Origin: a virus
DNA length: 44,042 bases
Virus record (IMG/VR): IMGVR_UViG_3300009136_000012
Coordinates: 1-44,042 of that record
Reading direction: 5' to 3' (one strand)
Shown here: positions 1-44,042 of the stretch, one piece after another
Position numbering within the stretch: the stretch's first letter is position 1
Layout of the letters: the number at the start of each line of letters is the position of its first letter
Made by a program: the position numbers and the translations under genes
Notes under the pieces: generated by a model
Seen by the model: the letters and a program-made list of their open reading frames with translations, nothing else
The model's database searches: none
Told to the model about the DNA's origin: nothing

Positions 1-115
1 AGTGATATGACGCAAATAATTATCTAAAATTCCAAGCGAGACCATAAAAATACCGAAGGAGAATCCAGTCATTGAATTTTCAAAATAGCCCGCGTTCGCG
101 CTGATCAGTGAGACT
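1..115. repeat. Terminal direct repeat, left copy (circle joint)
   Basis: Bases 1-115 match 43928-44042 base for base except one mismatch (C at 42, T at 43969). A gene starting at 195 on the minus strand continues without a frame break when the two ends are overlapped, which shows that the contig is circular. The single mismatch changes a Val to an Ile codon and may be a read error or population variation. Inference: circular genome or circularly permuted virion DNA, collapsed with a short overlap. Confidence 0.93.
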
Positions 116-195
116 AAGCCGAGTAGTTTTTTCGCCCAAGCAACTTGTAAAGTCCGGCTTTTTGAAATATCTGAAAACATTTCTGAGATGTTCAT
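1..195 (-). CDS. Small membrane protein of the lysis cassette (holin/antiholin candidate), wraps the circle joint
   Basis: ATG at 195 is preceded by AAGGGG at good spacing. The frame stays open through base 1 and, on the circle, continues from 43927 to a TGA at 43901-43903, giving 73 residues. A basic amphipathic N-terminus (about 1-24) is followed by two closely spaced hydrophobic stretches (about 25-38 and 45-60). It sits between the endolysin and the spanin genes, and its stop overlaps the i-spanin start as ATGA. Position and size fit a holin or antiholin, but I recognise no family. The two copies of the joint differ by one residue (Val or Ile). Confidence 0.7.
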   Translation of the reverse strand, partial: MNISEMFSDISKSRTLQVAWAKKLLGLVSLISANAGYFENSMTGFSFGIFMVSLGILDNYLRHIT

Positions 196-212
196 AAAAT
201 CCCCTTAGTTGT

Positions 213-289
213 CATAGTTGATAGATCTGTGCAGGTTGTGGGGGCACAATAATCTTGGGAGATAATCCATTCCAGATCTATCAACTATG
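213..289. repeat. 17-bp perfect inverted repeat around a 43-nt loop
   Basis: CATAGTTGATAGATCTG (213-229) is matched exactly by its reverse complement at 273-289. The whole 77-bp structure fills the gap between the endolysin stop (294) and the downstream start (195). Each arm carries an AGATCT (Dam) site, and the loop holds a G-run. No U-tract follows, so it is not a classical terminator. It may be an mRNA hairpin controlling decay or translation in the lysis operon, or the footprint of a small mobile unit. Confidence 0.8.
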
Positions 290-293
290 CTAA

Positions 294-602
294 CTATTCA
301 CCATACGAATAATGATTACCGTCCTTTCGTTTAAAATTTCCTCCCCAAGTGCCGCCCATTGACAGCCATTTTTCACCGATTGTCCGATGCGCTTCGGTCG
401 TTTTTTGATAAACCGGCTTACCATCAACATTAATAAATAAATTTAAATCAACTGCTAATCTTTTGTAATGAAATGAATTCTTTGAATGACCGTCTTTTGC
501 ATAAGCATCATCAAATGTTAATTCAAATCCGTTCTCATATGCCCAAATTATTAATTCAGCGATCATTAGTGTAAATTTTCTTTGCTTATTGCCTAAGCTC
601 AT
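294..602 (-). CDS. Endolysin, M15-type L-Ala-D-Glu / D-Ala-D-Ala peptidase
   Basis: This 102-residue protein cleaves peptidoglycan cross-bridge or stem peptides at lysis. It shows the zinc-site pattern of the family: SFHYKRLAVD (His45, Asp52), a Glu in GEKWL (about 77) and a late His in DGNHYSY (His97). The length matches compact single-domain phage endopeptidases of the VanY/T5-endolysin type. There is no signal peptide, so a holin is needed for release. Its start overlaps the upstream holin-candidate stop by 4 bp, and spanins follow in the same cassette. Confidence 0.87.
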   Translation of the reverse strand: MSLGNKQRKFTLMIAELIIWAYENGFELTFDDAYAKDGHSKNSFHYKRLAVDLNLFINVDGKPVYQKTTEAHRTIGEKWLSMGGTWGGNFKRKDGNHYSYGE

Positions 603-925
603 TTTCTTGATCGTCTATCAGATTCATTTTCTAGATCTCGCTCTAATAATCTTTTTCTTAAAACTGCCTCTGTTTTTTCCTCGGACCGCTTTTCGCGTCG
701 CTGCTTTCGATCTTCGTCTAATGCTGATTGTTCTCTATTGTATCGCATAATAGCAATATAGACTGATATTATCACGCCGATTATACCAATCGCGCTCGCG
801 ACACCGCCGATCGTTTGAGGCATGATTCCGGCCCAGTAGGATCCGCCCGTCGCCGCTGTTGTCGTACTCACTAATGCGGCGATCTTATTTGGCAGTGTAT
901 CGCTCGCGAGCTGCGTTGCGTTCAC
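599..925 (-). CDS. Holin candidate (single membrane span, charged tail)
   Basis: The protein has 108 residues, with a Gly/Ala/Ile-rich membrane segment at about residues 38-61 and a very charged, Arg/Glu/Lys-rich C-terminal helix (65-108). It lies directly before the endolysin with a 4-bp ATGA overlap, which is the classic holin place. The Gly-rich single span followed by a basic cytoplasmic tail resembles small phage holins, but no exact family is claimed. A weaker hydrophobic N-terminal stretch (12-35) might act as a second, releasable segment, as in pinholins. Confidence 0.6.
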   Translation of the reverse strand: MNATQLASDTLPNKIAALVSTTTAATGGSYWAGIMPQTIGGVASAIGIIGVIISVYIAIMRYNREQSALDEDRKQRREKRSEEKTEAVLRKRLLERDLENESDRRSRK

Positions 926-1407
926 GTCTCGCCCTCGTTGCCTTTCTGTTGAAATGACTTGTTATCAGCATTGCGGCAAAGCCTAAGACTGTTGGGGCGT
1001 AATCGATCAAGAATTCTATAAACACTCAAAATCCTTTCGCCAGCCAGCGAGATTAATACAGAAAACGCAAAAATAAAAATGCGAATGCTTTCAAAGTATA
1101 TTTGACTAATATACGCGGCGAGACTAATCAAACCAAATAAATTCGTAAAAATCAGCGCATAAGCGATTGTCTGAATTGCTAAAACTGTATCACTTAATTT
1201 TTGCTTTTGAGATATTAAAAGAACGAATAAATAGTTTCCGATCGCTGAAATAAGATAATAATTGAGAGGTAATAATTCTTTAGATTCTGAGATAAATAAT
1301 GTCAGCATTTGCCAGAGTGCAAATAATATAATGATCAATCGTTCAGTTTTGTGATCGAGTCCTGCGATTAAAATAGTTGTGACGAGAATATACGTGGCGG
1401 TCATCAT
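922..1407 (-). CDS. Polytopic membrane protein at the head of the lysis cassette
   Basis: The protein has 161 residues with four predicted membrane spans (about 3-20, 23-42, 46-66, 74-120 in two passes) and a polar C-terminus. Its stop overlaps the holin-candidate start by 4 bp, so the two are translationally coupled. The function is not recognised. Plausible roles are an extra holin, an antiholin or a superinfection-exclusion protein. It begins with two ATG codons; the first is used here. Confidence 0.6.
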   Translation of the reverse strand: MMTATYILVTTILIAGLDHKTERLIIILFALWQMLTLFISESKELLPLNYYLISAIGNYLFVLLISQKQKLSDTVLAIQTIAYALIFTNLFGLISLAAYISQIYFESIRIFIFAFSVLISLAGERILSVYRILDRLRPNSLRLCRNADNKSFQQKGNEGET

Positions 1408-1464
1408 TGGGTTAGCTCGCTATCATTCAGCATTTTAATAATCTCTATGACCGTTATTTGTGAA

Positions 1465-1854
1465 TTATACGATCATCGCGTCAATCGTACAATCGATTGC
1501 GCTTTTCGCTCCTTTGCAGATCACCGATTTTGAATAAGAATACCGATTAATTATCTCGCTCCATTTTTTTTGTTCGTCGCTTGTATCGCTTCCTGAAATG
1601 CGTTTCATCTCAACAAACAAAATACAATTAGGAAGGAAAACAACTAAATCCGGCGCGCCCTTTTTTACGCCTTCCTTTCGTCGCATTCGCCAAAAATTCA
1701 CCTTTTGCTGAATAGTTTTAAGGCAAGATGCTAGCGTGACGACGTTCGGAACGGCAAAGTATTTTATATTATTAATGTCGAGCCATTGGATATAAGCTTT
1801 TTGTTCTGCGATTTCGAGCGGTACTATTTTTTTGATTTTTCTCTTTTTTAGCAA
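1465..1854 (-). CDS. VRR-NUC domain nuclease
   Basis: This 129-residue single-domain nuclease of the PD-(D/E)XK superfamily is likely a Holliday-junction or branched-DNA endonuclease acting in recombination and processing of replicated DNA. Visible motifs are E17 in the first helix, GAPDLVVF (about 67-74) and LFVEMK (about 80-85), the family's PD...ExK catalytic set. The start is TTG at 1854 and overlaps the YbcO-like gene stop by 7 bp. It is the last gene of the recombination block. Confidence 0.85.
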   Translation of the reverse strand: MLKKRKIKKIVPLEIAEQKAYIQWLDINNIKYFAVPNVVTLASCLKTIQQKVNFWRMRRKEGVKKGAPDLVVFLPNCILFVEMKRISGSDTSDEQKKWSEIINRYSYSKSVICKGAKSAIDCTIDAMIV

Positions 1855-2162
1855 TTGATCAGCCCTTTTGCCAATAGAATTAATTGCGTTTTAACCATTC
1901 CTTCGAAAAACCAAAGCTTCAATAAATCGCTTTCATACTCTGATTTTACATGACCGTCGATCACCATATGACAATCATAACAACCATAAGCACCGTGAAT
2001 AGTGTGGCTTTTGAGCGCTAGACCCGCGCCGCCTAAATGACAAAACATAGTCGTTTCAGAATTAAAATTGCAAATGCCGGGCAATCTGATTTGACAATCT
2101 TCTCCGCGCGCCGATTCTGTTATTTTCGTTTTTTTAGTCAATATATTCCCAATAATATCCAT
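1848..2162 (-). CDS. YbcO-type (DUF1364) metal-dependent nuclease
   Basis: The 104-residue protein carries the family signature ARGEDCQIRLPGIC near residue 18, then CHLGGAG and, near residue 63, YGCYDCHMVIDG. These are paired Cys/His groups of an HNH-like zinc site. Homologues lie in the nin-like region of lambdoid phages and act in recombination or branch processing. The start overlaps the preceding gene by 29 bp. Confidence 0.82.
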   Translation of the reverse strand: MDIIGNILTKKTKITESARGEDCQIRLPGICNFNSETTMFCHLGGAGLALKSHTIHGAYGCYDCHMVIDGHVKSEYESDLLKLWFFEGMVKTQLILLAKGLINC

Positions 2163-2397
2163 TGTTTATTTTTTGCGTTTTGCATGATTTTAATATCATT
2201 GAAATTCTAGTGCGCGTTTCAATACTCGCAATAGTCGAGCATTCATATTCTTTTACTAATCTTTTATGTTCGTCTAATTGAGCGACTTTGCGGCCGTGAG
2301 TGCCTGTATATTTTACTAGTATTTTAGCAATTTGAATTTCAATGACAGTGCATCGACTGGAATCATCACGTGTTTTGCCTTTGAACGTCTTTGGCAT
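2134..2397 (-). CDS. Small basic protein of the recombination block, unknown
   Basis: This 87-residue basic protein has a helical central region (about 20-75) that reads like a short DNA-binding helical bundle. No motif is specific enough to name a family. It overlaps the NinB-like gene upstream by 32 bp and the YbcO gene downstream by 29 bp. That tight packing supports it being real and co-translated with recombination genes. Confidence 0.6.
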   Translation of the reverse strand: MPKTFKGKTRDDSSRCTVIEIQIAKILVKYTGTHGRKVAQLDEHKRLVKEYECSTIASIETRTRISMILKSCKTQKINNGYYWEYID

Positions 2398-2842
2398 TAG
2401 TTAACACAAATCCTAACGGCTCATAGTGCATTTTTATTGCAAATAAATATCGTGTCATTGTCGGTCGATCAAATGTGCTAGTCACATCAATGAAACTCAT
2501 GATATCAAGTCGTACATTATATGGGTAACGTCTAAATATTTCGCGCATTTTTTCTGCAAAGAATTCGTCTTGAGCGGCGCGAAGCGGGCACCCGAAATGA
2601 TATTTGCAGTAATTGCGATATTGCGGCGCGGTATCATCGCCTTGAGTTTGCAACTCGGTATACCAATGAAATTGGAGGGAATTAGAAATGATCGACCGTT
2701 TTTGGTGATCGACTTTAATTGATAGAAATTTATATTTCTCAAATTCTCGCTTTAATTTTCCGCAAGTTTCAGCGAGCGTTCGAGTGCTATTGATTATTTC
2801 TGTTCTGATTTTTATTCCCTTGATTATCTGATTTGTCACCAA
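2366..2842 (-). CDS. NinB-like recombination-associated protein (tentative)
   Basis: The protein has 158 residues. The stretch with [16 protein letters not shown] and [10 protein letters not shown] (about residues 48-85) recalls a phage family found beside SSB and YbcO genes, related to or analogous with NinB/lambda Orf. The assignment is by remembered pattern and is not certain. There is no ATG: the usable starts are TTG at 2842 or GTG at 2839, both inside the 3' end of the SSB gene (up to 56-bp overlap). Its translation is therefore probably coupled to SSB. Confidence 0.5.
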
Positions 2843-3182
2843 GCATTTGCATTACGCCGTTGAAACTATCAACAATTACCTCCGTAGAATAACGATCTTG
2901 TCCTTGTTTATCTACCCATTTGCGCGTTTGTAGTTTTCCTTCAATATAGACTTGAGTGCCCTTTTTTAAATACTCGCCCGCAATTTCTGCGATCTTTCCG
3001 AACAGTGATATTCTGTGCCATTCTGTTTTGTCTTGAATTTGGCCGGTGTTTTTATCCTTCCAGCTTTCGCTCGTTGCGATACTGATATTAGTTATCGCTC
3101 CACCGTTTGCTGTATATCGAACCTCGGGATCTTGCCCTAAATTGCCGACTAAAATTACTTTGTTAATGCCTCGACTAGCCAT
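2787..3182 (-). CDS. ssb: Single-stranded DNA-binding protein
   Basis: This 131-residue OB-fold protein opens with [20 protein letters not shown] and contains WHRISLFGK and [11 protein letters not shown], standard SSB signatures. It coats single strands made by the RecE-like exonuclease. The C-terminus ends in an Asn/Gln-rich tail and lacks the acidic DDxPF tip through which bacterial SSBs recruit partners. Either this phage SSB does not recruit them or it does so in another way. It lies directly after the RecT block. Confidence 0.93.
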
Positions 3183-3193
3183 ATTATCTCCCC

Positions 3194-3907
3194 TTAATAT
3201 TTGATTTCAATATAATCGCAAGTCATAAGTGCGAAAACAACCTTTTGAGCTTGCTCATTATTGATATAAGAATGCCTCATTAAATATCTCTCAATTCGGC
3301 CTAATATGACGGCTCTGTCCTCGGCCTTTTTGAATCTAGGATTATCGAGCGGATTAGTTTCGATTTTCTCAACTTCCATAGGCTCGAATACAACTTTCTT
3401 TTTTACCGGCTCAGCTCTTTTTTCTTGCTCAGCTCTTTTTTTATCAGCCAATTCTAGATCAAAATTTCGATTCATAATTAAACCGTATTCATGATCAAAA
3501 CCTAATTGCTCTGATAATTTTTTTGCTTTCATCTCGTCAAGCAATTTTTGCGCTGTTTCTTCTTGCTCAATTTCCCAGTCAGTGACAACTTGACGCGTTT
3601 TTTTAGCGAGCGCGCTTAGTTCAGAATTTGTAATTTTTTTACTTTCTTTTAATAGCTCAATCGTTTCGAGAACTGGCGCAATTTCTTCTTTTTTGAGTTC
3701 GATCAATCTATCGATTTCTTTCACAATGCCCGTTTTTGATTTCGTCACTTTGAAAGCGCTCGATACAATAGACTCGCGCCCCTGTTTTGTTTCAACGTCA
3801 TAATTAACGAAATCAACTTTCTTTTTGATTCGCTCAATAAAAGCTTTGATCCCTGTTGTTAGCGTCGCTATTTCTTGACCTTGTTCTATTTCGATTAATT
3901 CGCTCAT
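3194..3907 (-). CDS. Coiled-coil protein of the RecET operon
   Basis: The protein has 237 residues, rich in Lys and Glu, with long heptad-like helices (about 55-185) and a small C-terminal domain (about 195-237). Proteins of this build often sit between recT and ssb in lambdoid and related phages, with undefined function. Its ATG overlaps the RecT stop by 4 bp. A role in annealing or nuclease inhibition can only be guessed from context. Confidence 0.6.
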
Positions 3908-4758
3908 GAGTCGATTTCCTCCTTTTGATACAAGTCGCGGCCCTTGGCATTATATTCCTCAGTTAACCGATTGTAATAATCACCTTTTGGAACTTGAACA
4001 AGTAGCGTTTTGAGCGTGACTAATTCAGCAAGCGATTCACAATTTTCGATTTGCTCAGAATAATCGACAACTTCCTCAATTTCGCCGTCCTCGATTTGCT
4101 CTTTAATAAATGAGGCCGCTTTGTTTGCTTTGTCACTTTTCGCGGGCGCGTCATTGATTTGTTTTAAATCTTGATAATCTTCAATTTCTTCGGCGAGTGA
4201 TAAACCTTTCAAAACATCGGCAAATAAATCTCTCAGACAAAAACCGCGCGCTCTGTGTTTTAACATTACTTTCGGATAACAAGCCCATGGTGAGGGTTTA
4301 TTGCGCCCCCATAAACCAGCGGTTTCAGCATCATGAGCACTAAATTCTCTTGATTGTGCAGGTTCGCCGACTCGCTTAGCCGTACATGTTGCCGTCATTG
4401 TATCGTGATTAAATTCTTCTTTGATGTATTCACATAGCGAGCTTTGTCTAACTAGTCCGATCATAGCGTCGCCCCAAACTGACGGACGGCCATTAATAAC
4501 CGCTATCCCTTGCAACGCCATCGCAGGCGTTAGCCCTAATTCCCGCCCCATCTGAATAGCAACTAATATAGCACCTGCCGCCGCGCCTAAAGATTTACCT
4601 TTGAACCCCGCTGTATAAAGATCAGGAACGCAACCCGATTGGGCCATCATTTCAGCCATTTTTATATTGACCGCCATATCACCCGAATCAAATGAAAAAA
4701 TATCTTTCTTTGGCTGGTTAATCAAGTTTTTTGATTTGTCGTTCTCGTCATCACTCAT
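3904..4758 (-). CDS. RecT-family single-strand annealing protein
   Basis: The 284-residue protein contains the RecT-family core: AIQMGRELGLTPAMALQGI, INGRPSVWGDAMIGLVR (about 75-115), then KPSPWACYPKVMLKHRARGF near residue 170. It anneals complementary single strands produced by the RecE-like exonuclease encoded just upstream. The C-terminal acidic tail (from about 215) is typical. The start is supported by GGGAGATAAAACG directly before ATG, a ribosome-binding leader reused several times in this genome. Confidence 0.88.
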   Translation of the reverse strand: MSDDENDKSKNLINQPKKDIFSFDSGDMAVNIKMAEMMAQSGCVPDLYTAGFKGKSLGAAAGAILVAIQMGRELGLTPAMALQGIAVINGRPSVWGDAMIGLVRQSSLCEYIKEEFNHDTMTATCTAKRVGEPAQSREFSAHDAETAGLWGRNKPSPWACYPKVMLKHRARGFCLRDLFADVLKGLSLAEEIEDYQDLKQINDAPAKSDKANKAASFIKEQIEDGEIEEVVDYSEQIENCESLAELVTLKTLLVQVPKGDYYNRLTEEYNAKGRDLYQKEEIDS

Positions 4759-4790
4759 CGTTTTATCTCCCGTTTTAAGTACTATATTTA

Positions 4791-5009
4791 TTAATCTATT
4801 TCTTTTATGAATTCGTTGTGAATCATAAATTCGCCGTTTATCTCGTTTCCTTCCATATCTAGCCAGCTATCCCTATCAGCAATTAAATCCATAGTATTAA
4901 AAGCTTTTCCGCGATAAGTGAAATCATCAATACAATGCTGCATTAAAAAATTAAAAAGCGTTTCTTTCGTGCTTGGGTCGTCTAACTGCTTTTGTATACT
5001 TTTGCTCAT
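4791..5009 (-). CDS. Small acidic protein, unknown
   Basis: This 72-residue acidic protein has no recognisable motif. It is the first gene behind the repeated promoter-operator at 5023-5069, with about 25 nt between the predicted transcription start and the ATG. It precedes the RecT gene, so the promoter probably also feeds recT and ssb. The function is unknown; a small regulator or inhibitor is possible. Confidence 0.6.
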   Translation of the reverse strand: MSKSIQKQLDDPSTKETLFNFLMQHCIDDFTYRGKAFNTMDLIADRDSWLDMEGNEINGEFMIHNEFIKEID

Positions 5010-5022
5010 TTCGTTTTACTCG

Positions 5023-5069
5023 TTGCGTTTCAGTAAAACCATTATAATCTATCTAATTATTAAACGCAA
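5023..5069 (-). promoter_or_regulatory. Repeated early promoter-operator, copy 1
   Basis: Read on the minus strand: -35 TTGCGT (5064-5069), a 17-bp spacer, and a perfect -10 TATAAT (5041-5046). The -35 lies inside TTGCGTTT, and an exact inverted copy AAACGCAA (5023-5030) lies just downstream of the start site. A dimeric regulator could therefore bridge the promoter. It is the strongest -10 of the four copies in the genome. Confidence 0.85.
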
Positions 5070-5072
5070 GTA

Positions 5073-5900
5073 TTATCTATCAATCTCCCTATTTAATACC
5101 CATTTTGGCAATGAAATTTCAGCGACTTGATCAGCGTTATAGCCTGCCCAATTATCGCTATCAATACAGCGTTTTAAATCGACTAACGCCTGTTTATATT
5201 CGCGTCGACCTATTTCTATAGCCTGATCTGATAGCGTGTAAATAGCGGTTAAATAGGGCGCGTGAGATTCTACGCAGATAAAAATAAAATCCGTTATGCC
5301 CTCGTCCATTTGTTCCATTGCGTCAAGATACATCGCTGCTGAGATATGATAGCCGCGATCAAAAATCGCTCGCGCAAAGCCTTCCGGCGACGCGTCTTTA
5401 GTTGTTTTTAGATCAGCTAAGTAATGCCCTTTCCGCCAAATGTCAGGCCGTACTCGTAAATTTAAGCCGGTTTCGTCGTCAGTCCAAAAGATACTATTTT
5501 CGACAGTTGATTTTTTCAAAAGCGCGCTTGCATTTTCATCGCTATCGAGCGCGCCGGTCATTCTAGTTGTTAGTAAACCCTGCTTTGCGTTGAGTACCTT
5601 TTTACCTTCTGATGCCGCTGCAAATTCAGCTTTGATCGCTTTGCCCGCTTTCGTTCTGCCATCGCAATCAGGCTCAATTGCATATTCACTTTCAAATTCG
5701 TTCGGTTCCATCCAAGCCGAATGCGTTGCTGATCCGATTGTCATCGCGTCGGATTTAGCGTCAGGCAATGATTTTAAAATATGCTTAGCTTTAAAATATT
5801 TAGGCGATTTTGTAATAAAGTCTTTAATTTGACTAGAACCGAAAGCTTTTGAGGCGTGATATTCGTCGTTCGCTAGCTGTTTAATAATTTCTACGTTCAT
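5073..5900 (-). CDS. RecE-type exonuclease (PD-(D/E)XK)
   Basis: This 275-residue protein resembles the C-terminal nuclease domain of RecE (exodeoxyribonuclease VIII). It has an N-terminal YHASKAFGSSQIKDF segment, MTIGSATHSAWMEP (about 53-66), and the catalytic series LRVRPDIW ... YLADLKTTKDAS (about 147-170), where Asp and DxK bind metal. It resects duplex ends 5' to 3' and hands strands to the RecT protein downstream. The start is supported by GGAGATAAAACT before ATG. The stop lies just before promoter copy 1, so recE and recT are in adjacent transcription units. Confidence 0.85.
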   Translation of the reverse strand: MNVEIIKQLANDEYHASKAFGSSQIKDFITKSPKYFKAKHILKSLPDAKSDAMTIGSATHSAWMEPNEFESEYAIEPDCDGRTKAGKAIKAEFAAASEGKKVLNAKQGLLTTRMTGALDSDENASALLKKSTVENSIFWTDDETGLNLRVRPDIWRKGHYLADLKTTKDASPEGFARAIFDRGYHISAAMYLDAMEQMDEGITDFIFICVESHAPYLTAIYTLSDQAIEIGRREYKQALVDLKRCIDSDNWAGYNADQVAEISLPKWVLNREIDR

Positions 5901-5914
5901 AGTTTTATCTCCAA

Positions 5915-6247
5915 TTAATACGGGTTATTTTCAGCGCCAGAACAGCTCGGACATTGTATATATTCGTCGGTTACCAGCCCGTCCTCTTCAAAAAAATCAG
6001 CATCGCAGCTATCACAAGAATGAATATCTTGCTCGTGTTCTTTTTTTGAATCTTTCGAAAATGCGTCTCGAATATAATAATGCGTTTTGACTCCACGTTC
6101 AGAATCAATATAAAAAGCTTCCACTAACTGCGATCCGTGTCTGTCATAGTATTGATAAATCACTAGGCTAGTACTTTCAGTATCGTTAGGTATGACTTCA
6201 AGTCCTCTTAAAACTTCAAATGCTTCTTTGGTTATTTCTACAAACAT
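5915..6247 (-). CDS. Protein with C-terminal zinc ribbon
   Basis: The protein has about 110 residues from the ATG at 6247, chosen because AGGAAAT lies 5 nt before it. A 21-residue longer frame upstream lacks a ribosome site and overlaps another gene. The C-terminus carries CDSCDADFFEEDG ... CPSCSGAE, four Cys in two CxxC knuckles, a zinc ribbon. The family is not recognised. It lies 14 bp before recE in the same unit. Confidence 0.65.
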   Translation of the reverse strand: MFVEITKEAFEVLRGLEVIPNDTESTSLVIYQYYDRHGSQLVEAFYIDSERGVKTHYYIRDAFSKDSKKEHEQDIHSCDSCDADFFEEDGLVTDEYIQCPSCSGAENNPY

Positions 6248-6251
6248 TGGT

Positions 6252-6428
6252 TTATTTCCTATTTGTTGCAAAAGAGATTTCGCGAGTGCTGAATTGTTGC
6301 ATATATTCAATTGCAGCTTCTTCGCCTTTTTCGTTTACTATTTTTGAAGCTTTGGCAAATATCTTATGATTGAATCGTTTCTTAATTTGTTTCAGTAGTT
6401 TATTGTTTCCTGCTGTTTGCTTTTTCAT
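6252..6428 (-). CDS. Small basic protein (58 aa), unknown
   Basis: This open frame, ATG at 6428 to TAA at 6252-6254, encodes 58 residues rich in Lys (KKQTAGNNKLLKQIKKRF at the N-terminus). It lies directly behind promoter copy 2, with the same start-site-to-ATG spacing as copies 1 and 3, and ends 4 nt before the next ATG. That placement makes it likely real despite its size. The function is unknown. Confidence 0.6.
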   Translation of the reverse strand: MKKQTAGNNKLLKQIKKRFNHKIFAKASKIVNEKGEEAAIEYMQQFSTREISFATNRK

Positions 6429-6440
6429 CTGATTTACTCG

Positions 6441-6488
6441 TTTCGTTTAACTTAAAACAAGTATAATCTATCTACATATTAAACGCAA
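6441..6488 (-). promoter_or_regulatory. Repeated early promoter-operator, copy 2
   Basis: On the minus strand: -35 TTGCGT (6483-6488), 17-bp spacer, -10 TATACT (6460-6465). The downstream half-site is AAACGAAA (6441-6448), one base off the exact inverted repeat seen in copies 1 and 4. Sequence identity with copy 3 extends about 25 bp further upstream (to about 6514), into the end of the preceding gene, so the whole segment was duplicated. Confidence 0.82.
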
Positions 6489-6511
6489 GTAATATATGTA
6501 CAATAATCAAC

Positions 6512-6715
6512 CTAATTTTGATCGCTGCATCCCGCGCTTGATTCCGAATATCCAGCGTCACAGCAATCTGAATACCATTGACCTGTTCTGTGAGTTCCCG
6601 CGTTTCCGCCGGTGCAATGCGTTCCTGCAAAATCAAAAGTATCCTCTACTGGCTCGCATAATTCGCCGCATTCTTCACATTCAAAAACATATTCGTTTAA
6701 AGTTAATTTTCTCAT
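6512..6715 (-). CDS. Cys-rich zinc-binding small protein
   Basis: The 67-residue protein contains FECEECGELCEPVED and a distal YSDCCDAGYSE, with seven Cys in all, consistent with one or two zinc knuckles. No family is recognised. Its ATG overlaps the stop of the upstream gene (TAATG), so the two are translated together from promoter copy 3. Confidence 0.6.
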   Translation of the reverse strand: MRKLTLNEYVFECEECGELCEPVEDTFDFAGTHCTGGNAGTHRTGQWYSDCCDAGYSESSAGCSDQN

Positions 6716-7071
6716 TACATCATCCTCTGATTATCAAATGAGATGCTTTCAAGCTGCATCTCTTCCTGCTCATCATAAGAATTTCGATAAGCCTCAATCG
6801 CACTAACTAAACTTTCTTTAAAAACAATATCGATTAATTGTTTTAGGTCCATTTCAGCGTTTTCGATTTTAATCGCATCGCCTAAAATTTTGAAAATTTG
6901 TAATTGATTTTGAATTTCAACGATTGATTCATCAGCAACAATTAAGAAATATTCGTCACCATCATTTTTAATCAACCATTTTGCGAATTCCTCACCATCA
7001 TCGGAATCGATTTTAGAAGTAGGATAATCTAACCATTCGGTTGTGATGTATGAGTCTAGTGATTGTGGCAT
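6715..7071 (-). CDS. Acidic protein, unknown
   Basis: This 118-residue, strongly acidic, mostly helical protein has no recognised motif. It is the first gene behind promoter copy 3 (start-site-to-ATG distance about 26 nt) and is coupled by TAATG to the zinc protein downstream. Small acidic early phage proteins sometimes mimic DNA or inhibit host enzymes; that is speculation here. Confidence 0.6.
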   Translation of the reverse strand: MPQSLDSYITTEWLDYPTSKIDSDDGEEFAKWLIKNDGDEYFLIVADESIVEIQNQLQIFKILGDAIKIENAEMDLKQLIDIVFKESLVSAIEAYRNSYDEQEEMQLESISFDNQRMM

Positions 7072-7084
7072 CTGGTTTATCTCG

Positions 7085-7132
7085 TTTCGTTTAACTTAAA
7101 ACCAGTCTAATCTATCTACATATTAAACGCAA
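7085..7132 (-). promoter_or_regulatory. Repeated early promoter-operator, copy 3
   Basis: On the minus strand: -35 TTGCGT (7127-7132), 17-bp spacer, -10 TAGACT (7104-7109). The downstream half-site AAACGAAA is at 7085-7092. It is almost identical to copy 2 over roughly 75 bp. The weaker -10 suggests a lower basal level than copy 1 or a need for activation. Confidence 0.82.
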
Positions 7133-7150
7133 GTAATATATGCACAATAA

Positions 7151-7684
7151 TCAACCTATCAGTGAGTCACGATCAATTAATCGAACAAAACACGGCATAT
7201 TTTCAGGTCGAAAAATGACGAACATTGAGCCTTTTGTATTGCCAGCGACCGGTTTGTTAGTTGATGGGTGAATAAAGGTTAGACGACCGCCCGTTATGAC
7301 GCGTAGTTCAGATATTTCGGAGATAGGGAGCCATTGAGCGTCGAGCGTTGCGGGCACTAGCAAAACGCTTGTTAAGCCTTTTTCTTGTTGCTCAATAGCT
7401 TTGTTCATGAATGGTTTGATAAGACCGCGACCGTATGGCGGATTGATCCAAACCGTCGGCCAATAATCTAGATCGCGGTAATAACTATCGATATATTCAG
7501 ACCAATCAACATTCAGCGCGTCTTGCTCTTTAGTCAGATAAAGATCACATTTTCTATTGTTATGATTTGCCGCGGCATCTAATGAAAACCTAAATTCTTT
7601 GTTCATGGTGTCAAAAATGCGTTGATCAGTACTCCAAGCATTTTTATCGTCATCCGATAGATCACTTGTGATTATATCGCTCAT
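7151..7684 (-). CDS. Dam-type DNA N6-adenine methyltransferase (PF05869-like)
   Basis: The protein has 177 residues from the ATG at 7684. It shows AWSTDQRIFDTMNKEF (17-31), SLDAAAN (34-40, cofactor-binding region) and the catalytic NPPYG (81-85). The family methylates adenine, commonly in GATC. The start is fixed by an ATGA overlap with a small upstream gene and by GGAG 12 nt before; a longer frame from 7717 lacks a ribosome site. GATC is enriched in this genome, and a GATC-rich candidate origin lies about 500 bp away, so a role in replication timing or protection from restriction is plausible. Confidence 0.85.
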   Translation of the reverse strand: MSDIITSDLSDDDKNAWSTDQRIFDTMNKEFRFSLDAAANHNNRKCDLYLTKEQDALNVDWSEYIDSYYRDLDYWPTVWINPPYGRGLIKPFMNKAIEQQEKGLTSVLLVPATLDAQWLPISEISELRVITGGRLTFIHPSTNKPVAGNTKGSMFVIFRPENMPCFVRLIDRDSLIG

Positions 7685-7839
7685 AATGATTTGGTTCTCC
7701 GATCGAATTCGGTGCATTTAACCAGCGTGATGAATGTTGAATATGATCCCACCTTTTTCATTGATTTGAAATCATAGTCGCATTTTTCGCGGTGTCGTTT
7801 ACAGCGAGTGCACATCCATTGATGCGGCCGGTATCTCAA
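7681..7839 (-). CDS. Small zinc-finger-like protein, unknown
   Basis: The frame ends in a TGA that overlaps the methylase ATG as ATGA. It reads back to a TTG at 7839 (52 residues), 2 nt after the previous stop; an internal ATG at 7815 would give 44 residues. It holds WMCTRCKRHREKCDYDF, a CxxC plus further Cys/His pattern. The coupling on both sides argues that it is translated. The function is unknown. Confidence 0.5.
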   Translation of the reverse strand: MRYRPHQWMCTRCKRHREKCDYDFKSMKKVGSYSTFITLVKCTEFDRRTKSL

Positions 7840-7841
7840 TT

Positions 7842-8060
7842 TTAATGTAGACTAACCTCTTCAATTTCATTTTCACTGTTTAAAATTTCTAACAATGTTT
7901 GGTATAAGTATTTTTCACCTAGATTTTCTCTGATTGCTGAAATCGCGCCGAAAGTTAGTAGCTGCATATATTCGATATATTCTTGCTTTTCCATTGATAG
8001 TACGTTTTTACAATTGAACGCACTATTCAATGCGGTTTGTTGTTTTTCAGTGACTTTCAT
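7842..8060 (-). CDS. Small helical protein, unknown
   Basis: The protein has 72 residues, all-helical in appearance, with no recognised motif. It is the first gene leftwards of the ~830-bp non-coding region and leads into the zinc peptide and the methylase. A weak promoter (CTGTCA, 17 bp, TAGTAT) may lie about 50 bp upstream. The function is unknown. Confidence 0.55.
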   Translation of the reverse strand: MKVTEKQQTALNSAFNCKNVLSMEKQEYIEYMQLLTFGAISAIRENLGEKYLYQTLLEILNSENEIEEVSLH

Positions 8061-8164
8061 TTTAATTCATCCAAAAATTAAGTATGTTCCAATACTATCA
8101 ATTCTCGAAAAATATGACAGTTGATTTATATGACTGCACTCCATTTAACATTTATTTTTTAATG

Positions 8165-8240
8165 GATCTTATATATAAAGATCTAAAGATCTTATATAGA
8201 TCTGAAAATAATATATAGATCTTTAGATCTATATATGGTC
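8165..8240. repeat. AT-rich AGATCT inverted cluster
   Basis: AGATCT occurs at 8179, 8187, 8198, 8217 and 8225, plus a GGATCT at 8164-8169. The outer pairs AGATCTAAAGATCT (8179-8192) and AGATCTTTAGATCT (8217-8230) are exact inverted copies, flanked by alternating AT. Six GATC sites fall in about 66 bp, many times the background. It is a candidate DNA-unwinding and methylation-sensing element. Confidence 0.8.
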
Positions 8241-8372
8241 TTTATGATCAGCTTGGCAGTGACGGAGGCATATGCTAGCCCTACCCAAATTTTTTGAAAA
8301 ATTCGGGCATTACCAAACTTCCAGCTCGTATAGCGAGTCTGACACGAAGCGCCACTTGTTTTTGTCTTCTGT

Positions 8373-8411
8373 CGATAACGTCAAGTGATCTTATAAAAGC
8401 CTACGTTATCG
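8373..8411. repeat. 9-bp inverted repeat in the non-coding region
   Basis: CGATAACGT (8373-8381) and ACGTTATCG (8403-8411) are perfect inverted arms around a 21-nt spacer that contains GATC. It could be a protein-binding site or an RNA hairpin. No U-tract follows on either strand, so a terminator is unlikely. Confidence 0.6.
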
Positions 8412-8890
8412 GTTAGGTACATTTAAACCCGCGTGTGAACATTCGCTACACCGTTAATCACGCTTGCTGATACGCACTGTCTCGTCGGCGCATCAAACTC
8501 GTTACTGTTTCGTTTTATCGTTAAATAAAAACCGGATTTAACCCGTTAGAACTTTATATGCGCGCGCAGGATTACCTACTGAATAGCATATAAATTATTT
8601 TTAAACGCGGCTAAGCCGCAATAGATTTAGTGGTGCGTGATGATTATCCGGTTCGCTTTTTAATTCGCGCGGGTAGTGATTTGATGGTTTTGAATTTAAC
8701 TTTTTTGAATGCTCGATCGTTCGGCTTGAAATTGTACAAGATACAGCCCCCTTTCATTTTTTTTGGAATTTCGTTGTAACTTCACGTTTAACTTTTTTCC
8801 GTCGATTAACGCGTAAATCAGATAGCACTGTACGTCAATCGAACGTTTAATCTAACATATGATTTTAATTGATGTATCTTTTTTGTGCTG

Positions 8891-9115
8891 TTATCTCAAA
8901 ATATTTAGTCTGCTTTGTGCTTTGAGGTTTTTATCGAATGTTTTTAAATCACTACCTTTGAGAATAATATCAACTATTCGGCCTTGCGATAGTTCAGGGT
9001 GAATTCTTTGCAACATATCGATAAATTCACGCGATTCAAAGCTTATTTTTGTTGAAAAATTAACGCGTCGATCAGCGTCTGGCAAGCGAGGTCGCCCCAT
9101 TTTGCGCTCATACAT
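8891..9115 (-). CDS. Ribbon-helix-helix DNA-binding protein
   Basis: The 74-residue protein has a basic arm MYERKMGRPRLPDADRR, then a short strand (VNFSTKIS) and two helices (ESREFIDMLQRIHPEL and QGRIVDIILKG), the RHH (Arc/CopG) layout. RHH dimers bind short direct repeats. Its promoter lies at 9149-9178, and an 8-bp iteron cluster (9256-9319) lies about 100 bp further upstream, so autoregulation or copy control is possible. GGGGACTTATA precedes the ATG. Confidence 0.72.
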   Translation of the reverse strand: MYERKMGRPRLPDADRRVNFSTKISFESREFIDMLQRIHPELSQGRIVDIILKGSDLKTFDKNLKAQSRLNILR

Positions 9116-9148
9116 TATAAGTCCCCATATTAATTAAGATCAGGCTTG

Positions 9149-9178
9149 AGCATACACTAAACGCATGAGCAATATCAA
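9149..9178 (-). promoter_or_regulatory. Promoter for the RHH gene
   Basis: On the minus strand: TTGATA (9173-9178), an 18-bp spacer, TATGCT (9149-9154). The predicted leader to the ATG at 9115 is about 27 nt. The spacer contains GCGTTTAG, similar to the half-site of the repeated early promoters, so both might answer to one regulator. Confidence 0.6.
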
Positions 9179-9255
9179 GTGATTTACCGTACTTTCTGAC
9201 AATGTGGCGTTAAACACCTAATTACAAGGGTTTTATCCGTATATTGTGAGGTAAA

Positions 9256-9319
9256 ATATTATGATTATAGGATTCTACGATGCTATCATGGCATGATGCT
9301 AGCATGGCATGATGCTATG
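9256..9319 (-). repeat. 8-bp iteron cluster B
   Basis: Read on the minus strand from 9319, contiguous 8-mers run CATAGCAT, CATGCCAT, GCTAGCAT, CATGCCAT, GATAGCAT, then weaker CGTAGAAT, CCTATAAT, CATAATAT. They share the CAT(N)3AT pattern and 8-bp phase of the array before parA, in opposite orientation. It is a likely binding site of an RHH protein (the local one or the ParG-like one) and may serve in replication, partition or repression. Confidence 0.75.
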
Positions 9320-9356
9320 ATATATTGTGCTTAAATCGATTTATGATACTATAGGC

Positions 9357-9384
9357 GCGCAGTTGGCGTCATATCCAATTGCGC
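9357..9384. repeat. Imperfect inverted repeat (hairpin)
   Basis: GCGCAGTTGG (9357-9366) and CCAATTGCGC (9375-9384) pair in nine of ten positions around an 8-nt loop. It lies in the gap between the small RHH-like gene at 9439 and the iteron cluster. No U-run is adjacent; the function is unknown. The rest of 9320-9438 shows nothing further that I can interpret. Confidence 0.5.
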
Positions 9385-9438
9385 TTAAGGATAGCCTTGA
9401 GACTCTTTAATCGTTGAGCTTAATGGGTTTCGAGGCTT

Positions 9439-9618
9439 TTAAATGCTATTTTTAGCGTCAAATTCGCATTTATCGAGATAAAATTCTAGTGCTTCGCGCG
9501 TAAATTGCTCAAAATTTGGATGGATCCTTTCAATACTTTCAACGATAGATAAATCAATAGAGATACATTTAACAATAGTCGATTCTTTGTTATAACGTTT
9601 ATTTGCAAATTTGCTCAT
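9439..9618 (-). CDS. Small RHH-like protein (59 aa)
   Basis: The frame from ATG 9618 to TAA 9439-9441 encodes 59 residues. STIVKCISIDLSIVESIERI followed by HPNFEQFTREALEFYL fits strand-helix-helix, and the HP turn matches HPEL in the RHH protein at 8891. The two may be distant paralogues. It begins just past the U-tract of the tail-operon terminator, so it needs read-through or its own promoter. GCGAG lies 8 nt before the ATG. Confidence 0.6.
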   Translation of the reverse strand: MSKFANKRYNKESTIVKCISIDLSIVESIERIHPNFEQFTREALEFYLDKCEFDAKNSI

Positions 9619-9635
9619 TTAAAATACTCGCTTAT

Positions 9636-9659
9636 AAAAAAGCCCGCAGGAGAACGGGC
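9636..9659 (-). terminator. Intrinsic terminator of the tail operon
   Basis: On the minus strand, GCCCGTTCTCCTGCGGGC forms a hairpin with a 5-bp GC stem followed at once by TTTTTT. It stands about 30 bp after the stop of the last tail gene. This is a textbook rho-independent terminator and closes the structural transcript. Confidence 0.92.
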
Positions 9660-9690
9660 AATTAATATCATCAGGCCAATTTTTATTATT

Positions 9691-10155
9691 TTAAATCGGC
9701 ACACCTTGCAAAATTCTAGTTAGATCAGATTCAGTAATAAATCCCTCATCTCTAAAATGAATTAACTCTGTCAATATATCAGGGATATTAATCTGATTAT
9801 TCGATGCGTGATCAATTGTCGATTCTAAAAAGAATAATGCAATAGAATCGGCGTTTGCGCTTTGATCATGAGCCGCTTTAAATATTGCGAGATATCCGAC
9901 ATCCTCAATTAATTCTAATAATTCGCCGGTTGTTACTAACGTTCGAAAATTAACAGGCGGCGGAAAATATTCAGGCGTTGTGGTAATTTCCCAGCTATCA
10001 GAACTTTTGATATAAAGCGCGAATTCTTGAGGCGGTCCTGCTGATAATATTGGCGGCTCTGTTTCAGTTGATCGCGATGGTTTATTTGGCGGCCCTGTAT
10101 TAACAAAATCACCATCCCAATATAATTTTGATGTGTACGTATAATATCTAGCCAT
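9691..10155 (-). CDS. Fibre-associated or fibre-assembly protein, unknown
   Basis: The protein has 154 residues: a Pro- and Thr-rich first half (about 20-75) and a helical, acidic C-terminal half (80-150). It is the last structural gene and overlaps the fibre gene by one base (TAATG). Position and composition resemble tail-fibre assembly chaperones or short fibre-tip proteins, but no motif proves it. Confidence 0.55.
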   Translation of the reverse strand: MARYYTYTSKLYWDGDFVNTGPPNKPSRSTETEPPILSAGPPQEFALYIKSSDSWEITTTPEYFPPPVNFRTLVTTGELLELIEDVGYLAIFKAAHDQSANADSIALFFLESTIDHASNNQINIPDILTELIHFRDEGFITESDLTRILQGVPI

Positions 10156-11510
10156 TAGTTGTTAACCCTCATTCCTAAATATGTTCCGATCGGAATTATT
10201 CCGCCATTTCCAGCAACCGACCCTTTGTAATTAAAAATATTCATAGTTGTAAATTCAGTTGTTAAATTTGCGTCTATTGTTATGCTATACGCGTTTGTCG
10301 CATTATTCCGAACTGATGCTAGTGATACTCCGGGATTCGAGGCTATCATACGTGAGGCATTATCTGCTACGGATGAATAATATTCATCGGATGTGCCGTC
10401 CTTATCCTGTGTTTGAATTAGTCTCATACAACCATCTGCATCTCGTTTCATACACTGAAAAATATTGTCCGTTGAGCCGCTCGTAGTGATTGGAAAAATA
10501 TAAATATGTTCAGTGTTGTCTACCTTTACCGCTCTATGTTGTGTATTTTGAACTAACATGTCGCCTTTATCCCACGTTACACCGGAATCTGCGCTAGTAT
10601 AAATGTGATAACCTCTCACTGCTGGCAACGCGATAAAAATGTCCTCATTAATATCATAAGATAAACGAAAAAACATATTTGTCGTCGGTGATACATCTAA
10701 CAATAAAGAAGCGACACCGCCTATAGATGTAGTGCCGTAAATTTTTCCAGTGTTGCTATTATCACGCGATGTCCATATCCAAGCTGATCCTTCTTTTACT
10801 GCGATTGAACCCTCGGTAACACTACCTGAACCGCCGTGAGTTACCGTTCCGCCCCATAACGCCCAGCCAGTCGAAACGTCGTCGACCGCTGAATAAGCGA
10901 TTTGTAAATTAGTACTGTTAGACCACAGTGAATACCAACGACCACTTGATCCACTATTGCAAATTGCCTCGCATTGAGAACTAGCAGTCAATGAAATCGT
11001 AGCATTGAGATCGATTGCCGTCCAACCGGATAACAGTGTTGTTACTGTTGAATAATCGATTATAGAGTTTGCAGCTTGGAAAGAAACTAAACAGCCCTCC
11101 CCCCCGTCATCGTCTCTAAATTGAACTTGTTTTGGAATCGAAGCCGTAGCGACTGTAAGATCAGCGGATGCGGTCGCGTCCCATGTCGCACCCGTAACCG
11201 ATGTTAATTTTTGAGCGGTCTTTGATGGAAAAACCCACATATCAGTTCCGAAACTTTTAAAACCTCCAAAGGAAGAAGCGGCTGCGTTTCCCGCCTCGGA
11301 TGCTGTATTGGAAACCAAATCCATCATTATTGACGGCGGAATACTATTAATCGCTGCATCAAAATCTGGATAATCGGCCCATAGATGAACGCTCCCATCA
11401 AGCGGTAGAAAATTACCACTTGCTGCCATCGCTGCTTTTGATGAGAAAGAAACAAGCTCTCCAAGCGTTCCGCCGCCGCCGACTATCGAACTCAATTTTG
11501 TTGATGCCAT
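10155..11510 (-). CDS. Tail fibre / receptor-binding protein with beta-propeller-like repeats
   Basis: The 451-residue protein is Ser/Thr/Gly-rich and beta-strand-rich. The N-terminus (1-60: GGGGTLGELVSFSSKAAMA) looks like a fibre attachment region. IYTSADSGVTWDKGD (about 305-319) is an Asp-box (SxDxGxTW) of sialidase-type propellers, and less perfect blades such as WSNSTNLQ and WTSRDNSNTG precede it. It probably contacts the host surface; no catalytic set for a sialidase is seen. It lies in the tail-tip cluster between two other fibre genes. Confidence 0.65.
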   Translation of the reverse strand: MASTKLSSIVGGGGTLGELVSFSSKAAMAASGNFLPLDGSVHLWADYPDFDAAINSIPPSIMMDLVSNTASEAGNAAASSFGGFKSFGTDMWVFPSKTAQKLTSVTGATWDATASADLTVATASIPKQVQFRDDDGGEGCLVSFQAANSIIDYSTVTTLLSGWTAIDLNATISLTASSQCEAICNSGSSGRWYSLWSNSTNLQIAYSAVDDVSTGWALWGGTVTHGGSGSVTEGSIAVKEGSAWIWTSRDNSNTGKIYGTTSIGGVASLLLDVSPTTNMFFRLSYDINEDIFIALPAVRGYHIYTSADSGVTWDKGDMLVQNTQHRAVKVDNTEHIYIFPITTSGSTDNIFQCMKRDADGCMRLIQTQDKDGTSDEYYSSVADNASRMIASNPGVSLASVRNNATNAYSITIDANLTTEFTTMNIFNYKGSVAGNGGIIPIGTYLGMRVNN

Positions 11511-11511
11511 T

Positions 11512-12198
11512 TTATCCTACCTCTAAAATTAATGTGCCTTTCGCAATTAATAAAGCCGTGTCGCCCGCTGCAAGTTCTAAATCTGTTCCTGATGCTATTG
11601 ATCCACTTGGCCCGCGAATTGTAAAATTTGGATTTAAAATCTGAACTTTGAAAGTACTCGCTGAACTATTGTGCGCGGTAAAAACTTCGCCGTCTGTCAT
11701 AGTCGCGGGTAATGTCGCGTCGACAGTTGCGCCAGTCGCTTCAATTTGATAACGAAGGCCGGGCGAGATATTAAAATCGGCGGTTTTTAAAGTTTCGAAA
11801 AAGTTAGGATCGATGGCTTGCCAATCGCTTGTTACGCTCGGCTCGCTCGTCGTCACATCGGCTAAATTATTTAATAGTTGCCAGGAAATATCATTATGCG
11901 CGACTGAATAAGGAATATTTGCCGCGCCTGTTTGCGCTGACCAAAGCCCGACAAAGTTCGCGCTTGATGCTGCGTCCGATGCTGAAGAAGCTGCCGCCGC
12001 TGCCGATGCCGCTGCCGCAGTTGCGTCCGCGTCCATTGTGATCGCTAGCGCATCGAGATATGTTGCTAGACCATTATAATCTGTCGCGAGCGGTTCTTGA
12101 TATGCAAGCCAATCGTCGGCGTTATCAGCAAATACTGATGCGGATTGTGTTCTTGCGGGAACCGCTCCGCTATAAGTTGGAATTACTGGCGCTGCCAT
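11512..12198 (-). CDS. Tail fibre-like structural protein
   Basis: The protein has 228 residues. A helical Ala/Ser/Asp-rich region (about 55-80, long Ala runs) is likely a trimeric coiled coil. It is followed by a beta-rich C-terminal domain (about 130-228) typical of fibres and of carbohydrate- or capsid-attachment domains. It is flanked by the fibre at 10155 and a beta-rich tail protein at 12201. The exact position in the virion is unknown. Confidence 0.6.
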   Translation of the reverse strand: MAAPVIPTYSGAVPARTQSASVFADNADDWLAYQEPLATDYNGLATYLDALAITMDADATAAAASAAAAASSASDAASSANFVGLWSAQTGAANIPYSVAHNDISWQLLNNLADVTTSEPSVTSDWQAIDPNFFETLKTADFNISPGLRYQIEATGATVDATLPATMTDGEVFTAHNSSASTFKVQILNPNFTIRGPSGSIASGTDLELAAGDTALLIAKGTLILEVG

Positions 12199-12200
12199 TT

Positions 12201-13124
12201 TTAAACCACTCCTTCAATTGTCAAAGTTGCGTCGGTTATTAGCGGACTAGAAATATTATCTTGAAAGTCCCTATAATATCCGAATACTAAAGTCGCGTCA
12301 TCCGTACCACCTGATCCGCCGATCCAAACGCTCGGGATTCCCGTTAACGATGAAAGCGTATCAAAAACATAATTAACTTTTGATCGTAAAACTGTCACAT
12401 TGTAATTTACTAACTTGCTTGTACGACCGGGCGTTACCACTTTGTTTCCGAAAGTATCTGTTTCAACGCGTGAATAGTCAAGTAGTTGAACCGACGTTCC
12501 ATAATTTGCGACACCTAAAGTTAATTGACTCCCGATAATAAAATTACCGAATTCAATCGCTGATCCGCCATCGACTGTTAATGTCATTGTAGCGTTAGGA
12601 TAAGCAGGCAAATCTAATAAAGCAAAAGAACTTGCGCGAATGATCGGAGAAAAGAAATAATAATACCAATCGATCACTTCTGAATTATCAACCATATCGA
12701 CATCAGTATTATAAACCTCGCCTGCAACCGGATCGTCAACTGTCACATTGATGTCAGTCACATCAAATATTTGAAAACCTGCGACTGCATTAAATAATTC
12801 CGCTGGCGTTATCTCAACAACTAATTGAGTGGCTTCGGTTGATGCAGTTGAATTAATATTGTCAAACATCGCCCATTTATTTGTCGGCCCTGCATCAATC
12901 CAAGTTGCCGGATCTGCGTTGATACCTTGATTCGCGCCGGTCGGATCATCGGTTGTACTTGGATCCGCAACCACCTCATAAATTCGATGCGTCGCGATTT
13001 GTATTCTTTGATCGCCTAAATTATACGTTCCGGCGATCCAAGTTGTCTCGCCAGAATCGGGTTCTGCAATCGTTGACGAATCAAGGATCGCATCAATAAT
13101 TGTTATTGGTTTTACGACGATCAT
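12201..13124 (-). CDS. Tail-tip structural protein, downstream of tape measure
   Basis: This 307-residue beta-rich, acidic protein lacks Lys- or Arg-rich regions. Its ATG overlaps the tape-measure stop by 4 bp, the usual place for a distal tail or tip protein. I recognise no Dit, Tal or lambda M/L/K/J motif. It might be a baseplate hub component or an adsorption protein. Coupling to the tape measure suggests that the two are assembled together. Confidence 0.55.
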   Translation of the reverse strand: MIVVKPITIIDAILDSSTIAEPDSGETTWIAGTYNLGDQRIQIATHRIYEVVADPSTTDDPTGANQGINADPATWIDAGPTNKWAMFDNINSTASTEATQLVVEITPAELFNAVAGFQIFDVTDINVTVDDPVAGEVYNTDVDMVDNSEVIDWYYYFFSPIIRASSFALLDLPAYPNATMTLTVDGGSAIEFGNFIIGSQLTLGVANYGTSVQLLDYSRVETDTFGNKVVTPGRTSKLVNYNVTVLRSKVNYVFDTLSSLTGIPSVWIGGSGGTDDATLVFGYYRDFQDNISSPLITDATLTIEGVV

Positions 13125-16100
13125 GTGATCGGCCTCGTGTCTATTCCATCATATTTAAATTGCTGCAAAGCGCGCGCGGATGTCGTCGAATTACGGATCA
13201 TAATTTGCTGATATTGAGAATTTTGCTCTAACTGATCGGCTAATTCCTCTCGTATACTCGCAAGTTCCAATTGTGTATCGGTCACAGCGGCAACGACAGG
13301 CGGATCAAATGGCAAATCGGGAATAATCGGTGGCGTATCTGGATTGATCGGCGGCGTGGTTGGATCAAAATCCTTAATAGGTCCGGTTATCGGAGTCTCG
13401 ACATTATCTTTAATCGTAAATGCCTCGATACTTTCATTCAATGCGTTGATAGCGTCGGCAACGGATAAAACACTATTATCAATTCCGAGCGCGGCATTGA
13501 GTAGCGCCTGATTATCTGAAATGATTGCGTCAAGTCGCTCAATCTCATCAAGGTAAGCTTGTTGATGTAGTGCTAAAACTTCGATCGCGTTTTGCTCTAA
13601 CATTTTTAAAATCGCGATCTCTTGATCATAGTTTAATTCATCAAGTGACAATTGCGCGGCTTGAAATGCTGTGATCGCGTCGCCGATACTTAATACAGTA
13701 TTATCAACTCCTAGCAATCCATCTAACTGACTTTGAAGCGCGGCGCGATCAATTTCTGCTCGCTCTTTGATAGCATCAATTTGAGCATTTCCGCGCCCTT
13801 TGATTGCGTCAATTTGACTTTGAGATGCTGCTTTTGCCGCTTCGGTTTGACCCGTCATTGCTGATAATAAAGATTCAGTTTCAGATAATTTATCACCGGC
13901 TAATTCACTAATCGTTGCTAATCGACCTCGATTGATCGCTTGCTGAATTGCCATTTCTTGGGCGCTGGCAAAATTAGCGGGATCAAGATTAGCTAAGGAT
14001 CCAACATTTAATTTTTGAGCTTTTGCAAAGTCGCCACCGCGCGCGCCCGCGAGCGCACCAACTAGATCAAGTTGTCCATCAATGCCGAGCGATTGATTAA
14101 TTGTTTTAACAAGCGATTTCATTGCGCTTGCTGTTGACGTAAGCGCCGATTTTTCTTCGCCTAACGCTTTTGATCGCGCTGTTGATGTTGCTTTAATAGC
14201 GGCGGTTTCAGCGGTCATACCCGCTTTAATATCCGAGATTTTAGCGTTTGCAGATTCTTGGATACGCGTCATTTCAGAGTTAAACGCATCATTTAAAGCA
14301 GATTCAGCGCTGGCTAAATGTTCTTGTCTCAATGTTAATTCAGCGTTTAAATTTTCTCTTAAATTATCGATCCGATTGATTTCAGCTTCGTGCGCGATTT
14401 CAGCCGCTTCAAGTGCTAACTCCGCCCGATCACGTTCTAAATCGACCGCTTGTTCTAACATTGAAAACGAATCATTGATTGCGCGTGTCTGCTCTTTGAT
14501 TAGTGCGATTCTGTCTTGTTCTGCGAATATTAATTCCTGCAATGATCGAAGCGATTCATCCATTGCCGCGAGTTCAATTTCTCGCTCCATTGCTAGCGCT
14601 TGTTCTGCGTCGCCTTGCAATCTGAGCAATTCAATTGTCATTTCTGTTCGTTGTTCTTCAATCGCTTCAAGCTCATTCAAATAATCAGCGAGCGCGGGCG
14701 ATATTAATAACAGCGCGGCTAATAATTCTTGACCTTCTTCTGTCGTCAAATCTATTCCTGCGATTAGTGCCCTAAATTCGTCTTTGCTACCTGATACCGA
14801 CAGACCAAGCGAATCGAAAGCCTCACTAATTGATTGCTCTAATACTGCAAATTGTTCGGCCTCGCTGAAAAATTCCTCAAAGAATGTTTGAGTCACATCC
14901 GAAAAGTTTTCTAAACCGCCGGTCAATCCGATCAGCGATTGCGCGATATCGATTTGCATAATGTTTGAGAGATCAGATAAATCAAAACCCATTTGAGCAA
15001 TTGCATCATTGAAAACAGCTTGCTCTTGCGCGACGCGAAGCAATGTTTCAAACATTCCCTCACCTAATTGCTGATATTCAGCAAGGCTAGGCACTAAAAA
15101 TTCAGCGATTAAATCAGCTTGTTGACTAAATACAGCTTCCAATTCCGCTTGAATTTCTTCGCTTGAAAGTCCATCTAAACTGATTTCACCAATATCAACT
15201 TCAAAACTATTCAGCGCTTCTTCTAATCCGATTTCAACCGTTTCTAAAGTCGTCCCGAATAAATCTCTGAAATCGCCGCTTAGATCAATCGGTTCACCCG
15301 AGGCCATTGCGTCGGCCATTGTCTCAAAATTAAATACCTCTCTAACGACCTCGACCGTTTCAAAGCCTAATGACGCAGCTGCCTCTAAAACCGATGTTCC
15401 GATATGACCGAAGATTGATGCCATTTGTTGCTGAATTTCTATATCGATATCTTGAAATTCTCTTGATGTTGAACTTGAACTTGATAATCCTAGAAATCGT
15501 TTCTTTTTAGTTAAAATATCAAAAAAGGATTGAGCCTCTAAAATACCGCCTTCGATAATTCCACCAAGCGATTGACTGACAAATGAGATCCCGCTATCAA
15601 TAATCTTTTTAGTGGTTTTATTGAATAATCGTTTAATTCCTAGCAATGATGATCGACCCTTTGTTTCGCCGAGTTCACCTTGAAAATCACCGACACCACC
15701 GCCCGTGACTATCGTGCCAGTTAATCGCTCAATACCTAGCGATAGTGCATCGACTGAGAATTTAATTTTTCTCAATTCAGCTAATTGATCAATTTGCAGT
15801 TCTTCAAACCTTTTTTCTGTACTTGAAATTGATGCAGATTTTGCGCTAGGATCGCCCGCAATTGTGCCGGTTCCTTGCGTATCTTGATTAGTTTGACCAC
15901 CACCACCACCGCCGCCGCCGGAACTACCGCCGAGTAAACTACCAATGATCGCTATCATCGCAGCGCCCGCAACAAAACCAATAGGCCATGGTGCAGCAAA
16001 TGCCGCTGTAATTGCTGACAATCCGCTTGCGCTGGCTTTGGTTCCTTCGTTTGCTACCGTAACACCGGTTTCTGTATTACTAGCAGCAATTTTTTGAAAT

Positions 16101-18109
16101 GAAAGAGCGATTTCTGCAACTGTGATAATTTTTTGCAATGCTGCGAATGCTTTTGATGCCGCTGTTTTTTCATCAAATAGTTTTTGGCCTGCGCTCGCAA
16201 TGCTAGACATTCCAGCTAGTTCAGCGTTAACTTTTTCCTCTGATAGTCGCGTTTCAATAGCAATTACATCAGCGTGATCTTTGCCGTGGATTTCTCTTTG
16301 CTTATCTAATTCTTTTTCAAGCTTTCCGATTTCTGATATTCGATCAGTATAATCAGCGAGTGAATCGGCAATATCTCCAAATGTATCAACAATAATTGAT
16401 CCAGTTTTTGACCAAGTTCCGCCGAATTTATCAACCTGCTTTGTTAATTTAGCCAGATCTTTTATCTGTTTATCAGTCGCTTTATTATCTTTTTTATTAA
16501 ATCCGCCGCCCGCACCTTCGCCGACCGCATCCAATCGATTTTTCTTCAATTCGGCAAATTTCTTGCCTAGCTCGTCATATTTATCTATTTGATCTTGAGC
16601 TGATTTAATTCCGGCTGTCCTTTCTTCAAGAATTATTTCAATCGAATCTCTTCTAAGTTGTGTTTTTTCTTCGTGTTCTCGCATTGCTTCTTTGATAACT
16701 GCGTCGGTCGCTTTGGCTGAACTACTGACTAAACCTGCCAATTGTTTTTCTTGATTCGCTAATATTTCATCAGTCACGTCAATAGTAAGCGCTTCAATTT
16801 TTTTCATCTCACTTTCAAATGTGACATTTCCCTCACTAAACGGATTCATTGAATCCCACATTACTGATCCAAGTGCAGATGCTTGTTCGCCGATTTCGCT
16901 AAATTTTGTCCCTATAATTTGACCAAATGTATCCATGTTTATTTTGGTACTATCGATCATTTCACCGAATTTTATACCAAGAATTTTGCCGAATGTACTA
17001 CCATGAATCGATGCAAGCTCACCAAATGCCGCCAACTCCACGCCTATCAATTGCATAATTGCGCGAATGTTTTCAGGCAGATTAGTAAACGCACCTTTCA
17101 TGAATTCGCCAAAACCGCTGATTTCCTCACCCCATAGATCAGTGCTAATTGAAAACAACTCATTAACAAATTCTAATGCGTTTAAAAATTCCTTTTGTAA
17201 ATCCTGAGTTAATACATTTATTCTAGTTCCGATAATATCGATAGCCGCTGCCATTTGACCTGATTGACTAAAATCAACCATAAATTCTGTGACATCTTCA
17301 AACCCTTGACCAAGCGTTCCAAGAGCAGAATTTAAAACGGTCGACTCACCAATCAAGCGAGTCATATTAGTTGCGGCGTTTTGCATTCCTTGACCGAATG
17401 TTTTTTCAGTTTGATCAGCAAGTTTTTGAGCTTCTTCGCTATAATCTTCAAGCGCTAAAACTAACATTTCAGCCGTGATCCCGCCTGTCGCTGCAAATTC
17501 TCGCAACTCGCCGCGCGTTTTTCCTAGCTGTTTTTGTAACGCGTCTAAAACTTTCGGAGCACCTTCTGCGACAGAATTAAATTCGTCACCCCGTAACGCA
17601 CCGGCTGCAAATCCTTGGTTCAGTTGCCTTATAGCGCCCGCCGTTTCTGAGATCGGCTTGCCACCAGCGACAAATAAATTATTTAAAGTTTGAGTTACAC
17701 CGAGTAAACGATTATTAGAAAGTCCGAGATCATCAGTTCCGCGTTTCATTTCTGCGAATAGCTGAACGGTTCCTTTTAAATCAGATCGGGTTTTTTTAGA
17801 TAAATCGAAAAGTTGATCGCGAACGGTTAATAATTCTTTTTCAGATCCGGTCACTTGTCTTATTTGAGAATTAACGCCTTTCCATGCGTCAGATTGCTCA
17901 GCTAATTCGCGAGTTAATCCTGCCATCGCGAGCGCTAAAATACCAACCACGCCCGCAGTCATAGTTAGTGACGCGCCGATCGATTTCGCGGATTTACCTA
18001 ACTGCTGTTCTGTTCTGCGACCCTCAGCGGCAAATTGTTGTAACGCTTTCCTACCTTTTAGTAAGTCAGTCGTTACAACTTTAAAACCTAGCAGTGCAAT
18101 ATCTGACAT
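13121..18109 (-). CDS. Tape measure protein
   Basis: With 1662 residues it is the largest gene. The N-terminal part (about 75-260, with LFVAGGKPISETAGAIRQL and FAAGALRGDEFNSVAEGAP) matches the TIGR02675-type tape-measure domain. Hydrophobic segments near 48-66 and 710-735 precede a poly-Gly tract, and long coiled coils occupy about 1150-1560. A Pro-rich stretch (about 1585-1625) ends the protein. At about 0.15 nm per residue it predicts a tail near 250 nm. It scaffolds tail-tube assembly and probably threads the membrane at DNA entry. It follows the chaperone genes, as in lambda-like siphophages. Confidence 0.93.
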   Translation of the reverse strand: MSDIALLGFKVVTTDLLKGRKALQQFAAEGRRTEQQLGKSAKSIGASLTMTAGVVGILALAMAGLTRELAEQSDAWKGVNSQIRQVTGSEKELLTVRDQLFDLSKKTRSDLKGTVQLFAEMKRGTDDLGLSNNRLLGVTQTLNNLFVAGGKPISETAGAIRQLNQGFAAGALRGDEFNSVAEGAPKVLDALQKQLGKTRGELREFAATGGITAEMLVLALEDYSEEAQKLADQTEKTFGQGMQNAATNMTRLIGESTVLNSALGTLGQGFEDVTEFMVDFSQSGQMAAAIDIIGTRINVLTQDLQKEFLNALEFVNELFSISTDLWGEEISGFGEFMKGAFTNLPENIRAIMQLIGVELAAFGELASIHGSTFGKILGIKFGEMIDSTKINMDTFGQIIGTKFSEIGEQASALGSVMWDSMNPFSEGNVTFESEMKKIEALTIDVTDEILANQEKQLAGLVSSSAKATDAVIKEAMREHEEKTQLRRDSIEIILEERTAGIKSAQDQIDKYDELGKKFAELKKNRLDAVGEGAGGGFNKKDNKATDKQIKDLAKLTKQVDKFGGTWSKTGSIIVDTFGDIADSLADYTDRISEIGKLEKELDKQREIHGKDHADVIAIETRLSEEKVNAELAGMSSIASAGQKLFDEKTAASKAFAALQKIITVAEIALSFQKIAASNTETGVTVANEGTKASASGLSAITAAFAAPWPIGFVAGAAMIAIIGSLLGGSSGGGGGGGGQTNQDTQGTGTIAGDPSAKSASISSTEKRFEELQIDQLAELRKIKFSVDALSLGIERLTGTIVTGGGVGDFQGELGETKGRSSLLGIKRLFNKTTKKIIDSGISFVSQSLGGIIEGGILEAQSFFDILTKKKRFLGLSSSSSTSREFQDIDIEIQQQMASIFGHIGTSVLEAAASLGFETVEVVREVFNFETMADAMASGEPIDLSGDFRDLFGTTLETVEIGLEEALNSFEVDIGEISLDGLSSEEIQAELEAVFSQQADLIAEFLVPSLAEYQQLGEGMFETLLRVAQEQAVFNDAIAQMGFDLSDLSNIMQIDIAQSLIGLTGGLENFSDVTQTFFEEFFSEAEQFAVLEQSISEAFDSLGLSVSGSKDEFRALIAGIDLTTEEGQELLAALLLISPALADYLNELEAIEEQRTEMTIELLRLQGDAEQALAMEREIELAAMDESLRSLQELIFAEQDRIALIKEQTRAINDSFSMLEQAVDLERDRAELALEAAEIAHEAEINRIDNLRENLNAELTLRQEHLASAESALNDAFNSEMTRIQESANAKISDIKAGMTAETAAIKATSTARSKALGEEKSALTSTASAMKSLVKTINQSLGIDGQLDLVGALAGARGGDFAKAQKLNVGSLANLDPANFASAQEMAIQQAINRGRLATISELAGDKLSETESLLSAMTGQTEAAKAASQSQIDAIKGRGNAQIDAIKERAEIDRAALQSQLDGLLGVDNTVLSIGDAITAFQAAQLSLDELNYDQEIAILKMLEQNAIEVLALHQQAYLDEIERLDAIISDNQALLNAALGIDNSVLSVADAINALNESIEAFTIKDNVETPITGPIKDFDPTTPPINPDTPPIIPDLPFDPPVVAAVTDTQLELASIREELADQLEQNSQYQQIMIRNSTTSARALQQFKYDGIDTRPIT

Positions 18110-18176
18110 TTTGAGAGGTCGCTCAAAGTTAAATAAGTGATAATTATTCTAACATTTTTAAAAGATTAGTGGAAAG

Positions 18177-18608
18177 TTACGCCTCAATTCCTTTTTTAAC
18201 TGCTAAACCTTTTTCAAAAGAAGCCCATTGCCTTGCAACTTTATCTCTAACTGATTGAACAGCGTCCTCTGAATCGATCCCGTTCAAATAAGGTGCTGGA
18301 CATCCTATTTTTTGCGCCTTCGCATTCATCGAACAAAACGCGCGACTCATCGCTATAATTTGCTCAGATTCCCAACCTGTCAAAGCGTAGCCTGATAGAT
18401 CAGTAAATGCTTTTAATTCCGACCACGAAAGCGGCGCAATGCCCATGCCGTTTGACATAAACATTCCTGAAAGCTGAAAACATTGAGTCAAATAATCATC
18501 AGTTTCAGGCAATGATTTTGCCGGACTGTCATCATCTAACAAATCAACTCTAGACTGCGGTGAATCGTCGTTCTTATGTTTCTTTGGCGCTGAATGTAAC
18601 CACGCCAA
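18177..18608 (-). CDS. Tail assembly chaperone, second reading frame (GT-like extension)
   Basis: The open frame encodes about 143 residues. The second half resembles small phage proteins placed just before tape-measure genes (WSELKAFTDLSGY and WASFEKGLAV). The only start is a TTG at 18608 without a visible ribosome site, and the frame is open upstream into the end of the first chaperone gene in the -1 frame. It is therefore likely made as a frameshift extension of 18638-19066, as with lambda G/GT. Independent initiation cannot be excluded. Confidence 0.6.
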   Translation of the reverse strand: MAWLHSAPKKHKNDDSPQSRVDLLDDDSPAKSLPETDDYLTQCFQLSGMFMSNGMGIAPLSWSELKAFTDLSGYALTGWESEQIIAMSRAFCSMNAKAQKIGCPAPYLNGIDSEDAVQSVRDKVARQWASFEKGLAVKKGIEA

Positions 18609-18621
18609 TTGTTTTGAGTAT

Positions 18622-18659
18622 AAGCTAAGGCTTTCGCTTAGCTCGTTGACAGGTTTGAA
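18622..18659 (-). promoter_or_regulatory. Candidate -1 frameshift signal (slip region plus hairpin)
   Basis: On the minus strand, TTCAAAC (18653-18659) lies in the last codons of the first chaperone gene, inside the short window in which both frames are open. About 9 nt later a 7-bp stem AGCTAAG / CTTAGCT closes a GAAA-containing loop (18622-18643) and includes the first gene's TAA. The layout fits programmed frameshifting, but the heptamer is not a canonical X XXY YYZ slip site. Confidence 0.4.
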
Positions 18660-19066
18660 CGATCACCCATGAATGTTTCAGCTTGTTCTCTAAGCCAAGG
18701 CAAATTTAAATAGAGTCGTGTTAAATTGTCGCGGGTACATTCGACCGGCTTGTTATTTTCTAGCATGTAACATTCAGTCGTGCATTTTGCTAATAGTTGA
18801 GCCGCTTTCAATTGCGCGTCATCGAGATCAATTTTCTGATTTTTTTGCTTTTGATTTTTCTCGAATCGTCTTTTGATAGCGTTGCGATAGACATCGGAAT
18901 CGGTGCCGAGCAAGCAAAGAAAGAAGTTTTTTCCTTTTGTATCGATAAGCGGATCGCCTTGCGCGTAAAAATCCCCTTTTTCATCTGTAAAATCGAACGG
19001 GCAAACTAATTCTAGTTTCGCGCCATTGTTTGCCATTTCAATAACGTTTAATTTACTTAAATCCAT
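18638..19066 (-). CDS. Tail assembly chaperone (lambda G-like position)
   Basis: The protein has 142 residues from the ATG at 19066, chosen because AAGG precedes it. A longer in-frame extension would run through a terminator-proximal leader with no ribosome site. The protein is mixed alpha/beta, with an N-terminal LELVCPFDFTDEKG and a helical middle. Its position between tail tube and tape measure, with a -1 open frame after it, identifies the role better than its sequence. It keeps the tape measure soluble during tail assembly. Confidence 0.65.
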   Translation of the reverse strand: MDLSKLNVIEMANNGAKLELVCPFDFTDEKGDFYAQGDPLIDTKGKNFFLCLLGTDSDVYRNAIKRRFEKNQKQKNQKIDLDDAQLKAAQLLAKCTTECYMLENNKPVECTRDNLTRLYLNLPWLREQAETFMGDRSNLSTS

Positions 19067-19176
19067 AATTTCATACCTTAAATTATCATCCAAAAAAATA
19101 AAACGGCGTTGAAAACAATGGATGAGGTTGTCTTTCGGGCAATTTACCCTATCGCAGCCGCCTTTTGTAGTGTAAC

Positions 19177-19205
19177 AAAAAAGCCTCAATTAAGAGGCTT
19201 TTTTT
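19177..19205 (-). terminator. Intrinsic terminator inside the tail operon
   Basis: AAAAAAGCCTC, a 6-nt loop and GAGGCTTTTTT form a perfect hairpin with U-runs on both strands. It stands just after the stop of the gene at 19222 and before the chaperone gene. It probably lets abundant tube and head proteins be made in excess over chaperones and tape measure. Confidence 0.88.
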
Positions 19206-19221
19206 ACTCGAAAACTAATTT

Positions 19222-19569
19222 TTAGAATTCTAGTAATTGCGCTTCAATTGCATCACCGCCGGTCACAGTTACAACGCCAGACAAATAAGCTTTGATACTG
19301 TTTAGCGAGATTGCGACTGTATCGCCGATCCCAATTGATGCCAAGGTTAAACCGCCGCTCACATCAACGTCACCAATGCCAGCACATGGGTAAGTCGTAC
19401 CGCCATCGCCATCAATTAATGGAGTTAATGCGCCGCCTGAAACATTATTTAAAATGAGAAGAGGATTTTTTGATTCGTCATACGCGATCGTATCACTTGC
19501 GCCTAAAGTGGTTACGGTCACAGCGATTGAGCTTGACCCTGAAATTGATGTAACTGCTATTGCTGCCAT
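19222..19569 (-). CDS. Small virion protein, beta-rich (tail or decoration)
   Basis: This 115-residue protein is rich in Thr/Ser/Gly/Ile and almost free of Lys and Arg. It lies directly after the tail-tube gene and before a terminator. Composition and position suggest a tube-decorating or Ig-like domain protein made in large amounts. The family is not recognised. Confidence 0.5.
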   Translation of the reverse strand: MAAIAVTSISGSSSIAVTVTTLGASDTIAYDESKNPLLILNNVSGGALTPLIDGDGGTTYPCAGIGDVDVSGGLTLASIGIGDTVAISLNSIKAYLSGVVTVTGGDAIEAQLLEF

Positions 19570-19606
19570 GATTATTTGCTCCTATCTTTTAGATTTTAAT
19601 ATCGAA

Positions 19607-20041
19607 TTAAACTTTGACGATATCGTCATCTATTTCAAGTTGAATGCTACCGGCTTCAATATTATCAACCGAACCAACGTTATCAGTGAATGACATTACT
19701 TGCGCTGTAAAATAATCAATCGAACCATCTTGCTTGACTACTTTAATTGAATAGCTTAGATCAGTTAGAACAGCGGCATTTGCGGCTAATTGTCCCACGT
19801 CCGCCTCGTCAATTGCTAACTGCAAAGTGATCGATCCGTTATTATACGAACCTTTATATTTTTCTGTTTTTCGAGATGCTAACGGATTGTGAGTAACGAG
19901 ATTGTAAATTTTCCCGTATTCGCCCGCGTCCGTCACTTCTCCAATAGTATCGAATGACACGGCACCAAAACCTGCGGCATCATAAGTCGAAGGCGCTGGC
20001 CCTATGCCAATCGTAGTTCCCGCCGAAGTTCTAGCTCCCAT
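19607..20041 (-). CDS. Major tail tube protein
   Basis: The protein has 144 residues, with a disordered Gly/Ala N-terminus (1-25) and a compact beta-rich body. The segment EYGKIYNLVTHNPLASRKTE followed by KYKGSYNNGSITLQLAIDE (about 40-80) resembles tube subunits of lambda V-like phages, where KxKGS-type loops are common. It lies between the tail terminator and the chaperones, the canonical place. Confidence 0.78.
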   Translation of the reverse strand: MGARTSAGTTIGIGPAPSTYDAAGFGAVSFDTIGEVTDAGEYGKIYNLVTHNPLASRKTEKYKGSYNNGSITLQLAIDEADVGQLAANAAVLTDLSYSIKVVKQDGSIDYFTAQVMSFTDNVGSVDNIEAGSIQLEIDDDIVKV

Positions 20042-20142
20042 GAGATTTTCCTCTTTAAATTTTACGTTAAATTAGTCATCCGATTTATTTAAATTAGTCA
20101 TCCGATCTTATCTTACCATTTTTTTTTGATTTTCAAAAATAC

Positions 20143-20553
20143 TTAGTTAATCACACTAAACGCGATTGATAGGTGATAAATAAAATGCGTATCATTTTGT
20201 TGTAACTGGCTAATTGTTGAGTTTTTTGTTCTCACCATTTGCGCGTTATACGTCAATTCTAAACCGCGCGCGAAACCTGTTTGTAAAATTCCTACTTTTG
20301 CAAGCGCCGCCCATTTACTTGATGTTTTAGGCTCATGCACTGAAAGCTGATAAATACCGATTTGCATGTCGCTTGACGTGTCGGCAATTCCTAGCGGATT
20401 ATCATCACCAAATAATGTGAATTCAGCAATATAAGCGCCGTTCACGTCGCCGGGATTCGGCTCGCTCGTACTAATCAAAATATAACTATTCGCTGTAGCG
20501 ATAATGCTTGCCTGATCTTTTAATGCTTTCGCTATATCGAATTTATTAATCAT
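20143..20553 (-). CDS. Tail terminator (DUF4128-like)
   Basis: The protein has 136 residues from the ATG at 20553. That ATG overlaps the stop of the preceding gene as ATGA, whereas an earlier in-frame ATG (20601) would overlap it by 50 bp. The pattern INKFDIAKALKDQA followed by a strand-rich body with FARGLELTYNAQMVR resembles DUF4128 tail-terminator proteins. It caps the tube at the neck. Neighbours on both sides are neck and tube genes. Confidence 0.65.
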   Translation of the reverse strand: MINKFDIAKALKDQASIIATANSYILISTSEPNPGDVNGAYIAEFTLFGDDNPLGIADTSSDMQIGIYQLSVHEPKTSSKWAALAKVGILQTGFARGLELTYNAQMVRTKNSTISQLQQNDTHFIYHLSIAFSVIN

Positions 20554-20924
20554 CTTGATTTCAACGCCTTTCGAGTTTGCCTTTCGACTATTCCCGTCCA
20601 TTCGGCAACGGATATTCTCACCATCCCTTGAGGGGCTTGACTAGAATGACCATATTCTAGCGCCAAATAATACGGTCTTGGATTAGTGAAATAAAACTTT
20701 TCACCGGCTTTTAGAGAATTCGCAACTGGGATCACGCCGGTTAGCGTTTTGCCAATTGTTCGATCTGGCGCTCCTATTGAAGCATTCCAGTTCTCGATAA
20801 AAGCGCGCGTATCAATCGGCGTTCGTCTAATAATGTTTCTAGTGAGTTCTTTGATCGAATTTCTTGAAACTCTCAACATTTTTTTATCATTTCTTAGTGC
20901 TATCGATGTCCATTGATCAGCCAT
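20550..20924 (-). CDS. Neck protein, HK97 gp10-like
   Basis: The protein has 124 residues: a basic N-terminal helix, then TPIDTRAFIENWNASIG and FYFTNPRPYYLALEYGHS, a pattern shared by gp10-type tail-completion proteins (N.pPYa..lEyG), with QGMVRISV after it. It joins the tail to the head-tail connector. It is coupled to the tail-terminator gene by ATGA. Confidence 0.8.
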   Translation of the reverse strand: MADQWTSIALRNDKKMLRVSRNSIKELTRNIIRRTPIDTRAFIENWNASIGAPDRTIGKTLTGVIPVANSLKAGEKFYFTNPRPYYLALEYGHSSQAPQGMVRISVAEWTGIVERQTRKALKSR

Positions 20925-20925
20925 G

Positions 20926-21291
20926 TTATTTCCTCAATTGAAGTCGAGAAAAAACATTAACATTATTAATTGATGAAAAATTCATGACATCGACGATCCG
21001 AAAAGTTTCAAAATTTAGCTCGATTTGCATATCGATCGCGATATTATCCACACCTTGCCAGAGCACCCAAGCGTCGCCCATTATGATCGATTCGCCGTCT
21101 AATTCATTCGTTGAATAATCAATCAGCGGCGTAATCGTTCCGAAATAAGTCACGTCGGGCGTATCTGCGACAACATCGCCAGCGTCATCATAGCCGCCGG
21201 TTGTTCCTTTCAAAATTATTTGACCATCACCGCCGTATCGATTAATCACTCTCAAAGCAACACTTCGCGCTTGAGGATAACTAAAATTCAT
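20926..21291 (-). CDS. Head-tail joining (stopper-like) protein
   Basis: The protein has 121 residues, beginning with a short helix and then beta-rich, with VTYFGTITPLIDYSTNELDG and FRIVDVMNFSSINNVNVF. The latter is like the closing strands of head-tail stoppers. Its start overlaps the upstream connector stop by one base, and the gp10-like gene follows one base later. The assignment is mainly from position. Confidence 0.65.
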   Translation of the reverse strand: MNFSYPQARSVALRVINRYGGDGQIILKGTTGGYDDAGDVVADTPDVTYFGTITPLIDYSTNELDGESIIMGDAWVLWQGVDNIAIDMQIELNFETFRIVDVMNFSSINNVNVFSRLQLRK

Positions 21292-21671
21292 TATTCACCG
21301 CCTAACGCGCATAGTGAAATAGCACGATCAGATGTATTTGCTAAACAGCCTTTTGATAGCATGTTGGCAGTTGTTCCGTAAGTTGTATTATCAATTGAAT
21401 TTGCGATCGCAGCGGGATCAGAATACTCAATTTCAAATGCGCCGGCTATTTTATCTTTTGTCACATAGCCGCGAGTACTTGCATCAAGCATTGCGACGAA
21501 ATGAGCTGATAAATAGAGTTCAATTTGCGTTAATAGCGCCGCATCGCCTGCTATACAGACTGAATTCGCAGTGACGACAGTATTCGCCGCGTCGATCCAA
21601 ACTTGCGTTATCGTATCGGTTAGCGTCGTTGAGACTATCGCTTTGACTTCGGTCGGTGTCACTCGGCTCAT
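21291..21671 (-). CDS. Head-tail connector (DUF4054-like)
   Basis: This 126-residue helical protein shows VTPTEVKAIVSTTL, ITQVWIDAANTVV, LTQIELYLSAHFVAM and a C-terminal Gly/Asp/Ser tail. It follows DUF4054/gp6-type adaptors that dock on the portal ring. It is the first of five packed neck genes. Confidence 0.75.
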   Translation of the reverse strand: MSRVTPTEVKAIVSTTLTDTITQVWIDAANTVVTANSVCIAGDAALLTQIELYLSAHFVAMLDASTRGYVTKDKIAGAFEIEYSDPAAIANSIDNTTYGTTANMLSKGCLANTSDRAISLCALGGE

Positions 21672-22766
21672 TTAAAATTCTGCTCCTACGGTTTCAGGCC
21701 ATCCAAAAAGCCAAACGCTATAAACTGCAAGTCCGGTCAGATCATCTTGTACGCGATACTCGATGAAATCTCTTTTTCGACCGTCTAGTGCAAATTCAAG
21801 ATCATGAAATACTTTCATCCAACTATTTGTACCATCACCGCCCGTTTGAACAACAACTTGAGGCTGTTGGATCTGATCTCTTAAATCATTTTCAGCCGTA
21901 TTAACAATAATATTTCCACCGACTTGAATCATCGCGCCGACACCGTTTGTCAGTTGAGGTAAACTGTAAAATTTATCATACGCTTGTAATGCCGCCTCTG
22001 AAACGCCGTCGACGACTACAAAAGCCTGCGCTCGCGTTACATGAAATATAGTATCGCCGTTTGGCTCATATCTATAATTGATCGGGTTACCTGTTTCTTC
22101 GACTTGAAAATTATCTAAATACCATCTCGCCGCTTTGCCCGATTTGGCTTCTTGCTCCATTCGAAACGCGTCAATTGTTCCCGATAATCCCATATCAGTA
22201 AAAGGAATTGTCACCGGCTGCCAAACGTCAAAACTCGTTATATCAATATAATTTTGAAGTAGTACTTTGTTTCCGACTTGCACCGCGCCGCCGGTATCGT
22301 AGCCGTAAAATGAAACCGAGTCGCCAGAATCCCAGTCTTGATCGATATTAACTTTCAATGTTAACGCTGTATAATTTGCTATCGTTAGATTCGATCCTTT
22401 ATCAAATTGCCAGATATCGCCAGCATTCGGATTATCAATTTTTACACTAAACGATCCTGCGAATGCGCGATCAGCTGAACTAAATGTTACCTTTGTTCCT
22501 ACCGGCTCGGTTCCGGTCCAATAAACGTTATCAATTCCATTGTGAACCGGTTCGGGCGTGCCAGAAAATTCACCGTTTTGATTGAGTGCGATCCCAAAAA
22601 AAGGACTAAATAGAGGAATAGGAACAAATGATTTCTCTAGTCGTTCTCGCGTATAAACGGCTAAACCCGGCTCACCGTTGCGACCTTCCGCGACTGGATT
22701 ATAAACCTCGGCTTTTGAAATTCCGTTTCGTGTCATGCTTCCTTGAATTTCAATTGGGATAGTCAT
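21672..22766 (-). CDS. Head-associated protein with inserted jelly-roll/CBM-like domain
   Basis: The protein has 364 residues. A central domain (about 75-230) contains AFAGSFSVKIDNPNAGDIW, DIDQDWDSGD-like strands and RWYLDNFQVEE. This is the usual look of a carbohydrate-binding or discoidin-like jelly roll ending in W/L-D-N-x-x-V. The flanking parts (1-70 and 235-364) form the core structural protein of unknown type. The head-to-neck position suggests an outer capsid or collar protein that may bind glycans or debris in the environment. Confidence 0.55.
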   Translation of the reverse strand: MTIPIEIQGSMTRNGISKAEVYNPVAEGRNGEPGLAVYTRERLEKSFVPIPLFSPFFGIALNQNGEFSGTPEPVHNGIDNVYWTGTEPVGTKVTFSSADRAFAGSFSVKIDNPNAGDIWQFDKGSNLTIANYTALTLKVNIDQDWDSGDSVSFYGYDTGGAVQVGNKVLLQNYIDITSFDVWQPVTIPFTDMGLSGTIDAFRMEQEAKSGKAARWYLDNFQVEETGNPINYRYEPNGDTIFHVTRAQAFVVVDGVSEAALQAYDKFYSLPQLTNGVGAMIQVGGNIIVNTAENDLRDQIQQPQVVVQTGGDGTNSWMKVFHDLEFALDGRKRDFIEYRVQDDLTGLAVYSVWLFGWPETVGAEF

Positions 22767-23324
22767 TTATTCGTAATAACCAAATATTACGCCCCAAGTT
22801 CGACCCGTCGTTCCTTGCTCGTACTCAATAGCGACCGTTTGATCTTGACCTACTCTTAATCGATCATCTAAACGCATTTCATCATGAAGTCCTGCGCCGC
22901 AAGAAACATGATCAATTTCGTGCGTCGATGTAATTCCGGTTAATGGTGTACCTGCAGCTTGTTTACAAATCGCTTGAGCTGATTTAGGTTTAGAGCGATT
23001 CAAACAAACAGGTGTCGCCGTGGTTCCAACCGCGTCACCCGATACAATATGACATTTAAAGCTGCCAGCATTTTCAGAATTTACGCCGACTGCATCGATC
23101 ACTAAAACCTTACCGGTTGTATCGGTGTTCTGCCAAGAAAGTATAAAATCTCCAGCTTCCGAGCTTGCATCGTCCCATAATAAACTAAAGGCTTCGGACT
23201 GATCGCGACTATTATAATATGCTCTACTATCTTGTCGTGAACTTACGTTAAATCGATTATCCGATCCTTGCGCTTTTTCCATGCCCTTTGATTTATCACT
23301 TGTATATTGTATTTCATGAGCCAT
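22767..23324 (-). CDS. Structural protein of the head module, unknown
   Basis: The 185-residue protein has an N-terminal polar region (1-45) and a beta-rich body with four Cys (C110, C122, C134 and C153 approximately). It is coupled base-to-base with the gene at 21672. It is likely a decoration or collar protein. No family is recognised. Confidence 0.5.
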   Translation of the reverse strand: MAHEIQYTSDKSKGMEKAQGSDNRFNVSSRQDSRAYYNSRDQSEAFSLLWDDASSEAGDFILSWQNTDTTGKVLVIDAVGVNSENAGSFKCHIVSGDAVGTTATPVCLNRSKPKSAQAICKQAAGTPLTGITSTHEIDHVSCGAGLHDEMRLDDRLRVGQDQTVAIEYEQGTTGRTWGVIFGYYE

Positions 23325-23327
23325 TAT

Positions 23328-23762
23328 TTAATCCTCGTCGATATCTTCTAGCAGCGAATCTTCTTGATCAGCTATGATTTCTATACCCATTAAAATTGCT
23401 TTTAGTAGCGCTATAATTTGGCTATTTTGTGCGACCAAACTTATTTCGTTTTCATTTCGACCGATAATTTCTTCAATTATGTTGTCAGAAGAAACATTTT
23501 CGACATTGATTAAACCATCGACCTGCGTACTAAAAACCCAAATAGGTTCGGTGCTTGGAGGAATTGTGATCACATCGCCGCGCCGAAATATCCTAAAACT
23601 GTCAGAATCTTTTGCCGGTTGAGTTTCTTTAATTGAATAGAATAAATCGGTAACGCCGACATTTTGAATCAGCATAGTTAAATCGGTAGGCGAACTAGCT
23701 GTCGTTCTGACATCTAGATAACTTTCAGCTATGACTCGTATATTTTCTAATGTTTCAGCCAT
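23328..23762 (-). CDS. Structural protein of the head module, unknown
   Basis: The 144-residue acidic protein has a beta-rich first two thirds (DLTMLIQNVGVTDLFYSI, VITIPPSTEPIWVF) and a helical end (SQIIALLKAILMGIEII). The first part resembles small virion proteins that form trimeric or Ig-like decorations. It lies between the small capsid-proximal gene and two other virion genes. Confidence 0.5.
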   Translation of the reverse strand: MAETLENIRVIAESYLDVRTTASSPTDLTMLIQNVGVTDLFYSIKETQPAKDSDSFRIFRRGDVITIPPSTEPIWVFSTQVDGLINVENVSSDNIIEEIIGRNENEISLVAQNSQIIALLKAILMGIEIIADQEDSLLEDIDED

Positions 23763-23821
23763 GATAGCCCTTTAATAATAGAGCGCATCGAAACGCGCTC
23801 TATTTTATTAGATTTGGCTAA

Positions 23822-24022
23822 TTAATCAGCCTTATCTTTTTTCGCTTTCTTTGATTGAGCTTTCACTTTTTTAACTTCGGCTGCAACACGAAAATGACCA
23901 GATTTTAATCTAGTTTCCGCGTCGCTTTCGTCGCATTCATACTCTGTGCCAACTTCAAGCTTGACCAAATTTCCGTCTTGCTTAATATGCAAATTCGGCT
24001 TTGCTACAATAAACTTTCTCAT
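23822..24022 (-). CDS. Small basic protein after the capsid gene
   Basis: The protein has 66 residues: a beta-rich N-terminal half (MRKFIVAKPNLHI, VKLEVGTEYEC) and a very basic Lys/Ala tail (52-66). It lies 21 bp after the capsid gene. Such short proteins with a basic tail are common head-completion or connector accessory proteins. The exact role is unknown. Confidence 0.55.
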   Translation of the reverse strand: MRKFIVAKPNLHIKQDGNLVKLEVGTEYECDESDAETRLKSGHFRVAAEVKKVKAQSKKAKKDKAD

Positions 24023-24043
24023 TTAAATTTCATCCTTCATTTA

Positions 24044-25105
24044 TTAAGCGCTTGCATAACCTGCACAAGTATTCCCAGCGTAGTCAGTATTGACCATCCA
24101 ACCAACCGCCGCCGCTGTAACAAATTCATGGTTAGAATTGTAAAGTGGTCGCGGTAGTGCGAAAGTCGAAACGCCCATTCCAGAAATCGGGCGAACTGCT
24201 GTGCCGTCTAACGGAAATAACATCATTTGGTTACCAGTCAATTTATTACTAACTTTAATGGATGAGATACCGAGTACCATTGCCATTTGATCAATAATTA
24301 ATTTTCCGTCGTAACTCGTTGAGAAATTCCCTTCCCAAACCGTCGCGATTGCCGTTGAGATATAAACGGTTAAATCCTTTCCGCAAGAATTCGTGACTCG
24401 TATCGCGTCGCGAACTTCAAGAAAAGCATTTTTGATTTGCGTGCCGGTTTTAGTGTTATCAGTAAAATCGAAATTGATACCACCCGCGCCCAAATCGATA
24501 GCTGCAACGCGTGAATCGTTGCGCATCCCCTGCCAATCGTAGGTTTTCATCAAAATGAAATTGCCGTCCTCGTCCGTATGACCGTCCATAAATGTATCGG
24601 CGAGTCGTTCTCTAAGCGTTCGAGTCACTTCTCTTTGATCATCAATTAACGCGTCGAAACCTTCGGCGGTTCCCGCTGCTAATTCGCGGAAATTTCGAAA
24701 GAAACCGCCATCATGAATCGGTACAATCGTTCCATCATAGTTATATTCAACTTGATCGAATAAAATACCCGTTTGTCCGCTCATCGATGTTTTGATTAAA
24801 CCTGCATTTGAAGCGCGTCTATTTTCATAGACTAGCTTTCCGATATTAACGGTTTTCGATAATGGCATTAAATCATTTAAGAAAGTGTCGCCGTCGTCAA
24901 GGTGCATTTCTTCAATCGTGACATTATCAAATTCGCGATAAACATCTTGAGGAATTCGACCTGAACATCCGACAATTTTTTGATCCGCCATCATTCGATC
25001 ATAATAATCTTCTTGATAGTTCGCCATGTTTCGAACTGAATCACGCTCACGCAAATAGTTTTGAGCAACGCGACTGTTTTGTACTAATTTTTTAGTAAAT
25101 AACAT
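24044..25105 (-). CDS. Major capsid protein
   Basis: The protein has 353 residues from the ATG at 25105, which follows AGGAG at 8 nt; an upstream extension would overlap the decoration gene. HK97-like features are a helical N-arm (1-45), an E-loop-like strand pair near 95-125 (VNIGKLVYENRRASNAGLI), and a spine helix followed by P-domain strands near 145-175 and 225-300 (LTVYISTAIATVWEGNF). The order decoration gene, capsid gene, connector genes is standard. Confidence 0.8.
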   Translation of the reverse strand: MLFTKKLVQNSRVAQNYLRERDSVRNMANYQEDYYDRMMADQKIVGCSGRIPQDVYREFDNVTIEEMHLDDGDTFLNDLMPLSKTVNIGKLVYENRRASNAGLIKTSMSGQTGILFDQVEYNYDGTIVPIHDGGFFRNFRELAAGTAEGFDALIDDQREVTRTLRERLADTFMDGHTDEDGNFILMKTYDWQGMRNDSRVAAIDLGAGGINFDFTDNTKTGTQIKNAFLEVRDAIRVTNSCGKDLTVYISTAIATVWEGNFSTSYDGKLIIDQMAMVLGISSIKVSNKLTGNQMMLFPLDGTAVRPISGMGVSTFALPRPLYNSNHEFVTAAAVGWMVNTDYAGNTCAGYASA

Positions 25106-25116
25106 TTCATTTACTC

Positions 25117-25584
25117 CTATGCTATAGAAACGCGGACAAGCTGCGTCGCTGCGGTTGTGACAACTTCGTCGGCATAGCAAAGAACTTCTTCTGTACCATC
25201 TGTCGCCGCGATAATCAAAGCGCCGGGAGTCGCTACTGAACGAGTCAATGCAGTTCCGCGAACTAACGCTTGAGCAGTGATAACAAGCACGTTAAAAAGC
25301 TCGCCTGATCTAGGCTTCAAACCGACCATTGTTTCGTTTTGAGTCCACGCTGTATCGACCGACAAACTCGACATTTCATCTTTGTTTGCAACTAGCAAAG
25401 GCTTACCAAATACTGTCGCTGCGTCGTCCATTAGCTCGAAACCGTCGCTTGTCGCTGCATAATCAATCACTGAGCCGGGCAATATAGCGGCTTCATCCGC
25501 GATGCCTTCGACCGTTAACGGCGCGCTATTTACGGATCCATCGGCTGGCCCGACATAGATCACTCTTTTTCCAATTACTGACAT
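25117..25584 (-). CDS. Capsid decoration / head stabilisation protein
   Basis: The 155-residue protein is Ala/Val/Thr-rich and beta-rich, without Cys in the first 140 residues. It lies directly before the capsid gene and after the protease/scaffold, the usual position of a lambda D-like or similar decoration protein. LPGSVIDYAATSDGFEL recalls the small beta-barrel decoration proteins. The family is not certain. Confidence 0.6.
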   Translation of the reverse strand: MSVIGKRVIYVGPADGSVNSAPLTVEGIADEAAILPGSVIDYAATSDGFELMDDAATVFGKPLLVANKDEMSSLSVDTAWTQNETMVGLKPRSGELFNVLVITAQALVRGTALTRSVATPGALIIAATDGTEEVLCYADEVVTTAATQLVRVSIA

Positions 25585-25627
25585 TTTATAGCCTCCTAAT
25601 TTTTAAAAATATTAAATTAAAATCGAA

Positions 25628-26983
25628 TTATTCTGGTAGATCTTCGATATTAGTTTTCAATATTTCTGGCTTGTCTTCATTAATTAACATCGTTGATCCG
25701 ATGCTGTGAGTAACGCCGCAATTAGCTGCCAAAGCCTTAGCTTTTTCCAAACCGAGATCTAGAATATCTGACTGTTCAAACGCGGGATATTTTCCAGAAT
25801 TAACGATCGAAGTCGCTAGATCTGAAAGTTCCTTATTTGAATTTGCTGTAATTGTCGTTTTAAGGTTTGAGATTTCAGAATTTAGTGGTTCAATTGCAGC
25901 CGTAACCGCATTTTTAACTAGCTCTGAAACGTCTGTAACTTCACTTGTTTCTTTATTAGTAGCAAGCAAAGATTCGTTATATTTTTTCATTAAATCACTA
26001 TCAGAAATGTCGGCGTTTACCGTAATTCCTAACTGTTTTAGTTGCTCAATTATGGTATCGCGCATTGCGTTATCCTCTGATTTTATCGGGTTGATGGGTC
26101 GATATTCAACGACGCGCTCAACTGGCAAACGCGTGTCATGAATTGCTAAATTACCTAACTCATCCAATTCATAGTTAGATTTAAATAATTCGTTTGTGCT
26201 CGTTTCATAGATGAAAGCATCGTCAAAAACTGAAACAATCCAACTTGTATCTTTAGCCTCTAAGCCTTGATTGAGCGATGAATAAAGTTTTTGCTCGATA
26301 TCTGAAAACGATAATTCTTGATTAGTAATGTGATTTTTCGCTTTGACTTTGCGTTTTTTCTCGCCGCAAATATAGTGCGAAACTTTGACAGATTCTTTAT
26401 TGATGCCGATCCCTGTGCCTTGATCGGGCGTGCTCGCGCCGATACTATCAAGCAATATTGCATCATGATCGAATATGATGTCGCGAGCGATCCAAGTATA
26501 TTCTTGACCGCGCGCGTTAGTCGAAAGGCTGACTTCTTCAACTTCGACAAACAATCCTACGCTGGTATGAATAGGCCGCGCTTTTTCGTTAGTCTCGATC
26601 TCTTCAATTCGATCGAGCAAGCGTTTACCTTTTTCAGTCATCAAAGCTTTTTGAACGTTGATCACTTTATCGAGCGCAACGCGTCCGTCATCTAGTTTTC
26701 GAGCATTTTCATTAAACGCGCCGAATCTAAATTCAAAATCAATTTCAGGATCGTTAGCTGAAACAAAAACGCCATCAATTTCAGGATGTTCTACAGTAAC
26801 GGGGGTTCGATTTAATGACTTGAATGATTTATCTATTTCTTCAATCGAATAGAGACCGCCATTCATGACAATATTAGGCGGCAACGTGAAAGAAGTTAGA
26901 ACAATATGTTCCACACCTTTACGATTCTCGCGGCGAATGTTCGCGCGATTTACTTTGTGCGTACAAAATAAAAGCTTTTTCAA
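25628..26983 (-). CDS. Prohead protease fused to scaffold (DUF2213-like)
   Basis: The protein has 451 residues. The N-terminal domain (about 15-190), with RRENRKGVEHIVLTSFTLPP, MNGGLYSIEEI, TPVTVEHPEIDG and IHTSVGL, follows the DUF2213 prohead-protease type. The C-terminal third (about 300-420), made of charged helices such as IEPLNSEISNLKTTI, looks like an internal scaffold removed at maturation. The start is a TTG at 26983; it is kept because the conserved LPP/MNGGLY region would be cut by any later start. A promoter lies 39 bp upstream. Confidence 0.72.
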   Translation of the reverse strand: MKKLLFCTHKVNRANIRRENRKGVEHIVLTSFTLPPNIVMNGGLYSIEEIDKSFKSLNRTPVTVEHPEIDGVFVSANDPEIDFEFRFGAFNENARKLDDGRVALDKVINVQKALMTEKGKRLLDRIEEIETNEKARPIHTSVGLFVEVEEVSLSTNARGQEYTWIARDIIFDHDAILLDSIGASTPDQGTGIGINKESVKVSHYICGEKKRKVKAKNHITNQELSFSDIEQKLYSSLNQGLEAKDTSWIVSVFDDAFIYETSTNELFKSNYELDELGNLAIHDTRLPVERVVEYRPINPIKSEDNAMRDTIIEQLKQLGITVNADISDSDLMKKYNESLLATNKETSEVTDVSELVKNAVTAAIEPLNSEISNLKTTITANSNKELSDLATSIVNSGKYPAFEQSDILDLGLEKAKALAANCGVTHSIGSTMLINEDKPEILKTNIEDLPE

Positions 26984-27021
26984 TTTAGAACCCTAGGCGT
27001 TTCACAACGAGCCGGACTTTT

Positions 27022-27049
27022 AGTATATACCGTTTTACTATCTTATCAA
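27022..27049 (-). promoter_or_regulatory. Promoter for the head module
   Basis: On the minus strand: TTGATA (27044-27049), 16-bp spacer, TATACT (27022-27027), each one base from consensus. It would start transcription near 27015 and drive protease, decoration protein, capsid and downstream genes. A 7-bp hairpin lies just upstream at 27060-27078. Confidence 0.75.
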
Positions 27050-27059
27050 AATATTGAAC

Positions 27060-27078
27060 CGTTGCATATTTTGCAACG
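27060..27078. repeat. Inverted repeat upstream of the head promoter
   Basis: CGTTGCA (27060-27066) and TGCAACG (27072-27078) are perfect arms around a 5-nt A/T loop. It sits between the end of the accessory island (27085) and the -35 box (27049). It could be an activator site centred near -55 or a stem at the island's 3' end. No U-tract follows in the minus direction. Confidence 0.6.
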
Positions 27079-27084
27079 ATTGAT

Positions 27085-27447
27085 CTAGAATAACCTCATT
27101 TTTGATTTTTTAAGATATTTATATTTTTCATATAATTCTGCTCGAACTTCAAGACGAGTTTTTCCGTTTTGATTTTTATCGCCAGAGATAACGATTTTAG
27201 TAAACTTTAATTTACCGCCGCTTTTTGCACATCTGAAAATCAAAGCAAATTCATATTTTTTCTTGTATCCCTTGATCGGCGTTGTTCTCAGATAAACGCC
27301 GTTCGCTTGAATCTTGATCGGGTCTTTATCGCGATAGTCATTATCAGCGACAGTAAATGTCCACTTACTATCGTAGACACCATCGACGCCTTTGATCGCT
27401 TCAAGAATCACGGTTGACGATCCATGTTTTTGTAAATATCGCCGCAA
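27085..27447 (-). CDS. Unknown protein, last gene of the accessory island
   Basis: The protein has up to 120 residues, basic and beta-rich, with no recognised motif. Two starts compete: ATG at 27447 (40-bp overlap with the previous gene) or GTG at 27411, which overlaps the preceding TGA as GTGA and would give 108 residues. The second fits the coupling style of this genome. The function is unknown. Confidence 0.5.
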   Translation of the reverse strand: MRRYLQKHGSSTVILEAIKGVDGVYDSKWTFTVADNDYRDKDPIKIQANGVYLRTTPIKGYKKKYEFALIFRCAKSGGKLKFTKIVISGDKNQNGKTRLEVRAELYEKYKYLKKSKMRLF

Positions 27448-28280
27448 TATTCATGAACTACGTCGTCTAAAGTTGATTTATCTTTAGGTCGAATAGTCAT
27501 CATTGAACCCCACGCTTCGTATATTCGAATAATTTTGGGCGTTGCTTCATGAACCGCGCCAACCGATCCACCGGCAAAACCACCGTCGGCTCGATAATCT
27601 CTGACAAATTCAGTTAAACAATAAACTGCATCGAACTTTTTAGGTGTTTTTTTTCCTTGATCCTCGTTGTAGTCTTTCCAAAAAGGCAATACTTTCGCGC
27701 CGTCCCGATGAGCTGTTAATAACATTGCGGCGAGAACAGGCGAGGGGAAATTAGTGTGCATAAACATCCCTTTATCAATTACATTCAGTGCTTTTTTAAA
27801 CAGTTTAACAGGCTCACAAACATCGATACCTCTTAACCCTCTTTTTTTCAAAGAATAAACAGTCTTGAGTGCGTTTGTCATTCCTCCCGCTTTAACCAAT
27901 TTTGATTTTAGATTAACGCCATTCAGTTTAAGCGCGCCAGATAGTCGATCGGTGGCTGTTTCAGCGGCGCTTGAATTATCGAAACAATCGTATAAACTGA
28001 TCACTTGCTTGATTGATTGCACAATATATAAATCGCAATAGAGCATCTTTGGCGCTATCAAGTCGCCTGATTGCCAAAGAAAAGACCTAGTATGTCCATC
28101 GAGAATATATCGAGTGCCGTCGGGCAATTCGGCGGCTGCTACACTAGCATGAGTTTCAGAGTATTCTTTTAAATGGAGTCTCAGCGCTTTTTTTGCGTGA
28201 GTTTTAGTATCTCTTTGTCGAGGGTTATCATTCATTTCAAACCAATCATCAACTTTGATTTTAACTTGTTTAAATTTCAT
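27408..28280 (-). CDS. ParB/Srx-fold-like protein (tentative)
   Basis: The protein has 290 residues. The N-terminal part contains DNPRQRDTKTHAKKALR and RYILDGHTRSFLW (about 18-70). DGHTR resembles the GHxR nucleotide-binding loop of ParB-like and DGQHR-type proteins. The rest is helical, with no motif I can name. It begins after GGGAGATAAACGG, one of the reused ribosome leaders. It may be a DNA- or nucleotide-binding effector of the island; no catalytic claim is made. Confidence 0.45.
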   Translation of the reverse strand: MKFKQVKIKVDDWFEMNDNPRQRDTKTHAKKALRLHLKEYSETHASVAAAELPDGTRYILDGHTRSFLWQSGDLIAPKMLYCDLYIVQSIKQVISLYDCFDNSSAAETATDRLSGALKLNGVNLKSKLVKAGGMTNALKTVYSLKKRGLRGIDVCEPVKLFKKALNVIDKGMFMHTNFPSPVLAAMLLTAHRDGAKVLPFWKDYNEDQGKKTPKKFDAVYCLTEFVRDYRADGGFAGGSVGAVHEATPKIIRIYEAWGSMMTIRPKDKSTLDDVVHEYCGDIYKNMDRQP

Positions 28281-28295
28281 CCGTTTATCTCCCGT

Positions 28296-28544
28296 TTAGT
28301 TTTGTTGTTTTAAATCTGCTAGTTTTTCCTTTTCCATCTCTCTATGCTTTTTGACAACTTCAACGAACACCTGACCTTTAATCATGCAGTCACAAATTGA
28401 TTTCGCCCCTCGTTCAATTGATAAACAAATCGCAGCGGCGATCATTAATGACCATGTTAGCCAGTTTGTTTCAAATTCGATCCCTTGAAACATGATCAAT
28501 ATTGCTATTGCTGTAAGAAATGCCGACATTGGTATTTTATTCAA
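28296..28544 (-). CDS. Small membrane protein
   Basis: The 82-residue protein has two hydrophobic segments (about 7-24 and 29-44) and a charged helical tail (60-82). The first residues are encoded within a 50-bp sequence that is repeated at 28815-28864. It might be an exclusion or immunity membrane protein of the island. The function is unknown. Confidence 0.5.
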   Translation of the reverse strand: MNKIPMSAFLTAIAILIMFQGIEFETNWLTWSLMIAAAICLSIERGAKSICDCMIKGQVFVEVVKKHREMEKEKLADLKQQN

Positions 28545-28566
28545 TTTTTATCTCCCGTTTAGTTTT
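28517..28566. repeat. 50-bp direct repeat, copy 1
   Basis: This copy matches 28815-28864 with two mismatches. It holds the ribosome leader GGGAGATAAAAATTGAAT and, in this copy, the first codons of the 82-residue membrane protein. The two copies flank the 75-residue gene at 28568. Confidence 0.9.
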
Positions 28567-28567
28567 A

Positions 28568-28795
28568 TTATAAAATTACACCTTTCTCTTTTAACAATTT
28601 TATCCAAATCTCTTTTGTTTCATCGACGCAATGTTGCATTGCATCGTGCCAAGTCGGTGCGCGATCATTTTCAATATAGAATTTTGTCTGATAAAAAAAA
28701 GAATCACGATTATGTGGCAACCTTGATTCATGTTTAATCGCGCATTCTTGACAATGATCAGGCGGTGGTGATAGTAAATTCCAATCGTTTTTCAT
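28568..28795 (-). CDS. Small CxxC protein, unknown
   Basis: The 75-residue protein has PPPDHCQECAIKHESRL near the N-terminus (a CxxC pair with nearby His) and an amphipathic C-terminal helix. It lies between two copies of a 50-bp direct repeat, so it may have been inserted as a unit. No family is recognised. Confidence 0.5.
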   Translation of the reverse strand: MKNDWNLLSPPPDHCQECAIKHESRLPHNRDSFFYQTKFYIENDRAPTWHDAMQHCVDETKEIWIKLLKEKGVIL

Positions 28796-28814
28796 TATCG
28801 TTCAATCCTATTAT

Positions 28815-28864
28815 GAAATGCCGATATTGGTATTTTATTCAATTTTTATCTCCCATTTAGTTTT
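28815..28864. repeat. 50-bp direct repeat, copy 2
   Basis: This copy matches 28517-28566 with two mismatches and contains the stop of the gene at 28835. It is directly joined on its other side (28797-28815) to a 19-bp copy of 29091-29109. This makes a mosaic junction that records past recombination. Confidence 0.9.
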
Positions 28865-29092
28865 TTTTATTTTAAAATCGCTCGGCTCAAAGACTGGAAC
28901 TAGCAGATCTCCCATTTTATCGATCTCCTCTTTCATACCGAGAAGGTTATAACATCTCGCTAAAACGTCGAGTAATTCCGGGATAAATTCTTCCAGATCA
29001 GGCCATTCGACAATGCTTATTAAATAAATATCGTCATCGCTACAATTAATCTCTATAGCACCATCATGACTTTCTTTTGCTGTTATATTCAT
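28835..29092 (-). CDS. Small acidic protein, unknown
   Basis: The 85-residue acidic protein has an alternating strand start (AIEINCSDDDIYLISIVEW) and a helical second half. Its ATG overlaps the zinc-ribbon membrane gene stop as ATGA. No family is recognised. It is part of the chained accessory island. Confidence 0.5.
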   Translation of the reverse strand: MNITAKESHDGAIEINCSDDDIYLISIVEWPDLEEFIPELLDVLARCYNLLGMKEEIDKMGDLLVPVFEPSDFKIKKTKWEIKIE

Positions 29093-29262
29093 CGTTCAAT
29101 CCTATTATGGCAATTCGTACAGACCCAAATTGTCGGCGTAGCACCGATCGACATTCCGAGCGTTAACATGAATAACAATATTTTGAGCGAGACTTCCCAA
29201 ACTGAATTTTCTCGAACGTGAACCGCGTCCCTGTGACATCGAACGCAATATCTTGTTTTCAT
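29089..29262 (-). CDS. Zinc-ribbon protein with one membrane span
   Basis: The protein has 57 residues from the ATG at 29262 (ATGA overlap with the previous gene). YCVRCHRDAVHV and VCTNCHNR form two CxxC knuckles separated by a hydrophobic span (LKILLFMLTLGMSIG). The build recalls small LITAF-like or membrane zinc ribbon proteins. The function is unknown. Confidence 0.55.
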   Translation of the reverse strand: MKTRYCVRCHRDAVHVRENSVWEVSLKILLFMLTLGMSIGATPTIWVCTNCHNRIER

Positions 29263-29438
29263 AAAAGATCGCAATAAAGCTGCGTTTTATTTTTAGTCGA
29301 ATGAAATATTTCTTTGACTAAAATCAATTCATCGCCTAACGCGATATGATCGCCAATATTAATAGGATTACTGAAACTCTGATAGTTCCATTTTGTCGAA
29401 TTCTTGTTTTTAATTTTGATCTTGTAGTCAAAATTCAT
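29259..29438 (-). CDS. Small basic protein, unknown
   Basis: The protein has 59 residues from the ATG at 29438, which overlaps the HTH gene stop as ATGA; a slightly longer frame from 29450 is less likely. It is beta-rich with many Lys and Asn. No family is recognised. Confidence 0.5.
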   Translation of the reverse strand: MNFDYKIKIKNKNSTKWNYQSFSNPINIGDHIALGDELILVKEIFHSTKNKTQLYCDLL

Positions 29439-29638
29439 TCTTCGCCCCATTTGATTAGCGTTGACAATTTAACATCACATGACACCGCGATATTTTCGAG
29501 CAAATCGATTGACGGTTTTCGTTTGCTCGCGCAAATATCATAAAAATAGTTAGTTGATACGCCAACCGATGCCGCCATTTGTTTTTTAATTAAGCCTTTG
29601 TGCGCGCTGGCTTTGGTTAACGCTTTGCCGTAATTCAT
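29435..29638 (-). CDS. Xre-family helix-turn-helix regulator
   Basis: The protein has 67 residues from the ATG at 29638 (ATGA overlap with the upstream gene). The body is a Cro/CI-type five-helix domain: ALTKASAHKGLIKKQMAASVG, then VSTNYFYDICASKRKPSIDL and a closing helix. It has no peptidase or dimerisation tail. It is the only clear HTH repressor-like protein in the genome and lies in the accessory island, so it may control the island's promoter region (30100-30132) or lysis-lysogeny choice. Confidence 0.75.
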   Translation of the reverse strand: MNYGKALTKASAHKGLIKKQMAASVGVSTNYFYDICASKRKPSIDLLENIAVSCDVKLSTLIKWGEE

Positions 29639-29862
29639 TGGATTTTTTCGATATTTTTTAATGATTTTTTCATCCAATCGATTGCGCACCAATCATTACA
29701 ATTCGCTAAAAATTCGATGCGTTTCCCACTTCTAGAGCAAGCATTGAGCACAAACTCGACTTCCTCCCCATAGAGACTTTCTAATTTATATTCGATATAC
29801 GCAGCCAAAGCACGAATCCCTAGCTCTAATTTCTCTTGCTCTTTATCTTCTTGTGTAGTCAT
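29635..29862 (-). CDS. Small acidic helical protein, unknown
   Basis: The 75-residue protein is acidic at its N-terminus (EDKEQEKLELGI), with three Cys in the second half. It overlaps its neighbours by ATGA at both ends. The function is not recognised. Confidence 0.5.
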   Translation of the reverse strand: MTTQEDKEQEKLELGIRALAAYIEYKLESLYGEEVEFVLNACSRSGKRIEFLANCNDWCAIDWMKKSLKNIEKIQ

Positions 29863-30062
29863 TGATCAGATCTCTTTATCTTCATTTTGCATAGCTCGCC
29901 GATCCGCTGATAATGCTCTTTGACCATAATTCTCAATCGATCGCATTGTTTTTGAGACGCATCTAATCTTATTTTTAACATGTCATTTTCTTCTGACAGA
30001 AATTTGTTGTCAGTTTCAAACGCTATGCAGCATTTTTTATAGTCTATTTCATCGACTCCCAT
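29859..30062 (-). CDS. Small coiled-coil protein, first gene of the accessory island
   Basis: The 67-residue protein is predicted to be one long amphipathic helix (about 12-60, heptads of Leu/Ile/Met). It is the first gene after the intergenic control region 30063-30259 and is coupled by ATGA to the next gene. The function is unknown. Confidence 0.5.
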   Translation of the reverse strand: MGVDEIDYKKCCIAFETDNKFLSEENDMLKIRLDASQKQCDRLRIMVKEHYQRIGELCKMKIKRSDQ

Positions 30063-30103
30063 TGTTTAATCCTCGATGTTTTCAATCAGTAGTTTTGCGC
30101 TAT

Positions 30104-30132
30104 ATATTGCGTGAATATATCACGATAGTCAA
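30104..30132 (-). promoter_or_regulatory. Possible island promoter with palindromic operator
   Basis: On the minus strand, TTGACT (30127-30132) is followed by a 17-bp spacer and a poor -10 (CAATAT, 30104-30109). The spacer holds CGTGA / TCACG arms (30110-30124) that could bind a small HTH repressor. The -35 is good and the -10 weak, so repression or activation may decide expression of the accessory island. Confidence 0.4.
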
Positions 30133-30154
30133 GCGTGCAGCGTTGTTTTATAAT
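30126..30154 (+). promoter_or_regulatory. Possible rightward promoter for a short RNA
   Basis: TAGTCA (30126-30131), a 17-bp spacer and a perfect TATAAT (30149-30154) read rightwards, against the surrounding genes. No protein-coding frame follows. The downstream 100 bases are packed with inverted repeats, which suggests a small structured RNA. The -35 is only 4/6. Confidence 0.4.
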
Positions 30155-30160
30155 CTCAAA

Positions 30161-30264
30161 TATGGAAGTGACCGTCAGTACTCACGGTTACAAAATCGGT
30201 CCGACAAGTGAGTTATCGGACTAAAAAAGAGTGGTAACCCGAAAGGCTAGCCTCTAGGGTTAAC
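30161..30264 (+). ncRNA. Candidate structured small RNA
   Basis: Three successive inverted repeats follow the rightward TATAAT: 30168-30191 (arms GTGACCGT / ACGGTTAC around AGTACT), 30199-30221 (arms GTCCGA / TCGGAC) and 30233-30264 (arms GGTAACCC / GGGTTAAC with AGGCTAGCCT inside), with an A-rich linker. It would run antisense to the 3' end of the MuF-like gene. No known RNA family is recognised. Confidence 0.3.
30222..30264 (-). terminator. Possible terminator after the packaging/portal genes
   Basis: On the minus strand, UAACCC / GGGUUA arms enclose an AGGC/GCCU inner stem and are followed, after about six bases, by CUCUUUUUU. The stem overlaps the stop codon of the MuF-like gene. The gap before the U-run makes it a weak intrinsic terminator. 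Confidence 0.45.
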
Positions 30265-31165
30265 TAAAGAATGTTTCGCCTTGAGAAATGAGTCTTTGTT
30301 GCGCTTGAGTATCGACAATATCGCCGTTTTCATCGGTACGAGCTGAACGAATAGAGCAATAGCAATTGATGCGATTAGAATTTGAATTCCACCATCGACG
30401 TTGAGCCTCCGGTGAATATGAATGCCCATGCCTTTGAGCGTGCCAACGTCTAGTAGTTGGCAATAATGCGGATATATGAACGATTGTTAATAGTTGACCA
30501 CTACCGATATAAAATTCAGTCAAATCGAGCCGCGCGTTATTGTATGCGCGATTAATTTCGGTTCTGACAATTCGCTCCGATGCTGATCGCGCAACTTCAA
30601 AGCGGCGAACTATTTGTCGTCTGATAGCTGATCGACTTAAACCGCTATCTATGCCGTTTTGAATAACCTGAAAAACTTGATTGCTGGTTGTTCTCGCTAA
30701 ATTTTGAATTAATCGATAATTATTTGCCTGTAGTGTTGCCAGCGCTTCGAGATAAAAAGGACTGGTAATCAATGCCTCATTTGTTATCAATCCCGCTTCG
30801 GCTGCGAGAACAACCCATATCCAGTTATTCTCTTGAAAAACGCCGCTGCGAAATGCGATCTCGTCATAGTCTTTAAAATACCATGCGAACGGCATAAACT
30901 CAGTTTCAGTTTGCAATTCTTGATCGAGCACTCGCTGAATCGCTGAATATTCTGGCCCGTCATCATATCGATAAAACTTTGCGTTAACTTGGATTTCATC
31001 AACGCTTATGATCCAGACATCTGACCACATTGCTAAAATTCTTTTTTCAGCAATTTTTAAACGGCGGTTATTATCTCGATTAGCTCGTTGACGATTGCCC
31101 GCTTGATTGGTTGGATCGCGCTTTGATCTATTCGTTTTCAGCAACGGTTTCGTCCTCATCGTCAT
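30260..31165 (-). CDS. MuF-like minor head protein
   Basis: The protein has 301 residues. The N-terminal half is basic and helical, and the C-terminal half carries a Mu gpF/SPP1 gp7-type segment (SASERIVRTEINRAYNNARLD, about 190-212). It ends in RWHAQRHGHSYSPEAQRRW and a Cys/Arg-rich tail like CYCSIRSAR (family C..CRC). These proteins sit on the portal and are packaged or ejected with DNA. The gene overlaps the portal gene by 38 bp. Confidence 0.82.
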   Translation of the reverse strand: MTMRTKPLLKTNRSKRDPTNQAGNRQRANRDNNRRLKIAEKRILAMWSDVWIISVDEIQVNAKFYRYDDGPEYSAIQRVLDQELQTETEFMPFAWYFKDYDEIAFRSGVFQENNWIWVVLAAEAGLITNEALITSPFYLEALATLQANNYRLIQNLARTTSNQVFQVIQNGIDSGLSRSAIRRQIVRRFEVARSASERIVRTEINRAYNNARLDLTEFYIGSGQLLTIVHISALLPTTRRWHAQRHGHSYSPEAQRRWWNSNSNRINCYCSIRSARTDENGDIVDTQAQQRLISQGETFFS

Positions 31166-32516
31166 CAGTCACGCGCTCGCTAGGCATAGCGAATGTTTCA
31201 GGCTCAAATCCGGACGATAGTCTAATTTCATCTTCTGCAAATATCGGCGCGGTTCCTGATCGAAATGCTTTTTCGTTAATGATCGCCATTTTTTCACCAA
31301 GCGCCAGCTTTTCAGTATCACTTGAGGCCGTCATGTCATCCCAAACAACCTCATATTCAGAATTTTCTAGCACGCCATATCGGATAAACCAATCTAAAAC
31401 GTCATTGACTAATTCAGTTAAAAAGTTCTCACGCCGCGATTGAATCATTACCATTGTTGATTTGTTGTCTTTGTCGCCTGCTAGTACGCCTGTTTGAACG
31501 CCTCGAAGTTCATTTGTTGATATCCCAGATCCCGCGCTTATGTTTTGCCATGAGTTTTCTGCGAATTCTTTCGGATTGTCTAATGAGATATTCGGATAAA
31601 TAAAATCTAATCCTTTTGAGACAAATTTCTTTTGCCATTTTCCTAAAAACGCGTCGATCTTTTCTTCTAGTTCTTCTTGAGCTGCGGTAGTTTCAGGCGT
31701 TTTGAAACCGTCTTCCGCTTTAATGACCGGCGCGCTTCGTGTGTTTTGATAGAAACCTTCGCCGCCCGCGCCGCTTATTTTTCGCAAATCAAGCAAGTCG
31801 TTATAGATATTTTCTAATGCGCTGATCCCATAAATCGACCCATCGTCGGCACCTTCTGCGGCAATAATTACGCGCGATGGATGAATTTTAAAACTATTAT
31901 TTTCGTTCTCGTTACGCTCGCCGTCGGTCAAACCTGTAAATTCGTACATCATAGGCTGACCATAATTTTCATCGCCGAGCTTTTGATTCGTTTGTGAAAC
32001 TTGTAATTGTCCCTCATAAATTGGTTTCAAATTACGCACTGAGCCAATGCCAGCAAGCATTTCAACCGGCTCCTCGGGTCGCTTATTATCAGCAACTTCG
32101 ACAAATAAACCCGCGTAACGCCCGACGCGTTGTCTCTTATCCAATCCTTTTAATCGATTCCATAGCTTTGTTTGATTTATTAATAGTTCGAGTTCTTTTT
32201 GAAAACGATCGCTTGCTTCGATGATTGGAGGCGTTAACCACGATAACGACGGAGGCTTATCGACTACAGCGGCCGCGACACCAAACCGGCGATACATGTT
32301 CCAGAAATTACTAAATTGAAGCGTGTCAGGATAGCCGAAATCACAATATACGTTATGCAAAGTATCTGCGTTATCATAGCCGCCGCTCATTGTAGTGACT
32401 AGCCCTGAGCGCCCTGCGATTGTTGAAATGTTAGTTAATAATTCTTTTAATTCAGAATGATAATTTGCTTTTAATTTTGCTTCTTTTTCATTGTTTGAAA
32501 ATCCGAACATAATCAC
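31128..32516 (-). CDS. Portal protein (DUF1073 family)
   Basis: The 462-residue protein shows FWNMYRRFGVAAAVVDKPP, WNRLKGLDKRQRVGRYAGLFV (about 115-140), KIHPSRVIIAAEG and YNDLLDLRKISGAGGEGFY. This is the pattern of DUF1073 portals found in siphophages of Gram-negative bacteria. The dodecameric portal forms the packaging vertex. Automated pipelines sometimes label this family as anti-CBASS Acb1 because of a fused domain in relatives; no such domain is visible at this length. Confidence 0.88.
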   Translation of the reverse strand: MIMFGFSNNEKEAKLKANYHSELKELLTNISTIAGRSGLVTTMSGGYDNADTLHNVYCDFGYPDTLQFSNFWNMYRRFGVAAAVVDKPPSLSWLTPPIIEASDRFQKELELLINQTKLWNRLKGLDKRQRVGRYAGLFVEVADNKRPEEPVEMLAGIGSVRNLKPIYEGQLQVSQTNQKLGDENYGQPMMYEFTGLTDGERNENENNSFKIHPSRVIIAAEGADDGSIYGISALENIYNDLLDLRKISGAGGEGFYQNTRSAPVIKAEDGFKTPETTAAQEELEEKIDAFLGKWQKKFVSKGLDFIYPNISLDNPKEFAENSWQNISAGSGISTNELRGVQTGVLAGDKDNKSTMVMIQSRRENFLTELVNDVLDWFIRYGVLENSEYEVVWDDMTASSDTEKLALGEKMAIINEKAFRSGTAPIFAEDEIRLSSGFEPETFAMPSERVTDDDEDETVAENE

Positions 32517-32528
32517 GTCCTCGCGACG

Positions 32529-34097
32529 TTAGAATATTGAGCCGTATGCTTCTTCTTGCTTCGGCGTTACAAATGACATTATAAACCCGTCGGCGTGATC
32601 TGGCGAATCAATGCCGCGCGCCTTCATTTCCTTTTTGCCTTCAACTTGAACTTTACCATTTTTATAAAATAATAGTGGAGAGCATAGCTCGCTAATTAAA
32701 ACTTCTAAATGTGCGACATCTGATTTTATGCTGATCAATTCATGTTCTGGATATTTTTTGCCGTTTGTTATTGCTAAGAATGTTTTTCTCAATCGCTCTC
32801 GAACTTCCCACCAACCTTGAGCGCGCGCATTTAAAAAGAAGTCTTTGTTTAACCTTTCTTCTCCTTTTGCGCCTGAAATTATTACATGATCCGGATCGAC
32901 AACACCGCCGCCACTATTCCAACCGGTCACCGGAAAAGGTATTTTCTTGATGTGTTTTATTGCTGTTTTGAAACCTGATCCTACACCTACACTATCGAAT
33001 ATTAATAAATCAGCATTGTGATCGATGCCTGTTTTTGTAGCGTGACCTGCTGAATAATCGTGGTCGCCTTTACAATTCCAACTATCACATAAAAATACTA
33101 TTGACCCTTTTCTGCCTGTTAATGAGTCTTTATCGCCGCCCTCGTCCGATACATCATTTCCGAATTGCGTTATTCCTGTTCCTGTAAATTCTAGTTTTTC
33201 ATGCGCATCAATCGCAGCTCTTACCCATTCAGGACGGATCATGATCCCTTGCACTGCTGATAAATAATCTCGATCAACTTCTTGACTAAATATAGCTAAT
33301 ATCCCTTTATCCTCGGCCGATGCACGTCTTTTGTCATACCATTCTTGAGATTTTCTAGGATCATCACGCCAATCAAAAACAAAATTATCTTGACCCTTAT
33401 TTGATTTAGCGATTTTATGAAATAAGTTAATTCCATTGACTGAGCTAATTAATATTTGCGTATTAGTATTATCACCAAGCGACGCGCTCAGCTTTTCTTG
33501 TTTTTCACAATGCGCGAATTCATCTACAAAATATATTGCCTTTCGACCGCCGCGCCCGATGTTATTGCCCGCTTCGCCTGTGATCGTGTTTCCGTTATCA
33601 TGATTAATTATTTTCATGTATCCAAAATTATAATTATCAGGCAAGAAAACTTTTGGCAATGATCGAATTTTAGATCGTATCTTTTCAAAGATAGAATCGG
33701 GATCGCCTAATCGATCGACTAGCATTTCTTTACGTGAACCCCAACCTATTGAAAAGCCCGGCACGAATAACCAACACCAAACGCTGAACGCCGTTGATAC
33801 TTCTGTGATCCCTGCATCGCGGCATTTTTCAACTGTGCCATCTTTTTTATTGGGGATCCTATCGAGATGTAGCCAATTGACATAATCGACTTGTTTAGGA
33901 AATAAAACGAAAGGTAATGTGCTCGGACGATCATCAACGGCGTTGCGCGGATCATAAGTCACCATCCAATCACTGATAAATGCGACCGGATTATTTTTAT
34001 AATATTCTTTAGCGCAAAGCACCAAATAGGGATCGTCATTGAGCTTATTTAGTCGATCTATTCGCTTTTTGAATTCAGCGACATAATCACTAATCAT
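32529..34097 (-). CDS. terL: Terminase large subunit
   Basis: This 522-residue packaging motor combines an ATPase and a headful or cos nuclease. A deviant Walker A is CRDAGITEVSTAF (92-104), and Walker B is AIYFVDEFAH (187-196, Asp192/Glu193). The nuclease domain has FLCDSWNCKGDHDYSAG, LLIFDSVGVGSGF and the closing SPDHADGF near the C-terminus, supplying the acidic metal ligands. Its start overlaps the small terminase by 8 bp. Confidence 0.93.
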   Translation of the reverse strand: MISDYVAEFKKRIDRLNKLNDDPYLVLCAKEYYKNNPVAFISDWMVTYDPRNAVDDRPSTLPFVLFPKQVDYVNWLHLDRIPNKKDGTVEKCRDAGITEVSTAFSVWCWLFVPGFSIGWGSRKEMLVDRLGDPDSIFEKIRSKIRSLPKVFLPDNYNFGYMKIINHDNGNTITGEAGNNIGRGGRKAIYFVDEFAHCEKQEKLSASLGDNTNTQILISSVNGINLFHKIAKSNKGQDNFVFDWRDDPRKSQEWYDKRRASAEDKGILAIFSQEVDRDYLSAVQGIMIRPEWVRAAIDAHEKLEFTGTGITQFGNDVSDEGGDKDSLTGRKGSIVFLCDSWNCKGDHDYSAGHATKTGIDHNADLLIFDSVGVGSGFKTAIKHIKKIPFPVTGWNSGGGVVDPDHVIISGAKGEERLNKDFFLNARAQGWWEVRERLRKTFLAITNGKKYPEHELISIKSDVAHLEVLISELCSPLLFYKNGKVQVEGKKEMKARGIDSPDHADGFIMSFVTPKQEEAYGSIF

Positions 34098-34503
34098 TCT
34101 CTTTGATAGCGTCCAAGTAATGTTGGGATGCTTCTTTGGGTGTTATTCCGTCAGGGAGTTTAAGATCAATCTTCGTTTCGTGAACAAGTACGTCAGTTTC
34201 ACGCCATCCCGCCTGAGTTTTTAAGTAGAATATCATCGCGGCTGTATTGCCATCCTTAGCAGATTTTATCAAATTGCCCGCTATTGTTGCGATCGCTTTG
34301 GCTTTTCCATTTTTATAGGCGAAAGAAACGCGTTCGTCTCGATCACGTATTGCTTTAAATGTTACGTGTGAGATACCCAGATAATCAGCTATTTGAGTGG
34401 TATTTAAAACGGCTGATAGTGTTTGAACTTCTTGAACTTGTTTATCAGTTAGCTCTACAGGCGGTCGACCTTCTTTAGGTTTATCTTTATTTAAATCAGG
34501 CAT
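34090..34503 (-). CDS. terS: Terminase small subunit
   Basis: The protein has 137 residues from the ATG at 34503, preferred because AGGTG lies 6 nt before it. Residues 10-60, with GRPPVELTDKQVQEVQTL and TTQIADYLGISHVTFKAI, form the DNA-binding HTH that recognises the packaging site. The following helices assemble the ring. It overlaps the end of the second Mom-like gene by 8 bp and the large terminase by 8 bp. Confidence 0.88.
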   Translation of the reverse strand: MPDLNKDKPKEGRPPVELTDKQVQEVQTLSAVLNTTQIADYLGISHVTFKAIRDRDERVSFAYKNGKAKAIATIAGNLIKSAKDGNTAAMIFYLKTQAGWRETDVLVHETKIDLKLPDGITPKEASQHYLDAIKEND

Positions 34504-35320
34504 CATTATCACCTGTGGTTTGGAGCGTGTTGGTCGGAGTTGCACCGCCGCTTTCTAACTGGTCGTTAGACTCGCCTACTTGAACACGCCTTCTGGACTC
34601 TAAACTAACCTTCTCCCCTTTATACATTCCAGCACCCTTTTTGTCTATATCCGTGAAAGGTAATATAGGAACGGTCAACTTAGTTTTATAAGATTTATCT
34701 ATAAAATAAATGTATTTTAATTGAAAGCCGATTGTTTTTTTCCAAGTTTTCCATTCTTTAACAATCATCAGGTGATGGGCTTGAATTGTATGAACCACCT
34801 CATTTGTTTTTGGATTAATCCTTAAGGCTTCACTTTCTCTAATACCAACTAAATAGAACCCACTCGCTCTGTAAATGGTTCCGTCACCGCATTGCGTTCC
34901 ATCACTGAAGCTAATCACCCATTTTATCTGTGGATAACTTTTGCGTATTAATCTCATACAGACGCCAATCGCTCTTGATTCGCTAAACTTTGGCAATACG
35001 TCAGTAAATGCCATTCGATTTAATTCTATAAAATCATTAAATAGCGTTCCAGAAACTAAGTTTACAGTTCCTTTCTTGTTTATGCTCGGTCCGAATTGTA
35101 AGACACCTTCAAGCTTATTATTTAGAAAGACACCGAAGTGAAGTTGACTATTGGGCACAACTTTACCGCTATAATGGGTTCGCTTGACAAAGGCGTTAGC
35201 TGTGCGTGAGTTGATAGGCTTAATGAATAGGTCTTTAGCTGTCGGATTGGTGGAAGCGTCAGGGATCAAACCTGATAAAGCGCTCAACTCGCCGCCCCCA
35301 TATTTTCGTCGTCTAGCCAT
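34496..35320 (-). CDS. Mom-like DNA hypermodification acyltransferase (copy 2)
   Basis: The 274-residue protein has family landmarks RTHYSGKVVPNSQLHFGVFL (47-66, near-terminal HY and FGVF), ELNRMAF (99-105) and SDGTQCGDGTIYRASGF (139-155). This arrangement is characteristic of Mom-related GNAT-fold proteins, which attach a carbamoylmethyl-type group to adenine N6 in Mu. The C-terminal 60 residues are basic and low in complexity. It is coupled to another Mom-like gene upstream and to terS downstream, so DNA could be modified at or just before packaging. The exact base product is unknown. Confidence 0.82.
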   Translation of the reverse strand: MARRRKYGGGELSALSGLIPDASTNPTAKDLFIKPINSRTANAFVKRTHYSGKVVPNSQLHFGVFLNNKLEGVLQFGPSINKKGTVNLVSGTLFNDFIELNRMAFTDVLPKFSESRAIGVCMRLIRKSYPQIKWVISFSDGTQCGDGTIYRASGFYLVGIRESEALRINPKTNEVVHTIQAHHLMIVKEWKTWKKTIGFQLKYIYFIDKSYKTKLTVPILPFTDIDKKGAGMYKGEKVSLESRRRVQVGESNDQLESGGATPTNTLQTTGDNDA

Positions 35321-36000
35321 TCTTGATTGAGCCGGTATTTTGCGCTTTCTTTTGGATAAGGCAAAGATATTTTTTCTAATCGCTTTCTAATCTTTTTGCT
35401 GATCGGATAAGCGTAATTGTATCTCCAACTTTTTAGGATCTTGCCTTGACCAAATAATTCCTCTCCAATTTCCTGTTTTGTTTTGCCTTTGGCTGATATG
35501 CGGCCAAACCTCAAAGCGCCTGATATGTTTTTATAACTCCCATCATTGCACAAGTAGAAATCATTGCAGGGTTCACGGCCGAAATATGCCCATGCCGATG
35601 ACTGATAAACGAATCCGCAGTCATTTTTACATCCACCCGCATGAGTGAACACCAATAAAACACCCATAATTTTTATCTGTTTCATTACTAATGAAAGAAC
35701 GTAGCTTTCAACATTGTGACCCAAATCGTCAGAAATCCACATTCGAACCATTTCAAGAAAGCGATTTTTATCCAAATGTAAGCCGGTATGTTTTAGGATT
35801 TTTTGTTTCGTTGTCGCAGCATATCCGAACGATAAAACTCCGAGGCATTTTTTCTGATAAAACACTCCAAAGTTAACAGCCGCTCCACTGGGGAACGTCT
35901 TCATATAATGATTTTCAATAATTAGCCTTTTTGCATAATGTGTCTTGATTGGTCTAACTGTCACACCTTTTAATTGTGGATTACTGCTTTTGTTAATCAT
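35284..36000 (-). CDS. Mom-like DNA hypermodification acyltransferase (copy 1)
   Basis: The 238-residue protein shows the same order of landmarks as the next gene: ENHYMKTFPSGAAVNFGVFY (29-48), LGVLSFG, EMVRMWISDD (83-92) and HAGGCKNDCGFVYQSSAW (120-137). The sequences have diverged strongly, so they are old paralogues with possibly different substrates or a heteromeric role. Extra Cys residues (C124, C128, C145, C151) could bind metal. It overlaps the ParB-like gene by 8 bp and copy 2 by 37 bp. Confidence 0.76.
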   Translation of the reverse strand: MINKSSNPQLKGVTVRPIKTHYAKRLIIENHYMKTFPSGAAVNFGVFYQKKCLGVLSFGYAATTKQKILKHTGLHLDKNRFLEMVRMWISDDLGHNVESYVLSLVMKQIKIMGVLLVFTHAGGCKNDCGFVYQSSAWAYFGREPCNDFYLCNDGSYKNISGALRFGRISAKGKTKQEIGEELFGQGKILKSWRYNYAYPISKKIRKRLEKISLPYPKESAKYRLNQEWLDDENMGAAS

Positions 36001-36613
36001 CCAAAGCTCCAGACAGCCATTTTTCGCATATATAAGTCAAGGCATTGCCATTTGAGTTATCGTTTAACCCTGTGTCAATTAGCGGATTTGTCCTCGCCTT
36101 GGTCATAGCGTCCTCTATAATTTGGGCTTGTTCGTCATGTAATGTGAATGTTTTCTGCTGAAAAGGATTACGGTCACCATCTGGTAGATCGGGCAATTCT
36201 GCGTCTATATCTAAAAGCTTTTGTATAACGTCGTCTTCAAAGCCCAATAAATCTAAATCAAAATTCATCTCCTGCAATGTTTCTATTTCTAATCGAAGTG
36301 AATCAATATCCCAACCAGCATTAAGGGCTAATTGATTATCAGCGATAATATAAGCTTTTTTTTGAGATTCGGTTAAACCCTCTAATATGATACAAGGCAC
36401 ATCATTGATATTTAATTTTTTAGCGGCTTGAATTCGACCATGACCGGCTATTATGCCGCCTTGCTCGTCGATTAATATAGGATTCGTGAAGCCGAATTCT
36501 TTAATAGAGCTGGCTATTTGATTGATCTGATCGTCGCTATGCGTTCTTGAATTATTAACATAGGGGATTAAATCATTGATTGATCTTGTCTGATATTCGT
36601 AATTTTTATCCAT
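35993..36613 (-). CDS. ParB/Srx N-terminal-like domain protein of the modification operon
   Basis: The protein has 206 residues. NDLIPYVNNSRTHSDDQINQ, IKEFGFTNPILIDEQGGI and GHGRIQAAKKL (57-67) are ParB-like nuclease-domain motifs (GHxR loop), followed by VPCIILEGLTESQKKAYIIA and DNQLALNAGWD, the version common in phages beside DNA methylases and terminases. It lacks the HTH and dimer domain of true chromosome ParB. Coupling to two Mom-like genes suggests a role in DNA or nucleotide handling for modification. Confidence 0.85.
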   Translation of the reverse strand: MDKNYEYQTRSINDLIPYVNNSRTHSDDQINQIASSIKEFGFTNPILIDEQGGIIAGHGRIQAAKKLNINDVPCIILEGLTESQKKAYIIADNQLALNAGWDIDSLRLEIETLQEMNFDLDLLGFEDDVIQKLLDIDAELPDLPDGDRNPFQQKTFTLHDEQAQIIEDAMTKARTNPLIDTGLNDNSNGNALTYICEKWLSGALDD

Positions 36614-36634
36614 TTATTCATCCAGTTCATTTGA

Positions 36635-36904
36635 TTAACTTCTTGTCGGCACATAACAACGTTCAAAAACAACCTCTGATATATCGCCCGTGAGCGTTGC
36701 TTTAATCATACATTCAATAGGCACAAAAGTATTAAACACCGCATCGGCATTAGTCGCGGTCGCGGATGGGATCGCCACATATCCACTGCCTTTAATCGAC
36801 ATTTCCAAAATCATTGTTCCAGCTCCAGCGCTTTCACATAAAAACGTCCAGTAGCCTGTGCCGAATTCTTGCGCGACGGTTGTTAATAGTGGAGAGGTAG
36901 CCAT
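36635..36904 (-). CDS. Small beta-rich structural protein
   Basis: The 89-residue protein is Thr/Ala/Gly-rich, with alternating strands (WTFLCESAGAGTMILEMSI, VVFERCYVP). It resembles small capsid or fibre decoration domains. It lies between an unknown gene of the SGNH cluster and the ParB-like gene. The role is not proven. Confidence 0.5.
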   Translation of the reverse strand: MATSPLLTTVAQEFGTGYWTFLCESAGAGTMILEMSIKGSGYVAIPSATATNADAVFNTFVPIECMIKATLTGDISEVVFERCYVPTRS

Positions 36905-36907
36905 ATC

Positions 36908-37483
36908 TTAAGCCCTTTCGTTTCTTTGTTTAATTAATTGTTGTCGAATTATCTTTTGTTTTTCAATTTTCTCTAGTCTAGCAATTTTGCTCTTTGCTGC
37001 TAACTCAACGCATCTAGCCTGATTTATTTTTTTATTGTACTCAAATAATTCATCTTCTGTCATTTTTCTAGATTTCATTCCTGAACAATGGAAACTATCG
37101 CAAACGCTAATCGGCGCTAGTTTTTCCATTTTCGATTTTAATTCGGGGCATGATGCTTTTGCGTCGATTTCGCATTGAGCTAGAAAAGACTCCTCTTCAA
37201 CTTCGAATATGACGATCATTCCCTCGGGAGAATCTTTTAGCGCTTTCATACAAAGCGTTTCAAATTCTTTTGCAGTACTCGCGACAAATGCTTTGGTTTG
37301 ATCAAATGGTACGAGCGTCGGCCATACACCGCAGGGAGTGCCATGATTTATCTCGTTGTCTATTTCATTCTTAAAAGGCTGCAAATAATTCGCTTGTGCG
37401 ATAATATCAAAAGCTTCTTTTAGATCTTCGTGATCGGTATCGAGCGCGCCTGCGTAACCTATTTTTTTTGCTGGTATTAACAT
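36908..37483 (-). CDS. Unknown protein of the SGNH cluster
   Basis: The protein has 191 residues: a mixed alpha/beta first part and a basic helical C-terminus (about 145-191, rich in Lys/Arg/Gln). Several Cys occur (VCDSFHCSGMKSRKM). It is packed 3 bp after the SGNH gene. No family is recognised; it may be a virion or chaperone protein for the esterase. Confidence 0.5.
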   Translation of the reverse strand: MLIPAKKIGYAGALDTDHEDLKEAFDIIAQANYLQPFKNEIDNEINHGTPCGVWPTLVPFDQTKAFVASTAKEFETLCMKALKDSPEGMIVIFEVEEESFLAQCEIDAKASCPELKSKMEKLAPISVCDSFHCSGMKSRKMTEDELFEYNKKINQARCVELAAKSKIARLEKIEKQKIIRQQLIKQRNERA

Positions 37484-37486
37484 AAT

Positions 37487-38791
37487 TTACACCACGTCCA
37501 TTATGCGAACATTTTTTAAAGTCGCTTTTCCGGTTCCGCTTCCTTTCATTCTAATATCAATAAATAGCCAAACATTAGTGAGCGGCGCATCAAGAATTGT
37601 TGACGGCGCTAATCTTATTAATAGATCGTCAATCGGCAATGTATCCGATACTGTAAAGCCGTTAATTGATCGCCCCCAGTCGACGGTAAAAAATGGATCG
37701 ACCGAATTATCGTTATACCAGTAGCACCTTAATTCTTCAATATCCAGAACTGTGTCTATCGACATTGAAATAAAAACTTCGACATTTTCGCCGCCAGAAA
37801 AATTAGCCTTCAAGTCGTTTGATTGAATTCTATAAACGCTCGAAGTTCCCGCGACTGATTTCGTTATGTCTAACTCATAAAGACCAGCGGCATTTTGAGC
37901 ACCGACCATGGTTCCTTCACCGCTCTGGCGCTTGATCACCCAACCAGTAGGCACCACGCCTGACATGCCTGTGCCAGCAGTGCCACCGGTATTATTGAAG
38001 TTGCTAAAATTGAGGTCTCCATAATCTCCACCCTCGATAGGCGAAATTTTAAAATTATTTGATGTTGGTACTCTGATTGGTGTTTGCGCTTGTTCACACA
38101 ATAAACCTGTTTTATAAGTGCCGTATTGTGCGAGATGGATCTTGTCAGTGCCTAGCGCGTAGGTTGCTCTTGCGCTCGCTGAATTGTTATCTGATTGATC
38201 GACTGAGAATGAAAATACATCAATTCCGATCACGCCCTCCTTTGCAAAAATGTAATCAGATACTAATTTATTGTAAGTGTTGAGCTTGATTGTCTTTGCA
38301 GTTGAATAGCCGCCGCGCGTTGAAAGTTGCGGATAACAAATCAGTAACATGACCTTTTGACCGTTTGCGATCATCGCATCACACATAAATTCTACATCGT
38401 CGAACATATCCTCGGCGGTTCTATCAAAACCGTATATGTCGTTGACTCCGCCTTGCATCCAAACTTCGTCGGTTCCCACGTCTAATATATCCGTGGTAAG
38501 TCTCGTTCGCATATCAGAGAATTGATCGCCTCCAACACCTGCAAAATTAGTGACATTAATATTTCTGCCAAGCCTTGCGCGAAGGAATGAGAACACGCCC
38601 GCTTGAATTACAGCGTCTTGATAATTATTTCCAGCGTCGCTAAATCTGTCATACGCTGCGAACGAATCACCGAATAATGAAATTGTCGGAACGCCGCTAA
38701 CATTTGAATAGCGATCGATTATTGAATTAATCGCAGTGGTTAGAATTAATCCATCGTCTACGCCACAAACAACATGATCCACAACTGCCAT
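37487..38791 (-). CDS. SGNH-hydrolase esterase with C-terminal beta domain
   Basis: The protein has 434 residues. Block I is SLFGDSFAAY (GDS 41-43, Ser nucleophile), block III is GGVND (114-118, Gly/Asn oxyanion hole) and block V is DKIHL (Asp216/His219). Together they form the SGNH catalytic set. The C-terminal half (about 245-434) is a jelly-roll-like beta domain. Phage SGNH proteins often deacetylate capsule or O-antigen on the virion. Here the gene lies in a small cluster before the packaging genes, away from the tail-tip genes. Confidence 0.85.
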   Translation of the reverse strand: MAVVDHVVCGVDDGLILTTAINSIIDRYSNVSGVPTISLFGDSFAAYDRFSDAGNNYQDAVIQAGVFSFLRARLGRNINVTNFAGVGGDQFSDMRTRLTTDILDVGTDEVWMQGGVNDIYGFDRTAEDMFDDVEFMCDAMIANGQKVMLLICYPQLSTRGGYSTAKTIKLNTYNKLVSDYIFAKEGVIGIDVFSFSVDQSDNNSASARATYALGTDKIHLAQYGTYKTGLLCEQAQTPIRVPTSNNFKISPIEGGDYGDLNFSNFNNTGGTAGTGMSGVVPTGWVIKRQSGEGTMVGAQNAAGLYELDITKSVAGTSSVYRIQSNDLKANFSGGENVEVFISMSIDTVLDIEELRCYWYNDNSVDPFFTVDWGRSINGFTVSDTLPIDDLLIRLAPSTILDAPLTNVWLFIDIRMKGSGTGKATLKNVRIMDVV

Positions 38792-38806
38792 GATTGAGTA
38801 CCTTTA

Positions 38807-38956
38807 TTAACAGCTTATGACTTGAGAACAGTAGAGCAAACCGGCGCATTGAATCACGCCGCCCGGTCCCCAAATTGAATTAGGGAATTCGTTATCATCG
38901 ATAACAATGCCGAAAACGATCGGAGTGACAATAGGTATTACGATCGGAGTAACCAT
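38807..38956 (-). CDS. Small hydrophobic peptide (49 aa)
   Basis: The frame from ATG 38956 to TAA 38807-38809 encodes 49 residues: a Val/Ile/Pro-rich start (VTPIVIPIVTPIVFGIVI) and a Gly/Cys-rich end. It stops 15 nt before the SGNH start. It could be a short virion or membrane peptide co-made with the esterase. The repeated VTPIV motif is unusual. The function is unknown. Confidence 0.5.
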   Translation of the reverse strand: MVTPIVIPIVTPIVFGIVIDDNEFPNSIWGPGGVIQCAGLLYCSQVISC

Positions 38957-39018
38957 TATTTATTGCTCTGAATAAATTTATATTATTACTGTACCACTAA
39001 TTTAAGAATTTTTTAAGA

Positions 39019-39423
39019 CTATTTCAGATCGCGATTTGCGAGGAAGGGACAAAAATTTATCATGCCGTCAATTGTATAACCTAAATGTTTCCATATTTCA
39101 TTTTCTGAAAATAAAGAAATTTCAACAAATGCAATATCCATTTCATTACGTTTTGCGAATTTTAAACATTCAGTTAGCAAACCTTGGCCCCGATTCTTTT
39201 TTTCAAAAGCGGCAAACATTAATCGAAAAGCTTTGTATTCATCATGATAATCTAACAATAAACCGCCCTTGTCATTATCAGGATAAATGATGGTCGTGTG
39301 ATGGGGATATTCAAGATCGAGCGTTTCTCTCATCACCGCATCTTGATTATAAATGTCGACAATAGAGTGAGCACGATCCATGTACGCGATCGTATCGTCT
39401 GAATAGATTAAGTTTTCAATCAT
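39019..39423 (-). CDS. GNAT-family acetyltransferase (putative)
   Basis: The protein has 134 residues from the ATG at 39423, which overlaps the previous gene by 8 bp; a longer frame runs through that gene. FRLMFAAFEKKNRGQGLLTE contains the acetyl-CoA loop (RGQGLL), followed by the helix and the strand-turn VEISLFSENEIWKHLGYTID typical of GNATs. It lies at the end of the early small-gene cluster. Its substrate may be a host protein or small molecule, and a link with the Mom-like genes is only a guess. Confidence 0.7.
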   Translation of the reverse strand: MIENLIYSDDTIAYMDRAHSIVDIYNQDAVMRETLDLEYPHHTTIIYPDNDKGGLLLDYHDEYKAFRLMFAAFEKKNRGQGLLTECLKFAKRNEMDIAFVEISLFSENEIWKHLGYTIDGMINFCPFLANRDLK

Positions 39424-39610
39424 TGTTTTTTTCTCTGAGTTTATCGATATTTGGACTCGATCCAGTTTTATCAAAAATATCCAGATCCGCGATGAATTCT
39501 TTGATCGTCATTTCACTTGGCATAGCGTTTAATATTTTTGAGAATTGTTGCACGCTTTCTTTTTTGCCTTGCTCGACTCCTTGTAAATACTCAAATAAGC
39601 CCTCATTCAT
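39416..39610 (-). CDS. Small helical acidic protein, unknown
   Basis: The 64-residue protein is mostly helical (FEYLQGVEQGKKESVQQF), with no recognised motif. It overlaps the GNAT start by 8 bp, so the two are coupled. The function is unknown. Confidence 0.5.
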   Translation of the reverse strand: MNEGLFEYLQGVEQGKKESVQQFSKILNAMPSEMTIKEFIADLDIFDKTGSSPNIDKLREKNND

Positions 39611-39647
39611 TTTATATACTCCCAGAAAATAACTTCATAACAAGCTG

Positions 39648-39920
39648 CTAATTGGCAACTTTCAATTTCACAGCCAATTCAGGATCTTTCTCACATAACA
39701 ATTTAGCAAATTTTTGAGTCAAAATCGGCTTTGAGTGTGAATGTGGATAAGCGCGGCTTGGGTACCGATGACCCTCTAAAAATTCAGAAATCCATTCAGG
39801 CGAGTTGTCACCGGCAAACCATCGACCCGCTTTGTCTTTTTCAAAGCCTAACTCATTCCAAAGATCAGGCCAATCTAAAACGCTTTTTTTGATGTATTGC
39901 ACATCGTTTAACTTATTCAT
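39648..39920 (-). CDS. Small protein of the early cluster, unknown
   Basis: The 90-residue protein has many aromatic residues (VLDWPDLWNELGFEKDKAGR, WFAGDNSPEWISEFLEG). Its ATG overlaps the upstream stop by one base. No family is recognised. Confidence 0.5.
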   Translation of the reverse strand: MNKLNDVQYIKKSVLDWPDLWNELGFEKDKAGRWFAGDNSPEWISEFLEGHRYPSRAYPHSHSKPILTQKFAKLLCEKDPELAVKLKVAN

Positions 39921-40186
39921 TAAGAATTATCTCTTTCAAAACATTCTAGTTTGTACGCGTCGACATAGAATGTTTTGCCGTCGTAAGATTCAATATATCC
40001 AGAACAGGCATCACTATAAGCTGACCAAAATTGATAATTACGCATAACTATCTCGCCCGTTTTTCTATCGACCAATCTCCAAAGAAACGCGCCTGTTAAC
40101 CTTGTATTAGACTTCTTAAAAGTTAATCCTGCTTTTTTAGCGCATTTACGAATATAACTTTCAGCTTCACAATGGTTTATATTCAT
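39920..40186 (-). CDS. Small basic protein of the early cluster, unknown
   Basis: The protein has 88 residues from the ATG at 40186 (ATGA overlap with the DUF6908-like gene). It is basic and Cys/Tyr-rich, with AFLWRLVDRKTGEIVMR followed by YSDACSGYIESYDG. No family is recognised. Confidence 0.5.
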   Translation of the reverse strand: MNINHCEAESYIRKCAKKAGLTFKKSNTRLTGAFLWRLVDRKTGEIVMRNYQFWSAYSDACSGYIESYDGKTFYVDAYKLECFERDNS

Positions 40187-40599
40187 GGTTTTGCCTCCCA
40201 ATTTTTACCGTGATCTTGATCGATCAGATTTTTTAGCCATTGTTTCAGAAAACTATTGAGATCCTTTTTCAATCGCGGGCTAACCATGCCGGGTTCAGGG
40301 TAAACTCTCTGATAAATAGGTGGTATAGCTTGCTGAAAGCTAAGCGCTTCGGCTTGTTTCGATTCTGGGTATATCGCGATAGTCATTTCAGGATCACAGC
40401 ATAGATCGCCGTTTTGCTCAAAATAGTGCGCTATTGAAATCACAAAACCTTTATTATCATTGGGTAAATCATCAGCAATCTTTTCAACAATAAAATCCAT
40501 ATAAGGATCTGATTTGCTTTTTCTGTATTTTTTAGCTTTTCCGTCTGTGACGATATCTAATTTTTCTAATCGTTTATAAATTATTTCGTAAATGCCCAT
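40183..40599 (-). CDS. DUF6908-like protein (tentative)
   Basis: The 138-residue protein includes FVISIAHYFEQNGDLCCDPE and EALSFQQAIPPIYQRVYPEP. This resembles a family I remember from plasmids and mobile elements (DUF6908), which has no known function. Its start follows a GGGAGATAAA-type leader. It lies among small early genes. Confidence 0.55.
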   Translation of the reverse strand: MGIYEIIYKRLEKLDIVTDGKAKKYRKSKSDPYMDFIVEKIADDLPNDNKGFVISIAHYFEQNGDLCCDPEMTIAIYPESKQAEALSFQQAIPPIYQRVYPEPGMVSPRLKKDLNSFLKQWLKNLIDQDHGKNWEAKP

Positions 40600-40639
40600 T
40601 TATCTCTCCCAAGATTACGCGGCCTAAACCGCTATTAAA

Positions 40640-40864
40640 TTAATTTCTTCGATTTTCAATTTCTTTCAATATTTCGATACTACAAGCGCGCCACGCGTCG
40701 GGACTAATTAAACCGCCTTCCCAGTTCGACAAATCAGCGTCTTTAATTTCCTTCGAATAATGTGCCATAGCTTCAATTATGAAACACTGCATGATTGCGC
40801 CGTTTTTTGAAAATTCCATAATTCTAGTCATGAATTCGACGTTAGTTTCTATTTTCTTTGCCAT
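40640..40864 (-). CDS. Small protein of the early cluster, unknown
   Basis: The 74-residue protein has IMQCFIIEAMAHYSKEI and WEGGLISPDAWRACSIEIL. This resembles short helical phage proteins beside recombination genes, with no assigned function. It lies 3 bp after the next gene upstream. Confidence 0.5.
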   Translation of the reverse strand: MAKKIETNVEFMTRIMEFSKNGAIMQCFIIEAMAHYSKEIKDADLSNWEGGLISPDAWRACSIEILKEIENRRN

Positions 40865-40867
40865 GTT

Positions 40868-41074
40868 TTATTTCTCCCATGAATTGATTAATATTTGATC
40901 TAAATCGTTACAAGCTAATCTGAATTTATCACTAGATATTTTAGTTTCTAAAACGTCAAGCGCTTCGCTGTAAATAGTTTGAGAATGATCATCAAATTTA
41001 AGAGCTAATTCTTTGAGAATATCAAATAGCTCCCCAGATTTCATTTCGTTCAATTTATCAGTTAATTTGCTCAT
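40868..41074 (-). CDS. Small helical protein, unknown
   Basis: The 68-residue protein is wholly helical by appearance (LTDKLNEMKSGELFDILKEL) and has no motif. It directly abuts the gene at 41075. The function is unknown. Confidence 0.45.
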   Translation of the reverse strand: MSKLTDKLNEMKSGELFDILKELALKFDDHSQTIYSEALDVLETKISSDKFRLACNDLDQILINSWEK

Positions 41075-41284
41075 CTATTTATCAACCACTCGTGGCTTGC
41101 CTTTGTAATCACTCTCAATAGCACCCTCATCAATCATCCATTCGAGCCATTCATTCGCTGTTTGGTAGCGATTATCATTAATTTCAACCCATTTACCGCC
41201 CGCTGCTCTCTGAGTACTAACGCCGGTATAATGCTTTTCTGAATTTTTAAAAATTCTATCGTCATCAGAAACAAATATTTTCAT
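41075..41284 (-). CDS. Small protein, first gene after promoter copy 4
   Basis: The 69-residue basic protein ends in KGKPRVVDK and has no recognised family. The ATG at 41284 has only a weak ribosome site. The same frame stays open about 110 nt upstream without another ATG, so an ATT or similar start cannot be ruled out. It is the first gene behind promoter copy 4, after an unusually long leader (about 140 nt). Confidence 0.45.
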   Translation of the reverse strand: MKIFVSDDDRIFKNSEKHYTGVSTQRAAGGKWVEINDNRYQTANEWLEWMIDEGAIESDYKGKPRVVDK

Positions 41285-41412
41285 AGTTCCAAATAATTCA
41301 GGATTTGTTTCAAAAGTTGCTATTTTATGATCTCTTGATTGCTCAGAGGCAGAATGAAAATTACATGGGAACTTGAATTTTAAAGTTAATTTTTTAATTT
41401 GGGCTTATCTCG

Positions 41413-41459
41413 TTGCGTTTCAATAAAACCAGTCTAATCTATCTACATATTAAACGCAA
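41413..41459 (-). promoter_or_regulatory. Repeated early promoter-operator, copy 4
   Basis: On the minus strand: -35 TTGCGT (41454-41459), 17-bp spacer, -10 TAGACT (41431-41436). The inverted half-site AAACGCAA (41413-41420) is exact, as in copy 1. It sits more than 34 kb (about 8 kb across the joint) from the other three copies, which shows that one regulator links distant early operons. Confidence 0.85.
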
Positions 41460-41470
41460 GTAATATTTAA

Positions 41471-41761
41471 TTAATCAGTCGCTTTAAATCGCAATGCTTG
41501 AAAATATGTAACAAGATCGTAATATTCTGAGCTTTTAAAATAATAGCTTTGATAATCATTAGATAGCCCGTGATCCGTCGATGTGAACGACACCTTGACG
41601 TTTTTAGGTTGTTTTTTAACGTAGATGGCAACGCGATCTAGAATGTATTGGCCGGACATGAATTTAGAGTGCAGAAATAACAATTTGTCGTCGAATACGC
41701 TGAATTTTAGCTCGATGTCGCAATCTAAAATAAATGATTTTTCATGGGATAAATTAGACAT
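41471..41761 (-). CDS. Small protein divergent from parA, unknown
   Basis: The protein has 96 residues from the ATG at 41761, chosen because AAGGAAATTT precedes it; a longer frame to 41836 would run through a direct repeat. It is beta-rich (ILDCDIELKFSVFDDKLL, VAIYVKKQPKNVKVSF). No family is recognised. It is read divergently from the partition operon across a repeat-rich gap. Confidence 0.5.
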   Translation of the reverse strand: MSNLSHEKSFILDCDIELKFSVFDDKLLFLHSKFMSGQYILDRVAIYVKKQPKNVKVSFTSTDHGLSNDYQSYYFKSSEYYDLVTYFQALRFKATD

Positions 41762-41788
41762 AAATTTCCTTTTAAAATTGATAATTCT

Positions 41789-41997
41789 AGCGGATTTCGC
41801 AGGAAATGGGCGCAAACTTCTTAGGATCTGTCCCATTTCGATTCTGACTAATTTAGCTCAACTAAACTCTAGAATTATCGCTCTAATGATCAGCGGATTT
41901 CGCAGGAAACCGATCGCGAGCCACTCTTTTAGCATTCATAAAGACCCGTATCAATCCCGATCTGACTAGCTTAACTAAATCAAGCTCTAATCATTAG
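41789..41997. repeat. Tandem imperfect ~103-bp duplication
   Basis: An exact 18-mer, AGCGGATTTCGCAGGAAA, starts each unit (41789-41806 and 41892-41909). Later in each unit, near-matching TCTGACTA-containing stretches appear (about 41843 and 41961), followed by GCTCTAAT (about 41880 and 41984). The tandem units fill the divergent gap before the partition promoter and may hold operators, a centromere or an incompatibility determinant. Confidence 0.7.
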
Positions 41998-42000
41998 AGC
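41984..42000. repeat. 17-bp perfect palindrome
   Basis: GCTCTAAT and ATTAGAGC flank a single C. The half-site GCTCTAAT also occurs at the end of the first 103-bp unit. No U-tract follows, so an operator for a dimeric protein is more likely than a terminator. Confidence 0.7.
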
Positions 42001-42074
42001 CGCATTATTATAAAATAACCGCATAAAAACAAGCGTTTTTCGGTATAATTCTCAGGTTTGCCAAGACCTAGCGT

Positions 42075-42138
42075 CATATTATCATATTATCATAGCATCA
42101 TAGCATCATATCATCATATCATCATACGATCATATCGT
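42075..42138 (+). repeat. Eight tandem 8-bp iterons upstream of parA (array A)
   Basis: Contiguous 8-mers: CATATTAT twice, CATAGCAT twice, CATATCAT twice, then CATACGAT and CATATCGT. The consensus is CATANNAT in exact 8-bp phase, with the variable bases changing in pairs. The array lies just before TACAAT (42141-42146) and the parA ribosome site. It fits a met-box or omega-type target on which RHH dimers line up, serving as operator and probably as parS-like centromere. Confidence 0.9.
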
Positions 42139-42183
42139 GGTACAATGCGATCTCGCTATAAAATCAATAATCTTGGGGATAAC

Positions 42184-42855
42184 ATGAAAATCGTATCACT
42201 GGCAAATCTGAAAGGCGGATCGGGAAAAAGCACTCACGCAATCAATATAGCTGACGGGTTGGGATTGAGAGGGTTAAGGGTCGTTTTATGCGATTTGGAC
42301 GAAGATCAAGAAACAGTCATTGACTGGTCTGAAATCAATGATAATCGTTCGTTCGATATTAAATTAGTTGATCCAGAAAAATTAGGTAATTTTATCGATA
42401 GAAATAAAAACGATTACGATTTTGCAATTTTAGATTGCCCCCCTGCCGCAAACCGAGCGGCGGCTTACGTCGTTAGATATTCAGATCTCGTGATAATGCC
42501 TGTTATGCCGAGTATGGTTGAAGTTTGGGCGTTGCGTCGTCTAAACGATCTAATATTAGATAGACAAGTTATAACCGACGGTTTACCAATTGCGAGAATC
42601 ATGTTGTCTCGATGTCGAAAAAGAACAAAACTATTGCCAAAAGTTATTAACGCATTAAATGATCCTGAGTTGCAATTACCTAGCGTTATGAATAGCGGTA
42701 CAACATTTCGTCAGTCTTACATTCAAACAATTTCAGATGGCGAAACGGTTTATATTAATGATCGTAAAGAATACGGCAATGATATAACGGTTTGCATCGA
42801 ACAAATCGAAGCTATCGTTTCAGAAATATTAGAAATATCAGGTGATCAATCATGA
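42184..42855 (+). CDS. parA: ParA partition ATPase (small, ParF-like)
   Basis: The protein has 223 residues from the ATG at 42184, which follows GGGGATAAC; an earlier in-frame ATG would translate the iterons and is rejected. It has a deviant Walker A LKGGSGKST (9-17), VVLCDLDEDQ (33-42) and Walker B FAILDCPPAA (80-89). There is no N-terminal HTH, so it is a type Ib ParA. It moves plasmid-like genomes over the nucleoid together with an RHH centromere-binding protein encoded 250 bp downstream. It is the start of the only rightward operon. Confidence 0.92.
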   Translation: MKIVSLANLKGGSGKSTHAINIADGLGLRGLRVVLCDLDEDQETVIDWSEINDNRSFDIKLVDPEKLGNFIDRNKNDYDFAILDCPPAANRAAAYVVRYSDLVIMPVMPSMVEVWALRRLNDLILDRQVITDGLPIARIMLSRCRKRTKLLPKVINALNDPELQLPSVMNSGTTFRQSYIQTISDGETVYINDRKEYGNDITVCIEQIEAIVSEILEISGDQS

Positions 42856-43136
42856 AATTAAAAGAAGCGAAATTGATCTGTCAATTAAATGCGATCATTG
42901 AATTACATAAATCTGCGGCAAAAGATCGAGACGCAATTATTAAAGAGCTACAAGAATCAATTGCTATTTTTAAAAAGCAGGCAGTTTTACAAGCTGAAAT
43001 GATTGACGGATTGAAGAAAAACCGCGATCACTTTGAAAAAATATCCATTAAACAAGATGTTTTACTGCAAGATCAAACAAAATTTATAGACTATTTAAAG
43101 GAAAAATACGATGAAAATACCAGCACGTCGCACTAG
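42852..43136 (+). CDS. Coiled-coil protein between parA and the RHH gene
   Basis: The 94-residue protein is almost entirely heptad helix (about 15-90). It overlaps parA by ATGA and the RHH gene by 26 bp, so all three are co-translated. It could be a third partition component or a spacer protein. I know of no standard type Ib cassette with such a gene in the middle. Confidence 0.6.
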   Translation: MKLKEAKLICQLNAIIELHKSAAKDRDAIIKELQESIAIFKKQAVLQAEMIDGLKKNRDHFEKISIKQDVLLQDQTKFIDYLKEKYDENTSTSH

Positions 43137-43374
43137 TCGACAATCTCGCGAGGCTCGAAAGGTTTTAGACGATGAAAATCTAGGTCAATTATCAATTAGA
43201 CTCGATAAGAGTCTAAGACACCAATTTTCATTATCAGTTAATTTTCAGCAAACAAGCATGAACCAAGCTTTAATTAATTTTATAAAGAAATATGTCGGTG
43301 AGCATTATAATTCGGTTCACAAAGGCTGTTCGAATTTAGAGAAACATGCGATACGGAGAGATCGGAATAAATAG
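43111..43374 (+). CDS. ParG-like RHH centromere-binding protein
   Basis: The 87-residue protein has a mobile basic N-tail (ARRTSRQSREARK) that recalls the arginine-bearing tail by which ParG stimulates ParF. Then come the strand LGQLSIRLD and helices SLRHQFSLSVNF and TSMNQALINFIKKYV, an RHH core. It probably binds the 8-bp iterons at 42075 (and perhaps 9256), links them to ParA and represses the operon. Confidence 0.78.
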   Translation: MKIPARRTSRQSREARKVLDDENLGQLSIRLDKSLRHQFSLSVNFQQTSMNQALINFIKKYVGEHYNSVHKGCSNLEKHAIRRDRNK

Positions 43375-43391
43375 TAAACAATTTTGTTTAC
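43374..43391. terminator. Palindrome between convergent operons
   Basis: GTAAACAATTTTGTTTAC is an 18-bp perfect palindrome spanning the ends of the rightward RHH gene and the leftward o-spanin gene. It is AT-rich and lacks a long U-run, so it is at best a weak bidirectional terminator. The gap between the two genes is only 13 bp. Confidence 0.4.
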
Positions 43392-43660
43392 CGATCTTGA
43401 AATTCGCGCGCGTCTTTGGTATTAGCAACACAAATTTTGTGTTGTTGGTGCCTTATTTCTTTGTCTTTCATCGATTCAAAAAAGGCCGGTTGATAATTAC
43501 CTGATTCGATACTTTTCAAGCTTTTTTCTGATATCTGATAATCTTTGAATTTATCACAAGTGAGATATTCTAAAGGGATAGGAATCGATTCAAACTTGAT
43601 CCTCATCCGATCCATACATCCCGCGCAATTCATCAGAAACAATATGATCATCAGTCTCAT
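43388..43660 (-). CDS. Outer-membrane spanin lipoprotein (Rz1-like)
   Basis: The protein has 90 residues, with a short hydrophobic signal (LMIILFLMNCAGC) and Cys at 12 or 15 as possible lipid anchor. The periplasmic part is charged. Its start lies inside the i-spanin gene in another frame (71-bp overlap), the standard Rz/Rz1 arrangement. It pairs with the inner-membrane spanin to fuse the membranes at lysis. The lipobox is not ideal and should be judged together with the gene layout. Confidence 0.75.
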   Translation of the reverse strand: MRLMIILFLMNCAGCMDRMRIKFESIPIPLEYLTCDKFKDYQISEKSLKSIESGNYQPAFFESMKDKEIRHQQHKICVANTKDAREFQDR

Positions 43661-43904
43661 GCTCTAAATCTCCCAATTTTTCAATATTGTTGGTTGTGTT
43701 CTCGCGCCGCAATTTATCGCGCTCTGTTCGTCGCCTGTTGATATCGGTCCAAGTCTTTTGAGCTTTTAATCGAGCATTAATTCTTTCTTCACTTTCTTCT
43801 AGTTCGAGTGTTGTTTCTGCGTGTTTTTCTTTTTCGCGTTTTAATAGAAATATTAGGCCGAAAAAACTTAAGACTGCGACGAGTTTCGCGTATAGCCAAT
43901 TCAT
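43590..43904 (-). CDS. Inner-membrane spanin (Rz-like)
   Basis: The protein has 104 residues: an N-terminal anchor (about 4-21, LYAKLVAVLSFFGLIFLL) followed by a long charged coiled coil (25-75) and an acidic tail. It starts in an ATGA overlap with the small membrane protein that wraps the circle joint and contains the start of the Rz1-like gene. It spans the periplasm together with that lipoprotein. Confidence 0.82.
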   Translation of the reverse strand: MNWLYAKLVAVLSFFGLIFLLKREKEKHAETTLELEESEERINARLKAQKTWTDINRRRTERDKLRRENTTNNIEKLGDLEHETDDHIVSDELRGMYGSDEDQV

Positions 43905-44042
43905 TTTTTTTCACAAAGCGGCTTTGTAGTGATATGACGCAAATAATTATCTAAAATTCCAAGCGAGATCATAAAAATACCGAAGGAGAATCCAGTCATT
44001 GAATTTTCAAAATAGCCCGCGTTCGCGCTGATCAGTGAGACT
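43901..44042 (-). CDS. Small lysis membrane protein, second partial copy at the joint
   Basis: This is the 3' part of the 73-residue gene described at 1-195, seen again because the window ends overlap. It stops at TGA 43901-43903, in an ATGA overlap with the i-spanin start. It is cut by the end of the window and is not a second gene. Confidence 0.8.
   Translation of the reverse strand, partial: VSLISANAGYFENSMTGFSFGIFMISLGILDNYLRHITTKPLCEKK
43928..44042. repeat. Terminal direct repeat, right copy (circle joint)
   Basis: This copy is identical to 1-115 except T at 43969 in place of C at 42. See the left copy: it marks the circular joint of the contig. Confidence 0.93.

Follow-up and report, generated by a model that had tools for sequence, protein, structure and literature searches.

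The Distal Array and Its Surroundings

At positions 9256-9319 of the window, by which we mean the whole stretch of DNA analyzed here, a virus record of 44,042 bp, eight units of 8 bp follow one another in phase on the minus strand, the first five of them strong. Read from 9319 to 9256, the units are CATAGCAT CATGCCAT GCTAGCAT CATGCCAT GATAGCAT CGTAGAAT CCTATAAT CATAATAT, and their core was described by TRF as 2.5 copies of a 16-mer. This distal array has the late block (from 9691 upward) on one side and the early block (from 8060 downward) on the other, and is flanked by two ORFs on the same strand that resemble ribbon-helix-helix (RHH) proteins, 8891-9115 downstream and 9439-9618 on its other side. 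A TATAAT, a candidate -10 element (9264-9269, minus strand), was read from the sequence inside the seventh unit; a promoter scan around the array performed no better than on shuffled sequence.

The 74-amino-acid product of 8891-9115 was recognized as RHH-like from its sequence pattern. No family match was found for it in Pfam, PHROG, or NCBIfam, and tblastn against phages and plasmids gave no matches. Its single-sequence model places helices after an extended stretch with low confidence (pLDDT 58); this model and that of the RHH protein encoded at 43111 (see below) were too poor to serve in fold searches. A PDB sequence search returned no hit. The ORF at 9439-9618 (59 amino acids), absent from the first-pass annotation of this DNA, has no family match; an RIHP stretch is common to its product and the 8891 protein. 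A terminator-like hairpin directly precedes it, so its expression is uncertain. We rejected the 8891 protein as a member of a toxin-antitoxin pair, because its gene is followed by 830 bp free of genes.

No non-coding stretch of the genome is longer than these 830 bp (8061-8890). They fold better than shuffled sequence on both strands (z of -4.8 and -3.7, 20 shuffles each) and contain GATC at its highest density in the genome, with 7 copies in 100 bp where the average is 0.74; this cluster lies inside long inverted repeats at 8170-8244. Nothing credible was returned by Rfam over 7500-10000. The stretch may be a prophage origin or the leader (leader RNA) of the early operon.

The two ends of the window, 1-115 and 43928-44042, repeat each other over 115 bp with one mismatch, as would fit a genome that is circular or terminally redundant. 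A single mismatch is unusual for a simple assembly overlap, and strain variation may lie behind it. The window encodes RecE/RecT, SSB, NinB, terminase, portal, and tape measure proteins, as well as two Mom-like proteins and a ParB_N protein. The Mom-like DNA modification proteins are neighbors within 34496-36613, next to the ParB_N-domain protein, which is of the kind associated with phage nucleases and methyltransferases. Among the proteins searched, which were a part of the ORFs and included several without a match, no integrase, protelomerase, RepA, or CI-like repressor was recognized. The presence of a ParA without a recognized integrase suggests that the phage is a plasmid prophage.

The Partition Operon

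The par operon and its array lie on the plus strand. The parA gene (42184-42855) encodes a small ParA of type Ib of 223 amino acids with matches to Pfam AAA_31/CbiA, to the PHROG ParA-like family (1.5e-31), and to the NCBIfam ParA family partition ATPase NF041546 (3.6e-43; 147.5 bits, under the 180-bit cut-off). As in other proteins of this type, the ATPase is small and has no N-terminal HTH; a genome scan with a ParA alignment revealed no closer ParA. It is followed by a coiled-coil-like ORF of 94 amino acids with a weak coiled-coil Pfam match (42852-43136), and by the gene of an 87-amino-acid RHH protein (43111-43374), which its sequence pattern, its place downstream of parA, and a ParG-type HMM point to as the presumed centromere-binding protein. 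This HMM, built from the proteins of six parA operons, ranked the 43111 protein first of the 471 ORFs of the window with a weak E-value of 0.025, and favored it alone among the three RHH-like proteins. The ParG-like assignment is presumed from this value and the gene order; tblastn of the protein against phages gave no matches.

The parA-proximal array (42074-42137) consists of eight units of the form TCATNNNN, namely TCATATTA, TCATAGCA, and TCATATCA twice each and TCATACGA and TCATATCG once each, and ends 46 bp before the ATG of parA, where it presumably serves as centromere and operator of the operon. A short-repeat array 5' of parA is typical of type Ib systems, and relatives show the same place and period. 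In the six plasmid and phage parA operons that we compared, a small gene, mostly ParG-like, follows parA in each, and an 8-bp-periodic tract stands just before parA, each with a motif of its own, e.g., ACTCATTT or TGTACATT. Across the upstream regions of 77 viral parA loci, which include many close relatives, so that the counts are not independent, 8 bp was the best lag in 46 and the lag-8 score was at least 20 in 38; Soj-type chromosomal controls taken from genomes gave 0 of 33. By its sequence and position, the parA array is a member of the known type Ib class of ParA plus RHH centromere/operator sites.

Two phages compared over their whole length, G002 (L218-L219) and G003 (L215-L217), share structural genes with the window at roughly 30-75% identity but have no match to its par module, which gives the par region the look of a mosaic module. 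RecE, ParA, and the 8891 protein, used as single-protein queries against viral contigs, retrieved no relatives, and searches of phages, plasmids, and viral contigs yielded no relative in which the par module and the 8891 region occur together.

Two Arrays of One Motif Family

The first-pass annotation had described the distal array as a second cluster of the 8-bp family found near parA, and phase, weight matrix, and blastn all bear this out. The periodicity of the distal cluster on its own is moderate: its lag-8 identity is 26/40, which about 4 of 300 shuffles reach, while its lag-16 identity of 30/40 was reached by none of the 300, the shuffle maximum being 26. A weight matrix trained on the parA array (42074-42137) alone scored the distal cluster at 33.9, second in the window; the next site scored 1.1 and the best of 300 shuffles 13.8. 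Across other viral and bacterial loci amounting to 4.02 Mb, the same matrix found no site scoring at least 25; loci picked by a motif pattern scan were omitted from this background, since the motif itself had been the basis of their selection. The genome-wide motif scan that had been proposed as a check therefore did not turn up many equal clusters arising by chance, as, apart from the parA array itself, neither the window nor the background contained an equal. With blastn, the distal region recovered the parA array from the window (E = 1.5e-4). In a swap test, the window's own parA matrix reached a z of 13.1 on the distal cluster, whereas the matrices of 14 other parA loci reached at most 3.3.

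As had been claimed, one unit, CATAGCAT, is shared exactly by the two arrays. In the register TCAT plus four, TCAT is kept in 8 of 8 units of the parA array and in 4 of 8 distal units. The distance of about 11 kb across the joint also held, the gap being about 11.05 kb if the molecule is circular. The opposite orientation of the two arrays applies relative to the plus strand; relative to the gene that follows, parA in one case and the 8891 RHH gene in the other, both read alike. The term iteron, taken as a replication-initiator site, found no support; no RepA-like gene was recognized among the proteins searched, though an initiator of an unfamiliar kind is conceivable. Together, these comparisons of sequence support the view that the two clusters belong to one motif family and are not a product of chance.

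Second Arrays in Other ParA/RHH Replicons

When the parA-array matrix of each locus was run over the remainder of the same locus, a further array of the locus's own motif was found in many parA loci, either flanking parAB or kilobases away and often by repA. The second array lies at parB in L111, L112, L050, and L116, and kilobases away in L106 and L079, in the latter at the start of a 1304-amino-acid ORF. Where motifs differ, the match of the second array is specific to the motif of its own genome, as seen in the swap test for the window, for L111 (8.5 with its own matrix versus 2.5 with foreign ones), and for L050 (7.0 versus 3.9). L116 and L082 are exceptions, scoring higher with the matrix of another locus than with their own, and the loci of the TGTAC class match one another's matrices. 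L044 is uninformative here, because this plasmid record holds the parA region twice.

The telomere phages HAP-1, VP882, MAR, and VHML (L127, L128, L129, and L130) each carry five to eight further dispersed, 8-bp-phased sites of the TGTAC type, counted when they scored above the shuffle maximum. These dispersed arrays match the array upstream of the phage's own parA; nearly all of those in MAR are intergenic, and in all four phages one lies 5' of a repA or primase gene. The dispersed arrays could in part be repressor operators. In a small sample of the literature, we found no description of them.

Comparison with Known Partition Systems

A partition-type array at a distance from the par operon is an arrangement already known in a few plasmids and phages. 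The omega protein of plasmid pSM19035 is a single RHH protein that serves both partition and copy control and binds arrays at the copS, delta, and omega promoters (PMC9499535, PMC5016525). The delta/omega system with parS1-3 resembles the window in combining a small ParA and an RHH protein, the latter presumed in the window, with several short-repeat arrays, at the par genes and elsewhere. In pSM19035 one protein reads all of the arrays, whereas for the window shared binding is what the common motif suggests. The pSM19035 units are of 7 bp (WATCACW) and occur in both orientations, while those of the window are of 8 bp and direct only; and the pSM19035 arrays overlap the delta, omega, and copS promoters, while the distal array of the window adjoins an uncharacterized RHH gene.

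In TP228, parH is built of tetramer boxes that are degenerate and set apart by AT-rich spacers (PMC7308502), and the operator OF lies between parH and the genes (PMC5016525). The parF-parG-parH locus is like the window in having a ParA, a small RHH gene downstream (a presumed one in the window), and degenerate short boxes with spacers upstream of parA. It differs in that in the window parA and the RHH gene are separated by an extra ORF and the boxes are of the TCAT type. In TP228, parH and OF are adjacent, and the portions of the TP228 descriptions compared here contain no distal array.

Phage parABS loci with several parS sites made of 8-bp repeats have been documented: the ParB of RedRock recognizes two parS loci, both with eight 8-bp repeats, Miko and Rachaly have another parS beside repA, and removal of parABS altered the plasmid copy number in several tested mycobacteriophage replicons (PMC7157519). 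RedRock and Miko, with parS-L, parS-R, and the repA-linked parS, share with the window that the system is phage-borne, that each locus has eight direct 8-bp repeats, and that there is more than one locus. Their hosts are different, however, and their loci are close to parABS or repA, while the arrays of the window are some 11 kb apart. The four telomere phages named above have a related ParA (31-36% identity), an 8-bp array upstream of it, and further arrays of the same motif; they differ from the window in the TGTAC-type motif, in having five to eight further sites per genome, and in possessing a protelomerase and a RepA/primase, none of which was recognized among the window proteins searched.

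Possible Role of the Distal Array

We consider it probable, with some reserve, that the distal array is a secondary parS/operator of the phage's own type Ib system and is bound by the 43111 RHH protein. What the DNA presents is the two arrays with a common motif and phase, as expected of a distal parS, together with the parA-RHH operon and the recurrence of same-motif extra arrays in related replicons; from this we infer which protein binds and with what effect. One RHH protein for both sites is the simplest account, because second arrays elsewhere share the motif of their own parA array. The first-pass annotation had proposed such a protein, and the shared motif and the precedents of pSM19035 omega and phage parABS speak for it; the binding itself is what the sequences predict. 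According to this account, the 43111 protein would coat the parA-proximal array in its presumed role of centromere and operator, and would also bind the distal array, probably with lower affinity, since the distal units are more degenerate, so that this site would fill at a higher protein level. The bound distal array could act as an operator for the 8891 RHH gene, the early genes, or the putative origin region, and as an extra attachment point, and would thereby couple maintenance of the plasmid prophage to replication or to early gene control. As a second copy of the repeat that marks par lies there, the vicinity of the early genes is probably marked or controlled by the partition protein as well.

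Against the 43111 protein stands the fact that the gene nearest to the distal cluster is a different RHH gene, for whose operator this is the usual place. The distal array might thus be the autoregulatory operator of the 8891 protein, a divergent paralogue that has kept the DNA specificity of the par RHH protein, with cross-regulation between the two. The start codon of 8891 follows 140 bp downstream of the array, on the same strand, and the array contains the TATAAT; the residues predicted on the DNA-facing strand, compared by eye, are polar and of similar type (Q-S-R in 43111, N-S-K in 8891). The 8891 protein, however, has no recognizable relation to ParG-type proteins and is 12% identical to the 43111 protein in alignment, and a neighboring RHH gene is not needed to account for the array, because the extra arrays of related replicons adjoin many unrelated genes. 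We regard this alternative as rather unlikely, though it deserves to be kept in mind.

Less probable still is that the array is mainly an operator of the early operon, through which an RHH protein would repress the genes for recombination and replication (8060 down to 294) in lysogeny control. The array, the 8891 gene, and the 830-bp stretch are all upstream of the early block on the same strand, and no CI-like repressor was recognized among the proteins searched. In favor of such a role, the N15 Sop partition system is said, in the title of a 2008 paper by Ravin et al. that PMC11652158 cites, to facilitate late gene expression. Nevertheless, the region has no promoter stronger than chance, and 8891 and the early genes are 830 bp apart. 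Although viral contigs do hold 8-bp tandem tracts unrelated to parA, it is highly improbable that the distal array is a chance or neutral microsatellite-like duplication without function, since those tracts are mostly near-perfect repeats, while the distal array is degenerate in sequence yet strict in phase, matches the parA array of its own genome, and has no equal in 4.0 Mb.

A partition site of the 43111 system at 9256-9319 would offer a concrete and testable case of such a site at a distance from the par operon in a phage living as a plasmid. The survey suggests that arrays of a phage's own motif are scattered through the genomes of several ParA/RHH phages, the well-known telomere phages included, with one array at repA. 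If one protein binds all of the arrays, partition, replication, and gene control would share one regulator in these elements. A more speculative and doubtful extension would make the RHH partition protein a genome-wide regulator in such phages, with arrays dispersed over the origin, the early genes, and the late genes that would link segregation with copy number and the lytic switch, and with a second RHH protein competing for the same array in the present genome.

The loci collected by the pattern scan, which looked for four CATNNNAT units, were mostly microsatellites unrelated to parA. On one viral contig (L004, 8150-9000), two distinct 8-bp arrays, one of the TCATAGCA type and one of the CATTGCAT type, lie about 600 bp apart and surround a mostly non-coding stretch, with no parA seen nearby.

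Follow-up and report, generated by a model that had tools for sequence, protein, structure and literature searches.

Organisation of the par locus

The window, i.e., the whole stretch of 44,042 nucleotides that was analysed, carries close to its right end a run of eight contiguous octamers, hereafter array 1, followed by a small operon of three genes on the same strand:

42058–42085, plus strand: best match to a promoter consensus ahead of the par operon (TTGCCA, 16 nt, TATCAT; 10 of 12 positions)
42075–42138, plus strand: array 1, eight contiguous octamers, putative operator/centromere (parH/parS-like)
42184–42855, plus strand: parA (parF-like), encoding P0001, a Walker-type ATPase of 223 aa
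42852–43136, plus strand: ORF of 94 aa (P0003), predicted coiled coil, between parA and the ribbon-helix-helix (RHH) gene
43111–43374, plus strand: parG-like gene, encoding P0002, an RHH protein of 87 aa with a basic N-terminal tail

P0001 matched the PHROG family of ParA-like partition proteins (1.5e-31), and ParF of TP228 (4dzz) was among its two top matches in the PDB (E = 1.1e-19). The score against the NCBIfam model ParA_partition was 147.5 bits, under the equivalog cut-off of 180. The Walker and signature lysines are conserved, K10, K15, D37, and D84 being among the conserved residues, and the protein begins at the Walker motif, without an N-terminal HTH, its size fitting that of small ParA proteins (about 190–230 aa). 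A cassette of type Ia, like those of P1, F and N15 Sop, would have a large ParA with an HTH domain and an HTH-type ParB, which fits neither the ParA of 223 aa, with the Walker motif at its start, nor the RHH partner.

The parG-like gene lies downstream of parA in the same operon, with the P0003 ORF intervening. P0002 had no match among curated families; its score with a profile built on the ParG-like proteins of other loci was 14.8 bits, and 200 shuffled sequences gave at most 5.8. Its AlphaFold model presents a core with pLDDT of ~97 and the strand-helix-helix layout of RHH proteins, whereas residues 1–25, basic (R6, R7, R10, R13, R16), were modelled with lower confidence; this stretch may correspond to the flexible tail whose arginine finger, in cassettes of type Ib, stimulates the ATPase activity of ParA. 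The structural matches were RHH proteins, namely CopASO, AmrZ, ParG (1p94), CopG, and Arc; the best Foldseek E-value was weak (0.18) because the domain is small, but the matches agree with one another, and the best has an rmsd of 0.8 Å and a TM-score of 0.88 of the target. Profile and model together point to P0002 as a diverged ParG, a weak homologue of the family, and by analogy it would act as centromere-binding protein and repressor. The ORF encoding P0003 overlaps both the stop codon of parA and the P0002 gene, and translational coupling of parA, P0003, and P0002 is likely. Most relatives carry parG directly after parA, whereas P0003 is interposed in the window.

The octamer array upstream of parA

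Seven of the eight units of array 1 match CATANNAT exactly, and the eighth (CATATCGT) bears one mismatch. The coordinates, the 8-bp phase, and the order of the variable dinucleotides given in an earlier note on this DNA are borne out at 42075–42138, where the units follow one another as CATATTAT CATATTAT CATAGCAT CATAGCAT CATATCAT CATATCAT CATACGAT CATATCGT. No other tandem repeat in the window scores as high as array 1, for which TRF gave a score of 84 with 7.9 copies at period 8. The autocorrelation at period 8 upstream of parA reached a score of 42, compared with a shuffle maximum of 12.8, and a two-unit pattern with at most two mismatches was matched 28 times, as opposed to the 8.9 ± 3.1 expected, a count that none of 100 shuffles attained.

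The three identical pairs of units are all adjacent (P = 0.024 given the units). This order, AABBCC, corresponds to duplications of single 8-bp units; a 16-bp duplication would leave ABAB, and the recent 16-bp slippage previously proposed as the origin of the array is hence not supported. The paired units fit recent duplications of single units.

Array 1 ends 45 bp before the start of parA, and the −10 hexamer of the best promoter match for the operon falls inside units 1 and 2. This promoter is a consensus match alone, in a region where the count of such matches is not above chance (3, with 1.8 expected).

A second array 11 kb away

When the whole window was scanned with a weight matrix derived from array 1, one other site only was found, with a score of 48.1, where 60 random genomes gave no more than 6.9. 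This site, array 2, is flanked by two small ORFs on the minus strand and lies 11.0 kb from array 1 on the circle:

8891–9115, minus strand: ORF of 74 aa, downstream of array 2, RHH-like by eye (unproven)
9256–9319, minus strand: array 2, a run of eight octamers without gaps, in which the array 1 motif recurs in diverged form
9352–9458, plus strand: putative small RNA, with a 10-bp 5' hairpin and a 13-bp hairpin followed by TTTT
9439–9618, minus strand: ORF of 59 aa, on the far side of array 2, possibly (marginally) RHH

The units of array 2 are CATAGCAT CATGCCAT GCTAGCAT CATGCCAT GATAGCAT CGTAGAAT CCTATAAT CATAATAT, in perfect 8-bp phase. Given the motif, phase, and unit number shared by the two arrays, the same protein most likely binds both. 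The structure model of the 74-aa ORF was of low confidence, and the ParG-profile signal was absent from it.

The segment at 9352–9458 is predicted to fold with z = −4.6, a value reached by none of 200 shuffles, and matched no Rfam family. It has no plus-strand gene upstream and hence nothing to terminate, which makes a small RNA, rather than a terminator, the simplest reading of this putative element. As no Rep is recognised in this phage, array 2 and the putative small RNA may possibly make up an origin of the RNA-based kind or a site of copy control.

Genome context

The window corresponds to an entire IMG/VR virus record with the gene content of a tailed phage, including terminase, portal, head, tape-measure, and lysis genes; an SSB, a NinB-like gene, a DNA methylase, and a YbcO-like nuclease are also encoded. 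The larger genes lie on the minus strand, the par operon excepted. A direct repeat of 115 bp is present at both ends (1–115, plus strand, matched at 43928–44042 with one mismatch), and the genome is therefore circular or terminally redundant, with a length of ~43.93 kb. Exact matching overlooks this terminal repeat owing to the single mismatch.

Family searches gave no match anywhere in the window for tyrosine phage integrase or protelomerase, nor for the three initiator/helicase families searched (Rep3_N, RPA, and DnaB_C). Families such as these do not span all initiators or integrases, and their absence is in keeping with the look expected of a plasmid prophage without a known Rep.

No close relatives were retrieved from IMG/VR through ParA, TerL, or P0002, and the DNA of the par region had no match among phage records. 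The Vibrio phages NF and 13VT501A have the terminase in common with the window phage (62%), and an annotated parA is absent in both. The earlier note had described array 1 well, leaving out array 2, the coiled-coil gene, and the circular phage context.

Octamer arrays in other genomes

The best period between 5 and 13 bp was determined in the 250 bp upstream of parA at 103 small-parA loci from phages, plasmids, IMG/VR, and genome contigs. A period of 8 bp was the best at 55 of the 103, a set that includes near-identical loci and whose cases are not independent; in a control region 300–550 bp downstream, it led at 8 of about 100. Arrays with this period upstream of parA are thus a signature of the ParF/ParG class, with differing motifs: ACTC boxes occur in plasmids of Pleionea, Thiothrix, and Marinobacter, seven exact copies of GAGTACAT in pS121-4 of Aeromonas, and TGTACATT-like boxes in phages of the VP882 type. 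Because of this prevalence of the 8-bp period, an operator/centromere of the parFG/parH kind is the best reading of array 1.

The motif by itself is not diagnostic, since three CATANNAT units, used as a search pattern in IMG/VR, were matched in 34 contigs, and a ParF-like parA was absent from the examined stretch of every one. Nine viral contigs (L026, L034, L040, L042, L043, L046, L050, L052, and L057) present a run of the form CCTACAAT/TCTACAAT (CATATAAT)n CATATCAC/T, varying in unit number, and likewise lack a ParF-like parA in the stretch examined. In contig L049, an ORF judged by eye to be ParM/actin-like (320 aa, 1842–2804) precedes a minus-strand run of three CATANNAT units (2884–2907). 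Contig L037 bears a run of fifteen octamers (127–246), in blocks of CATGCGAT / CATAGGAT; a hypothetical gene follows after ~270 bp, and a terminase-like ORF lies beyond it.

For 18 genomes, a matrix was built from the array upstream of parA and the whole record was then scanned with it. Secondary arrays numbered 42 at a spacing of 8 bp, and 5, 6, 2, 13, and 1 at spacings of 9, 10, 11, 12, and 13; column-shuffled matrices yielded 10.7. The excess at spacing 12 is possibly a half-phase (8 + 4) effect. Removal of two close kin of phiHAP-1 (G006 and G008) left 34 arrays at spacing 8, as opposed to 4, 5, 2, 11, and 1 at the other spacings. Most of the secondary arrays at spacing 8 were mostly non-coding (26 of 42, with 5 expected). 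The richest case among the genomes scanned was a 37-kb phage genome (G019, L103 record, IMGVR_UViG_2657245607_000004) with eight secondary GAAC-type arrays besides the one at parA, all in non-coding DNA.

In five of the genomes (phiHAP-1, VP882, G003, G006, and G012), an array lies at, or just before, the start of a large rep gene, and in these rep-bearing relatives the rep-adjacent motif is common to the array upstream of parA. The dispersed arrays of the two named phages lie at the following positions:

phiHAP-1 (L226): 32948, 23790, 37262, 39135; the one at about 32948–32988 abuts the start of the rep gene
VP882 (L222): 32783, 36369, 22698, 35733, 157; the one at about 32783–32823 abuts the start of the rep gene

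The dispersed pattern was computed from the sequences, and binding of RHH proteins at such arrays is putative.

Comparison with characterised partition systems

The closest precedent for the window phage is the mycobacteriophage RedRock. Its two parS loci, parS-L and parS-R, consist of eight direct repeats of 8 bp each and are both recognised by its ParB; for replication, RedRock relies on a non-coding RNA, as do its relatives that lack RepA (PMC7157519). Used as a positive control with the same method, RedRock yielded both of its 8-bp arrays, and its ParB scored 24.8 bits against the ParG profile. The window phage would share with RedRock the state of a plasmid prophage without integrase, and both have a small ParA and two eight-unit 8-bp arrays, one of them just before parA. 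In RedRock an array also lies near a non-coding RNA in the absence of RepA, to which the putative small RNA beside array 2 and the lack of Rep3_N, RPA, and DnaB_C matches may correspond. The motifs differ, being TCGAGTNN-like in RedRock and CATANNAT in the window; both RedRock arrays are found within 1 kb on the flanks of parAB, while array 2 is 11 kb off; no ORF separates parA and parB in RedRock, while P0003 occupies this place in the window; and RedRock ParA shares only 29% identity with P0001, over about half its length.

In TP228, ParG binds repeat boxes upstream of parF that serve both partition and repression (PMC7308502). The window resembles its parFG-parH system in the ParF-like ATPase, the RHH ParG-like partner, and the boxes upstream of parA. 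The TP228 boxes are degenerate tetramers with AT-rich spacers, whereas the octamers of the window are near-perfect and of other sequence; furthermore, TP228 lacks an additional ORF between the partition genes, and a distant second array, present in the window, was not described for it in the literature searched. Eight imperfect repeats also occur upstream of parF in pMET1 (PMC2262945). The delta-omega-parS system of pSM19035, where an RHH protein occupies 7–10 contiguous short repeats at par and copy-control promoters and controls copy number (PMC9499535), shows how a single RHH protein could attend to several arrays. However, pSM19035 is a conventional plasmid with 7-bp boxes (WATCACW) in mixed orientation, and the heptad period of the omega family was found in neither array of the window, where the period is 8.

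VP882, VHML, and phiHAP-1, whose ParAs share 31–36% identity with that of the window, likewise combine 8-bp phased boxes upstream of parA with dispersed arrays of the same motif, although they are linear prophages with a protelomerase and a large rep gene, both unfound in the window, and their motif is TGTACATT-like. N15, too, combines the plasmid-prophage state proposed for the window phage with several separate centromere sites, putative ones in the window and four in N15 (IR1–4; PMC7205306); its sop system is of type Ia, with an F-like SopB acting on inverted repeats, as opposed to an RHH protein and direct octamers.

Interpretation and alternative explanations

What the sequences show directly is two arrays with a motif in common, the order of the genes, the relatedness to ParF and ParG, and the recurrence of the design in relatives. 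The reading that accounts best for them, to which a probability of about 0.8 is assigned, is that a type Ib cassette maintains the phage as a plasmid, that array 1 acts as both operator and centromere, and that the protein binding array 1 most likely binds array 2 as well. The combined operator/centromere for the ParG-like protein, already suggested in the earlier note, gains support from the ParF-like ParA, the ParG-like RHH protein, and the 8-bp arrays of the class. By precedent of ParF and ParG, binding, repression, and segregation would fall to P0002 and ParA. The cassette, comprising parA, the coiled-coil gene, and the parG-like gene, would maintain the phage as a plasmid; RHH dimers would bind array 1 cooperatively and side by side, one per 8-bp box, and the coated array would cover the parA promoter, leading to autorepression. 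The N-terminal tails of the RHH protein would be presented to ParA-ATP on the nucleoid, so that the phage-plasmid is moved and copies reach both daughter cells. Array 2 may be a further centromere, an operator of the adjoining small genes or small RNA, or both.

Array 2 could instead belong to the 74-aa or the 59-aa neighbour, its likeness to array 1 reflecting common descent or shared specificity. It does sit between two small ORFs that are possibly RHH, is more degenerate than array 1, and has a 16-bp, partly palindromic pattern that array 1 lacks. Nonetheless, the same core octamer, CATAGCAT, the same phase, and the same unit number recur in both arrays, and neither the profile search nor the structure model speaks for the 74-aa ORF; a separate binding protein is therefore considered somewhat unlikely. 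Another option is that the arrays are iterons, i.e., sites at an origin to which a replication initiator binds, and have no part in partition. Short direct repeats are indeed typical of replication origins, and some relatives have an array immediately next to rep; set against this, Rep3_N, RPA, and DnaB_C are without a match in the window, 8-bp arrays precede parA across the class, and the motif at rep in the relatives is that of their parA-upstream array, which leaves iterons very improbable.

That array 1 is a transcriptional operator only, with the functional centromere elsewhere, for instance at array 2, is improbable, if less so than an iteron function. Its overlap with the best parA promoter match and the existence of two arrays in the window would agree with such a division, as would TP228, where ParG binds an operator and, next to it, a separate parH site (PMC7308502). 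On the other hand, arrays of this type are centromeres in pSM19035 and RedRock (PMC9499535, PMC7157519), and eight contiguous boxes exceed the four that suffice for full activation of ParA in pSM19035 (PMC9499535). A neutral microsatellite, arisen by replication slippage and devoid of binding function, would explain the identical adjacent units, which suggest recent 8-bp duplications, and the octamer runs without parA in other viral contigs; yet the position of array 1 before parA, the class-wide 8-bp phase, and the retention of phase among the diverged units of array 2, which points to selection, make it exceedingly unlikely.

Implications

The mechanism proposed for the type Ib cassette is of a known kind; peculiar to this phage are the motif, the additional coiled-coil gene, and the 11-kb separation of the arrays. 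As a clean and regular putative octamer centromere with a new recognition sequence, array 1 helps the study of how the specificity of RHH proteins changes, although array 2 and the survey weigh more than array 1 alone.

A broader and rather doubtful proposal is that the RHH partition protein acts as a genome-wide regulator through scattered 8-bp arrays, including those at the start of rep, wiring together partition, replication, and prophage control; in the window, array 2 and the small RNA would then constitute an RNA-based origin or copy-control site under the partition protein. The link between partition and replication is drawn from the position of arrays in relatives, and no description of it was found in the literature searched, most subscription journals lying outside the scope of the search. 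The presence of an array at the start of rep in VP882 and phiHAP-1 makes this putative link testable in cultured phages.
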